From Polymyxa betae (lineage: Eukaryota > Endomyxa > Phytomyxea > Plasmodiophorida > Plasmodiophoridae), in contig RBZT01000278.1 in assembly GCA_003693705.1 (NCBI GenBank), positions 62,001 to 126,000 on the forward strand: DNA of 64,000 bases, in the 5' to 3' direction. How positions within the stretch are numbered: position 1 is the first letter of the stretch; each line of letters opens with the position of its first letter. The notes below the pieces were generated by a model. The model was not told the origin of the DNA. It did not search any database and saw nothing but the letters and a program-made list of their open reading frames with translations. The translations under genes were made by a program, and so were the position numbers. This document shows positions 1 through 64,000 of this stretch, in pieces.

Positions 1-423
1 AATGCATGTCAGGAAAACGTTTCCGAGAGCTCGATACCAATTGCAAGTTCATCTGCGGCAGTGAGATCTGAGCCCTCATATAAACCTCCCGATGTTCCAT
101 CCTTCCGATCTACTGTATCAGCAGTTCCATCAGCACCAGCGAGTTCATCTGCTGCAACACGTCGGCTGTCGCTTGGTTTGTGAGAGGTTACAATGGGAAT
201 GATATCTCATGCACCAACAGATGATGAAAAAAAATATTATGCAATGATAATGGATGCAGAGAAGAAAACGTCGCATGCTTTGGCAAGCTTGCGTTTTAAA
301 GGTGAGAAGTTATATTACTTGTTGATGAAATTAGTGTGAATTGTTTTAGATTGGAATGGGGCTGAAGCTTTGCTGTCATCAGCGCTGGATCGAGTTCGGT
401 CTATAAAAGCTTTGGAACTATGA
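1..423 (+). CDS. 3' end of a gene of unknown function (partial)
   Basis: The gene enters from the left edge in frame 1. The first exon (1-175) encodes a Ser/Ala/Pro-rich stretch without obvious domain. A 45-nt intron (176-220) and a 48-nt intron (302-349), both GT...AG, join it to short exons that encode a charged helical tail ending at the TGA at 421-423. The tail is rich in Ala, Leu and Lys and could be a helical hairpin, but I do not recognise the family. The two introns fix the general intron size used to model the rest of the window. The function is unknown because most of the protein lies outside the window. Confidence 0.6.
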
Positions 424-520
424 CCTACAAACGTCCTGCATTAACCTGTTTAATCAATAATTTGTACAATAAGGTAGACAGAGCATAATCATTGCAATAA
501 TAAAGATATTGAACATGGCG

Positions 521-2551
521 TCAGTGCTTGACACCACCATCTGATCCATCGTAGATATAATCGGTAACCCGGCTCCCATATTTCTGACGCAGTTCGGGTC
601 GTTGATTGTAATCCAGTGGCGTAATCTGCTTGCGACAGTTCTTAGCATCACATTGGCAAGCGAACGAGTGCATCAGCGGCCCGGAACAGAACGTGGCGTA
701 GTCCATGGTGAGCTCCTCGCCGGCCTTGATCGCCTTCCGCGCGTATACATTCAACGAGTGATTCTCGCCAAACCAAAGACTGGAGTGCAACAGCGCATCC
801 GTGTAAACGAAACCGAAATATTAGACTGAAACAATATCACCGGACTTTGGTGAGCACGAATGGTTGATGGGTCTCCATGCTCGGAAATCGGGGCTCCACG
901 TCACAAACACCTGAAAATCATGGCTTAATGACATTTATCTTCGTGGATTTCGTTAAGCTTACTTCTCTGGACAGCGGCCATGCGTACTGAGCGAACGCTT
1001 TTTTGTCCGGTGTATTCCAATGATTTGCGACGTGGGATTTGGTCACCAACGTGAAGCCAGAAGATTCATCCCTGAACACCACTTCGCCCTCCGGGATATC
1101 CCTGGTGGCGCAAACGTGGTACCCTTTATTGGGATGGAAAACCACCGAGCAAGGCGATACCTGTGTAACTGCTTTCAATACGGAAGTCCTTAAGAAAAGC
1201 ATGCTGTTTACCTGATGAAGCATGCGCCTGTTGCGATTGATAGCCGCTTGGATGAAATGCCGTGCTACACCAGCAGGTTTCATCTCATCCAGATCCATAA
1301 TGAGATCAGCAGTGCCATCTCGGCGAGGGTAAAACAAACCACAGTTAGGGTTGATCTCAAGCAAATAAACTTCCCCGGTTTTCGAGCAAACGCGAAGATC
1401 GGATCTTCCATAACTACCAGAGTTTTAGGAAACCAAACTAATCGATATTGTACATACCCGATTCCAGCAAGTAAATGCTCGAAAGCAGCAAGGCCAATCT
1501 GTTTAAGTTTTGACGAAAGGGCAACATCTTCGACCTGTTTCGCTTGGAAGATATCGCCTTTCCATTTCAAATCAAAATGTTTGAATGTTTCACCCTCAGG
1601 GAAAAGTATCTAAAAAGTAATCAGATACCATGCATGACCATGATAACCTGGAACCTGAATGGGTTCCAAAACTCGGTTAGGTTTGCCGTCAAGATCTTCG
1701 AAGGCAAGAACATTAACTTCGATTCCGTCAATGAATTCCTCGACGAGAACCTCCCCGAAAGCATCAATAAACCTGTCCAGAAATTAAGCACTAAGAGAGA
1801 GCGCAGCGATATACTCACCTTTTGGTCTCTTTTTCGAGGACCTCCCAGTTTTGGCATCTGGATTCTTTCGACATTCCAATACTACCATATCCACTAACAT
1901 GCTTGACAATGACGGGAAACCGCAGGTGACTGCAGACTTTTGACAAATCATCATGAGCAGTCACCCGAGCAAATGGAGGTACCTAAGCATAGGAGTTTTA
2001 GCAGTCACCTTGAAAACATCAAACATTCGACCTTGATGCCTGCGTAAAAAGCTAACATTTTCATCTCAAGCTTAGAAGGCTCGAAATGAATCGAATCCGA
2101 GCCGGTGAAAGGAACTTTGAATTCTTCTAAAGCTTGGACAACCTAAAAATGTGTCATTTCTGGAGGGGTTAGCACGCTCTCGAGACTGACTGTGACACCA
2201 GCTCGGTCCTCATCCTTAGCTCCATCACACATGTTAAAGAAGACATCGAATTTTCGGGAATGTACAAGCTCACGAATCTACACCAGATATTGAAACTAAT
2301 ACAACAGGTTGCTAAGAACCAGAACAAACCTGTGAATAAGCACGACTTTTGTAAATCATGACATTCGTGAAGACATAGTTCGGATCATCCTGCAAAGCAT
2401 AAGCAGGGGTGCAGATGTAATCATCGTAATCCTTCATGGCAGCCTGAGAGTTCTCATACGAAGGGTTTAGTACGCAAACACGAATCGGTCCCGGTCTGGA
2501 AGAGGTCGACTCCGACAATTGAGACATATTTCCGGTCATGAATCTGGACAA
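521..2551 (-). CDS. ATP-grasp (D-Ala-D-Ala ligase-like) and SET-domain fusion protein
   Basis: Multi-exon gene. The N-terminal half reads like the D-alanine-D-alanine ligase/ATP-grasp fold: an RVCVLNPSYEN start, a FNMCDGA motif, YAGIK-VPPFARV across a 49-nt intron, PVIVKHVSGYGSIG (ATP-binding strand), VEEFIDGIEVNV, then YLLEINPNCGLFYP, which carries the metal-binding Glu and Asn. The C-terminal part is a SET domain: KGYHVCATRDIPEGE, NHSCSPNLWFG (rebuilt across a 66-nt intron), AGEELTMDYATFC and a post-SET Cys cluster (CQCDAKNC). SET domains transfer methyl groups to lysine; ATP-grasp ligases join a carboxylate to an amine. Whether the fused protein modifies histones or another substrate is unknown. 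The start at 2551 or the in-frame Met at 2536 are both possible. A 51-nt segment between the domains (1161-1211) has splice-like ends but keeps frame, so it may be optional. Confidence 0.85.
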
Positions 2552-2882
2552 TCAGGATACTCTTGGACGGCGATGATTCAATAGCAATGGAGGGTGAAGC
2601 CGGGGGCACGCCTCACAAATAGGTAGAGGGTACGAACCCACAAATATCTCTGAGGGCTTATGATACTTGTGTTTTGATTGATGGGCTTGTGTGGTAGGGT
2701 TCCGGGTGGCCGGGGGGACCTCCTCTCTATCGGTACCCCTACGATCTTATGTTACCCTGTCTCATTTGTAGTACTGTATTCAACATTTCTCACTGCAATC
2801 TCTCTCACATTTTTCGATTCTTCTTCTAGCTGATGCTTATGGGGATAAGTTGTTCAGCTGTATTCTTTTATTAGTGATCGAG
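2552..2882. other. intergenic gap with telo-box-like motif
   Basis: No gene is supported here. The stretch is the 5' region of the ATP-grasp/SET gene and the 3' region of the MsrA gene. It contains TAGGGTTCCGG at 2695-2705, an 11-mer that recurs at 37442-37452 upstream of another gene, and a G/C-rich patch just after it. Confidence 0.5.
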
Positions 2883-3804
2883 TCAGGTTAGAGAAAACGG
2901 CCCATTGGGGCTATATAATGCACAGCCTTCCTTAGGAGCGTGTTTCTTCCAAAATTCGTCAGACAGCTTCGGGTTATAATTTTGCTGAAGATCTCCAGGA
3001 GCCCAATCTGCAAAATTGGGCAAACTGATACCTTGAGGTTCAGCTGAACAGTACTGCCTGTTGCCAGGCTTGGCCAGATATTGTCTGAAGTCTACAGTTG
3101 AGCAGATTAAAGGTAGCATGGAATCAATTACTGATGATAGTCTTCGGCTAGAAAGAATTCATCGAGTCGCTTAATTTCGGTGGTGATTGAATGGCCTCGT
3201 CCTTTTCCAGCTGCCCTTAAAGCGCCTTGATAAGCGCTTTTACTACTTTCAGCTAACCTTTTATGATCATCATCTTCGTAATAGATCCCACTTCGGTACT
3301 GTGATCCTCTATCATTGCCTTGGCCGTTTCCTTGCGTAGGGTCGTGACTTTCAAAAAACATTCTGGATGATTTCAGCGTTAAAAGGCGGTATGTGTTAAG
3401 CTTATACCTAAGCAGATCAGCATATGAAATCTGGTTAGGATCGTATATGACTTGAACAGCCTCTGCATGACCAGTCTGACCAGAGCATACAGATTTATAG
3501 TTTGGAGGCGTATTCGACTTTGGTCCACCACAATACCCTACAGCAGTAGATATTATGCCTTTTGATAAGCGCCAAAACCTATGAGCGGTATCAGCTAAAG
3601 TTTCGAATTGGTGCATTATTGATGCATTTTTTCGGAACCCCAAAAACACCCTGTAGCGAATGCCGCTCGTTTGGCATTCGGGTACTTGGCACGAGCAGCA
3701 TCGTAGGCGAGTGGCGTTTTCAATACATAGTGCTGTGAAGAGTTAGCAGGAGCAGGAGTCCCCATGGAGACAAGTCCTTTCAGAAACCTTTGCAGACGAC
3801 GCAT
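2883..3804 (-). CDS. msrA: Peptide-methionine (S)-S-oxide reductase (MsrA)
   Basis: MsrA reduces methionine-S-sulfoxide in oxidised proteins back to methionine using thioredoxin. The catalytic motif GCFWGSEKM, the AVGYCGG motif, YKSVCSGQTGHAEAV, FFESHDPTQGNGQGNDRGSQYRS (split here by an intron) and AEDYHQ-QYLAK are all present in order. The C-terminal extension after QYCSAEPQG is longer than in bacterial MsrA and carries further Cys residues. The first intron (3579-3625, 47 nt) can only restore the conserved M-FWRL join if it begins with GC instead of GT; the other introns are GT...AG. The N-terminal ~45 residues (start 3804) are basic and could be a mitochondrial presequence, but this is inference. 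Confidence 0.92.
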
Positions 3805-3973
3805 TCAAGGACTTAATCACATCTTCATTCCAGGCTTAATCTGCTCTCGAAATTTCCAGACTTTGAGATGCGATCTTCTTATTGCGGTAGATTGCAGACA
3901 ATATATATATATATAATGAGGTTCACTTTCAGCTTACCGGCATGCATGATCAAGTCTTGGTACTACTAGATAA

Positions 3974-5504
3974 ATGTCCACAGAAGAGCAGTCAAATGAG
4001 TTACCTACAGCCATTAGCGGTGCCGCTTTTAATTCTTCAGACGATTTGCAAATCTCTTTATCAACAACAGGCCAGCAACCAACAGGAGCACGGCATGAAC
4101 GTAGAAGCACATTGGGTGGCTCCAATATCAAGGCCTGTATTAAGACAACAATTCCTCATGAGTTTCAGGTATTTAGGCCAATACTTTCCGATACGCTTCA
4201 AACTTTCATAGATAGTTGAACGAATCCTTTCTCTCTTTAACGATCCAGAGTTAATAATGCGATTTTCTTTTGAAACGAAAAGCAATCCGAACGTGCCGTT
4301 TTATCGTCAAGGCGATCTTCGAACGATTGAAACCGGAGAGAAAGAATTTCGGCTCAAGATGTTACGAAATCGGGCAATACGGCGAGCTATAGACAGATTT
4401 TGGGAGCTTTTCAAATTCAAAGATGTCAGATATGGTGTTAGCCGAGAGCAGGTATTTGAAAAAGTTTCCAGCTGGTTTTGGTCATTCGTGGTTACGAATT
4501 AACTTTTCGATATTGTAGTATGTAGAGTTCCATCAGCTTGTAAGCCGAACGATGCGATCTGATTCTCATGATGTAACCCAGACTCAGTAATCTAACTTAC
4601 TCAAACAGCTCTATACTAAGATATGTTCAGGGGCGTAGCTGCCAGAGACTGGCTTCATGATTGTTCTTCGAATCACGGCATACAGTTAGATGCCTGGAGA
4701 GAATCAATGTTCGAGCTCGTCGATTTATGGGAAGTTGGAAGCGATCCGATCAGCTATGTCGCCTTTCTAGATACTCTTCTATCAAGAATAGCTGAACCTG
4801 TAACACCTATTCATATCCACCGAGCTATTTCCAAGTCCTGGAAGCCATCGGTTACAACAAGCAATGGGAGATTATTAAGATGGGCATTGGCAAATGTTGA
4901 GTTGAAATTTCGAGCACTAAAGGAAGTTCCTAAAGCGAAGATAACCCCGAACAGCCAATCATCGCTATACAGCGCAGACCAAGAATATCGCGAGGATAAA
5001 AACGACCGGGAGGCTGAAATACATCAACCGAAGAAACAATTAGGAGGAAACAACGAGGTGTCCCACCCTGTCGTAAATCAAGTCGATGAGAAAGTTCTTG
5101 CACGGCTAGAAGAATTTCTTACTGAAGACAATGTGATGGAAATCCAAACCGAAGATACTATAATCGATATGGTTCAATTGCTGGCAGAATCACGTGCCCG
5201 CTTTGCAGCTTACCTACAGAAAAAGGAAAAAGCGGTAACATTCTCTTTAGAATCTTACAATAAGATTAGTGGAGTCACCCCAGAAGCCCAGCAGGTTAGG
5301 AAGCTCTTCGAAACATCTGCTGCAAATCAGGAAAGAGAAAAGGAACGCCCACAATACTCGGCAGCGCTTAAAAACGCTGTCGATGATTTGCAATGGGATA
5401 TTCTGACACGAAATGGGTTCGTAGATTCCGTCTTGAAGAATGACATGCTTCCCAGAATGAAGCGAATTTGGAACTTCCAACTTGAAGCCAGTAATCAAAT
5501 TTAA
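3974..5504 (+). CDS. Conserved hypothetical protein, possibly EF-hand/flagellar type
   Basis: The first exon starts at 3974. A 43-nt intron joins HEFQ to a second exon rich in Arg and aromatic residues (FWELFKFKD), and a further intron follows SREQ. The final long exon (from about 4623) contains a pattern DWLHD...ESMFELVDLWEV...YVAFLDTLLSRI. This resembles a degenerate EF-hand-like repeat that I associate with conserved proteins of flagellated protists. A long acidic and Gln/Lys-rich linker and a helical C-terminus follow. The join near 4540-4622 is unresolved: no GT donor gives the right phase, while a GC donor would. Function is not established, and the flagellar link is a weak inference. 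Confidence 0.6.
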
Positions 5505-5864
5505 GTAATAAAGTCATATTACACTGTTCTAGAATCGTGCAATTGTGAGAAAACCCACATGCATCAACGTTTTGGGTTTGTACGTGCACAATTGAATAAA
5601 TAAGCCTGCTCAGCGTTCATTCCTGAAGTATGGGAGGCTACAAACCGATGAGCCGATGCTTTGCAGAGCACTTCAGCTAGTTTTGCACAATGACGATTGA
5701 TTCACAACATGTAGCATCTATATGAAGCAACATCATTTCTCTCAATGAGCCATTAGGGGAGATTTCGGTTATGGAGAGTAACATCAAGAGTAACATTGCG
5801 ATATGCAGTGTAAGTTTGTATTGATTTACAGATAGGCCACGTCATTAATGGGGACAGTCAGTCC
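5505..5864. other. intergenic gap, nothing recognised
   Basis: AT-leaning sequence between two plus-strand genes. It presumably holds the 3' end of the upstream transcript and the promoter of the JmjC gene; I see no distinct element. Confidence 0.4.
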
Positions 5865-7591
5865 ATGTCTCTTACATTCATTCTTAACAGCTTCATCATT
5901 CTTGCTATAGCAGCAGCAGATTCGGAAATTAAGCCTTACCGACCTGTATCAAATGCCCCCTTTTCTTACGCCCCGGTAGAACAGTCGGTTTCGAATCAAG
6001 TCCGAGCCATAATTGGCAATCCTGAGTACTTTTATAACAACGTGTTCCAATCTGTTGTTGATGTTCAGGTATTCTGCTGCCTATCTGGTTGCAGAGATTG
6101 AGACAGTTATTAGAGATTTGATGATTCTTGGTGCGATCATATCTTACCGCTTCCAGCAATTGAGACTCTTCTCAATATAGCAACGTCCCTGACGAATGAT
6201 AACGGTCACATTGCCAGTCAATTATGCAGTGAAAACGGTTCTTCAGTAGCTGAGTATAAGCCATCCGATTTACCAATGTTAAACGGAGAAGATTTTAAGC
6301 TTTGCAAACGAGTTCTGCTTCCATCTGGAGAATACTGGTCAGGCATGTCTTCCATGAAAGACGCTTCATTTCAAGCTATAAACAAGGCATTTAATGAAAA
6401 AGGTCCTGCGATGTCTTTTATGATCGACTATCTAACACTAAATAGGATTGACGTTGATAATAAACGGGATGGAACGGCGATGGCATCCAATCGCCGATCT
6501 TGTTTTCGTTATTACTAAATACATCCTGGCTTATCCTGTAGCCGTAAACCTATATTTCACCCCAGCTATGAGCCAAGGGTTTGAAGCTCATGCAGGTAAC
6601 TTCTGTCTAACTATTCGTATTACTATAATTTGCTTATTCAATTGGAATCAGATTGGATGGATGGTACTATAACCCGGTCTCCACGGTTTCTAAAACTAAT
6701 TCCATCATAGTATTCATCGTTCAGCTGAGTGGCAAAAAACAGTGGAAGTTGTACCCTGGAGCATGGAATCTTTCGAATCCGTTCTCTGAAATGATAAGGA
6801 AACCGTCCTCCGCAATGCTAAATGCTACGAAACCGTTCGAGATAGACCTTTCAGTTGGCAACGTGCTTTACATCCCAGCCGGCTGCATTCATGAAGCCTC
6901 GACAGTTCCTACAAAAACTCTGTCATTGCACCTCACTTTTGGTATTGAAATCGTCAGTTGTGCCGATGCCACTACCAAATTTGTTTTGAATCAAAAATCT
7001 GTTTCAGGAACCCATTGACACTTGGACTGGGCTTCTCATTCAAGCAATTTGGGAAGACGACTCTGGGTTGATTCTGCTCCCACAAGTTGCTTCCGCTGCC
7101 ATTTACCACGCTGCAACTAAACCTGAAAACTTTTTGTTTCGTAAAGCTATTCCGTTTGGAGATTGGAAAAGAGGTGTGGTTGGAATAATTATTGAAGAGG
7201 TTAATTTGTCTCGGAACCATTGATCTTTCTCCCAGGGAATTCATCTCATATGCTTGATTATTTCAAGTATTTATCAAGTTATGCAGAAGCTGTGACCGAG
7301 CTAGAGTCTCTGCAGCAATTTCATGCAAGCACAGTCCATTTTCAACTGCAAGCATGTGTCATGCCATGGCCAGAACAACTAAATGACACCCAACTTCTAT
7401 CAGACGCCTTACTATCTGCCTGGTCCTATTTGTCTGCAATGAACCAACTACAATTCGACAGATTACTCTTACACTATACAGAGAAGCATTCATTACGTCT
7501 CAAAGCCCGAAATGTTCGAATGAAACGGGATCTTGACACAGTAGAATCCCGGCTGAAAGCATATTTATCAACATTAAAAGATGAACTTTAA
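5865..7591 (+). CDS. Predicted ER-lumenal JmjC/cupin-4 2-oxoglutarate oxygenase with KDEL tail
   Basis: The protein begins with a hydrophobic signal peptide (about residues 1-19, ending AAADS) and ends exactly in KDEL before TAA at 7589-7591, the classic ER-retention signal. Between them, exons joined by GT-AG introns (for example a 43-nt intron after ATGAAAAAG near 6403) give a JmjC/cupin-4 core: VAVNLYFTPAMSQGFEAHADWMDVFIVQLSGKKQWKLY, written here as pieces. The iron-binding HxD is H-A-D in FEAHADWMD, and the distal His is in YIPAGCIHEAST, so the facial triad looks intact. SLHLTFG follows. The core is most like the ribosomal oxygenase group (MINA53/NO66), which are nuclear enzymes that hydroxylate His. 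The substrate here is unknown, but the signals place it in the secretory pathway. Domain confidence is high, localisation is strong by motif, and substrate is unknown. Confidence 0.85.
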
Positions 7592-7706
7592 CGACTTCAG
7601 CACAAACTGACCTACTGCTTTTACAACGTTAAGTATTCGCCATAATGTAGTGGGAGAATTTCATAAACTTTCAGAATGGGTTTATAATTGAAGGGTCATT
7701 TGTCAT

Positions 7707-9400
7707 ATGATGTTAATTGCGAAGTGTTCAGATGATTTTATGGACCCTTCATGTTTGACCTTTGATATTACTGGCCGTTTCATATCACTATTGGAATCGT
7801 CATCATGCCCCGAGCAATGCAAATTCGTCGCAGCTAAAGCTTATTTACTTCCGCTTGCAGGTTGTCGTTTCTGGGCTTTATGATGGTCATTGATAAGCGT
7901 GCTGTGCTAGGCAACCCTGATGCCTTGGTAGATCGATACGATGTCCGACATTCAATGGAACCAAATCAGTTTGCAGCTATCAAACAGTTTAAGCAAAAGC
8001 GCTGTGACATGGACGTTTATCTGCAAGATGATGATGCTGAACTTTCTCAGGAACAGATCGACGAAATTCAGAACGAGCGTTATACAGATTCGTTTGGTAT
8101 TGTTTCAGTCACGACGTCATTATTTTTTTATGATTGTTTGCTGCAGCATCGCACGACGATCAATTCGGTTCTGTCTCTAATTCTGAAGAAGAGCAAGATA
8201 TTCCTTCTCACTCGGAGCCGACGCCTCCATTTATCCATCCTTCGAGGATGATAATGCAGCTACAAGAAACTGCTGCAGATTCTAAAGTTGCAGACTCAGC
8301 AGAAGCCAACTTTTCTCCATCGTTTTCAGTTCCTGAACATATTACCACGATCGTATGCTGCCATTGTCACTATTTAAACCGTAATAATTCTGTTAGCCTA
8401 GAACGTTAGATGAGCATTCTCTGATTGAGAAAACTGCAACGTTTGCTCGAACGAAAGGGCCTCAGCCTGAAATCTTGCTTAAAGTCAAACAGGTGGTTTT
8501 GCTTCTCTCAATCTCGTCACATTTGACGTGCTACAGGCCGGGAACCCAAAATTCGCATTCCTACAGCCCGATCATTGCCTTCATGAATATTATGAATATT
8601 TAAAGAGCACAGGCTTCAAACATCATGAAGCTTCTTCTGATCAGATTGTCAACAGCGAATCAAATTCCTTGGCTCATCAAGCTGTCCTCGTTTCAAACAA
8701 GGACACGCATCAGATATCTCTTCTTGATAACGATCCTTTAACTTCTCAGATTGCTGATATTAAACGACGTCTGCTGCCTTCTACCGATGATTGTCCTATC
8801 AATATTCCTGGTCAAAAGACTCGGCTGGTTATGCAGAGGCTAACTGATTACATCGTTCAATGCGGGATCTGGTTTGAGGCTGCTGTTCAAGAACGCCACG
8901 TTCAAGGAGACCATCTAAGCTTTCTGGAGCCTGACAATCCGTATCACTCCTTTTACCTCAAGCTCAAACGTAATGCTGTTCTAGCTGCTGCCTCTGCAAC
9001 AAGTAAGTTATCTTTAAGTGAAATATTGATTCAATGCTGATCGTTTTTGAAAGGGGTCTCTCAGGATCAGGTGAGAGTTGTGAACAGTGCTTTTAACCAT
9101 CAATTTGGTTCAAAGCTATTTTAAACAGACTCGCTTCTTCTCTTAATTCTCACTTTATTCATACCATCGTCAAAAGTGCCTGCAAATTCTGATTTCGTGT
9201 TCTTAGTTGAATCACAGGTCAATGGTCAGATCGCTGATCCATCAAGTAATTTTTGTAATGAACTTAGATCCAGAAGCAGACCACTGTCTCTCAATTACTC
9301 CAGATCAGATTCTGAATCTAGCGAAAGACCGCGTCGAAGACGGCGATACTCGTCTGCATCTAAATCACCAGATTATTACAGGAGGCGCCGAAAGAGGTAG
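7707..9400 (+). CDS. SFSWAP/SWAP-like SR splicing regulator with two SURP modules
   Basis: Order of parts: an N-terminal region with ALVDRYDVRH, matching the DRY/EERY domain of the suppressor-of-white-apricot family; a Q/E-rich acidic stretch; SURP module 1 (IEKTATFARTKGPQPEILL then NPKFAFLQPDHCLHEYYEYL); a linker; SURP module 2 (QRLTDYIVQCGIWFEAAVQER and LSFLEPDNPYHSFYLKLK); and a short C-terminal RS-rich tail (SRSRP, RPRRRRRYSS, YYRRRRKR). SURP modules bind SF1 or other splicing factors, and this family regulates alternative splicing in the nucleus. Several introns interrupt the gene; the first donor and the short exons near 9055-9075 are uncertain. Start at 7707 chosen because it opens the frame that splices into the DRY exon. 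Confidence 0.82.
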
Positions 9401-9564
9401 AGTAATAAAATACAAAATTCAAGGACGTGAGAAGGGTGACATTCACATGTCCTTAGACTGAGTGTTATCTGTCAGATATTCATTTAATGATCATCACGGC
9501 TGTGTGACAAATGGGTTCCATTCTTCTATTCATTTAGCATTCATCAGAAATCCCTCCCGTAATC

Positions 9565-10773
9565 ATGAACACCACCTCGACGAATTTGACATCCGAGCAT
9601 GATGCTCTGTCAGCTGTTGACATCTCCGACTTAAGTGATGCAGAGTTAGCTTCGACAATATCACATTCACCAATCATGTTTCCTGGCGACCTGTTTAATC
9701 TCTTTGAAACAGATCCTGTCCCAACGTTCAGGTTGCCGCCAACGTTCTTGCGGCAGCACTCAATGAGTTTCGAGCTTCCGACGTCACGACGCTGTTCAGT
9801 CGAATTGAATTGCGATTCTGTTCGGTTTGAATCGTTATTGTCTCCAAATGAATTTCAGCTGCCATTACAGCTAAATGCTGATTCGACACGTCGCCAATCG
9901 CTGGCGACTGAACCATCCCGAAGAGATTCGAACGACTCTCTAATTTCGTTTTGCAACGAAGCCTTCGCTGGCAATAGGGCTCAACCTGATCTCTTCGAGT
10001 TCGAGCTGCTGATGTCACCTCGAAAAGACAATCGGAAACCGAAGTCAATTGTATTGCAATCTCAAGGCGACCTTCAAGCTCGAACCAAGGCGCTGGATGC
10101 GACCTCACAACAGAATCGGTCAGTATTGCCATCATCATCTACAAATTTAGATATTGACAATGGAGTTTGTTTGTATCGTTCGAATACATCTTTAGATATC
10201 AGATCGTCGTCTGCATCTAAGCAGTCCTCATTGGCCTCGAAATCATCCAAAAAACGTTCTCGTGAACCAGAAGCTACGGCAACGGTAGAAAATGCTTTTG
10301 CAAATTCAGAATGGACTGAAGAAGACTTATGTTCGGATACTGTTATAACCTGCAATATCAACAAAGAGCATTTATCTGCTCAGAAATCAGTTCATTGCAC
10401 TAATGAAGTTGTATGTTCGGGTACTGCGATGACCAGCAATATCAATACGAAGCATGTATCAGCGGCGATTCCATCCCGGAAACGCTGTCGTGAACCAGAA
10501 GCTACGGCGACGGTAGAGAATGCTTTTACAAATTCAGAATGGACTGAAGAAGTTTTATGTTCGGATACTGTTATAACGTGCAATATCAACAAAGAACGTG
10601 TATCTGCTCAGAAATCAATTCATTGGACTAATGAAGTGTTATGTTCGGGTACTGTTATACCCTGCAGTACCAGCACAAAGCATGAACCAGCCGCAATTCC
10701 ATCCCGGAAACGCTCTCTGGACCAAAATCTACAGCATCTGTGTCGAATGTTTTCACAAATCAGATTGGGCTGA
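9565..10773 (+). CDS. Low-complexity protein with 228-nt tandem repeats
   Basis: Single long exon, about 400 codons, Ser/Asn/Thr-rich, no recognised domain. The C-terminal third is built from a repeat with a period of exactly 228 nt (76 codons): copies begin at 10252, 10480 and 10708 with K/R-K-R-S/C-R-EPEATATVENAF. Inside each unit a half-length sub-repeat is visible (CSDTVITCNINKE versus CSGTAMTSNINTK). The third copy lacks one nucleotide near its start and the frame then runs to a stop at 10773, so this C-terminus is probably not ancestral. RS-like KKRSR runs could act as nuclear signals, but function is unknown. Confidence 0.6.
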   Translation: MNTTSTNLTSEHDALSAVDISDLSDAELASTISHSPIMFPGDLFNLFETDPVPTFRLPPTFLRQHSMSFELPTSRRCSVELNCDSVRFESLLSPNEFQLPLQLNADSTRRQSLATEPSRRDSNDSLISFCNEAFAGNRAQPDLFEFELLMSPRKDNRKPKSIVLQSQGDLQARTKALDATSQQNRSVLPSSSTNLDIDNGVCLYRSNTSLDIRSSSASKQSSLASKSSKKRSREPEATATVENAFANSEWTEEDLCSDTVITCNINKEHLSAQKSVHCTNEVVCSGTAMTSNINTKHVSAAIPSRKRCREPEATATVENAFTNSEWTEEVLCSDTVITCNINKERVSAQKSIHWTNEVLCSGTVIPCSTSTKHEPAAIPSRKRSLDQNLQHLCRMFSQIRLG

Positions 10774-11539
10774 ATAAAATACACTTATCGTCTTTGAAAC
10801 CATTTGGAAATCGCTCTCGTGAACCATCGACTAGAACATTGGTATCGAATGCCTCCAGGAATTCAGAATGGATCAAAGCAAACAGGGAAGGTATCGGAAC
10901 GACAAGCTAAATCCAGAAGCCGACTCAAAGCGAAGCTTCAAGTAACACCAGGTTTGTTATGATTCTCTACGTTGCATTCGGCGAGGAGGAGCTACCAAAC
11001 AAGTTCCAGCGCAAGATTTGTAGCAATTGACGTGGCTGAATATCGTGATATACCTTTCAATTACTCTTTAGGCTACATCGCAAGCGGATGCAGAAGAAGT
11101 GCCTTGAGACTTAAGATAATGACCAGAGCAAGATGGTCTGGGCAAACATGTGAGAGAGAGACCTCGTAGAAACAATCAATTGCCTAACATACATGATGCA
11201 TACATATCGTACATTTGCCATTTGGGTAGGCAGAGATGATGGGTCAATGCAACAGGTCGCGTACAACTTGTATCAAGCCAAGACGAGTTCAACAATTTGA
11301 TAACGGGCGACCGTTCATGTTGTCCGCTTCAGAGAATACCTTTTCTGTATGATCACATATCTCCCGGTTGGATGGCTGCTGATGGAAATCGATATTTGCT
11401 GGTACGCAACAAGGAATGAACGACGGTGAATGACATGAGGCATTCGGCAGGTGGAAATATTACTTTACTCCCCGAGTCTCTTTAGAGAAAATCCGGCCCA
11501 GCTTTGTAAAACACAGAGGAAGTCTGCTCGTAAACTCAC
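10774..11539. other. decayed repeat copy and unassigned sequence
   Basis: From about 10806 to 10870 a fourth, diverged copy of the neighbouring 228-nt unit can be read on the plus strand (SREPSTRTLVSNASRNSEW, compare SREPEATATVENAFANSEW). It lies outside the open frame of the upstream gene, either as a lost exon or as repeat debris. The rest of the stretch shows several short open frames on both strands but nothing I can assign. Confidence 0.45.
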
Positions 11540-13004
11540 ATTTCAAACTCATTTCAGATGCTAGATTTTTGTAGGTACGTTTCCACCTTGATTAAAGCAT
11601 GGCAAAGTTTGGAAATGGAAATATCCATGAAGTTGCAGCAATCGACTTTACAGACTCTTCTTCTGACAAAGCTAAAGCAGAACTTGGGTTTTGCATACTC
11701 TACAGTATAGGCGGTGTAAGTCAAAGATTTGGATGCAGGGCTTAGCAGATGCAGCATATACAGTGAACAGATCGATTTTCGCCAACGTCTACCTGATGCA
11801 AGCTTAAAGATTCTTAACTTCCAAAACTGCTCATTGTGCCCTGTGTAACCAGAAGCAATCACCAACGATTTTGCAACATGGAGGCAAATTCCAGATGATT
11901 TAGATTCGGAGTTACAAGTAAAATCAGAAAGTTCTGATGAAAAAAATATATACAAAGGCCAGCATGCAAACAATTGAAGACGTAATTGGAGAAAAGGCAA
12001 CCTTTTAGAATGATACTGAGTCTGGATTAATCAGGATATCTAGCAATGCAAGGTAAGTTCAGTAAGTGGCCCATGGTTGAACTCGTTATATATGGCATAG
12101 TGGATATGTACAATACAGTGTTGAGACCACAATGGGATATTAAGCAACAATCATATGATGAGATTCTGAAACAGCAACCTCAGCTCCGAAATCAGACTAT
12201 TCATTCTTGTATCAGCATCAGAAATGTCAAAATTCGGGCTTTGTGATGTCATATCAGTATAGAAAGCCAGTAACTACATTCAAGCTTACGTTAGAAGCTT
12301 CAGATCGAGGCAAATCAACTCACATAATCGCCGAGTTCGTAGCATGAGAACATGACATTACTGCCTTGAACATGAAGAATTGGGCAAGACGTTTGGTTTA
12401 AAGCAAGCCCTAATCGAATTCAATTCGAGGGGCCACTTACGATTCCTGTTCAAATAATACCGAAATTTTCGGCAGCTCTTTTCAGGGATGCAATAGGGAC
12501 GACAAGATCATTAACGCGATTGTCATAGTTCTTGACCTGTTGAGCTCTGAAGTTATATTAACAAATACAGCATATTTGAGGATAATATTCCGAAACATTC
12601 CAGAAAGACGTCGGTTGTAAAAAGCGGATGTATTACATGAGCATCCCAGATCGTGTCAAAACACAAGACGCAGTGGTATTGGGGAAGATGCTATCAATCT
12701 GCTTTAGCTTGGTCTGTATCTGCTTGGATACTTGAGCAGAGAATCCACTGGAACGACGACAGCACATTAAGAGCTGTACGAAGTTGAGATATTGCAGTCT
12801 GAATGTCTGATAGTCTTTTTATAGTGAGAAAAATTTACTCCGCATACTACCGGTTAGAAACATCTTCTGATAGTCAGAAATGGATTAGGGTTGACCTATA
12901 CAGAACGATTGAGTTAGAAGATGCCAATAGAAAACTGAACAACTTAATATGGGACGAGACAGAGACTTTCTGTTATTGGCAATTTGTGGTTTATAATTAA
13001 ACAT
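11540..13004 (-). CDS. Possible multi-exon coiled-coil gene, unresolved
   Basis: Reading the minus strand from about 13004, introns of typical size keep one frame open: exon pieces give EDVSNRLSDIQTAISQLRTALN, then (after a 43-nt intron) QIQTKLKQIDSIFPNTTASC, then AQQVKNYDNRVNDLVVPIASLKRAAENFG, then LALNQTSCPILHVQGSNVMFSCYELGDY, then LLAFYTDMTSQSPNF and RMNSLISELR. The early part has heptad-like coiled-coil spacing. Downstream (12000-11540) the frame is lost, although long open stretches remain. The proposed start would lie only about 25 nt beyond the stop of the PI3K gene, which is very tight. A plus-strand open frame (12803-13000) competes. No family recognised; this is a lead rather than a firm gene. 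Confidence 0.35.
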
Positions 13005-13027
13005 TATTAGGGTTCAAACAGATGATC

Positions 13028-17335
<4,308 letters not shown>

Positions 17336-17598
17336 GGCTCTTAAAGCTCTAGGTTTCGAGCCAGAAGCTAGATTGAAACGGTACCTCCCAGTCCTAATTG
17401 AAATATCTGACCTTCCTATAAAGATTCTGAGTCAAAAAAACTCAGTTTCGTACACTGTCATTGTGGGTAAATGATACAAGAAATAAATTGAAGGGTTCTG
17501 GGTCACGTGTTGATTTAGTTATTAGCTCAACATGCGATCTAATGTAAAAACCGTATTCACTGTTATAGATTCTTATAAATCTATATAACCCAGCAAAT

Positions 17599-18689
17599 TT
17601 AAACAGAGCTTATTGACACATATTGACCAGCGACCAGTCTTTCAAAGACCTGACGCGAATCTTGATCAGCAGTCATTTTTGACACATCATCGACACTTAA
17701 GAACTGCCACAGGCAGTTGTCCAAACTGTTTGCCAGAATAATTTCAACTTCTTGTAGAGGACACTTAGAGTGAGCTAAGACGGTGATACAGGATCCTAAA
17801 TATCCTTCTTTTGGTTTGGATTTGACATTAGAACCATGTTGAACGTTTACAGCACCGATTATGTCAGGCACGATATTTAGAAATCGTTCAGCAACCCTGT
17901 TGGAACAAGTCACAAACAGATATCTACACGGAATCACAGAGCGGGAGCTCCAAATTCATACCTCTGCGAGGCGAAAGAGAGTGACTCCCCAGAGCAATAA
18001 TCAGCAAACGTGGATGGAAGGCGCCAAGTATGTTCCGGCGTTTTTCTCACAACGAGAACTTTGTTATTGATTACAAGGCCAACTTGAACCGAGAGAAAAT
18101 GTAGGGCAGTGGATGGCATGCTGGGCCTAAAAGATGCAGAAACTGTCTTCTCTGACATGGCATCCTTAATAACAGGTTCGATATCCATAGAAAGCAATTC
18201 AACTGATTCGGATTTCAGTTCGTCTATGGGAAACCATTTCCAATTCTTGTCATTCCATATGGTAGGAGAGCCTTCGGCTAGATCGCCAATAGCAATAAAA
18301 CGAACAAAGTTACGACGTAATGATGGATAATTTTCCACAGAAGCGATACGAACGTTAACCAGTGCAAGTTCAGTTTCCGAGAGAAAATGGCGTTTGGCCG
18401 CAGTAATTAAACACTCCCCATTCTCCACATCGCCTGAGGGGACGTACCAGACCTTTCCAGTGTTGAAAATAGTGGATTACAAGAGCCTGCGTAAACTTAC
18501 TGGATCATTTCGTGGTGGCTCTGAATTCGTAAGCAAGACTCTGTGCTTTGAATCACTAACTACAACGGCTATCATGACCGAGCTGTCATCGTAAGGAGCA
18601 CCGACTTTAATAGGTTGTTTGCCGTCTTCTAGCTCTTCTTGATCAAAAAGATCGGGTGGTGTAACAAAGTCGAATGTTTCGGTCGTCAT
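17599..18689 (-). CDS. Protein with two Nudix-like domains, catalytic box degenerate
   Basis: Starts at 18689 with an acidic leader, then VMIAVVVSDSKHRVLLTNSE and, after an intron at RNDP, VWYVPSGDVENGE and TAAKRHFLSETEL. This aligns to the Nudix box (GX5EX7REUXEEXGU), but the metal-binding REXXEE is replaced by RHFLSE, so hydrolase activity is doubtful. A second domain (VQVGLVINNKVLVVRKTPEHTWRLPSTFADYCSGE) repeats the fold with an even less typical box. The C-terminus (to TAA at 17599-17601) is a Nudix-like tail with acidic helices. Nudix enzymes cleave nucleoside diphosphates linked to other groups; this protein may instead bind such a ligand or act as a scaffold. Family identity within Nudix is unknown. 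Confidence 0.65.
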
Positions 18690-18848
18690 GGCACGTACAA
18701 ATGCCGAAAACGGTCACCGAATGAATTCCAACATGACTTGGATCGAAAATGCGCGAAGTCTCGCAAGAAAAACACAGTTTGGATTTTTTGAAATTTTCAA
18801 TCCCAATATATAGACGGTACGGTAGTCCACATAATAGCAATAAAAACC

Positions 18849-19172
18849 CTAGTGTAAGTGTATAATCCACCTCCAGAGCAGCGCCTTCTCAGCCATCTGG
18901 TTCTGGAGCCACTGTCCTAATTGCTTACGCGCGCCTTCCAATTCGGACAGGGTCGCCTGGCCAGGCATTACAGGAACAAGCGGCGTCGTTGCATACAACG
19001 GTGGTTGAAGTAGAAAACGCGTTGTCTTCGGTTTATAAATTTCCTTGATGTTAGTCAACAGTCGGCGCTGTATCCTTTGTGCCAATGTACAACGAGCGAC
19101 AAGTGCATTAAGCACTTCAGCTGCCCTTGTTATCAAATCCAGAGCTGATAGAACGCTGGCGTGGATGATCAT
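18849..19172 (-). CDS. Small helical protein, unknown
   Basis: About 107 codons from the Met at 19172: SVLSALDLITRAAEVLNALVARCTLAQRIQRRLL is strongly helical, followed by a KPKTTRFLLQPP linker and a second helix LSELEGARKQLGQWLQNQMAEKALLWRW. The end is the TAG at 18849-18851. An upstream exon beginning at 19264 (MFQDLTCDTEIAA) could join, but only with an unusually short 23-nt intron, so the short form is given. The family is not recognised; two-helix proteins of this size are often subunits of larger complexes. Confidence 0.5.
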   Translation of the reverse strand: MIIHASVLSALDLITRAAEVLNALVARCTLAQRIQRRLLTNIKEIYKPKTTRFLLQPPLYATTPLVPVMPGQATLSELEGARKQLGQWLQNQMAEKALLWRWIIHLH

Positions 19173-19720
19173 AATGACCTGGTTCTCAATAGTAATTTCG
19201 GAGTGTCGCCAGACAAAGAGCAAATCGCTGCAATTTCAGTATCACAGGTTAAATCTTGAAACATTTGAGTTTTGTCTCGATACTAGTATTTATTCGGAAC
19301 TTAAAAAGACTTCGCTATCAATTGGACGGCTGCAACCTGAATAATAATAAACGGTCTGGCGATGGGCAGTAGTAAATTGCCTCGTGCTTGGCCACTGCCC
19401 GCAACTACATTAGAAAAACCAACAGATTCACAAAGAGACACCATTTTATTCACATAAAAATTCCTACTGATCCACAGGCTATAGCATAGCGAAAAAAATT
19501 CTCCAGCCTAGAACCAGAAGTAGAATCGACCGCACCTGAAAATGTCCAAATAGAGAGGGGCTGCGCAGATACTGTCATTCTGTCAAGCAGTCAAGGGCTC
19601 AAGGGTTTTACTCTGTGCCCTTCTGTACATTTACAATCATTTCTCTCATTTTATTTCCTGTCTGAATCTGCGGTTATCGGTTGCCCGATCCTCCGTTTAC
19701 TTCGGCATCAACTAGCTAGA

Positions 19721-19980
19721 ATGACTCGGGGTAACCAGCGTGATATGGATCGAGTTCGAGCTCAACGACGAGCGGCTCGAGCTCCTCAGAAGAAATCTGG
19801 GAACGATCATAAAAAGAAGGCGGAAAGGTATGCTTAAGCTGTACTGCCATTGGATGTACACCTTGGACAATATTCAATAGTGATGCCGAGATTATGAGGC
19901 AAAAATCAGCTGCCTCAGCCGCAAGAAAAGCTGAGGAAGAAGCTGCCAGACTAGCAGCGGCGATGACGAAGAAGAAATGA
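19721..19980 (+). CDS. SERF-family small EDRK-rich (4F5) protein
   Basis: Two exons joined by an intron after AAAAAGAAGGCGGAAAG give a short, highly charged protein: MTRGNQRDMDRVRAQRRAAR..., then DAEIMRQKSAASAARKAEEEAARLAAAMTKKK. The start MTRGNQR and the later DAEIM(R/Q)QK block are the hallmarks of the SERF/4F5 family. SERF proteins bind nucleic acids and amyloidogenic proteins and change aggregation. Length matches the family. The stop is TGA at 19978-19980. Confidence 0.85.
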
Positions 19981-20053
19981 ACAGCTTTTCACTGTACAAG
20001 CGCCTTATTAAAATGTGAACAACCCCGATCGACTACGTTGATTTCTTGCTTTA

Positions 20054-21973
20054 TTAGCTCATGAACAACCCGTCAATAAACGTCCGGGCGATTTCATCGA
20101 TGATCGAAACATCAGGAAGTGTTGCTGCCATTCCATAGATTGCAGCGGCTCCATCAGAAAAATCAGTAGGGTTACTAATTACTTGCTTAACTGAGCTGCT
20201 TAGGTCATTCACGAACTTCTGAGCCATAACCCCTCGATGCATATTTGTAACACAGATATGAACGGCTGGGGGATTCTGCAAACAGTTTAAACTCCAGCCT
20301 TTCTTTGCCATGGCTTCGTTGACGTTGTATATATTCAGCGATTTTGGATCTTTAGCAGCAAAAGCGACAACACTGACTTTAGGATCACCAAGCACCATCA
20401 ATTCTTGTATTTGCTGTACACCATCGATAATAACTGTTGTGGCATCCATAATATCTCGAGCGCATGTAATATAACCTTGCTGCCCTAAGGCCATCATTGT
20501 TGCCCAGGCAGCAGCTGACAGAGCGCCTGGACGTGAACCTGCTAAAGTGGGTGATGCATATATACCCCCAGTCCAATTAACCGATGAGAAATATTGGCAT
20601 CGTCGTAATTCTGTGCGGTTGTACATAATGCAGGAGATCCCTTTCGGGGCGAACCCGTATTTATGCAGGTCGCAGGAAATTGAGGTTACTCCAGGCACTG
20701 AGAAATCGAAAGGTGGGACAGGCTTGCCGATCTTTTCCAAAAAAGGAATCAGATACGATCCAAGACAGCAGTCAACGTGTAATCCGATACCGTAACAGCG
20801 AGCAATTTTGGCAATGTCTTCGATTGGATCGATGATCCCATACGGAAAACAAGGGGCACTAGCCGCGATAAGAATCGTATTGGATGTGATTAGAGAGCGA
20901 ATAGCAGAGACAGAAGCACGCATGGTGTTTGGTTCCAAAGGCGAATGGATCAGCTTGATTCCGAAGTATTGTGCAGCTTTCTCGAAAGCAGCATGAATTG
21001 AGATGGGCGCTATAATTTCCGGTCTTGTGATTCCCTTTTCCATGGCATGATCACGATAGGCTTTACAAGCGAGAAGAATTGACTCGGTTCCACCACTTGA
21101 TATCGTACCACAACCTCCTTCAGGATTAGCATGGAACAACTTAAGGGTCATGGCTATAATTTCAGCCTCCATTTTCCGAACAAAGGGAAACAGATCAGGG
21201 TGTAGAGGATTCGACAATGCGAAGCGTGAGTACACTAAACTTTTTAGAAATGTGTATCAAATGAATGGCATAACAACGTACCACTGCAAGCAAAACTTGT
21301 AAGATCATCTTGCCCATGATAAATTGCTCCTGAGACCTGATAGCATCAGTTATTAGAACGAAAAAACTCAGTCAATACGAACTTTGCCACTGTCCCATTT
21401 TCGATGTTCGATTTCGCTCCATTTATCAAGCTAAGATGTAAATTGAGTGTACAGCGAAATATATGTTGATGATACTACACCTGAGCTAATAGGAGGTCTT
21501 GATCAAAACCCTCTTCCGGTAATGTTGTATTGCTCCATTCTGACTTAGAATCTTTCTTAAGTTCGTGCTGTATTTTCTTTGCTGCTTCTGCTGTTCCTGA
21601 TTCTATCTTCTGCTTTACTGAAGGAAGATGACGGATGAACTATCTTTACTTAGTCGGACTTTGGAGAAAGATATTATGAGCCTACCTTGAATATCAATTT
21701 TTTGAAAAGAGCACTAGGTTTTTTCTGCAATAATAGAAGAGCAAAATCTCGAAACCCTCCTCGGATGTCTTGCAACTTCAAAAGAAACAGTAGAGTGAAT
21801 ACAGACGTCGATATCACACTAAACGCATCGAATCCCACTAATGACGAATTGATGCGATCCCTCACCCATGACCCCTGAAATACAGCCGGGACGAATTTGG
21901 CAGCCAGCAGCAGGAAGACGGCCAGGATAAGGTCGAACCTGGATATAAGCAGTCTCATGATCAAAATTAACAA
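20054..21973 (-). CDS. Sphingosine-1-phosphate lyase
   Basis: PLP-dependent group II decarboxylase-type enzyme that splits phosphorylated sphingoid bases into a fatty aldehyde and phosphoethanolamine, the exit step of sphingolipid breakdown in the ER. The N-terminal exon (start 21973, or Met at 21958) has hydrophobic segments (DLILAVFLLLAAKFVPAVF and FDAFSVISTSVFTLLFLLKL) suited to ER anchoring. The catalytic part shows NPLHPDLFPFVRKMEAEI, GTISSGGTESILLACKAYRD, GLHVDCCLGSYLIPF, and the PLP lysine in SCDLHKYGFAPKG, then GGIYASPTLAGSRPG. C-terminus ends at 20054-20056. Exons between 21236 and 21660 give WSEIEHRKWDSGKVSGAIYHG, the conserved entry to the PLP domain. Length (roughly 560 residues) is normal. 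Confidence 0.95.
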
Positions 21974-22138
21974 AGAGGTTGCTTCAAAAAGTTCGTAACA
22001 TCATAGTAACAGTATTTACCTGCTAATAAAAAAGGCTCAAGCCGCACTCAGCGATAAGAATTTATAAACGGGCTCTCTGTACTCATAAAATCTCTCTTAA
22101 TTGTATTTGATCGTGAAATATTAGGGCCACGATCTTAA

Positions 22139-22423
22139 TTATTCTTCCTCCCGCTCGCCACCCGTGTCATGTTTACGAGCGCGCCCACCAGCTCGCCCGC
22201 CTTTCGACGCGATCTCCCGCACCTCCTCTTTCGGGCGATTGGCGAAGTTGCCTGGATTGACGTCTTTGCTGCCGCCCTTGTGGCCGATTTCGCTGACCTC
22301 TTCGCGAGGGCGATTCGCGAAGTTTCCTGGATTGACTTCCTTGCTGCCGCCTTTGGAACCGATCGCAGAGACCTCCTCTCGCGGGCGGTTCGCAAAGTTG
22401 CCTGGATTCGGATTCGATGTCAT
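22139..22423 (-). CDS. KGG-motif stress-type protein (Con-10/YciG-like), copy 1
   Basis: Intronless, about 94 codons. It is built of three repeats of NPGNFANRPREEVSEIGHKGGSKE type, each with a central KGG, and ends in an acidic and basic tail. The KGG motif family includes fungal conidiation protein 10 and bacterial YciG, linked to dormancy and stress; the proteins are hydrophilic and probably disordered. A TATA-like CTATATAAG lies about 35 nt upstream of the ATG. Two paralogues lie at 24248 and 24925 on the other strand, so this is a small family expanded locally. Confidence 0.85.
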   Translation of the reverse strand: MTSNPNPGNFANRPREEVSAIGSKGGSKEVNPGNFANRPREEVSEIGHKGGSKDVNPGNFANRPKEEVREIASKGGRAGGRARKHDTGGEREEE

Positions 22424-22457
22424 TTCGGAACTGAGGAACCGAGCGCGCCGATGGCGT

Positions 22458-22467
22458 CTTATATAGG
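22458..22467 (-). promoter_or_regulatory. TATA-like box of KGG gene 1
   Basis: CCTATATAAG read on the minus strand, about 35 nt from the ATG at 22423. Such proximity implies a very short 5' UTR. The KGG genes at 24248 and 24925 have weaker TATA-like sequences (GATATA near 24220, GATAAAG near 24882) at comparable distances. Confidence 0.4.
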
Positions 22468-24247
22468 CGATAGCGACTCGATCCGATGAATTTCACGAAA
22501 GGATTCATCTGCGCTCCATTACGGTTATCCAACCATTTCGTTATCGGTTATGAGCATCTCAGTGCCGATTCCGATCGAATGAATTTCCCAACAAGGTGGC
22601 TTGTGGTACCAATCCCCATTCTCGTTTAACGACCAACAGTGATTCGGAAGAGAGCGTTTGGTGGTAATTAACGATGTTTTTATGCATTCGATTTCTTTTA
22701 CTTTGACAATCAAGATCCTATTCACTTCAAAGCACCATGGAGGTCCCAAACCTAATCTAAACAACCGATAACATCGATTTCCTGACAGTTACTAGAGTTT
22801 TGATTCACATCGTTATTCTGGCAAGCAGTTTATATTGTCCCTGAAATGATTTGCGAGTCAATTAGATACTTTATAAACGTTTGCTTTTATGTAAACCAAT
22901 TAATGGCATTGCGTGTTGAGAACGAATTGCCTATTAGTGAAGTAGCCATGATTTGGTGTGGCCAGATTTGTTAGCAGAAGGAGCCCACCCATACAAAACA
23001 ATATGGCAGCGACTACTGGTATGAGTGAGGCTTTTTTTGTACGCCATTTTTAAAACGCGATTCCAAAATTGACTACGGTTATCCCGCTCATCCCAGATTT
23101 TGAAACAGAATTCTGTTATTGGATTCTAACACTGATCTACTTTACGATTTCCCATGTTTCAATCTTCAAAAAGTGACTCTTTGGCATCTAAATAAAACTA
23201 GCAGGCTCACCAATCGCGGTGAAGATGCGGAAGACCTACGAGCTCGGTTTCCACACTTGTTAGATGCCTGCATTCGTCAAGATTAACCATGGTAGCGAAT
23301 GCGTTGTTCTACAAATCAGATTCAGCCCAAATTGCTGAAGATATTTGTGACTGCGACCATAGAATACCATGAATATTCACCAAATATGGATTGTATATCA
23401 GAGCAATTATTAGAATAGCATCAAATGTACTTTCAACAAAAATGACTCGCTTGTGAAGGCATAATGTTCAGCTTAATAGAAAGTGAAAGATAATGTACAA
23501 AAACACACCTATATGGTGCCACCCATACCAAGAAATGGCATTAACATCATCTTAAATTGTATGTTAGTAACTAGTCAAACTGATCACTTGACTTTAATCG
23601 TTTACTAACTTTAATAAGATTCCTATTAGTTTGAAACAGGTTATTAACCAATACTTGCATTGCTTTTCCAAAGTAATGGGTAGCTCCTTTTGGTCAGCGA
23701 TTCCGCTCTCATTCAGACTTAATGAAGGCCAGAAATGTTAGGGTTTTATGTTGTTGAACAAAGAACCTTTCAATGACATGACCCGTTCCTGTTAAAGATG
23801 CTATCGTAGCTCGATCTCAATCAATCCAGATTTACTCGGTTTATATCCCAAAAGGCAGCGCCTTATGATGGATTTCGTTGGTTCTTTAATCAACAATGAA
23901 AGCTCACTGGATGACAGTAAATTCATAGTATTATTTGGTTCTAAGCATCTGAGGTTTTACAGGGATAATATTCAAGATCCACCAACAAATTCGATAGGAT
24001 TCGGTACACACCAAATAGACTGGTTTTGTGCAACCAAAGCTTCACTCACTGGTTGTGAAGATGACGTACAGTAATCGAACAATCGTCTCGATTTCACTTT
24101 CAGACGAAGCAGCTGTACGGCGGGAGAGTTAAACTCTGCAAATGAACCAAATACTGGCTTGCTTGGTAAGCCGGATCAGAACAATATCGGAATGATTGGT
24201 TATGAAGACATTCAAATCCTGATATACCGAATTCGTCAGTTTCAAAG
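22468..24247. other. gene-poor stretch, with one doubtful small frame
   Basis: AT-leaning sequence between the KGG genes. Apart from the weak candidate at 23003-23286 I see no gene, no terminal repeats and no transposase. Open frames here are short and lack splice partners that make sense. Confidence 0.4.
23003..23286 (+). CDS. Doubtful small two-exon frame
   Basis: A short ATG exon at 23003 followed by a GT...AG gap and an open stretch (LLYDFPCFNLQKVTLWHLNKT, EDAEDLRARFPHLLDACIRQD) ending at TAA 23284-23286. Composition looks coding, but the frame of the last exon does not join cleanly to the first. It could be a gene remnant. No family recognised. Confidence 0.2.
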
Positions 24248-24508
24248 ATGACGTCTAACCAGAATCCTGGGTATATCCCAAGCGATGATGTTATAATCGG
24301 CTCCAAGAAGGCGAGCCTAGAGCCGCCCGAGCCCACCAAAGAGGATCTACAGCGTGAGGAAGTCGCCCGAAAACGAGGCGCCAAAGAAAACAACCCAGGA
24401 AATTTCGCTAATCGACCTGTTGAAGAGGTACGCGCAGCAGCTTCTAAAGGTGGTGCTGCTGGAGGGCGCGCTCGTCATGAACATACGACCGAATTCGCAG
24501 ACTACTGA
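24248..24508 (+). CDS. KGG-motif protein, diverged copy 2
   Basis: Starts MTSNQNPGY, close to the MTSNPNPGN start of its two paralogues, but the first two repeats have lost the motif (YIPSDDVIIGSKKASLEPPEP). Only the last repeat is intact (ENNPGNFANRPVEEVRAAASKGGAAGGRAR). Intronless, about 86 codons, with a His/Glu/Asp-rich tail. The loss of two KGG repeats with the start and last repeat kept suggests divergence rather than simple decay. Likely role as in the paralogues: hydrophilic stress-type protein; unproven. Confidence 0.75.
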   Translation: MTSNQNPGYIPSDDVIIGSKKASLEPPEPTKEDLQREEVARKRGAKENNPGNFANRPVEEVRAAASKGGAAGGRARHEHTTEFADY

Positions 24509-24924
24509 ATTAACATCTTGAATTCCAGTCGTATGATATGAGTAAACCAACAATATATTCAATGAGTCAGCTCTGAGCTCCAACATCATCAATTATTGTT
24601 GATCAAATCGGATCAGAGTAAAACCTAGCAAAGAGCCATTTCCGAATTTATTCGTTATCGTCAGAATGAAATGTTGATGAAAATTTTATTTTACGCATTT
24701 GCAGAGGAAGTTTATCCTGAAAGCCAAAATTTTAGCTTTCATGGTTGTGATGAAACGCATAGCTCAATTCGATGGCGCTTCATAAGGGAAATTTTTGAAT
24801 TTGAAGATTCATAGATCGGTATTCGCGATCATGATGACTGGCCTCGAATGATCCTCGAGAATGAACTTGATGGTGAATTTTTGATAAAGTGCTGGCGTCG
24901 CGTTCATCGTTTCTCATTATTCAA

Positions 24925-25239
24925 ATGACGTCCAATCCCAACCCAGGAAATTTCGCTAATCGCCCTCGTGAGGAGGTGTCGGCTATCGGCCACAAGGGCG
25001 GTAGTAAAGAGGTCAACCCAGGAAATTTCGCCAATCGCCCGCGCGAGGAAGTTAGCGCCATCGGATCCAAAGGCGGGCATAAAGGCGGCAGCAAGGACAC
25101 CAATCCAGGCAACTTCGCCAACCGCCCCATTGAGGAGGTACGAGAAATCGCTTCGAAAGGCGGGCGCAAAGGTGGGCGTGCTCGTAAACACTCGACCGGT
25201 GAAGAACGTGGTGAGGAGGAGGAAGAGGAAGAAGAATAA
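24925..25239 (+). CDS. KGG-motif protein, copy 3
   Basis: Intronless, about 104 codons, MTSNPNPGNFANRPREEVS then three KGG repeats, the second carrying an extra KGG (SKGGHKGGSK). The C-terminus is a run of Glu. It is nearly identical in layout to copy 1 and only ~2.5 kb away in opposite orientation, as expected from an inverted local duplication. The family is known from fungal conidiation-specific proteins and bacterial general-stress proteins. Confidence 0.85.
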   Translation: MTSNPNPGNFANRPREEVSAIGHKGGSKEVNPGNFANRPREEVSAIGSKGGHKGGSKDTNPGNFANRPIEEVREIASKGGRKGGRARKHSTGEERGEEEEEEEE

Positions 25240-26197
25240 TCTCATGATTTTCTATCAGCTCAGCAACAAATATCTATGAAATATATATTGGGTTCTTCTA
25301 ATGATTAGCTGTCGAGATCAGAAAGATGCTGTTGTAGAGCGTAGAGCCATTCGATGTCGATACAGTTTCAGCATATCCAATTGTAATGGAAACTGATTTA
25401 CCTAGTGCTGAGCTTTGCAAGAAATCGACTTTATTCAGATAGCTGACTTCCCCTCTTTGATAACCAGTAAATGAATAGTATCATTACTTCATACACATGG
25501 CGACATGGGTGACATGGCTAGCTCGCGGAACATTGTGAGCAAGCGGCAGACAATGTGTTTTATTGATGGCCGGCGCCCCTCCGGTACAGAAGCTGCTTTT
25601 ACCACGGAGATACGCGGCCTCCCGATTAGTCTCGTGAGGCTCATCAAATAGCTGCGTTGCGCTGCCACGGGAAAACGCGGCCTTGAACTACGATACATTA
25701 CATCCCGGTATGCCTAGGTACGTAGGTACCGTATGCAAATGGTGTTATAAATTTATAATATGATATAATACTAAATCCAGTTCGCTTTCAGTGTTGGTAA
25801 GCTGCAACAAAGAGATCTTGTCGAAATTGCCATAGCTGTGCTGGGGATTAGTAGCAGTCCGTTGACAGAAGGTTTCTCAGAACGCTAATAGAGAAAGACT
25901 GATGCTGGAGCCAGATATTCCTCCTTGTCAGTAGGCAAGGTTTAACAAAAATGAATGAAAGAGTGCTCTTTAACTAAGGGGTCACCGAACCCAGTTGCCT
26001 CCATTTCCCATGCTCACCCTATGGCTCAAACTTATCACTAGAACGTTCTCTCCATCGTCCTTAGAACCTCAATGTACATGACAGAAGCTTCTCCCTTTAT
26101 TTCAAAATGCTGATCATGAAGGAATGGAGGTTCGACCATGTGATAACTGGCATGGGACTGTGAAGTGTGCAGTGCAATCTCGCTTTTGTACACTGCA
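25240..26197. other. intergenic stretch with a G/C-rich patch
   Basis: No gene supported. A G/C-rich patch near 25490-25700 stands out from AT-leaning surroundings; on the minus strand it gives an Arg-rich open frame of 69 codons that I could not assign. It may be a fragment of a lost gene. Confidence 0.35.
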
Positions 26198-27056
26198 ATG
26201 AACCAGCTCGTGATAGCAGCTATCGCCGCTTTATGCATTGCCTGGAGCTCCGTTCAGGCAGCTATGAAGCCAGAAATACTGGCCTGTGGAGAGATGGCCA
26301 GTACCAGATTGGTGAAGGGAGATCAAGCCAATATCTGTGTTAAGATTGGTAACTATTTCATGACCTACAAAGCCCCTGTTGATCAGATGTCTTTACTTTC
26401 CACGAAAAACGGTAACTAGGTCTGAACCGAGTAGAATTCATAATGATTTTTTATTCAGGATTTGGAGACGGCCGGTTTCAGATTGGTGATGAGAATACAA
26501 CGATTCCGATCAATATTCAAGTTGGTCATATTAGCCCATATGAGGTTGACCCCACTCAGCCGCTCGATGAAGACAATCAATACCGAGCAGACAAGCATTG
26601 GATCGTTCAGGACGTCGTTGATCCAACAATACCGGATCCACCTGCACCAATCGTGCGAGTAGTTCCATTTTTTACAGCTATTATTCAACTTTTAGAGGGA
26701 CAAGTAACTGGAATCGTTTGGGATGATGGCTGTTATGGATGCAGTTCTACTGGCCCTGAATGTGTGAAAGGTAATTTTAGATTATCGTGGTTGCAAGAAA
26801 CGACTTGACTGGACAAATAGGATTTTGCACTGTTCAGTACAGCAATTGCTACGTCAACTCAACAACAGCTGACACATCGACCCTATCGGATTGTGATCCG
26901 AAGATCTACATCGGTTGGCAAGGCTCTGATGCTAATAGGAACATTATGACCAGTTCTGAACTTGTTCCGTCCAAGTTCATTCGTTATTCTGCAGGCAATG
27001 CATTGAATAATATTAGAAGCTACACAGGAGGTCTGAAAGATCAACAAACCTTATAA
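26198..27056 (+). CDS. Secreted protein of unknown function
   Basis: The N-terminus MNQLVIAAIAALCIAWSSVQA is a good signal peptide with cleavage after AWSSVQA. The mature part has Cys pairs (WDDGCYGCSSTGPEC) and, after a 51-nt intron following ECVKG, FCTVQYSNCYVN and LSDCDPKIYIGWQGSD. The block CDPKIY(I/V)xW.G(S/T)D recurs in secreted proteins of other protists as far as I recall, but I know no function. Even-numbered Cys suggest disulfides in the extracellular or wall space. The stop is TAA at 27054-27056. Confidence 0.7.
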
Positions 27057-27348
27057 GTGATGAGCCAACGGCCCCTGAAACTTCGTATTCGTACATATTT
27101 ACCCATAGCCTACCTCACTCAGATAATAAACCATTTAACGGGCGAAATGTATCTAAGTTTTTCGCATTTGAATACAATGGTTTTGGTTTGCACCTTTTAA
27201 CTATTGAACGATAAGCCATTCGATTCTGTCTTGAAAAGAGTTGCAGTGTTTTGGAAAAAGTTCTTGAGCGAGCGGCCTCGAGTGCTGGGTTAACATAAAG
27301 TGCGATATCGCTGGACTCTGTAAGACGTCATTCTGTACCTCACAGAAT

Positions 27349-28090
27349 ATGTTGATGTCAGATTTGGCAGTTGTCGAAGCTCGTGATGCTCAGACCCGGC
27401 ATGGTTGGTCGCCCTATGTCGTAAACGGTGGTACAGCCATGGCGGTCGCTGGTGAAAATTTCTGTGTCGTCGCCTGCGATACTCGAATGTCGCTGGGTTA
27501 TTCGATTATGACACGATCTGCTCCCAAGGCAACTGTCCTGACAAATTCGACTGTTGTCGCAACTGCAGGCATGGCAGCTGATCGTGATGCTTTCCATAAA
27601 TTACTGAATGCCTATCTCACCCACTATGAGCATATGTCAGACTGTTTCTTCATTAGTTATCTTATCACTAAAGTATGCTTTCAGGCATGGACATGTCATG
27701 AACACCCAATCGATTGCCCAGCTTGTCTCCACCCAGCTGTATTCTCGCCGGTTCTTTCCTTATTACACATTCAATGTGGTAGGAGGTCTTGACAAAGAGG
27801 GCAAGGGCGCCGTTTATGGTTATGATGCTATCGGGTCGTTTGAACGCATTCCCTATGGTGTTCAGGGCTCAGGATCGGCTCTTGCGACATCGATTCTGGA
27901 CAACCAGATCGAATGCAAAACCCAGTTGAAGAACAAGAAAGTCCTCTCCCTAGATGAGACTGTGATTCTCGTTAAAGACGTCTTCAGTTCGATTGGAGAA
28001 CGTGATATCTATACTGGTGATCAAGTCGACATTTATATAATTACCAAAGAAGGAGTCAAGCACGAGCTGTTTGAATTAAAGAAGGATTAA
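27349..28090 (+). CDS. 20S proteasome subunit beta-6 (PSMB1 type)
   Basis: Non-catalytic beta-ring subunit of the 20S core. The first exon has SPYVVNGGTAMAVAGENFCVVACDTRMS and YSIMTRSAPKATVL, the second (after an intron that rebuilds YEHMHGHVMNTQ) has AQLVSTQLYSRRFFPYYTFNVVGGLDKEGKGAVYGYD. The C-terminal VKDVFSSIGERDIYTGD and ITKEGV are typical of beta-6. Length is normal. It pairs functionally with the Rpt4 gene at 55570, though not by location. Confidence 0.95.
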
Positions 28091-28123
28091 TAATCTTGAA
28101 ATGTTACATACACAGCTGATAAT

Positions 28124-29724
28124 TTACTTGCTTTCATCGTCTGGTAGATGAATACCCAGACTACTAAGAAGTGTTGAAGCTGGCCCAGCTTGGCCTAACT
28201 CTGCCTTATAGGCTTCCAATATGTTCTTGACGAGATTAATATCGGCATTGATAGGTTTCAAATCCATTTCTTGCTCCATTTGACGGTGGTACTCAGCCAA
28301 CTCATCATCACTTGTCAACTCTTCGTAAAAGTCGTCACCTTCCTCCTCATCGGAATTGAAAGCGTTGAGAAATTCGGAAGTATCAAAGGATATTGGAGTG
28401 ACCAGATTAGAAACGCCTTCCAAATCGGAGACATTAGACATAAACTTATGCATTCTTTGAACAATATCCTCAGCAGTACAATCTTTGCCGGAATACGATT
28501 GCATAATAGCTGTCAAATCATCCTCATTCATGTTCATCCACGTTGACGAATCGTCATCACGAACTTGTTCGAATGGAATCATTTCAATCAATCTGACATC
28601 AACACCATCAGCCAGCTCAATCATATTGGATCCGGTGTGAACATCCTTAACGACATGATCGAGATGTTTGCCTTTTGCGAGCAGCTTCTTCTGATTTTGA
28701 TACAATATTTCCAAACCTTATCGTCAATTTCAACCAAGACAAGTTTCTATGCAGAATGAGAAGACTTACCACACATAATTTTGACTCCTCTTGTAAAGCA
28801 TGTTTGTTGATCTTCCGAAGACGGACGACAAACTTCGAATGACTTGGGAGTAGAAAACTGTTGAGCCTCTAGTTGGGCATAAGAGCAATGTGTAAACCTG
28901 GGTGCATGCCAAATGTAATTTTCTGGGTCCGGTGTGTATCTTAGCATCCGAGAGCAGTGCCTTAGATCGATGGGGTCGCGAAAATAGAAACTTTCAGCAA
29001 TAGCTGTGATCAGCCAAGGATGGAGATCGAGCAATTTAACGGCATCTTTATGTAACAAGCATCGGCCATAATGCTGACATGAAGATACAGCTTTTTCGTA
29101 AAAATCTCGAAGCCTCTCGTTGATCGCAGCTGTTGCTTGTGGCGACACGGTCTGGTTCGGATTTGACCGAACGATTTCACATGCTTCATCGAATGATTTG
29201 AACTATAATGAAGTCAGAGGGATTAGACACAGCAGGCAGGGGATGGCCCAGACCTGAAACTCCATTGGAATAATATGAACACTTCCTCGGTATATGAACG
29301 CTCGAGATTCGCAGGTCTCTGGCTTCACCCAATTAGGCAAGACATTGGCAGCCTCAATCAGCAGAAATTGTCCATCGTCATCTGTTAACCTGGCTACCAG
29401 ATAATCGAAATCAAGAGATAACTGCCTGACGATATAAACAATCAACCATTCATCTTGAATATTATCGCCAAACGAAATCGATGCTTCTGCATTCCCATCG
29501 TCATTGACTACAGAAAAATGTCAAGTCTGCATGACAACCAAATGGAAGAGCTGACCTGAGATCCGAAACGGATCCCGTTGCCAAAGATATTCTGCAGGCT
29601 GGATTTCATCGATTCTGGACTGAATGATCGGTGTAGGCGGAGCCCTGCTGAATTGTACCGAGATCGTATTAACCTGCCGATACGGAATGGGCTTGCCATG
29701 AATGCCATCTGAGCCGCCAGACAT
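28124..29724 (-). CDS. SGT1/ecdysoneless (ECD) family protein
   Basis: Exons joined in frame give EYLWQRDPF, SFGDNIQDEWLIVYIVRQLS, DFDYLVARLTDDDGQFLLIEAANVLPNWVKPE, SRAFIYRGSVHIIP, and the C-terminal acidic region (SDEEEGDDFYEELTSDDELAEYHRQMEQEM). This order is that of ecdysoneless homologues, which act in pre-mRNA splicing (Prp8 maturation) and cell-cycle control. The start is taken at MSGGSDGIHG (29724), where the family begins; an upstream in-frame Met exists at 29766. A telo-box repeat lies about 84 nt upstream. Confidence 0.88.
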
Positions 29725-29807
29725 GGCCGATAATAAAAATGCACCTTCGATTTTGTAACAGCCCACGCAATTTCATGAACTAATTGCGCCAGTTGTTGAG
29801 CAGAACC

Positions 29808-29827
29808 CCCTAAACCCTAACCCTAAC
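29808..29827. promoter_or_regulatory. telo-box: short (TTTAGGG)-type repeat
   Basis: CCCTAAACCCTAACCCTAAC, a few units of the plant-type telomere repeat with one variant unit. It sits in the gap between divergent genes, 84 nt upstream of the ecdysoneless ATG. In plants such AAACCCTAA boxes are promoter elements of housekeeping genes. It is too short to be a real telomere. Confidence 0.5.
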
Positions 29828-29930
29828 AGCAGCAGATAACTGCCAGAGACGCTCTTACTAAGGTTGAAAGCTGTGGGAACCTTAACAGTATTGGTATGCA
29901 GGTGATACCGAGATCAGGCCACTCTCAACT

Positions 29931-30256
29931 ATGATCACAAAAGTTAAATTAGCAGGGATTCTTGATCGATTTGGCGTCACATTGCATGTCTGCGATGACA
30001 TCGCGCCATTTCAAAGGAAAATAATTCCAGTTGATGCGATCGTTTCTGTCCATTATCAGAACTATTTGAACAATATTGCTAGATTGTCTCCAAACTGGCA
30101 AACTTGCGATTAAAAAGGTGATTAATGTCAATTTATTTTTCCACCGACAGTGTCCAAATTGTCGTCCATGGTTCTGCATCCTGAGCTTTATCGCAATATT
30201 GTTCAATTGAATAACCCGGACGCCCTCGCGCTTCGTCTCAATATTCAAAAATGACA
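29931..30256 (+). CDS. Possible small gene, unresolved
   Basis: An ATG at 29931 opens 60 codons (MITKVKLAGILDRFGVTLHV...), and after a GT...AG gap near 30117-30150 the sequence can be read as a short coding-like exon in more than one frame (for example SSMVLHPELYRNIVQLNNPDALALRL). I could not find one splice pattern that joins them convincingly. An antisense open frame of 131 codons covers the same ground. Confidence 0.25.
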
Positions 30257-30373
30257 GAATCCGAATAATGTAGTGGAAGTCCGATCTTTTTGTAAGTGGA
30301 TTGCAGTAAGAAATAGGAGCGCTTGGCCTAGTCAAGGGCCGCATAGTGGCGAGCTTTCCTGGACATTTCTGTT

Positions 30374-31911
30374 ATGCTGTTCGGCTTTCGTCTGCCGTTG
30401 ACGGCGCCCGTCGCTTATCATGAAGTCTTTATGGTAGAATCCAACCAATCGAAGGTCGCCATGCGCTCTGCTGCTGCGGCTCGCGATCAGCTCGGCAATC
30501 TCTTGAGCAATATGGCTACCGCCCCAATCGGATCGGATTATAAAACGTTGCTGGACCTGACCGATGCATATCTTCCCATGATAATAGCCATCGTTGAGCA
30601 AGTTCATAAAACTTCCAATCGAAAAATGAGTCAACGAATTGGTATGCTTGAGCTGGACGTTTCGGCAGTCGGGAGTTTAGTACTGTTTCCTCAGTTTTTA
30701 AATGGTCGAGCTGGCTATCTGAGTCGCGAGAGCTTTTGGAGATGATGCTGTTGGAAGACGAACTTTGTTGTACCTATACTGTTCGTATTGATGATGGTCG
30801 ATATATATTTAAAGTAATTCTATATCTTCAGTTATTCGCTCTTTTACAATATAAACAAGCACATGCTATTCTGAGCGCTAAACGCGAAGTTATTGGATCA
30901 GGTGCAGATATACAAAAGCAAGCTATTGCCCAGTAAGTCCAAGTGGATATTACTGTTTGGATAATTCAATTGTGCTCCGTCAAGTTTAAGAAAAGCTTCT
31001 TCAATTTTCGAATGGATCGCTAATACGTTGGTTCCTTTATCGTTAATGGCTAGTGAGATCCGACCGTTGGAATGCTCCGTCAAATCCTTACAGGCACTGT
31101 CCATGTATTTACTGAACGGATACATTTTGCAGTCGATCTTATTGTTCTGGTTTAGATTGTGTTTGTGCAATTGGCAAGAGACAATTATCGAATCAGGTAA
31201 GAAAGTAAGTCTCCAATCTATAAAATCATTGTGACTTTTAGCGATTGCCGGGAATAAGCTGCCTGGAGCCGTTGCCAGACTGTTTCTCGGGGTACATACA
31301 AACGTTGTAACCGTGCTGATTCTTGTTTAATGCCATGGTATTAATTAGGTTGTTGACCAGTATGGGGCAATGCAACAAGCTATGAATGCTCTGGCCTCAT
31401 CGTATCATTCGTTGGATTCGGCTTTTAAGGTTTTCCCTAGAATTCGCTCAGAGTACTGCTTAGCACAAGCTTACTACTATCTCGGGATAGAAGCCTTTGA
31501 CGAGAAGTATCTAGCATCCAGTCGAATGAATCTAAACTAAATATGATCAGTAATTATGGGAATGCTATTGCACTATTTCAAGAATCGAAAAGGATCGTCG
31601 ATGAGATTCGCTTCCCTGAAGTCAATCACCCTACCATTATGGCTGCTAAAAGCGAACGGCACCAGTTCTTGGCGACTCTAAACTCTCGGCTCAATAGTCT
31701 GATCAAAGATAATTCTACCATCTACTTTGCGGTATCACTATAGTCAAAATATGTACTTTTCATTTCATTATTTAACTGCTTCCAGGTGGTCCCTGTTGTA
31801 CAATCAATTGCAATGCCTTCGCCTGTTTTCATGCCTAAATGCGACAAATTCGAACCTACTGCTGCTGACTCCAAATCTTATTTCGTAATCTCTCATCCAT
31901 CAATCTCGTAA
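30374..31911 (+). CDS. BRO1-domain protein (BROX/ALIX-like)
   Basis: Blocks across several exons follow the BRO1 domain: FGFRLPLTAPVAYHEVF at the start, VFKWSSWLSESRELLEMMLLEDELCC, KQAHAILSAKRE, SSLRKASSIFEWIANTLVP then ALSMYLL, YYLGIEAFDEKYGNAIALFQESKRIVDEI, and RLNSLIKDNSTIYFAVVPVVQSIAMPSPV. BRO1 domains bind ESCRT-III (CHMP4/Snf7) at endosomes and sites of membrane repair. The protein ends shortly after the domain (TAA 31909-31911), with no V domain or proline-rich tail, like BROX; no CaaX box is seen. Exon edges at 30640-30680 and 31200-31350 are approximate. Confidence 0.75.
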
Positions 31912-32551
31912 CACAACTAACTTCAGACCAGGATTTGTAATTACAAAGCCAAATTCGCATCTAGAATAAACTGTCATTAGCCATTGAACTTGACGTATCA
32001 AGAAGACTTGAGAGCGTGCGGGCCGGCTGTGGAGGATCTCCGGCGTTCCTTGGCAGATTTCATTCGAAGACGCACCCTTCGGCGAATTCGATTCGATCGA
32101 TGCTCATCTGGAACGTTGGACTCATCTCGGAGTGAGAGAGCTGCGGCACGACAACGAAACAATATGGCTGCCTTGCCGCAGATTCTTCAAAGTCGTCCCC
32201 TCTCCTCGCCAACATCTTCAGTTGGCTCGTTCCGCATTCTCTCGACTCATCTTTGACTGGAGCCCCCGCGTCACCATATTGTGCAGCTGGCTCCTCTCGC
32301 AATCCTCCTACTCATCCCTAACTGGGCGCCAACATTTGTCTGCAGTTAAAACATCATAACCAGACAGCAGATATAGAGATCGACGCGACCCTCTGTCTGC
32401 CTATCCAAGTTTTTTGCTCTTTCAAAGTTCGTCTCCTATCAGGTTCCGTGAGGTGGCCCTAACCGAGCCGCACCTACCCGTTGAGCTTCGTTACATCATA
32501 GGGGAACCCCTTTAAACCATCCCCTTTTAAGTTTTTCTCATTTGTTAAACG
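31912..32551. other. gap with long open frames, possibly 5' exons
   Basis: The more G/C-rich half (32000-32350) is open in more than one plus frame and on the minus strand. One plus frame (FGEFDSIDAHLERWTHLGVRE, IWLPCRRFFKVVPSPRQHL) looks coding and might be a 5' exon of the next gene. CCCTAACC at 32458-32465 is another telo-box-like site, 94 nt before the next ATG. Confidence 0.35.
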
Positions 32552-34242
32552 ATGATGGAGGCCCGCGGTCATGACCCATTTGCAGCCATTGCTCGGTCGC
32601 CCATGGTATCCAGACGACATAATCGAGCGCTAGCTTTACAGCCGTCGTTGCCGTCTGCGATTACCCCGGATCTGGATCGACGACGTTTGATTCGGAGATT
32701 TCTCGAACAGACTCAGCATGCCCGGCGAAGGTTAGATCAGGAAGAGGCTGGAGAAGAGATGGGGCAATGGTGGGACCTGCTGCAATCGATGCCGCTAGAA
32801 GCAATCCATGAGGCCGTGATTATTCATTCGGATTTGGGCCCTATCGTATCCGATTTACTAGTCAGGCAATTCGTGGAATTTGGTCCCAATGAAAACAACT
32901 GTACCAAGCTAGTGATATCTTACGCTTCTTTCATTCACGATCTGGATCTGATCTTTCGCTTAAGCTGTCGGCTGCATTTCCGCAAAATTCTTACACGCCT
33001 GCATGAAATTCGCGATCACCATCGTCCACCTTCGATTGAACACGCTGTTCTTGATTCACATCTGGATTTGGGCAGATCACGTGCCGTTTTGGCAACGATT
33101 TCAGCTTCTGGCAATGATCCGTTGCTCTTCACCCGGTACTGCTGGAGAATTTGGTCGGATAGCTGGCCCCAGCTGTGTCAGATTGCAGCCGTTCAGATGT
33201 ATCCAGTTGGTAGTTATCACCGTTGTTTCGATTGCCACCTAAACGGTTTATTTAGGCTATTCCACCATGGATTATTCGTGACTGTTTGGGGCTTCTGCCG
33301 GATTCTTCCGGAAAACAAACCTCTGATAGCATAATCATATTTCTTCATTACTTACATGAAATCCTGCACAGGCATCCTTCAAGCCATCAGGATGTCGATG
33401 TGACAGAGCCAGTTATTGAATTATCTCTCTGTGTATTAGATCAGCTTAGTAATAAGTCCATTACTGCAAACTGGGCTGGAGCCATTTGCGACGAAGTTAT
33501 TTGGCAACCTAATCTGTTTTACTTCAACCCACATGCGGTACTTGAACGATGCAGAAGATGTCAATCCTATCCTAGTGCGCTTTTAGCACTTTATGCATAT
33601 AACCGTGATATGGCATCGACTGAAGCAGCACTCGATCTCGCATTGTCATCAAACCGAATGGATCTGCTTATGAGATTAACCAAAGTGCGCTCGTTCTCTT
33701 CTAAAGAATGGCTGTCCTTATTGGACAAATGCCCTGTATTTGGAGATGATGAGGAATGCGTTTCATTATCTGGAGTAGTAAATCTGCTTTCAGACACAGT
33801 TGGTTCTGTGCCTTCCATTCGTTTGCTATTGCAATCAGCTCGTGCTCTTGAGTGTCTGCCGGCCTCGCACTGGTCCGAATTATTCAAATTGAGTTTAGGA
33901 TCTAACAATTTAAATCGAATCAATTGCGACACATTACTCCTTATGGCTGAACATGGTGGACCACCCAATCCTGATGACTGTACCAGCTGGAAAATTACAT
34001 TGAAGAATAGCGAATGTCGCCTGTGCTGGAAGGATTTGCGACCTGCTGATGAAAACGGAGTCGAGATCATCGTTTTTGGTTGCGGTCATGGATGCCATTC
34101 CGTTTGTCAGACTGCCTATCCAACATGCCCTACATGTCTGTATGAACGAATTCTCTGCAAACCCAAACTGATTATCTCGCCTTGTCAATGGTCTGCTGAA
34201 CAGAGCTTTCTTACTAGCTTACAGACGGCTACTAGCTTATGA
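32552..34242 (+). CDS. Alpha-helical protein with C-terminal RING-type zinc finger (Vps8/Vps41-like)
   Basis: Two long exons are joined by an intron that removes the stop-containing stretch after QMYP (about 33202-33257) and continues AIPPWIIRDCLGLLPD. The body is helical (HAVLERCRRCQSYPSALLALYAYNRDMASTEAALDLAL is clathrin-repeat-like). The C-terminus has ECRLCWKDLRP, FGCGHGCHSVC and CPTCLYER, a compact RING of the kind that ends HOPS/CORVET subunits. No beta-propeller precedes it, so compared with Vps8 or Vps41 it is short, unless 5' exons are missing. Assignment to membrane tethering is inference. Confidence 0.6.
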
Positions 34243-34289
34243 AACTGCTTATATTATTTATTGTTGTTAACATATCAATCAAAGAAGGC

Positions 34290-36097
34290 TCAAAACTGCA
34301 AATTGCGTGCATTTCTTCTGGCAAGGATTTGTTGAACATGGGACTGAGCTGCTGTCGCTTTATAGTCGACAACACGAATAGGAAGATCGCTATCATCCGT
34401 AAATCTTACAGCAGACAATGCTGACAGACGGTCCCGAGCAACATACTGTTTCGGGTCGATCTTCACTGCCTCTAAGTAATCTGATATCGCCATTGACACG
34501 TTCTACAACCAAATCGGAGTCAGAAGATTTGCCCACGCTCGCTGCTTGTAATTACCTGCATTTGTTCAAACGTTTCTGCTCGGCTAATAAAATACTGAGC
34601 AATCCGTTGCTTAGAGAGCCGGATCGCTTCAGTGAATTCTGATGCAGCTTCTGATAATGCCCTTCGATTGAAAGCATCGATGCCGAATTGAAAATGAAGT
34701 GTCGACAACTTGGTTTGTATGCGTTGGTGATCAGTACGATTTGCCGTTTGATTTACCAGCCTGACCGCCTCGTGGTAGTCCGCTGTGATTTGTCACTTCA
34801 GTTCTGTAGCAATCCAAGGAATGACTTCGACCTTGAGCGTGATTGTATCTTTGCAGTTTCATATTGCAATCTGCCCGATTGACATAGTATTGATACTGAT
34901 CAGGGTGTAGCATGATTGCATGATGTAAATGATTTATAGCTGCATCAATTCCCTGTTTATCGTATTGTTCAACTGCTAAATCATTGTGAACACGAGCCCT
35001 TTCGATGTCAATCTGCTTTGCACGGACACAGTTGGTTTCGTGTTTTCTTCCCTCTTCTAAGTCTGCAAGGGCAGAGACATGATTGCCTTGCAATTCTAGA
35101 AAGCTAGTTTATCATCAAGAACGAGGTTGTAGTGTCAATGACACTGACGATGAATAGTAGAACGAAGGCGATAATGATGAGTGTCGCGAGATAGTTGTAG
35201 AGCCTCACCTATCAGAACCATCGCTTCCGAATATTTCCCCATCAATACTTCGGCTGGAAATGCATTTACAAACCTTGTCGAATATGCTATCGGAGATTAC
35301 CTTTAGCATTTGTATGGAGATTGAGTGCTGCCTGATGACAATGCTCCATTACAGCACCATATCTCGGGTGACCTTTATCAACATCTCTGCAAACTACTTT
35401 GTAATCATTGATCGCATTTTTATACTGATCAATTCTGAGGTAAGTTTCAAATGGTTTGAGTGTCCATACACGTTCGAGTTTCAAATATAACTGAGTTCGC
35501 TGCAGGATCAGATCCTGAAACATGCTCTGACGAATCTCAGAGGGTAGCATTGATCCATCAATGATCTCAGTGATACATTCGACTGCCTCTTGATACTTCC
35601 CCGATTTCTTAAGGCATTGAATTCTAAATAGATCATCAGATCAATGTTGTTGCAGTGCGTTTTTAAACCTGTTCAGCCAGAAGTTGTGATTTTTTGGATT
35701 TAATCTGAGTGCTTCAGCATAATATTCGTTAGCTAAATTATAGTCCTGATCGTCATTCATAATATCGCCAAGGTTATTATATAGATCGGCCAATATCATT
35801 GCAATCGATTCATCATCAGGATGGAGTTGGGCTGCTCTTCTCAAACAGATCACAGCTGATTTCAGATCGCCAAGGCCTATGAAGGTCATCGCTTTACCTT
35901 TATGAAATTCGGCTTCTATAATCATACTCAACATGGTGCTATATGTTATTATTGTCTTCAGACTAACCATCAGGTTCATGATAGAGCGCCTTCGTGAACA
36001 AGATCACAGCTCTATGATAATCATTAGCAATCAATGATGTCTTGGCCTGAATCGCACTAAACAACACATTGTCAGGAACCCAGAACGACAGCTGCAT
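34290..36097 (-). CDS. Tetratricopeptide-repeat protein
   Basis: Many short exons, each carrying TPR-like helical pairs: AKTSLIANDYHRAVILFTKALYHEPDG, KGKAMTFIGLGDLKSAVICLRRAAQLHPDD, NLGDIMNDDQDYNLANEYYAEALRLNPKN, DQYKNAINDYKVVCRDVD, AINHLHHAIMLHPDQYQYYVNRADCN, FQFGIDAFNRRALSEAASEFTEAIRL and AISDYLEAVKIDPKQY. It is therefore a TPR superhelix of at least seven repeats for protein binding; a TTC16-like, cilium-related member is possible but not shown. The 5' end is uncertain: Met at 36097 is taken, but open sequence runs to 36263. Confidence 0.7.
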
Positions 36098-36280
36098 GAT
36101 CCATTAATGCTGACAATTGCATTCCCGATAGAGATCGCAACGATGTCCTCGACGATATGCAGGATTGAATCGCCGTACTCGAAAAGTTTCTACTTTTTCG
36201 TGAAGTTTCAAGATGATTCTGGTAACGAACTTGTAAATATTGACAGAAAGTGTATTGTGACAAATGTTTGGAAAGTTGAT

Positions 36281-37256
36281 TTAATGATAGCGATAGAGAT
36301 CTTCAACGAACTTAGCATATGTGATAACACCTTCATTACCATGATCATGTTCAGAGAATAGAGCACGACTTTCTTTCTCTGGCATTAAGATTCCGAATCG
36401 TTCTAATGCTCGTGACCATTCCTGAAAGGTAACTTTGCCTGTATCTTCCACATCAAAATGACGAAATACTCGTGTCAAGGTCAACGCCTCGGATTCCTGT
36501 CCTTTCGTCTTCTGTCGAATCTTCTCTTTGAGAACTTGCCCAACAGATGCTAAATAATGTGGATCAATTGGTGCAGCAGCCGCATCTGCATCTGTAATCG
36601 GTGCCACCATTCGGAACATATTATGAAGGATTTCAGCGAATTTGTGATCATCGAGAGGTATTGTAGCACCAATATATGTAAACATATCATGAAATTGTTG
36701 AGATGTGATCTGACCACCTTCACTAAATGATTGAATCGCATCAGTAATCTCAATCCGTATAGCTGATGCTGTCTTATCATTAGCTAACACCTTTGGGTGA
36801 TGTTCCGGATGAAATCGTTCCATCAAGTCAGTAACTGCAACACGACCATCATCATGTTTAGGCAGTGAATCAAACAGCATCTGTACGAGCTGTGATCTGA
36901 ACGGATTCAATTGCCCTGTTAATGCTCTAATGAAGGCCAATATCGAGATCGACCGGTTCCTGTTCACATCGAATTTCCGATTCAACATGGTCATTTGTGG
37001 CAATGGAAGAAATAGACCAACACGTGCTAAACATTGCTCAAATTCCTATCCAGATATAGTTAGCATTGAAGGATGGCAAAGGCGGGCGGGGGTCCAGTAC
37101 GGCGTAGTTCAAGAAGCCGGTCTGCGTCTCGTTATTGGCCTGCAGAACACGTTGTAGGGCGAGAATGGCATGATGTCCCTTCTTGCATAGTTCCAGACGT
37201 AGCTTCAGGAGGATCGCATCGAATTCGATCTCGGCAGGACTTGGACCAGCCACCAT
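36281..37256 (-). CDS. Calcyphosin-like EF-hand protein
   Basis: Begins MVAGPSPAEIEFDAILLKLRLELCKKGHHAILALQRVL, then NRKFDVNRNRSISILAFIRALTG, MLFDSLPKHDDGRVAVTDLMERFHPEHHPKV, GGQITSQQFHDMFTYIG, and C-terminal RVFRHFDVEDTGKVTFQEWSRALERFG with FSEHDHGNEGVITYAKFVEDL. The HPKV block and order match calcyphosin, a calcium-binding protein frequent in ciliated cells. Several loops have lost acidic ligands (for example DVNRNRSIS), so not all EF-hands may bind Ca2+. It is divergent from the EttA-type gene at 37505 with about 250 nt between starts. Confidence 0.8.
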
Positions 37257-37436
37257 CCCTTCAACAACCTTTCACAATAATGGAGATCCAATCAGTGAAG
37301 ATATTCGTTCGGTACTGATCTCGATCCCAGCTGTGTCCTCCTATCCTGGACCGAACAAGGGGCAGGGGCCAGCATGACCAGGAGGGACCTGGCACGCCGC
37401 CATCTCCTCTTCCGAATGCGTGAACTGCCAGTCCAG

Positions 37437-37448
37437 GGTTTAGGGTTC
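37437..37448. promoter_or_regulatory. telo-box-like element in bidirectional gap
   Basis: GGGTTTAGGGTT, followed by CCGG, in the gap between two divergent genes, 57 nt before the ATG at 37505. It shares TAGGGTTCCGG with 2695-2705. Confidence 0.4.
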
Positions 37449-37504
37449 CGGCCTGGGCCCAGCACCAGCAACCGTACTGGCCCGCGCTGTTCATTTCGCA
37501 GGCG

Positions 37505-39906
37505 TTGATGATGACGACATTGGTTGCCTGCAGGACGAATGCGATCAGGGCAGCTGGATATTGGTATCGATCATGGCGATGGTCGTCGTCATCGTCGGCA
37601 ACGTCGCCCTCGATTATCTGTACTCTGAGCGGTGTCTGCAAACGTGTCTCCCAGGATCGTGTATTGTTTGCATCTGGTATTAATGTGGCATTCTTAAAAG
37701 GTGCCAAGATTGGTATGCTTGGACCTAATGGGATTGGCAAATCATCGCTACTCAAAATCATCGCTGGTACATTCTCTGATTCATTGAATGGCTTTTCTGA
37801 ACTTGTATATTATGCAGAGTTTTGTCATATTTTTCAGCGAATTCTTAACGTTTGCAGATGGGTTTCTATCGCTGTAACGATTTAGTTTGCAAAGTTCGAT
37901 TGTGAAATACCGAATTTGTATGTGATAGGTTTAGATTCGAATTATGAAGGGAAGATCCATCTTGCGAAAGATCTCACGATATCATATTTAGAACAAGAAC
38001 CAGATCTCGATCCCAATCTCAATGTTATTAATAATATTCGTCGTCATCTACAGAATCATTTCGATGCTCTTGCTGAGTTTGAACATGTCTCAGCTCAATT
38101 TGCTGAACCAGATGCTGATATTGATACATTACTCGTGAAGCAATCTGCCCTACAGAATCGTATTGAAGATCATGGTCTCTCAGCACACTTCTCCATCAGA
38201 TCTTTCTAAACCATTGTTACAGATTTATGGAATCTGGACCGACGTATTATGATGGCCATGGCAGCATTAAACTGTCCGCCAGCAGATTCTCCTGTAGATT
38301 GTCTTTCTGGTGGTGAGAAACGTCGCATAGCTCTCTGTGCGATGTTATTAAAAAGTGCCGATTTCCTGCTATTAGATGAACCTGTATGAAGACCAGAACT
38401 TAAATTGAATGATTACTGAGAAATCATGTTCAGACCAATCATTTAGATGCTGCTTCTGTCGCCTGGCTTGAAAAGGTTTCTCAACATTTCTCGAAGCTTT
38501 TTACCCTTTTTTTCATTTTTGTTGATGTTCGATCAGTTTCTAAGATATTTGTTGTTCAGTATCTATCGTCATACAAAGGCGCTGTATTAGCAATTACTCA
38601 TGATCGATATTTCCTTGATAATGTAGCCAGCTATATTATTGAAGCTGATGCATTAACACTTCATGCACATGCTGGAAATTATTCGCATTTCTTAGAGCGC
38701 CAGGCACAGCGTATTGCTCTCATGCAGAGAACCGCATCTGCTCGTGATAATCAGGTTCAACGATATCGTTAAGCGAGACCGTATCTCATCGTTTTCAGAT
38801 TGCGGCTGAATTGAGTTGGATTCGAAGTGGTGGACGGCAGCTGGCCAGCAAATCGCGAATGAAAGCTTTCCAAGAATTGGTTAATGATGCGAAATTGGAG
38901 GCGAAGGTTAAGAATGGGTTCGCTCGTGGCCGTCTCATTATTCCGTTTGGACGACGTCTTGGTGATAAAGTTCTCCAATGTATGAACATCAGTAAGACGT
39001 TCGCTGGACGTCAATTGATCAGCAATTTGTCGCTGTCTATCGAGCCAGGCAGTATTATCGGGGTTTAATATGCTCTCATGATGATAACGGCTTCGCTGAG
39101 CAAAGATTTTAGGTGATCGGTGCGAATGGTGCCGGTAAATCGACATTAATTCGGATCTTGATTGGAGAGTTAAAACCAGATTCTGGGACAGTATCATTGG
39201 GACCAACTGTTCAAGTTGGTTATGTTCTACAATCTAGGCAGGAACTGAATCCTGATAACACTGTCGCACAAGAAATTGTAAGCAAGTTTATGCATTACTG
39301 GCATCAAAGTTCAGGGATGATGTTTACCGATGTTCAGAGGCAGAGATGATTGTCTGATTTCGTTTGCTTATTTGAGGTTTTTGATAGGTCCCCGATTTCA
39401 TGCCAGTTCGTGTCGGGTCAATGTCGATGCCTGCGAGGCAATACGTGGCCCAGTTTAACTTCACAGGATCAGACCAGGAGAAGCGTGTGAACCAGTTGAG
39501 CGGTGGTGAACGAAATCGGGTACATCTGGCGAAACTGCTCAGGAATGGATGTAATCTTCTCATTCTGGGTATGTTGAGCAAGAGCTCCAATGTTAACATC
39601 TTGCTTAAGAGATGTTTTGATTAGATGAGCCTACCAATGATCTGGACGTGGGCACACTTCGAGCATTGGAGGTTGACAATACTCTTAACTGATGCTTACA
39701 TCGTATTGATCTACGTTTAGGAGGGTCTGAATGAGTTCCCAGGATGTGCCATTATTGTATCACATGATAGATGGTTCCTAGATAGAACTTGTACACATAT
39801 TCTTGCATTCGAACCCGATGGCAATATTCGAATGTTTCAAGGCAATTATACCGAATACCTTCAAGCTGCCAAGTCCAAATCTGCCTTGATTGAGCAGACT
39901 ATGTGA
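37505..39906 (+). CDS. EttA-type ABC-F ATPase with presequence-like N-terminus
   Basis: Two ABC domains: Walker [10 protein letters not shown] and GANGAGKST, signatures LSGGEKRR and LSGGERNR, Walker B FLLLDEP and LLILDEP (the latter split by an intron), followed by TNHLDA and TNDLDV. The linker [26 protein letters not shown] and the tail [35 protein letters not shown] are those of bacterial EttA, the ribosome-bound translational throttle that gates the E site. The N-terminus before TLSGV is about 35 residues, Arg/Ser/Trp-rich and without acids, like a mitochondrial presequence. The first intron is about 160 nt, longer than usual. Organellar location and bacterial ancestry are inferences. Confidence 0.85.
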
Positions 39907-39995
39907 CGATTATGTATTCTGAAAGAATGTAACTATCGAATTGTAATGTACATGAATGATATCAATATAAAGATGACAACAATGTGAAATGAACA

Positions 39996-42900
39996 TTAGA
40001 GCTCCACCCGATCAGAATCGTCGTACTCGTCGATAACTTCGTTGTATGCTGACTGGGCGGCTGATTGTGCCGACTGAATCCAAGCAACAACTCGAAGTGC
40101 GCATGCTCGTAGCACTTCAAATGCTTGATTGGCCTGCTCAGGATAGAACTGATGGAATATAACAGCAGCGACAGCAACCAGTACCGAGAATAACATGAAA
40201 ACTGAGACAAATCTGCCAGATCTGCTCGATTTCTCGTTCTGAGTCTATGACGCCGTTCATAAAACGCAAATGCTGGGAAATTTGCATCATTTACCTGAAC
40301 AGTTTGGAGGAGATCCTCAAGTTCAGAGACTGCATCTGGAAGGGGACCAGATCCAGAGCCAGCATCATTCAAAAATTTATCGATTCTGGCTCGTAATGGA
40401 TCACCTGCCGGAAGCCGTACAGTAGATTCGCGAAGAAGCTCGCAGGCTTCGACCCATTTCTCATCGGAGACGACAGAATGGGCGGAAGCGAGATGCCTGG
40501 ATTCAGGAATCTGCGCATTGGCATTGGAGATCTCCTGTCGAGTCTGATGAACCTGAGTTCGAAGTCGATGAACGGTATTGAATACGCCCGAGATATTGTC
40601 ACTATCCGGTTCAGCAGTGCCTTCGGGAACCCATGAACCGGACCTTCTATCGAACACGAAATCAACTTTTTCAACATGGTTGTCTAGAGGGTCAGATGAT
40701 AGGAGCTTTTTCAATAGCGATTTGGATCGTGGCGGAGATTTAGCGGGAACATTTCTCGAATGACTTTGTGTTGACTGGGAGCGCAGAGGATGTTCAAACG
40801 AAGATGAGGGTTCATCACGAACATTTTGATCCAGATCTAGAAGACCATTTTGTGCTGGTAAAGTCGGTTTCGGTGATGAACTTCGTGATCGGTTAGGGTT
40901 TGGCGATTCCGAGCCAACGGGCAATGCTGAAGACGCTGGAGGTGGAGACATACTAACAGAGCTCCTACCCACGCTTGGAGGGACGGTCGTGCTGCGAGAC
41001 GGAGGAGGAGCATTGAGTACTCGACGCCCAGGAGGAGGGATTGGCCTTCTCGCCACAAGTCCTGATCCTCCAGGCAAAGGGCGGCTGGGGGCGACAGGTC
41101 CAGTCTTGCTTGGCGGTTGAAGATTTGCCTCAGCAGGCTTGACGTCAATGTCTTCACCCATGAGCAACGTTGCCGAGTTATCAACTGCCGATTTCGGGGG
41201 TGGTGTTGCAGTGGGTGCAGGCAATGGTCGAGCAGCAGCCATAGGTGGGCCTAATCTTCCAGGCCGGAAAGGACCAGAAGGCGCTCGTCTGATTGAAGCA
41301 GGAACTGGGCGAGTAGGCGGAGCCAGTCTTGGTGCTGGCCCATTTGAAGTTGCAGAGTTGGGCCGAACTGTTATCGGTGAATTAGGACGATCTGATGAGT
41401 CGGAACGAAGATTTGCGACTTCATTTGACTCTTTGTCAGTATCTGGTACATCGATATTGGATGAATTGGATTCTTGATCGATCGCCATCAATCTTGGAGA
41501 CAAAACGGTTGTATTCTGTCTAGGAGACGGCGGACTGCTGGACCGGCTCGGCGTCGAGCTGGAGGGCGATGGGACAGAATGATTTTGGACTGGGTTCGAA
41601 GGCGACGGAGCGGTGCCGTTTGGCAATGGTAACCGACTCGGACCTGGAGGACCACGGCGGATCGGTTGAGGACGGAAGGGCAAAGGACGTCCAGGAGGCC
41701 CTCGAAGAGGCACTGGGCGTACTGGAGGTCGAACAGGAGCCGAGGTCTAAAGCATAAATTAGACGGTTAATGTAAAACGCATTGTACAGCGTACAGGAAC
41801 ATCAATAACATTCACAGGCGATTGCGTTCGGGATGTCGATTTCTCCACATCGCCATTGGCATCGCTGCTATTAACAGCCTCTTGGTGATGAGAGACATTC
41901 ACAGAAGATATAGAATCCGATGGAGGATCGTCAGATGGAGCAGCGCGTTCTGGATTCGTAGGAGGAGAAGGACGTCTAACAGGAGGTGCCATACGGCGTA
42001 ACGGTACAGGACGCAATGGCGCTCGTATGGGAGGCATCGGCCCAGATGGGCGTCCAGCCTAAGAAAGTCACAACCGTGCTTTACGAAACTTGATAAACTG
42101 ATACCGGAGGGGCAGGTTCTGTATGGACTGTAAGTGGATCAGGAGCAGCACGAAAGGTAGGAGATGGCGTTGCGCTTGAGTGACGACTGAGAGCAGGGCT
42201 GAGTGCTCGCGATGACGAATGTGAATTCGTCACGCGCTCTTTTCCGACACCATTGCTGAGCTCCTCATCGCTGCGAACATGAATCAGGTAAGTTTAGGAT
42301 GGTGATATGATCAAGACATACATTGCAGGCGTAATATTAATAACAGGATTAATAGCTGCAACTCCATCAGACGTTGACCTTTCTAAGGACAATTCACGAG
42401 AGAGAGCACTCGTTGAGGCTCGACTGAGCGCAGGCTCTCCATTGAAAAGAGGCTCAATATTGGAAGTAGCAGTAGTAGAGGCGCGGCTAAGTGCAGGTGA
42501 GGCGTCTCTGGAAGGCTTATTAGAGACATTTATCTCAAGAGGAGCTTTCAGCTGAGAGAGTTCGAGCAGTCGTGATTCGGTTTCTTTGATCTTCAGGTTA
42601 AGCGTCGTATTTTCCATCCGGTATTTCTCTGCTTGATCTCGAATCTCGGCTATATTCAACCTTAATGACGAACTCTCAGCCCGTAAACCTTCGAGTTCAA
42701 TATCCTAGAAAAATGAGTAGAAATCAACACATACTGAAAGAAGATACCTTATTCTTTAACTGTTCTACAATAGCATCCATTTGTTGAGAACGATCAGATT
42801 CGGTGTCTTCCATGGCCTCAAGCAAAGCACAAACTCGGCTGTAATCATTTTGTAGCTTATTCATTTCGCTACGTTGCGATTCTACAATTGGCATGAGATC

Positions 42901-45897
42901 TTCAATGGAACGAGCCTGGACTGCAAAGTGTGAGCGCTCCTCCAAAGACTTCGCCAAAAGCAATTTCACGTCCGTCAATTCATCTAAATCAAATTGAATT
43001 AGAATCTGCACTTAAAGAGAGAGAAAGAGCGGCAAACCTTGCAACGAGCGGAACTCATTTTTATGAGCATTCAGCGACCGAGTGAACAATTCGGAAACCT
43101 GCTTGTGACGTTTATGTTCATGCAATAGCTGCTCTTTAAGAGATCGCCGGTCTTCCTCTGATTGTTCAAACATCTGAAATCGAAGCTAAGAAGCTACATG
43201 ATTGTAAGAGAAATTCCGACATGAAGCAGTCTTGCATTGTCACGAGAGCGCTTATCGTTCTCCGACATCAAATCACTGAATTTGATAGCAAGTTCAGACA
43301 GCTGCTCTTTAAGCTGATCGCATTCTGATGATCGTTCCGAAGCCATCATCTCAAATTCATTTAGCCTCAAGCAGGCGTCTTTTAGTGCAGCATCAAGGTT
43401 AGAAACTTCATCTACAATCAAGGCATAAGGAGACGTTATCAAATTGGAAAATCCATACCTTTAGCCTCATTAAGCCTAGCTTCACTAGCTGAAGCTTTTT
43501 GTAAGCTTGCTTTTAACTTATCCAGAGATTCATCTAAAGACGTTTGAAGGCGATCTAGTTCAGCTTGCGATTGCTCAACCGATCTGGCTAGCTCTTCCTG
43601 CAATTCCTCGATTCTCTCAGCTAGGCGGGAGTTCAACAGCTAAAGAAAAGTCACCTGCTGACAAAACAAACTAAGGCACTGTATACCTCTGAATTCTCGG
43701 ACTCCTTTTTGACAACTTCACGAGCGATTTCTAGGTCTGATCGCAACCCATCGATTGTTACCTTGAGAAGTCCATTATCGCTTTCCGTCGCATCTTGCAA
43801 CGAACGTAATTCAGTTAACTCTGCCTGAAGCTGCTCGAGGGAGTTCTCATGCTGAGAGGCATCGGAATCGCGCAGAATCCGAAGATTAGAAAGCTCATCA
43901 CTAAGGGTAATTATCTGCTCTTCAGAATCGCGAAGTGATTCACGCAAATCATGCAGCTCCTGTTCGAGATCGCTCTTTGTTTTCTCAAGGTTTTGCAGAT
44001 CAGAGAGTCGATGTCTATATTCTTCGTTCGATCTTGATAAACTTTCAATTTCATCGTTGGCAATGAGTAGTTGAGCCCTTAATTCAGCTGCTTCAGATTG
44101 TAAGACCTCTTCTGCCACTTTGCGTTGGGATTCGGATTCATCCAGCCTCTGCTCCAAGTCGGCGTTTGCCAAAACAGCCGACCTATAGTTCTCCTCAGAT
44201 TCTTGCAGAGATGCGATGAGTTCTGATAGGCGTTGCTCAATATCGCGATCTTTAGTCGCAGCCAGCTCTATCCTTTTTTCTGACACTTCAAGCTCTTCTT
44301 TAAGCGAAGAAAGTTGGACTTTCAGAATTTGCTCCCTTTCCAGGATTTCTGCGATTTCAGACTGGGAAGACGCCTGGTTGCTTAGCAGCTGCGAGTTCTG
44401 TCCTTGGACTTCTTCATATGAGCTACGCAGAGCATCTAGTTCGAACACCAGGCGCTCGTTGTCTTCGCGTATCGACTCGCTCGATTCCAACATCGATTCG
44501 AGTCTAGCACGAGTCTCCTGAACAGATTGTAGCTCATTGTAAAGATCCTTTTGAGCGGATAACGAGTCTTCATATTGTTTCTGAGTACTCTGCTGCGCCT
44601 CCTGCAATGATTCCAACTGCGATTGAATATGATTGATCTTAGAATCCTTCAATTCACAAACATTCGACATCTGCGCTTCAATCTCTTCAACCTCGCGACA
44701 TTTCGCCTGATATTGATCGTCGAAATTACGCAGAGACTGTTCCATATGTTGCATGCGACCTTTTTCACGATTTAAAATAGCTATTTGCCCTTCAAGCTGC
44801 TGAGAAGAAGCTTGAGCCTTATCCAACAGTGACTGAATATCAGACACTTTCTCGGTGAGCTCTAAGTTTTGACCTTCCAGATGCTTATTTGTCAACCGGA
44901 GATGTTCCAGTTCAGATACAGATTCTTGATTGCTGTCCCTTAACACCATAACTTCTTGCCTGGCTTCTGCAAGTTGGCCTTGCAGATCGAGATACTCGTC
45001 TTTCAGAGACAAAAACTCATCATTGAGTTTCAAGAAATCTTGGCTTCTGTCGAGTTCAGAGATACGCTGCTGGAACTCCTTGTTCGAAAATTCAAGTTCC
45101 GAACATTTATCTTCGTAGTACTTCTGTGCCTCCAGCGCGCGAGAAAGTTCGTCGTTGGCTTGTTTGAGAGATTCAGAGGTTGATGACAGGTTATAGGACA
45201 GGTCCTCTATTTGCTGATTGTAGTATTCCTCAGTTTGTTTCGACAAGCCTTGAGCAGAGCTAAGCAAAGACTCGTTGGCATCGTTTTGTTGTTGGAGGTG
45301 CTCGAGTTGAGTTGTAAGAAGTGAAACTTGAGATTCAGCGGTAGAGAGACTCGATTTGCATGCAGCGTGTTCATTTTGTTCCACTTCGAGCTAAACACAA
45401 TTAGTACTTTGAAGTTCATAAAATACGCTAACTTACAAGAGTAGATAACTCCTTTTCTTGGTTCTGAAGTTGAGTCGAGAAATCTGCTAAGGAATTGAAA
45501 TTCTGTTCAAGTTCTTTCCTGAGCGAGATTTCATGCCTAATTCGCTAACCACAATGCTCAAAATACAGTTATTTGAAAAGTAACCGACTAACTTTGTCAA
45601 ATTCAGACTGCTTTTGATTAGCTTCAGCAGCCATATTGGAAATCCTGTCCTCTAGTACGGAAATGGTTTTCTGAAACGACGCAATCGTTTGGGACTCCGA
45701 TGCAGGAGACTTCGAGCGCTCGGGACGGATGGCGGCAGTTTTTCGTAGGCGCGCCTGCTCTTCGGCGATTTGACGCTCAGCATCGAGAACCTGCCGTTCT
45801 TTTTCAGCAGACCTGTTTAAGTTTAATTACCAAACAATAAAACGCGGTTATGTCACCTCTTTTCCGCCTTCTGGATCAAGGCTTCAGCTTCTGCCAT
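39996..45897 (-). CDS. Very long coiled-coil protein with proline-rich region and C-terminal membrane segment
   Basis: Start at 45897 (MAEAEALIQKAEK). The N-terminal ~900 residues are nearly continuous coiled coil, rich in Glu, Gln, Leu and Ser, with a single exon of 577 codons (43651-45384). A Ser/Ala spacer with repeated PALSRAST motifs, a roughly 600-residue Pro/Ser/Arg-rich region (PLRPVPLRR, RPIPPPGRR) and a short helical part follow. Near the C-terminus one hydrophobic helix (MLFSVLVAVAAVIF) is followed by about 45 polar residues. The layout resembles golgin or giantin-type tethers or nuclear-envelope coiled coils anchored by their tail. No specific family recognised. That it is one gene rests on continuous open exons and consistent introns, not on a known homologue. 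Confidence 0.65.
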
Positions 45898-45944
45898 TCG
45901 AGGTGATTTCGGAGACGAAAGCGCTTTGAGACATGATCAGATTG

Positions 45945-46407
45945 TCATAAAAGAATGTAATGATATCGTACCAATGGAGCCATTTGCATTTCGATTATTT
46001 GTTGAGCCTTCTCCGCTCGAGCTCGAATTACTGAAAAGAATTGGTCCATATATTCAAACAGATTGCGAATGAAACAATCCAACCTAGACTTTCTAAGAAC
46101 ATTCAGTAAGGAAACCCCCTGGCCGCTTTTTGATTGTAAATCCTCAGTCTGTACAAATAGTAAGTCCGAATCGGCAATCAAATATAAAACAGCGAAACCT
46201 GAAGTTTGCAAACAGGACATGAAGGTCGGGAATTTCCAGAATTGTGACAATATTCAGCATAACCTTGAATGCATTTGGAATGTACACGAGCTGCGGGAGA
46301 TCAGCTGCCACATTTCCTACGTAGATGAGCATTTTACCTTGACAACACGGACGCCGACCGGATTCGGAACTGGAGAGAAGTTTTCCGCAAATTGCACATA
46401 AGCTCAT
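45945..46407 (-). CDS. Small protein with N-terminal Cys-rich zinc-binding motif
   Basis: From the ATG at 46407: LCAICGKLLSSSESGRRPCCQ, then after an intron GYAEYCHNSGNSRPSCPVCK, giving C-x2-C ... CC ... C-H ... C-x2-C, a likely zinc knuckle or small RING-like motif. A helical second half (VSLLNVLRKSRLDCFIRNLFEYMDQFF) ends at TGA 45945-45947. It lies only about 48 nt upstream of the start of the large coiled-coil gene on the same strand. Family unknown. Confidence 0.5.
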
Positions 46408-46685
46408 GATCAGGACCGAGCTAGTCGAGGTCGGCCAGACGGCAGAACCGTCCCAATAGCAGCTGGCTTTTGAATGCCAATATTCAATTGAAACGTTTGA
46501 TATGAAACTCTGAAACTTTCCTTTTTTTCCCTTTGCGTGACAAGCAGGCGCAGCCCGTTCGTTAAATAATCTCCATCTGATTAGTCGACGTATCAAAATT
46601 TCACACTAAACATCGACGAGATGAAGCTGAATTAACAATGCTTATATTTAGGTAGTTATTATCAGACCAACGAAGCAATAATTGG

Positions 46686-49600
46686 TCAAATTTCACTAAG
46701 CGGCTGTCCAGGTTCATCGTCACTGCCCTCCAAATCGATATCGCTAGAATCGCCGCCCTCATTGTCGTTTTCGTCATCCGCTTCTTCATCTTCGTCGCCC
46801 TCTTCTCCAGAAGATTCAGATTCAACATCCATAGGAGCGTCTTCGTAATCAGAAACAGGAGCAGGAGCCCTGGAGAAGCTTAACATCAAATCTTTTGCAA
46901 ATTCTAAAATGCTTACGAGAATGCTGATGACTGAACACTAGTGTCAGGCTGGAATGGAGTAATAGGTTGAACAACAGCTAGTTCACATTTAAAACCGGAG
47001 ACGCCTTAAGCAGAGAATCCCCAACCTGGTTGACTTGCCGATTTTTCGTTTTCAACCTTCCCGCTACGAGCAGCAGCAGATGGGTCTTCCATTAAAAGCG
47101 ACATGACAAGCGGATGATTCAAACCAAACTTCTCGACTCCATTGATGGTAGATCGTTTTCGCGTTGTGCTTCTTCGCGTATCCAGCCTATATCACGTTAA
47201 TTGATTTCACAATCTATAACCAATTTGATACCTGGTTTCGATCTGTTTCCACACATGTGTCGGTTTGTCGGCTATTATTGGCTCATCGGGAAGATCAGCG
47301 CAGGTGACTTTAAATCTAACGCGCCCATCTTCTTGCAATACCTCACAAAGATATTTACATCTCCGACTGGGATCAGAAAGCGATGGGTAATCACGTTCTG
47401 AGGAAAATTAAGACGAGGCACTGAAACCAAAGAATCTAACTAAAACCTGATTGAAACCCGACAGGGAACACATGTTTTCCATCTCGGAAATCTCTTCCTG
47501 GAGGGACAGTTCCTAGAGATGATTGTCAGATCAGGAAGTGCCTGGAATAATTATTTTACCCAGATTTAAAATTCGCAATGAGGACGTCACTTGAATGGGC
47601 ATATTCGGGGAGCCATCAGGACCAAACGTCGGTTGGCTAGCGATTTCGCCTCCTGAGAACGCAGAAATCAATACAACCTAATGATCATCATGCAGCCAAT
47701 TACTTTGGTTGGGATTTCTTGGAACATATCTTGACTTTTGGGAAGAGACATCAAATTCTAACCCATGCCGAGAGATTAATTGCTGCATAGGATCAGATCT
47801 TGTGAATAATAATGGGAGTAAATGAGACATCAGTTACCTGTGCACGCTTCACAAGAATCTTCGATTCCGAAGGTATAGATAAACCAGATGAAGCGAAAGG
47901 GAGGTCAGCATCTGCCCAAACAAGATTCCAACTGGCAATGCCATATTTAACAACAGCCTGGAGAAGAGCATAGTCCATAACCGGGGTCCAGTGGGGAGCC
48001 CATTCATTGAATGGTGGCTCCAGCGGAGGAGAGTTTTCACATAAAGTTTCTTTATGCTGCTCTACCAGTGCTCGCAATGATTGGAATCTGATTAAAGAAA
48101 TTCAGAACAGAAGAATACCAGTCAGAAAACAAATTACAAATCTATTCTTTCCCTGATTTTAACAGCGACACCGAACGAGAAGAGTAATGCTTCATCAGTA
48201 ATTGGGGATGAATCTGAATATCCGTCATCTGGAGACTCTCTGTTCACCTGTGCCAGCAATCGCTCAAAACCCATTGCTTCAAATAAACAAGACACATACA
48301 ACAATACGATCGACAGCCTCCAAAAATTTCTGGTAGTACTGATCCAAGTCGTTATCCGTTTTTGATGAGAGCATGGGCTGAGTGGTTCGCAGAAGCTGCC
48401 ACAAGTCAGGTCGACCTTGTGCAATGATGCCACGTTGAAACGCGGCTTGGTCCTTGCGAGTCCAGCCTAATGTGTTCTCTGTTTTAGCACCGATCTTCTT
48501 TACAGAAGCCTTCTTAGGGACAGTTTTCAACTGCATCAAACTAAGTGTAAACATAAAATCACAACCACCAAAAGAAGTTACCCTTTTGGCGTCTTCGTTG
48601 TTCAGCTCAGGGACTTCTCTTCGCTTCTTGCCACCTTTTTGGGAGCTATGCTTGCCGCGCTTTACTTTGAGTAATTCCAGTATTCGCTTCAATCTTCCAA
48701 TTAATGCCAAGTGCTGAGGCCACTCAGGAAGGGAAGACTGCTGATCAGATTCGCTCTGCTGGGTAGCGTTTTCGTGAGTAGGTAACGTAGGTTGAGTTGT
48801 TTCTGGGATCGTCTGCGAAACTGCGTCTTCATCGTCGTCAAGGTCGCCTTTGGGAGCATCTGTATAGATGGTGAACAAAAATGTCGAACATAAAATTTAT
48901 CATACCTAGCCTGGCAGCCCACTTTCCTTTGAAGCACAGCGACTCGTCATTCAAAATTGCATTGAACTCGCCGAATCCATGACGGTATATTCCGATGCAT
49001 AGATCCAGATCCTCCTGGGTATCCCAATGCGGACCCAGCGATCTTCCTGAGTGCGATTTGGGCTTCTGTGTGAAAAAAATTGAAGCGGATTACCTTTTAT
49101 TGAACCTATGCCGTCCAGAAGACGCGACTCGCCAAACAATTCAATACAAGCTTTCAGCTCCTATACGGAAAATAAGGAGCTAACAACCGAAACTATTTGT
49201 GAGGTACGTATAAGAGTATCAACCGAGTGCTCCATTTCTTTACATTCTTTTGCAAAGACGACCAGCCTGCCGATATCGAATGAATAAAGCAAATACTATG
49301 TCAAAGTGCAAATACCTGAAAGAGATGGTTCTGGTACATCGGGACTGCAAAGCTCAATCGGAGATGAGTTCAAGATTTCAATCAGACCGGTCTTAAGAGC
49401 GGAATCATCACAGTTCTCAACGAGTTGCTGAACTAGCTGAGATGTGTAAATCTGTAAATTAGCTAGAGTGTAATCACGGTCATCAAGTGCCTCAGATAGA
49501 ACATCCCATCGACCATAACTGAAAGCTCATTAATGACGCCCATCCTTAAAGATGCACAGAAGGGCATACCCATATCGCATTAATGCACATCGAACTTTTT

Positions 49601-50147
49601 CTCGAGACGTTCGGCTCCATTTTTTTCCAGCCGTTGATGTCATCTGAGTAATACGTATTCCCTGGGGTCCGTTTTTGGACAATTCACTCCCTTCGTCGTC
49701 TTCACTTGCGCTGGTTGATGTCGCGACATTTTTCGGCAGCAAAAAGTATATTAATCTAGGCCCTATCTGCATGATAATAAATAAGAATCGTTGAAGTCTA
49801 AATAGAATCCGACTTGAATGAGGGTTCTACTTCTTAGTTGAGCAGGAGGATTTGATGGGCCGACAAATTCGCCATCAACAAAAACGCCGTTCTTTGACAT
49901 GCAAGACAGTTCAAACGCCTGCTTGGGCCGATTAAATTGTATACGGGCGTGGCATCTCGAACTATAATCGACTTAAATTCGCCCGATAACATTGCGATAT
50001 AAAAACGAACATGTTCTTATGCTCGCCCAGAACGATGTCAGCAGATCCGGCATGACGACCGAGCGTGACGTTGTCAGTCGTCATATAATACACAAAATTG
50101 TTGTCGCCGAGCAGCTTGGCGAAGGCGACGACCTCATTCGATGTCAT
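46686..50147 (-). CDS. Nuclear-type protein with FHA and SANT/Myb-like domains
   Basis: The start at 50147 (MTSNEVVAFAKLLGD) is preceded by a TATA-like box about 65 nt upstream. FHA domain: DNVTLGRHAGSADIVLG, then after an intron SRCHARIQFNR and SKNGVFVDG. A first Myb-like helix set (KWSRTSREKVRCALMRYG), a second (NTLGWTRKDQAAFQRGIIAQGRPDLWQLLRT) and a third SANT-like repeat (APHWTPVMDYALLQAVVKYGIASWNLVWAD) follow; the C-terminus is acidic (EEGDEDEEADDENDNEGGDSSD). FHA domains bind phosphothreonine, SANT domains bind histone tails or DNA. No ATPase motor is present although the SANT repeats look like those of chromatin remodellers. Role in chromatin is inference. Confidence 0.7.
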
Positions 50148-50943
50148 GATTGTGACAAATCTGTGTAGGAATTCGGAGGCGGGACTGGGCCAGAAGCTGG
50201 AGGTAGCGTATATAAGGAGTGGCCTTTGCTGCGGTGCTTGCGTCCTGCCACTCTGCGAGAATCCATCTGGATCGGATCGGCGCATGTTAGGTGTTCGGAT
50301 GAACCGCTTCCTATGCCTGTTTCTTGTAGCGCTCAATCCGCCCTGCAGAATGCTCTACCGTTGAGCAGCAGTTGAGTGTCACGAGCCCTGCAATGAGCGT
50401 TGGTTTTTTATCGAACTTCACATTGTCATGTATTGACTCTGGAGGTTCAACTTCCCTGCCGCTTTTGAAACTCTTATTTGACCGTGGTTAAGCTGCTCCT
50501 TCAGAAAAACAAACGGTGGGCATGTACTACCTACAGCATTGTTAATCGGTGCAGTAGTTCTAAACAGTCCAATTTTGTTTAGATGATGCCAGCTTCGAAT
50601 GTCCAACATTCAAAAAAACTGTCGGCGATGACAATTTTGTTATACGTGTATCTTCCTCAGCATAAAAGAATGACTATGTAAACTATACAGAGCTATCTGT
50701 TTAAATGCAAAAACTCACGAATCCGTGCCCGACAGCACCTGTTGCGGATGAGAATGCAATGTTAATTAAACCTTCGTTTCGAATTTATATCACACACGTC
50801 GACTTGATTCCAGCAGATCTGCAACTAAAGAATGTGATTGTGGAGTCAATTCTGATTGTTATAGAACCCCCGACATATGGCAGACTCAATAGAGGATCTT
50901 GCATTCTGCAATTAAAATCTTTATTTAATTGATGTGAAAATCG
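50148..50943. other. gap with promoter and unassigned frames
   Basis: Includes GCGTATATAAGG at 50208-50219, likely the TATA region of the FHA-SANT gene. Short frames on both strands (a plus one at 50705-50932, a minus one at 50418-50609) are not supported by any family. Confidence 0.35.
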
Positions 50944-51603
50944 TTAGAATTCAATGCTCTGATTATTGTACTTGAAATGAGATTTAGGATTTAACACAGC
51001 TTCTCGAGCTGAATTCTTCCCATATTCGACATTTTCGACATTGATGGTAGCTGTTATTTATGAAACATAATCATTAGTCTGGCTGTCGATGTTGACCCCA
51101 AGACACGAAGCTAAGTAAAGCCTTAAGTAGATGCTTTCTGCATTCCCAGTTTAACAAAAGCAGCTTCAAATAATAACGCAAGAGCAGGGAGTTCAACCTT
51201 GTTTTCGACTTGAAAGTGAAACTGGAGATGTCGCTGTTACAGAAATAATTCTATTTTGATTGATAGCATCATTTCAAATGTCTCGTTAGATTTAGATAGA
51301 TATATATGCCCATTCTTCGGGACCAAATTGCGTCTTCCATGCGATTTCGTTGCCAGCTGAGTTGTTTGATGGATAAATGGATCCCATATTAGACCTGTTT
51401 GGAATGTTTCGTTCTTGTCAAATTTGCTGAAGCCAGTTGTCGTATGATTCCTTTTAGTTACAGATGAAACCTCAGATTGCCCACCGATTATTACTGCACG
51501 ATACCTAATCTGGAACGAATAGTTTCATTGGACGATGTTAGGTTGATAGTCAGTTAGTGCAAAGCCAAAACCCTGATATTATTGCCTGTTGCACTTGAGC
51601 ATT
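50944..51603 (-). CDS. Possible multi-exon gene, family unknown
   Basis: Minus-strand reading gives a coherent exon, RYRAVIIGGQSEVSSVTKRNHTTTGFSKFDKNETFQTGLIWDPF and onward to EMMLSIKIELF, that can start at MNAQ (51603) through one GT-AG intron. A last exon (TINVENVEYGKNSAREAVLNPKSHFKYNNQSIEF) ends at 50944. The middle (51070-51240) is open in two frames, one giving VENKVELPALALLFEAAF, so the splice path is undecided. It runs divergently from the RhoGAP gene at 51710 with about 100 nt between. No family recognised. Confidence 0.4.
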
Positions 51604-51709
51604 CATGACTTGTACCTATTATATGCAGTACAGTTATGTTACCATAGGGACCTCACGGGTCGATTCTCTTACTACCTACAACACACTTCTCATTCGTCTT
51701 ATCTTCATC

Positions 51710-52636
51710 ATGATATGCCCATCGATACTTTTCCCAACACAGCCAAGAATATCCAGACCTGTCGACGTCCAGCATACGACCCATGTATCCTACGACCCAA
51801 TTACCAGAGAGTATCGGGGCCTGCCTGGGCAATGGCGAGCCGAACTCAATCGGCAATTTGGGTTTGACCCCAGAACTGGTACCTTACCTTTAGACGTCGC
51901 TTTCAAACTCAAGAGTGATAGTTGAAACGGAAATGTTGCCGGAATATGGAGCCGGTATTCCAACGGTTCTGTTAAAAATGAAAAGGTTCTTGTTGGACAA
52001 TAATGCATTACAGACCGAAGGTATGCCTTTAACATAATTGTAACTGATGTACAATTTACCAGAAGATAGGGATATTCAGATTAGCCCCTGGACCGTCAGT
52101 ATGTGATCAAGCGAAAGAAGTACTTGATTCTGGAAGCATTATAGGAATAGATGTTGACGTGGTGGTGATAGCTAACTTGATTAAAATTTATTTTAGAGAA
52201 TTACCAAGTCGTATTTTACATTTTGGTTTGAGAGAAGACGTATGTATTGTCGTTATTCAGTTTTGATACAATAGTTTCTAAATGTCCCATCTTAGATTTC
52301 GCGATGCCAAAATATTGCTGATTACAATGCTGTTGTCGATTCTCTATCTGAGCCTTCCAGATCCTTATTGATGTGGCTGGTTGATTTGGCTGCACTATTT
52401 GCTCTTTTTCAGGATGACAACAAGTGAGGTTTTGAAATGAAAGCCTCGATCCTGCTTCTCACAGCTGCTCTTGCAGAATGTCACCGAGAAATTTCAGCAT
52501 TGTCTTAGCACCGAATCTTTTTTCTAACCCAGACGACTTGGACTCCATGTCCTCGTTGTACTTTTCTCAGAAAGTGGCCACATTCTTGGAGCAGCTGATA
52601 GAAGATCGCGCTCATCGAATGCGGAGAATAGCATGA
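51710..52636 (+). CDS. CRIB-RhoGAP protein (RopGAP-like layout)
   Basis: The first exon carries a CRIB motif (ISRPVDVQHTTHVSYDPITREYRGLP) directly at the N-terminus. The RhoGAP domain follows at once: GIPTVLLKMKRFLLDNNALQTEGIFRLAPGP, with the arginine finger in GIFR rebuilt across an intron, then ANLIKIYFRELPSRIL, LLMWLVDLAALFALFQDDNKMSPRNFSIVLAPNLFSNPDD. It ends at TGA 52634-52636. RhoGAPs speed GTP hydrolysis by Rac/Rho/Cdc42-type GTPases; the CRIB guides them to the active GTPase. The order CRIB then RhoGAP is that of plant RopGAPs. Start at 51710 chosen as the nearest Met before the CRIB. Confidence 0.88.
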
Positions 52637-52780
52637 GTATCTCTGCACATTTGGCTCCGAACGTATAGCATCCATTGCTATGGTCTGCCTTCCGTTAGGC
52701 TTCGCTGCTGCACCAAACCATATATTTACAGCTGTGTTATTTAACTAAACTTTTTATTGAGCTCAACAGTCATTTTCAAT

Positions 52781-53958
52781 TCATCTGTTGACTGAAAGTG
52801 AGCCAGGCCTAAACTGTCGATTTCTCTGACTTTTTAGCGAATAGAGGAACTGATTGCTTGCAGCAATAGCTCCTCTGGTACTTTCATTACTGATCTGCTG
52901 ACGCTTTGTCTCGATTTTCTGAAGTCAATGTTAGATCGTTTAAACTGAAAACAATCGGTGCTTACCTTCAGCTTGCTCTGATCTCTTTCTATCCGCCCGA
53001 TTAACTCATTCCATGCTCGGGTTTCACTGGCGTCCAATTCAAACAGTAAAGGAGATTTATAGGCGCTGGCAGATGACCCGCATATCTGCATACTGCTATC
53101 TGTTTGATCTTCTCCATTTCTATCAGCAATTAACACATCACTTGTTGTGATCGGCAACGACATTGACGTCGCCGTCGAATGTCCTGTCTTGCTTGAAATG
53201 TCTGTTGGGATGATATTCTCTCCAGAGATCTTCAACATATCGTCTTGGTGGCGATCGTTAGCGTGGCTCCTGACATCCTTTTTGCTGATAGGTTTCGCAT
53301 TCCAGCTTGGATCGTTCATCAACAATAACATGGCGTTCTTCTGACGCAACTGTGCGATCTCATTTGCCTTGGCGATCACTTCATTCTGAAACGATTCCAC
53401 CAGTTTCCGTAAGCGCTTAATCGTAGAACCTTGCTCGTCTCCTTCGCCGGCCGGTTTGCCTCTCGTCTTGCCAGAGCGCGCCTCAGAACGTGTCGACGAC
53501 ATCGGTTCCAGAAAGCGACCCGGTTTTGTCGATTCGGTTTTGGCGACGTCTAGTTTGGGCACTTTCACAGCAACGAAATATCTCTGTTGAGGTTTTACAC
53601 CAGAGCTGATATCTAAAATTTCAGGCCCTGCTGGATGGCTTTGAATGACGTTCATGATTCGGTCAAGCTTCGATTCCGAATCGGAGAGCTTCAGCTTCAG
53701 GTCGGCGACTTCCTGTCGCAAATTGGCGTTCTCTTTCGAGATCTTCCGCAAGGCGCGTTGCGATTCGGATGTCGACGTCGCGGCTGGCTTTCGTGACAGC
53801 TGAATAGATTTGATTTGCTGCGGATTGTCGCGATCAGGCTGTACGACGGGGGTGTTGATTGGCGATGAAGTCGCGGATGAAGTTTCCCATGGATCTGGTG
53901 ATGGAGAAAGCCCTCTCTGTAGATCACGATCTGGTAGCCGGATCGTATGATGCAACAT
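52781..53958 (-). CDS. Coiled-coil protein of unknown function
   Basis: The N-terminus is Ser/Pro-rich (LSPSPDPWE, SSPINTPVV), followed by coiled coil (RKISKENANLRQEVADLKLKLSDSESKLDRIM), a Ser/Lys linker and a second coil (IKRLRKLVESFQNEVIAKANEIAQLRQKNAML). Near the 3' end a canonical 47-nt intron (GTAAGC...CTAAC...TTCAG, 52926-52972) shifts frame: spliced, the protein ends KKIETKRQQISNESTRGAIAAS...SLSVNR at 52781; retained, it reads on to a stop at 52834. The spliced form keeps the coil pattern. Family not recognised; could be centrosomal or cytoskeletal. Confidence 0.55.
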
Positions 53959-54415
53959 GTATAAAGTGAACGCCAGACGGCTCGATAGGAGTCGTACGTT
54001 GCGATTCCGATCCTGTCCAGATTTCCTCCATGTACCTTTGCGAAATTTTTATCACGAATAACTACTGTAATAAGTTCTGAAACTACTTTCTCGTTCTCGA
54101 TGATATGTTCTAATCATGTACAGTATTCAGAAAATGCCATATTTTCTATACACGATTATTTAGAAAACTCTTTCCGCTCCACATTAGGCTCAAATGGACT
54201 GTTATCGAGTCATTCGCCCAAGTTTACAAATGCAAAAAACTCAGTTTGATAAACTTCTCGAATCCGTGAACAATGATCATGTCTTATTTTTTAAAATGTG
54301 TGAGAATTAAGCATCCAAAACCGGGACAGAAACATGTCCGAAAGAAGGCGAGTTCGCAGCGAAAATTTCCACTGCGAATTTCGCTGATTAAAGCGGGATT
54401 GCGTCCCGACAGGCG
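53959..54415. other. gap between divergent genes, nothing recognised
   Basis: AT-leaning shared upstream region of the coiled-coil gene (-) and the LisH gene (+). No clear element seen. Confidence 0.4.
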
Positions 54416-55265
54416 ATGACGTCCGATAGGCCCAAGATGCAGGCCTTAACAAGGCGCCAGGCCCAGGACTTGATTCGCTTCATGCAGTCGTCTGGATTTG
54501 ATGAGGCTCGTCATGCGTTCGTTGCGGTCGTGAATGGACATCACCTTTTTGATTGGTCGCAGGCTGGAGCGCGAATCGCGAGCCTATTTTGATAGCGCCT
54601 ATTTCGTGTCGCTCGTTGAATCAGGGCGGATGCAGCAGCTACTGATGGCCGATCAATATCTGTCAGCGATCGTTTCGATGTGTGCTCGACCGGCCTTGCT
54701 GCTTTCCTATCAGCTTCGCGTCCATATTTATCTTCTACATTTGCAAAGGTGAACGTGCTCGACATTCGATCTCTCTTTCTGAAAACTCTGTTCTAGGTAA
54801 TAAAGCGAATGCTTTCGACGTTTTTTGATGATGCATTTTCAGCGGCGATACGACAACGGCGAGAGAATTTCTGCAGAACATTGCCGTGAATACGATTCGT
54901 TTTCACGATTCATTGTTTGGTACCGATTCAAACAGTGCAATTCAGGGACTTTCTTCAACAACGTGAAACAATCGAAAAAATTTGTTGAAATTTGACTGAG
55001 AAATTGACGATAGGACGAAAGATGCAGTGACATTGGTTCCATTGCATTTCGAGATGTTGAAAGAACTAACGAGACGAACCGCTGCAGCGATCGTCGAGCC
55101 GGATGATGATTATATCAAGGTAATCCAGTGTTAGGGATTCTGCAATCTGTTAGTAATGGATTTCAGGTAATGTCAGAAGGTTCTGATAGTGCCATGATGG
55201 ATTCGAGATCAGATCGCGATTCAATTCGCCAGTTCCGAGGTGCCAGGAAGAATTCTTCACAATAG
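54416..55265 (+). CDS. LisH-CTLH protein resembling the TOPLESS N-terminus
   Basis: After removal of an intron between HAFVA and RESRAY, the N-terminus reads RRQAQDLIRFMQSSGFDEARHAFVARESRAYFDSAYFVSLVESGR, then LLMADQYLSAIV and YQLRVHIYLLHLQSGDTTTAREFLQNIAVNTI. The order matches the LisH (FLxxxGFxxTAxxLERES) and CTLH parts of TOPLESS-type corepressors, which tetramerise through this region. The WD40 repeats of TOPLESS are absent: the gene ends about 60 codons later with a Ser/Asp/Arg-rich tail (TAG 55263-55265). It may be a minimal oligomerisation module or a GID/CTLH-type subunit. Introns around 54750-54840 are predicted by frame. Confidence 0.65.
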
Positions 55266-55569
55266 GCAGACACATTAAATAAATTTCCAGTGTCCTATCA
55301 GAATTTTTGAAATCTTGTCGATTAGCTCAGCATCATCTATCATGTAAAGTTACAACAGTCGCTCGAAGATAGAAAATCGGGAATGAGCTGAAGCAGACAA
55401 CGAAAAATTCTAAAAAAAAAATCTCAAATACAGTAGCAGAAGGATAAAAAGTTGGGAGGCCGCTCTCTCTGTTGTCTTATCTGCGCCTTTATCTCGAAGT
55501 CTCAACTGATCTTATAACCTACTTTTCTTTCATTGTCTGAAGTGATCTTCTTCGTCGCTGCCAATCATC
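55266..55569. other. intergenic gap, nothing recognised
   Basis: Short A-rich and C/T-rich stretches between two plus-strand genes; the C/T-rich part just before 55570 is a plausible core promoter, but no motif is clear. Confidence 0.35.
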
Positions 55570-57052
55570 ATGTCCGAGGATCGACGTGTGTCTGCTGTCA
55601 ATAAGTATCGGCGTAAAGTGTTAGAGCACAGGAATATGGAGACTCGTGTTAAGAAACGTACTTACTCCCTGGCATTTTAGTCCCTATGCTATTATTGGCT
55701 TATATATATTCTAGTTAGGGACGATCTCCGAAAACAAAATGCAGAATTTGACAAAACCGAAGATGATCTCAAAGCCATTCAAAATGTCGGCCAGATTATC
55801 GGAGAAGTGCTCAAGCAGCTAACCGAAGACAAATGTAAAAACGTTTCAGACTCGTTGTTTTAGTGATATTTATTGCTGCTTCTACAGTTATTGTGAAGGC
55901 GCTTAGCGGTCCCAGATATGTTGTCGGCTGTCGTACTGCTGTCGATAAAGCCAAGCTGACTTCAGGAGTTCGTGTTGCTTTAGATATGACCACATTAACT
56001 ATTATGCGAATGCTGCCTCGTGAGGTCGATCCTGCCGTTTTTAACATGTTAAACGAAGATCCCGGAAATATTTCCTATAATGACGTCGGAGGGCTAAACC
56101 AACAGATTCGCGAACTTCGTGAAGGTTTGTCACTGTTTGCTCGCTTCAATATCTTTGTAATTATGCTCTTAGTTATTGAACTTCCATTAATCAATCCAGA
56201 TCTGTTTATTCGTGTTGGCATTAAGCCGCCGAAGGGAGTTTTGCTTTATGGTCCGCCTGGAACGGGAAAGACCCTTTTGGCACGATGCATGGCTAAAAAT
56301 ATCGAGTCCAGTTTCATTAAAGTTGTTGCATCGGCTATCGTTGATAAGTATATTGGAGAAAGTGCTCGTGTAATTCGAGAGATGTTCGCCTATGCTCGTG
56401 CTCATGAACCCTGCATTATCTTTATGGATGAAATCGACGCTATCGGTGGTCGTCGTTTCTCTGAAGGAACCAGTGCAGATCGAGAAATCCAGCGAACTTT
56501 GATGGAGGTACATTCACGAGATGGGATATGCTCAGTCGTTGAACTGACGATTTTTTTCTAGCTGCTGAACCAGTTGGATGGTTTCGATTCTCTTGGAAAA
56601 GTCAAAATGATTATGGCTACGAACCGTCCTGATTGTCTCGATCCTGCCTTGCTTCGTCCTGGTAATATCTTTATCCTTGCATTGCCCATGTGGTTCACAA
56701 TCAGTTCAGGTCGCCTGGATCGAAAGATTGAAATACCATTGCCTAATGAACAACAACGTTTGGACATTTTGAGAATTCATTCGGCTAAAGTTGCTAAGCA
56801 CGGCGACATCGATTTCGAAGCTGTCATCAAGCTTACAGACGGCTTTAACGGTGCTGATCTCAGAAATGTCTGCACAGAAGCAGGTTTGTATCCTATGAGA
56901 TTGACGATGTCTTTATAACCCGACGCTTCTCAGGATTATTTGCTATTCGAGGAGACCGAGACTATGTAACTCAGGAGGATTTCATGAAGGCGGCTCGTAA
57001 AGTCGGTGATAGCAAGAAACTGGAAAGCCATTTGTCGTATGAAGCTGTCTAA
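55570..57052 (+). CDS. 26S proteasome regulatory ATPase Rpt4 (PSMC6/S10b)
   Basis: The AAA ATPase of the 19S base that unfolds substrates into the 20S core. Starts [20 protein letters not shown] with the N-terminal coiled coil, then OB-fold residues ([14 protein letters not shown]), [17 protein letters not shown], and after an intron [34 protein letters not shown] (Walker A), [12 protein letters not shown] (Walker B), [29 protein letters not shown], and the C-terminal [24 protein letters not shown]. The KKLE end and SYNDVGGL block are specific for Rpt4. Length is normal. Introns at 55658-55715, 56125-56170, 56505-56560 and elsewhere. Confidence 0.95.
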
Positions 57053-57477
57053 ACTAAAAACTTATGGATTTCATCCATGTTATTTACCGACTCAAATTTG
57101 TATCTGTCTAATGCAATACGGTGAAGGCATTTATAATTGCACGATCCATAACGGAGTTGCTACCAATCCATTTTTGAACCATGCATACTTTTTTAACCTG
57201 ATTCGAATGCAGCATTCAGAATTCTTCAAAGAATCATCTGGATAGATTGATGTCTAGGTGTCAATCCACAGCTCATGCATAACAACTGATAAATGATATC
57301 CAACTTCGCCAGTCTAGCCATACAATTTAGTGAAAGCAATTACAGCCAAGATGTTGATTTTTGTCAGTCTAATGAAACGAAGAGCGTCGTCTCGGCTTCG
57401 TACGGTTCAGTATATTGATCAACCAAGAGCAGACATTCTATATTAAAATCGCTAAGGTTGAAATCATCCTTGCAAGA
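57053..57477. other. gap between convergent genes
   Basis: The 3' regions of Rpt4 (+) and the kinesin gene (-) face each other here. I see no gene. AT-rich stretches could hold poly(A) signals for both. Confidence 0.4.
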
Positions 57478-60400
57478 TCACAGATGGTTCTCCTTATCGT
57501 ACGGTGGCACTGATCTATCGGTTCTTGGTCGTTGCAAGTCATTTTTTGCAAAACTTGATTGATCACGCTGAGCGCTACTAAGTTGAGAAATCAGCATCTG
57601 AAGAACGAACAGAGCGTTACAATACCAGTTGGGGCAGGTGTTTTTAATCAAGGCATACTCTTTAAATTTCTGGAATATGTCACCAAAACAGAGGATACTG
57701 ACTATAGTCTTTCCTTACCTGCATAATCTTATTCACTTTTTTGTCGTTGTTTTTCTGCACTAAAACCAGCTTTTGGTTCGCATTTTCCAAAGCCTCAGTC
57801 TTAATTTGAACTTCATCCTTTAACTGGACGAGCTCTTTACGCAACTCATGCACTATCGGGTGTTAATAGAGGGCGAATTTTGTGCTAGAATGATACAGAC
57901 CAGCAGTTGGATCACTAGCAGATGAATGGACGTTTGTGAAATCGTGAACAAGTTGCTGGTTTTCGTGAGAGAGTCGAGAGACTTTTTCTTCCAGTGAAGC
58001 ATTACGTCTAGCTAACGCCGTTTCCCGAGCTTCTAATGCTTGCAAGTTGGATAAAACCTGATTCAATTCGTCGGTAAGTTGAGAGCACTTTTGTACGCGT
58101 GCGGCATTCTTGGCGCGTAAATCTGTAGATTCCTAATGACAACTTTACAACTATGACTATAACTGAAATTACAATGAAACCTTTTGTGCCGTTTCCAATT
58201 GCAATTGAGCTGAGCGCATCTCTTCACTCTGATCTTCATATTGCTTAGTCAATGACGATAGCTGATGCATAGCAGATTTGAGCTCAACCTAGATAACCAG
58301 TTTAAACAAGAGCATAATAATGATTTCAATGACCTCAGTCTGCTGAAGCGAGGATTGCAACTGGTTAACTTCCGAGTGAAGTGAACATTCAATATTGGAT
58401 AATTTCTTCAATTCAGATTTCTCGTCATTTGATGACCTAAGAAGATTATCATAGCTATTTTGAATTTGATTATTCTGCTGCTGTAAGTTAGACAATTGCA
58501 CCATAAGGTCTACGGCAATTAGGCAACAAATCGCGACAAACGAAACCTGGATCATACCTTTGTTGAGTTCTTCTTCTCTTCTGATCTTATCCTGCAACTG
58601 AAATGATTCCTCTTTGAGGCGGAAGTGAGCCTAATCGAGATTTATATTGGAAATCATATGATGAGGAAAGACAAATAAATCACCTGAACAGCGTTTTCTT
58701 CGGCGTCGTTGCGGCTAGACTCAGCAGTTTGCAACTTTTTCGTGACAGAATCAAGTTCCTATGAATACATTTATCGGCAAGGCAACTGCAGCCGAACCTC
58801 CACTGATACCTGGCGCAATCTGCCGAGTTCTTCACAGCTTTCAGAAAACCTTTTCTGATCTGACTCGTAAACAGCTCGCAAGGAATCCAGTTCTTCACGC
58901 AACGATCGTATACAGTTTTCAGAGTACTCCTGTTCCTGTTTTGCTGCCGATGCTTGGTTCCGTGCAGCGTTTAATTCAAATTCACAGCGCTCCTGAATCA
59001 AACTTTTAACGGAAAACAAAAAACGGTACTGACAAGTAATACCAGCTGGGCTTGCGTAATGTTGAGCTGTTCTGTGAGCTCATTGAGCTGCCGACGATGG
59101 TCTCCTATTTGCTGCTTTGAACGTTCTTCTGCAGCTTTGAACTCTTTAACTTGTTTTTGTAGTGCAATCAAGGATTCAGAGGCGTTGCGCGCAGCTGCGA
59201 CTTCCTATAAACAATGACCAGACAAATTTCAGCATATCGGTCGTTTTTACATTCTCTCTGCTTGATATTTGTCTTTCCATCGTTTTCAAATTACGTTCCG
59301 TTGCCGCTCGCTGATTCTTTAGGTCAATTATTTCCTTTTTAGAGTGCATCGATAGTTCCTCCATCGAGCGAATCTTCGATTTAAGGCGATCGATCTCAGA
59401 CTCTGACCGTTTCAGTGCCTTTTCATTTGCAGAACGGAAATACTGTTCTTGCTTAGAGGCAGAGAGAGAAGCGATCTGATTACGACGTCAAGGAAACAAA
59501 CAAATATTGAACAAGCGAGCAAACCTGGGCGTATTGCTGCTTAGCTTCAACCAATTCATGAGCCAGAGATTCTTTCTCCTCTTGAATCTTATCAAGTGAT
59601 TCACTTAGTTCAGTTATTCGGTCTTGCATGGACGATTCTATCGACATAAGCTGATCTCGTAAGCTATCACGTACTTCCTCAAGAGATGACAATTTCTCAT
59701 CGGACTCCTATCATAGAGAGTAACTTTCAGAAATGAAGATATTAGTCCTGCAAACCTTGTGCGAAACTTCGATTTGTTGCTGGCGATCGAGAAGCAACTG
59801 TTCTGAACTTTCTAAGCGATTTTGCATTAAAGTTAATTGTTGGCTACAATGGGCTTCAATATCGAAGCGCTTTTTTTGTTCTGATTCAATGTCGCATCGC
59901 GCTTTCTACAAATATTTAACAAGAAGAAAATCGGAAGTACCGCTCTTCAAACCTCTAATTCCTGAACAAGCTTGGAGACCTGTTCTTCAAGGACAAGTTT
60001 GTGTTCAGTTAGTTCCTGCTCGGATTTGTTTGATTTTGCGATTTCCGCAGCCATTTTGCTGTTTTCTTTTGAGGCCTATTTCAAACCATCAGGAACAATA
60101 AACATGATGCCAAGATTTATACAGTTTCAAGCCTGTCTGAAAGACTTGTTTGTATCTGTGAGGCGGCCTGGCGTTCCTGAAAAATCTTTTCTTGTAAAGC
60201 TTCGAGTTGACTTCGAGTTTTTTTGACCTCAAATTCCGACATCTGCAAGTTGGTTTCGGCTCGAGCACATCTAAACCAATCAGATTCTAGGTGCTGATAT
60301 CAGTCCAAAGAGTTACCTATCGCGAATGGACTGGTTCTCCTTTTTTAAAAACTCCAGTTCTTTCAAAGTACTTTCATCAGGAACGGACTTCTCATTGTTC

Positions 60401-62643
60401 TGGAGCTGTTTCGCCGGCACCACGTCTTCTATTAGTGATGAAACTTGGACATCATCATCATTTGACACATCCTAAAAACTGGTAAGCGTAAATGGGTAGT
60501 AAACAGAAGTGGAAAAGCTAACATGCTGATGCTCTAAAACAGGCTCAAGGCTGCGTTTCATGGCACTGAAATCCTGCCGGAAAGGCGCCTGAAACATCGC
60601 AGCGTTTTGGATACTGAATGACGCTATATTGACGGTTTCAGCAACGGTCTAAAGAGCTAAACGATATTAAGTACCTGGGTCTACTGTGCGACGCCGGCGA
60701 ATAGCAGATCGTTTCAAATCTTGTTTGCTCACAGAATTTGCTGTAATGGAAGTTTGCTAAAAACTACTTAGAAGTATGTGTGAAATCAAAAAGTCAACGT
60801 ACCTCGACGTTCACGTCCAGATTATTGGCATGAATGAACAGTTTGCGAAGACGCTCGAATTGAAATTGAGCCTCTTCCAGCTGACGGGTTTTGTCTTCAC
60901 ATTGCAGTCTCAAATCATATGACTCATCGGATCGACGAAGCCGAGACTTCAAGCTTGCAATTTCTTTCTGTAGGCGATGGATTTGGGTCTGTTCATCGAC
61001 AATCTGGAACCGAGATTTTAGGATAATCACTAGCAATTCAAGATACAAATGTACCTCGTTTTTCTTGACCATGTTCTGGATAGTCTTAGCTCGAGATGCA
61101 AACTGAATCGTCGATATGGTTTCATCAATGTGAACAGACGCGGGCGTGACGGCACAAACAATGACAGTAAAGGAATTCCCTCCAAGAGCGGAAGCCAGAA
61201 TCCTTTCAATATTATCAACCTGATGACAATGAACGTGCTATACTACCTTGTTAGTTTCGAATCTCGAAAAGGAATGTGCCGGCTGGAATTTCCTTCACTT
61301 AACAGTCGGATACATTTTCCCAACGTCAGCAGAGACTTATTGATGTGCCCTTAATTGCAGTCATCATCAGAAAACGGGAGCAATCAAAAGGAATGAAAAC
61401 AAAGAGAGACTTAGAGAATGTGAAAACCTGATGAAAATACACTGCCTAAGATTATAGAAGAATTGAACGTACCTCCTTCCTTCAGTCGCAAACCGGTCGC
61501 GCCTGTAGTTGAGACCCGTTCACTTCCTGCTAAATCGACCAAATTCAGAGAAGCAATCTGCACGCCTCCATCGACCTGGAATAAACGGTTTTCAGAAGCA
61601 ACGAGAGATCAAGTGGATCAGTAACCTGATCCAGAGACTGTCCTTCGCGTTGTCGTTCGCGACTTTCAATAGCTAATCTGAAGATTGAGTGTGATCTCGA
61701 ACTTTCTTCGTTCATATTTGTAGCAGCGGTTTGACGGCTTGCTTCAATCAACATCAACAAAAAACATTTCGGGCTAAACAACAGCTACCTTGGCCCTTTA
61801 GAAGAAGGCCCATAACCTCAGCAGGAGATCTGAAACAGTAGTCTTTCAAATTTGATGGCTTGAATGATGAATTCTTACCTGACATTAACTTCTGTGAGCC
61901 GGCCTACTATGATATTGCCATCGGCGTTCTCTTGAATCTTTAGGTTTGTGTTATCAGGGTTCAGTAAATCCCGAATGACTTCGTTGCTGCATAAACCATT
62001 GGTCAATGGCTCTCAGATGCCGTAATGAACCCTACTATATCTCAAGATGGGAGACTCGTAGCAGAAATTCCCGATCTTCATGCTACCTTGCAGCTTAGCA
62101 TCATTCATAGCAAACCCTATGATTGCCCAACCTCTTGAATAAATTGGAAAATATCTGATAAAGCGAACGGAATGATTCCTGGCGATTCGCGCGTCCCCAT
62201 CATGGTATGGGTCTTTCCAGACGATGTCTGTCCATAGGCAAAAATAGTCCCATTAATACCTGAAGCAAGAATATGAAATATGTCGTCTTGTTCTAGTCAG
62301 TAAGCTACCTTGCATCGAGGCATTTACTACTGAAGCTGCAATAGTCTGATAAACAGATTCTGTCGTTTGAGTTTCGTCGAAAACATGGTCGAAAGCATAT
62401 TGATGCTGAGAGTTCACTTCGTCTGTTCTAATTCCAGAGTAATTGTCGATAATTTAGAAACAATCTGGCAGCCTACCGTTCTATTATCTTGCCATCAGTG
62501 ACACGCCAGGCCTGGCGTGCTCCCATGAGCCGTTCGCGTTCGTTCAAAGGACGAGCTCTGATGGCGACTCGAACCGATTCATGACGAACATCAACATCGT
62601 TGACGAACAAATTGGCAGATGTCGGAGTCTGTCCATCAGACAT
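57478..62643 (-). CDS. Kinesin-7-like (CENP-E type) motor with long coiled-coil tail
   Basis: Start at 62643. The motor begins near residue 20 ([17 protein letters not shown]), with Walker [15 protein letters not shown], switch [22 protein letters not shown], switch [43 protein letters not shown] and [21 protein letters not shown], and the neck [17 protein letters not shown]. The [10 protein letters not shown] start and FQFIQE neighbourhood match CENP-E/kinesin-7 best. The tail is about 900 residues of coiled coil in more than ten exons, ending YDKENHL at 57478-57480. Kinesin-7 motors act at kinetochores or in spindle alignment. Several tail exon edges are approximate. Confidence 0.88.
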
Positions 62644-62998
62644 GACTGTCAATAATGTGATAGAATGATGCAAAATTACTGGAAAGCAATTTGAATATCG
62701 CGCGGAGCCCGCCTTCTAAGAGTAACGAACCCTGATAACACTGCAATCCTGCCAAAAAAACCTCTCTATAAAGTACAAGACCACACATTTCCTTTCATAA
62801 TTAATGATAGTTTTATGAATTCTGCAGAATCCGTTGTTGCCATAATTGACAATACTGTAAGAGCAATGCTATGCTCTTGGGCGTTTGGATCTTTATATTC
62901 GGTGGAAGTTCTTGCTTCTACTTCATGACTGATTCAGAATTGGTTAGCTCTCGGCTTGGGGATAACTAATAAACGTGAATTCTTTAATATTAGATATG
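62644..62998. other. intergenic gap, nothing recognised
   Basis: Upstream region of the kinesin gene and downstream region of the RING-like gene, both on the minus strand. AT-rich; no clear promoter motif. Confidence 0.4.
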
Positions 62999-63812
62999 TT
63001 AGATATTAACTTCACGTGGAACCCATACAGCTCGACAATGAGGGCAGCGACCTGGACTAACAGGCATTTGCCCACGAAAGGAGCCCTCCAAGCAATCCAG
63101 GCAAAGTTGCCTCCCGCATTGATTACAAGCGTGCGAACCAGATTTCGATTTGCTAGCATCGTTCCGACAGATAAGACATTCCAACGACGACAAATTGATA
63201 TCTCGTGAAGGACGTTTTAATGCCTCGGCAATGCGCTCAAAATGCCCCAGCCTGGTTTGATCAGCAAGTTTCATTCCAGAAATAGGGAAATCGAACTCTT
63301 TGACATCAGCTCGAAGATCTTGATAAGCAGCAAACCATTGCCGAGCGCTGTCAGCGTGCAAACACGACACTCGGAGCCAGGTATGCCATAACCATGCAAT
63401 TTTACAGGAAAGCAAACATTGAATTAAAAATTCAGTTTTAGGCTTTTTCTCGTCATGTCCCGGAAGTTCCCAGTGCACAAGGAACTGTTGAATCTCCAGC
63501 TTCAAACTTGTCCAGTGTTGAAAGGAAACAGGACCTCGGATCAGAGTTACAATCGTATTATGGAAATCTTGGAGCTTAGCACTAAAAGTGGCGAACGGCT
63601 TTTCCGTATCAGGAACTGACATGTTTGACGGCAGAGCGCTAACTAGCTGGTTGGGTACTGCAGTAGAAGTCAGGAAATGGAAAGAACGGCAGTGAGGATG
63701 TGCTCCTACCATAGCAACTCTTATTAGGTTGGGCTTCAGTATCTTGGGTGCAGAAAGCCAAGGGGCTGAATGTCCAGCTCAAGGCGAGCAATATCCTGAA
63801 ATCGATTGGCAT
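62999..63812 (-). CDS. Predicted secreted protein with C4C4 RING-like zinc finger
   Basis: The first exon (start 63812) gives MPIDFRILLALSWTFSPLAF, a signal-peptide-like leader ending CTQD. A clean 52-nt intron (GTAGGAGC...CTGAC...TGCAG, 63659-63710) joins it in frame to a long helical exon (FHNTIVTLIRGPVSFQHWTS). The C-terminus has C-x2-C-x13-C-x2-C-x4-C-x2-C-x14-C-x2-C (CLIC, CNQC, CLDC, CPHC), an eight-Cys zinc finger of RING or FYVE-like type, ending REVNI. If the leader is cleaved, a RING-like protein would enter the secretory pathway, which is unusual; a cytosolic start at the Met of MSVPDTEK is the alternative. E3 activity is untested. Confidence 0.65.
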
Positions 63813-63980
63813 GCTTTGTCTGATACTCGGGCAGTTGTCGACTGCGATCTGCAGATTGTCGGTGTGATTGGATTATGAAATGGATGAGAAAGTAATTGTA
63901 TCAGCCATGCATGTCCAGATGGGTTCCGGTATCAAAAGGGAAAGAGGAGACCTCGTCTTTGGGACATCACACTGGGCCGC

Positions 63981-63990
63981 ATCTATAAAT
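63981..63990 (+). promoter_or_regulatory. TATA-like box at the right edge
   Basis: CTATAAATAG near the window end, about 170 nt upstream of the RING-like gene (-), so it more likely serves a plus-strand gene that starts beyond the window. It is nearly symmetric, so direction cannot be settled. Confidence 0.3.
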
Positions 63991-64000
63991 AGAGCCAATC

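Follow-up and report, generated by a model that had tools for sequence, protein, structure and literature searches.

Does the forward-strand gene at positions 5865-7591 of the window (the whole 64,000-nucleotide stretch of Polymyxa betae DNA analysed here) encode a JmjC oxygenase that resides in the ER lumen? The initial annotation had proposed this from a hydrophobic leader, a JmjC core with an HxD...H iron triad and a C-terminal KDEL, and had named MINA53 and NO66 as the closest relatives. Judging from the spliced sequence and its homologues, we consider it quite probable that the gene product is an active, soluble ER-lumenal Fe(II)/2OG oxygenase with a JmjC_2 (RIOX-like) core.

The gene was assembled by hand as a seven-exon model that translates into 472 aa with no internal stop. 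All six introns are GT-AG and 43-62 nt long. The features of the model are as follows:

5865..7591, + strand: complete coding region from start codon to stop, seven exons, 472 aa (hand-built spliced translation)
5865..6068, + strand: exon 1, aa 1-68, which holds the leader (spliced model)
5865..5918, + strand: signal-peptide-like leader of about 18 aa, A-x-A before DSE (hydropathy; simple rule)
6114..6402, + strand: exon 2, aa 69-164 (spliced model; P0001 alignment from aa 126)
6446..6595, + strand: exon 3, ending with His213 (6589-6591) and base 1 of the Asp215 codon
6652..6663, + strand: 12-nt microexon that completes the codon of the iron-ligand Asp215 (6595, 6652-6653; MINA and P0001 spacing)
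6711..6952, + strand: exon 5, JmjC_2 core with Lys228 (6737-6739) and His279 (6890-6892) (PF08007 at residues 190-299)
7008..7173, + strand: exon 6, aa 300-354 (exon start aligned in P0002, to aa 317)
7236..7591, + strand: exon 7, C-terminal region with no recognised domain (no meaningful Pfam or PDB match)
7577..7588, + strand: KDEL, the last four codons before TAA at 7589-7591 (spliced model)
6069-6113, 6403-6445, 6596-6651, 6664-6710, 6953-7007 and 7174-7235, + strand: introns of 45, 43, 56, 47, 55 and 62 nt

In a raw six-frame reading, the leader sits in an open frame at 5814-6101, KDEL in another at 7205-7591, and the core is spread across several frames. The claim that leader, core and KDEL share one frame thus holds after splicing of the six GT-AG introns and fails in the unspliced sequence. 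Two alternative joins were rejected: a last intron with its donor at 7200 (36 nt) throws the final exon out of frame, so the donor at 7174 is preferred, and a single long intron at 6596-6710, which does away with the microexon, costs the core its Asp and four residues. Introns of like size (54, 48 and 48 nt) occur in another gene of the window, which we take to be a proteasome-type AAA ATPase and whose exon joins we likewise assume; an Hsp70 gene on contig C217, with candidate GT-AG pieces of 28-50 nt, was left out of this comparison of intron sizes.

Among 7862 candidates scored in a protein search, two passed, P0001 (E 1.7e-14) and P0002 (E 1.5e-13), and a two-sequence profile search, with scoring confined to the 7994 candidates that had the most words in common, yielded these two again. 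Candidates were gathered through common five-letter words, a procedure that says nothing on the rarity of relatives and by which the MSLTF common to P0001 and the 472-aa protein may be a selection effect. P0001 (364 aa, 35% identity to the 472-aa protein) has a JmjC_2 core with HYD...H, begins with the signal-like leader MSLTFMQSVLFLTALVCVPRAA and ends in DDEL. The two proteins are therefore alike in the order of leader, JmjC_2 core and xDEL end, P0001 being the shorter after the core, and the positions that they have in common include N199, Y201, H213, D215, K228, H279 and H292. That so diverged a protein appears to keep both ends is, in our reading of the sequences, the strongest point from outside the window. 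A single-sequence structure model of P0001 was unusable (pLDDT 33). P0002, a JmjC_2 protein of 766 aa from the plant Tripterygium wilfordii, resembles the 472-aa protein in the core and the adjoining stretch (hhalign columns 162-317), but differs in its basic start and in having neither a leader nor an xDEL end. Pattern matches numbered 178 in contigs of prokaryote genomes and 56 in viral contigs, none of which was confirmed as a relative.

These homologues bear on whether the model describes one protein at all, for exons of two genes, or of a decayed gene, could have been fused such that leader, core and KDEL do not belong together. The model is hand-built, the local alignments to homologues leave out exons 1 and 7 and most of exon 6, and an earlier candidate join for the last intron broke the frame. 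Set against this are the single frame that stays open over seven exons with only short GT-AG introns, the alignment to P0001 over exons 2 to 5, the alignment to P0002 across the exon 5/6 join, and P0001 itself, which has leader, core and xDEL in the same order within a single protein. A fusion of this kind seems to us very unlikely, and we treat the 472 residues as one protein.

RIOX2/MINA53 and RIOX1/NO66 are ribosomal histidyl hydroxylases, and the first question about the core is how close it comes to theirs. A profile search confirmed that it is of JmjC type: residues 190-299 match Pfam JmjC_2 (PF08007) with 75.7 bits (cut-off 22; E 3e-21), and the protein also matches Cupin_8 (30.1 bits). 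The best PDB sequence matches were MINA (7.9e-13) and NO66 (1.2e-9), the relatives that had been proposed, followed by YxbC and 1vrb near 6e-4 and by bacterial uL16 arginine hydroxylases at 0.01-0.03. With a two-sequence profile of the 472-aa protein and P0001, the values for MINA and NO66 were 5.8e-16 and 8.8e-16. The iron triad is intact in the spliced model as His213, Asp215 and His279, as the initial annotation had it, with Asp215 depending on the microexon; Lys228 is presumably the ligand of the 2OG site, a role we assume from RIOX. The likeness to MINA53 and NO66 thus takes in the JmjC_2 core, the HxD...H triad and the equally spaced Lys of the 2OG site.

RIOX proteins are described as having JmjC, dimerisation and winged-helix domains, and NO66 and MINA as nucleolar (PMC6006756, PMC6182338), whereas the 472-aa protein has a leader and KDEL, and Pfam detected no winged helix in either the whole protein or its last 168 aa, although profiles can miss this fold. 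A RIOX1_C_WH profile found no match in the genome, where control searches were equally silent. About one third of the protein, C-terminal to the core, is without a known domain by Pfam and PDB sequences: it gave one Pfam match below the cut-off (TssR_C, E 0.029) and two PDB matches at chance level, and none that would correspond to the dimerisation helices. An NCBIfam search returned nothing for the 472-aa protein or P0001. Because the winged helix was not detected and the predicted location differs, we read the protein as a RIOX-like 2OG oxygenase and do not call it RIOX.

The predicted location follows from the two ends. The leader at 5865-5918, MSLTFILNSFIILAIAAA, is present as annotated: its first 18 residues are hydrophobic, it ends in AAA before DSE and it contains no basic residue. 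It passes our simple signal-peptide rule (not SignalP), as do the leaders of P0001 and of a second JmjC gene described below (L004). Since 10 of the 143 ATG frames of at least 60 aa in the window look equally signal-peptide-like by this rule, the leader by itself is weaker evidence. KDEL, likewise present as annotated, stands directly before the stop. The window contains another KDEL-stop, at 62547-62561 (+), which is probably due to chance, as the frame that it ends is only 10 codons long. The initial annotation had held that two targeting signals make coincidence unlikely. Chance is an unlikely source of the core, given its PF08007 score, and of the microexon (see the shuffles below); either signal on its own says less, given the base rate of the leader and the 17 KDEL sites of the 24.4-Mb assembly.

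Whether KDEL carries meaning in this organism can be read from the frames that it ends. Over the 24.4-Mb assembly, [K/N/H/Q]DEL-stop gave 65 raw matches compared with 63 for the reversed pattern, and so shows no numerical excess. From the raw [K/N/H/Q]DEL-stop matches we discarded those coding for Phe or reading TGG and inspected all the rest, which comprised 17 KDEL, 13 HDEL, 8 NDEL and 3 QDEL sites in the whole assembly. By a 100-aa line chosen post hoc, after inspection of the list, the last open frame was at least 100 aa long for 6 of the 17 KDEL sites (the 5865-7591 gene included), 3 of the 13 HDEL sites and none of the 11 NDEL or QDEL sites (longest 61); the other 11 KDEL sites terminate frames of at most 68 aa. 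What distinguishes KDEL is how long the frames ending in it are and what they encode, not how many there are. The five other long KDEL frames are thioredoxin-type or lie beside calreticulin or Hsp70 matches: a PDI that combines two thioredoxin stretches with an ERp29 domain (L009), a frame with a thioredoxin match over the cut-off (L023) and another with one below it (L070), a frame 3' of calreticulin matches on contig C92 (L010), and one that follows Hsp70 matches on C167 at a distance of about 1.8 kb on the downstream side (L014). Since neither of the last two frames itself matches Pfam, they are identified by their neighbours only. The long HDEL frames are a BiP-like Hsp70 (L058), a 518-aa frame of repeated amphipathic LEA/apolipoprotein-like sequence below curated cut-offs (L065, G000:C411:18500-22500) and a frame without a Pfam match (L061). 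The KDEL-receptor family PF00810 is represented in the genome by six matches (best E 1.8e-36), which fall in three places on contig C524. Taken together, these observations suggest that KDEL functions as an ER signal in this organism. The three PF00810 places, at about 6.3-6.9, 26.3-26.9 and 31.5-32.1 kb, perhaps form a local gene cluster.

An ER-lumenal location is accordingly supported by leader and KDEL, by the leader and DDEL of P0001, by the ER-type proteins that end in KDEL or HDEL, and by the receptor-family genes. It has to be weighed against a nucleolar or cytosolic RIOX that acts on ribosomal proteins, with the leader absent from the real transcript and KDEL coincidental. The nearest solved structures, MINA and NO66, speak for such an enzyme, and an exon-by-exon search of the draft assembly found no second NO66/MINA-like gene, so the 5865-7591 gene could be the sole one. 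The same search ground was covered with the 472-aa protein as query, which found no paralogue in its own genome at E 0.1, and with P0002, which matched the 5865-7591 gene only. A nucleolar enzyme leaves the joint presence of leader and KDEL to coincidence, both here and, with DDEL, in the diverged P0001; the other long KDEL frames of the genome are ER-type, and the winged helix was not detected. We regard a nucleolar or cytosolic RIOX as improbable, to about the same degree as a fused model, and retain the ER-lumenal oxygenase.

Whether that protein would be active turns on the microexon. In the spliced model HxD reads HAD; exon 3 supplies His213, and the Asp215 codon straddles the junction of that exon with the microexon. 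The last bases of exon 3 are CATGCAG, the microexon is ATTGGATGGATG and exon 5 begins with TATTC; joined, they give HADWMDVFIVQL, with the spacing of MINA HYDDVEVFILQL in the alignment. Inclusion of the microexon thus restores the HxDxxxVFI spacing of MINA and that of HYDHM in P0001, while skipping keeps the frame and turns HAD into HAV (HAVFIVQL). When the 115-nt span was dinucleotide-shuffled 20,000 times, any AG-12-GT piece arose in 7.3% of the shuffled sequences and one giving Asp as well in 1.3%. That the microexon serves as an enzyme switch is conjecture, its sole basis being the frame-keeping skip.

The same 12 nt give some room to an ER protein that lacks oxygenase activity, be it a chaperone-like or regulatory pseudoenzyme or a product made mostly in the microexon-skipped HAV form: the catalytic Asp hangs on one tiny exon whose skipping is frame-neutral, and the sequence that follows the core, roughly a third of the protein, matches no known domain. 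A dead enzyme, however, would need neither the three iron ligands nor Lys228, all of which P0001 and the best-supported splice form preserve, and we hold this possibility to be slimmer than the two considered before it. Slightest of all is the chance that the protein is secreted, or retained elsewhere along the secretory pathway, for which the leader alone would mean export, but which is at odds with the KDEL end, with KDEL and HDEL on ER-type proteins of this genome and with the receptor-family genes.

On the preferred reading of an active ER-lumenal oxygenase, the leader would carry the chain into the ER, KDEL receptors would retrieve the protein from the Golgi, and Fe(II), 2OG and O2 would be used in the lumen for side-chain hydroxylation of proteins in transit through the secretory pathway. 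An entry signal together with an ER return tail implies that the protein probably modifies proteins inside that pathway. By analogy with RIOX and YcfD, His or Arg would be the likelier target of hydroxylation.

What is known of RIOX-like JmjC enzymes is that they modify ribosomes in the nucleus; P3H1, P4HA and PLOD are collagen Fe/2OG hydroxylases of the ER lumen, P3H1 ending in KDEL. The ER collagen hydroxylases, P3H1 among them (PMC11607015), thus offer the same compartment and class of chemistry but belong to other 2OG oxygenase families, not JmjC. Closer in kind is JMJD8, a JmjC-only protein with an N-terminal signal peptide that experiments place in the ER lumen, reportedly as the first of the JmjC proteins there (PMC5684140), so that an ER JmjC protein is already known in kind. 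JMJD8 differs in that PMC5684140 does not contain the word KDEL and in being absent from our matches; we liken the two by description, not by sequence. A search of mostly open-access literature found no earlier case of a JmjC or jumonji protein with KDEL or ER retention, and the main text of a plasmodiophorid secretome paper (PMC12503489) mentions none of KDEL, JmjC, cupin, oxygenase and 'ER retention'. If our reading is true, the union of a RIOX-like core with a complete set of ER signals would mean that this enzyme type was rerouted into the secretory pathway in a further eukaryotic branch. More speculatively, and on balance doubtfully, protists might have a separate ER-lumenal RIOX-like lineage, comprising the 472-aa protein with its KDEL and P0001 with its DDEL, that brings ribosomal-type hydroxylation to secreted or cell-surface proteins, with the microexon as an on/off switch of the enzyme in this organism.

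Other JmjC genes of the genome were noted in passing. PF08007 matches four places, the 5865-7591 gene (best) and one each on C457, C267 and C61, the nearest solved structures for the place on C457 being YxbC-type. JmjC-type matches overall (PF08007, PF13621, PF02373) fall on nine contigs: C253, C457, C267, C61, C166, C375, C31, C483 and C516. A leader and an ER-like end were looked for in the JmjC genes of C253 and C61. The latter (L004, G000:C61:10829-14065; locus positions 571-1929) has the leader MFVVLIWLLAAEAIA, TPR repeats and a Cupin_8/JmjC core, and reaches a KSEL end after one intron, for which six splice joins are in frame with identical ends and a 45-nt join is preferred. Its leader and KSEL end suggest that JmjC chemistry in the lumen may extend beyond one gene in this genome. 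On C267 (L003, G000:C267:73861-77109), an ankyrin-repeat frame lies beside a JmjC-type frame, perhaps as one ankyrin-JmjC gene.

As to the surroundings of the gene, the sphingosine-1-phosphate lyase of the window is best matched by that of Spongospora subterranea (72%; next matches 63% and 56%), a phytomyxid of the class Phytomyxea, Rhizaria (PMC10953367). GC in the window is 40-52%, mostly 41-45%, which together with the 24.4-Mb assembly lies closer to Polymyxa betae and Spongospora than to Plasmodiophora brassicae; published genome values are 45.1% for Polymyxa betae (27.1 Mb) and 58.5% for Plasmodiophora brassicae (PMC6328671), and 45.7% for Spongospora (31.5 Mb; PMC12883290). Downstream of the JmjC gene, at 9538-10773 (+), the window also holds an unassigned 411-aa open frame with a 76-residue internal repeat, in which REPEATATVENAF occurs twice, 76 residues apart.
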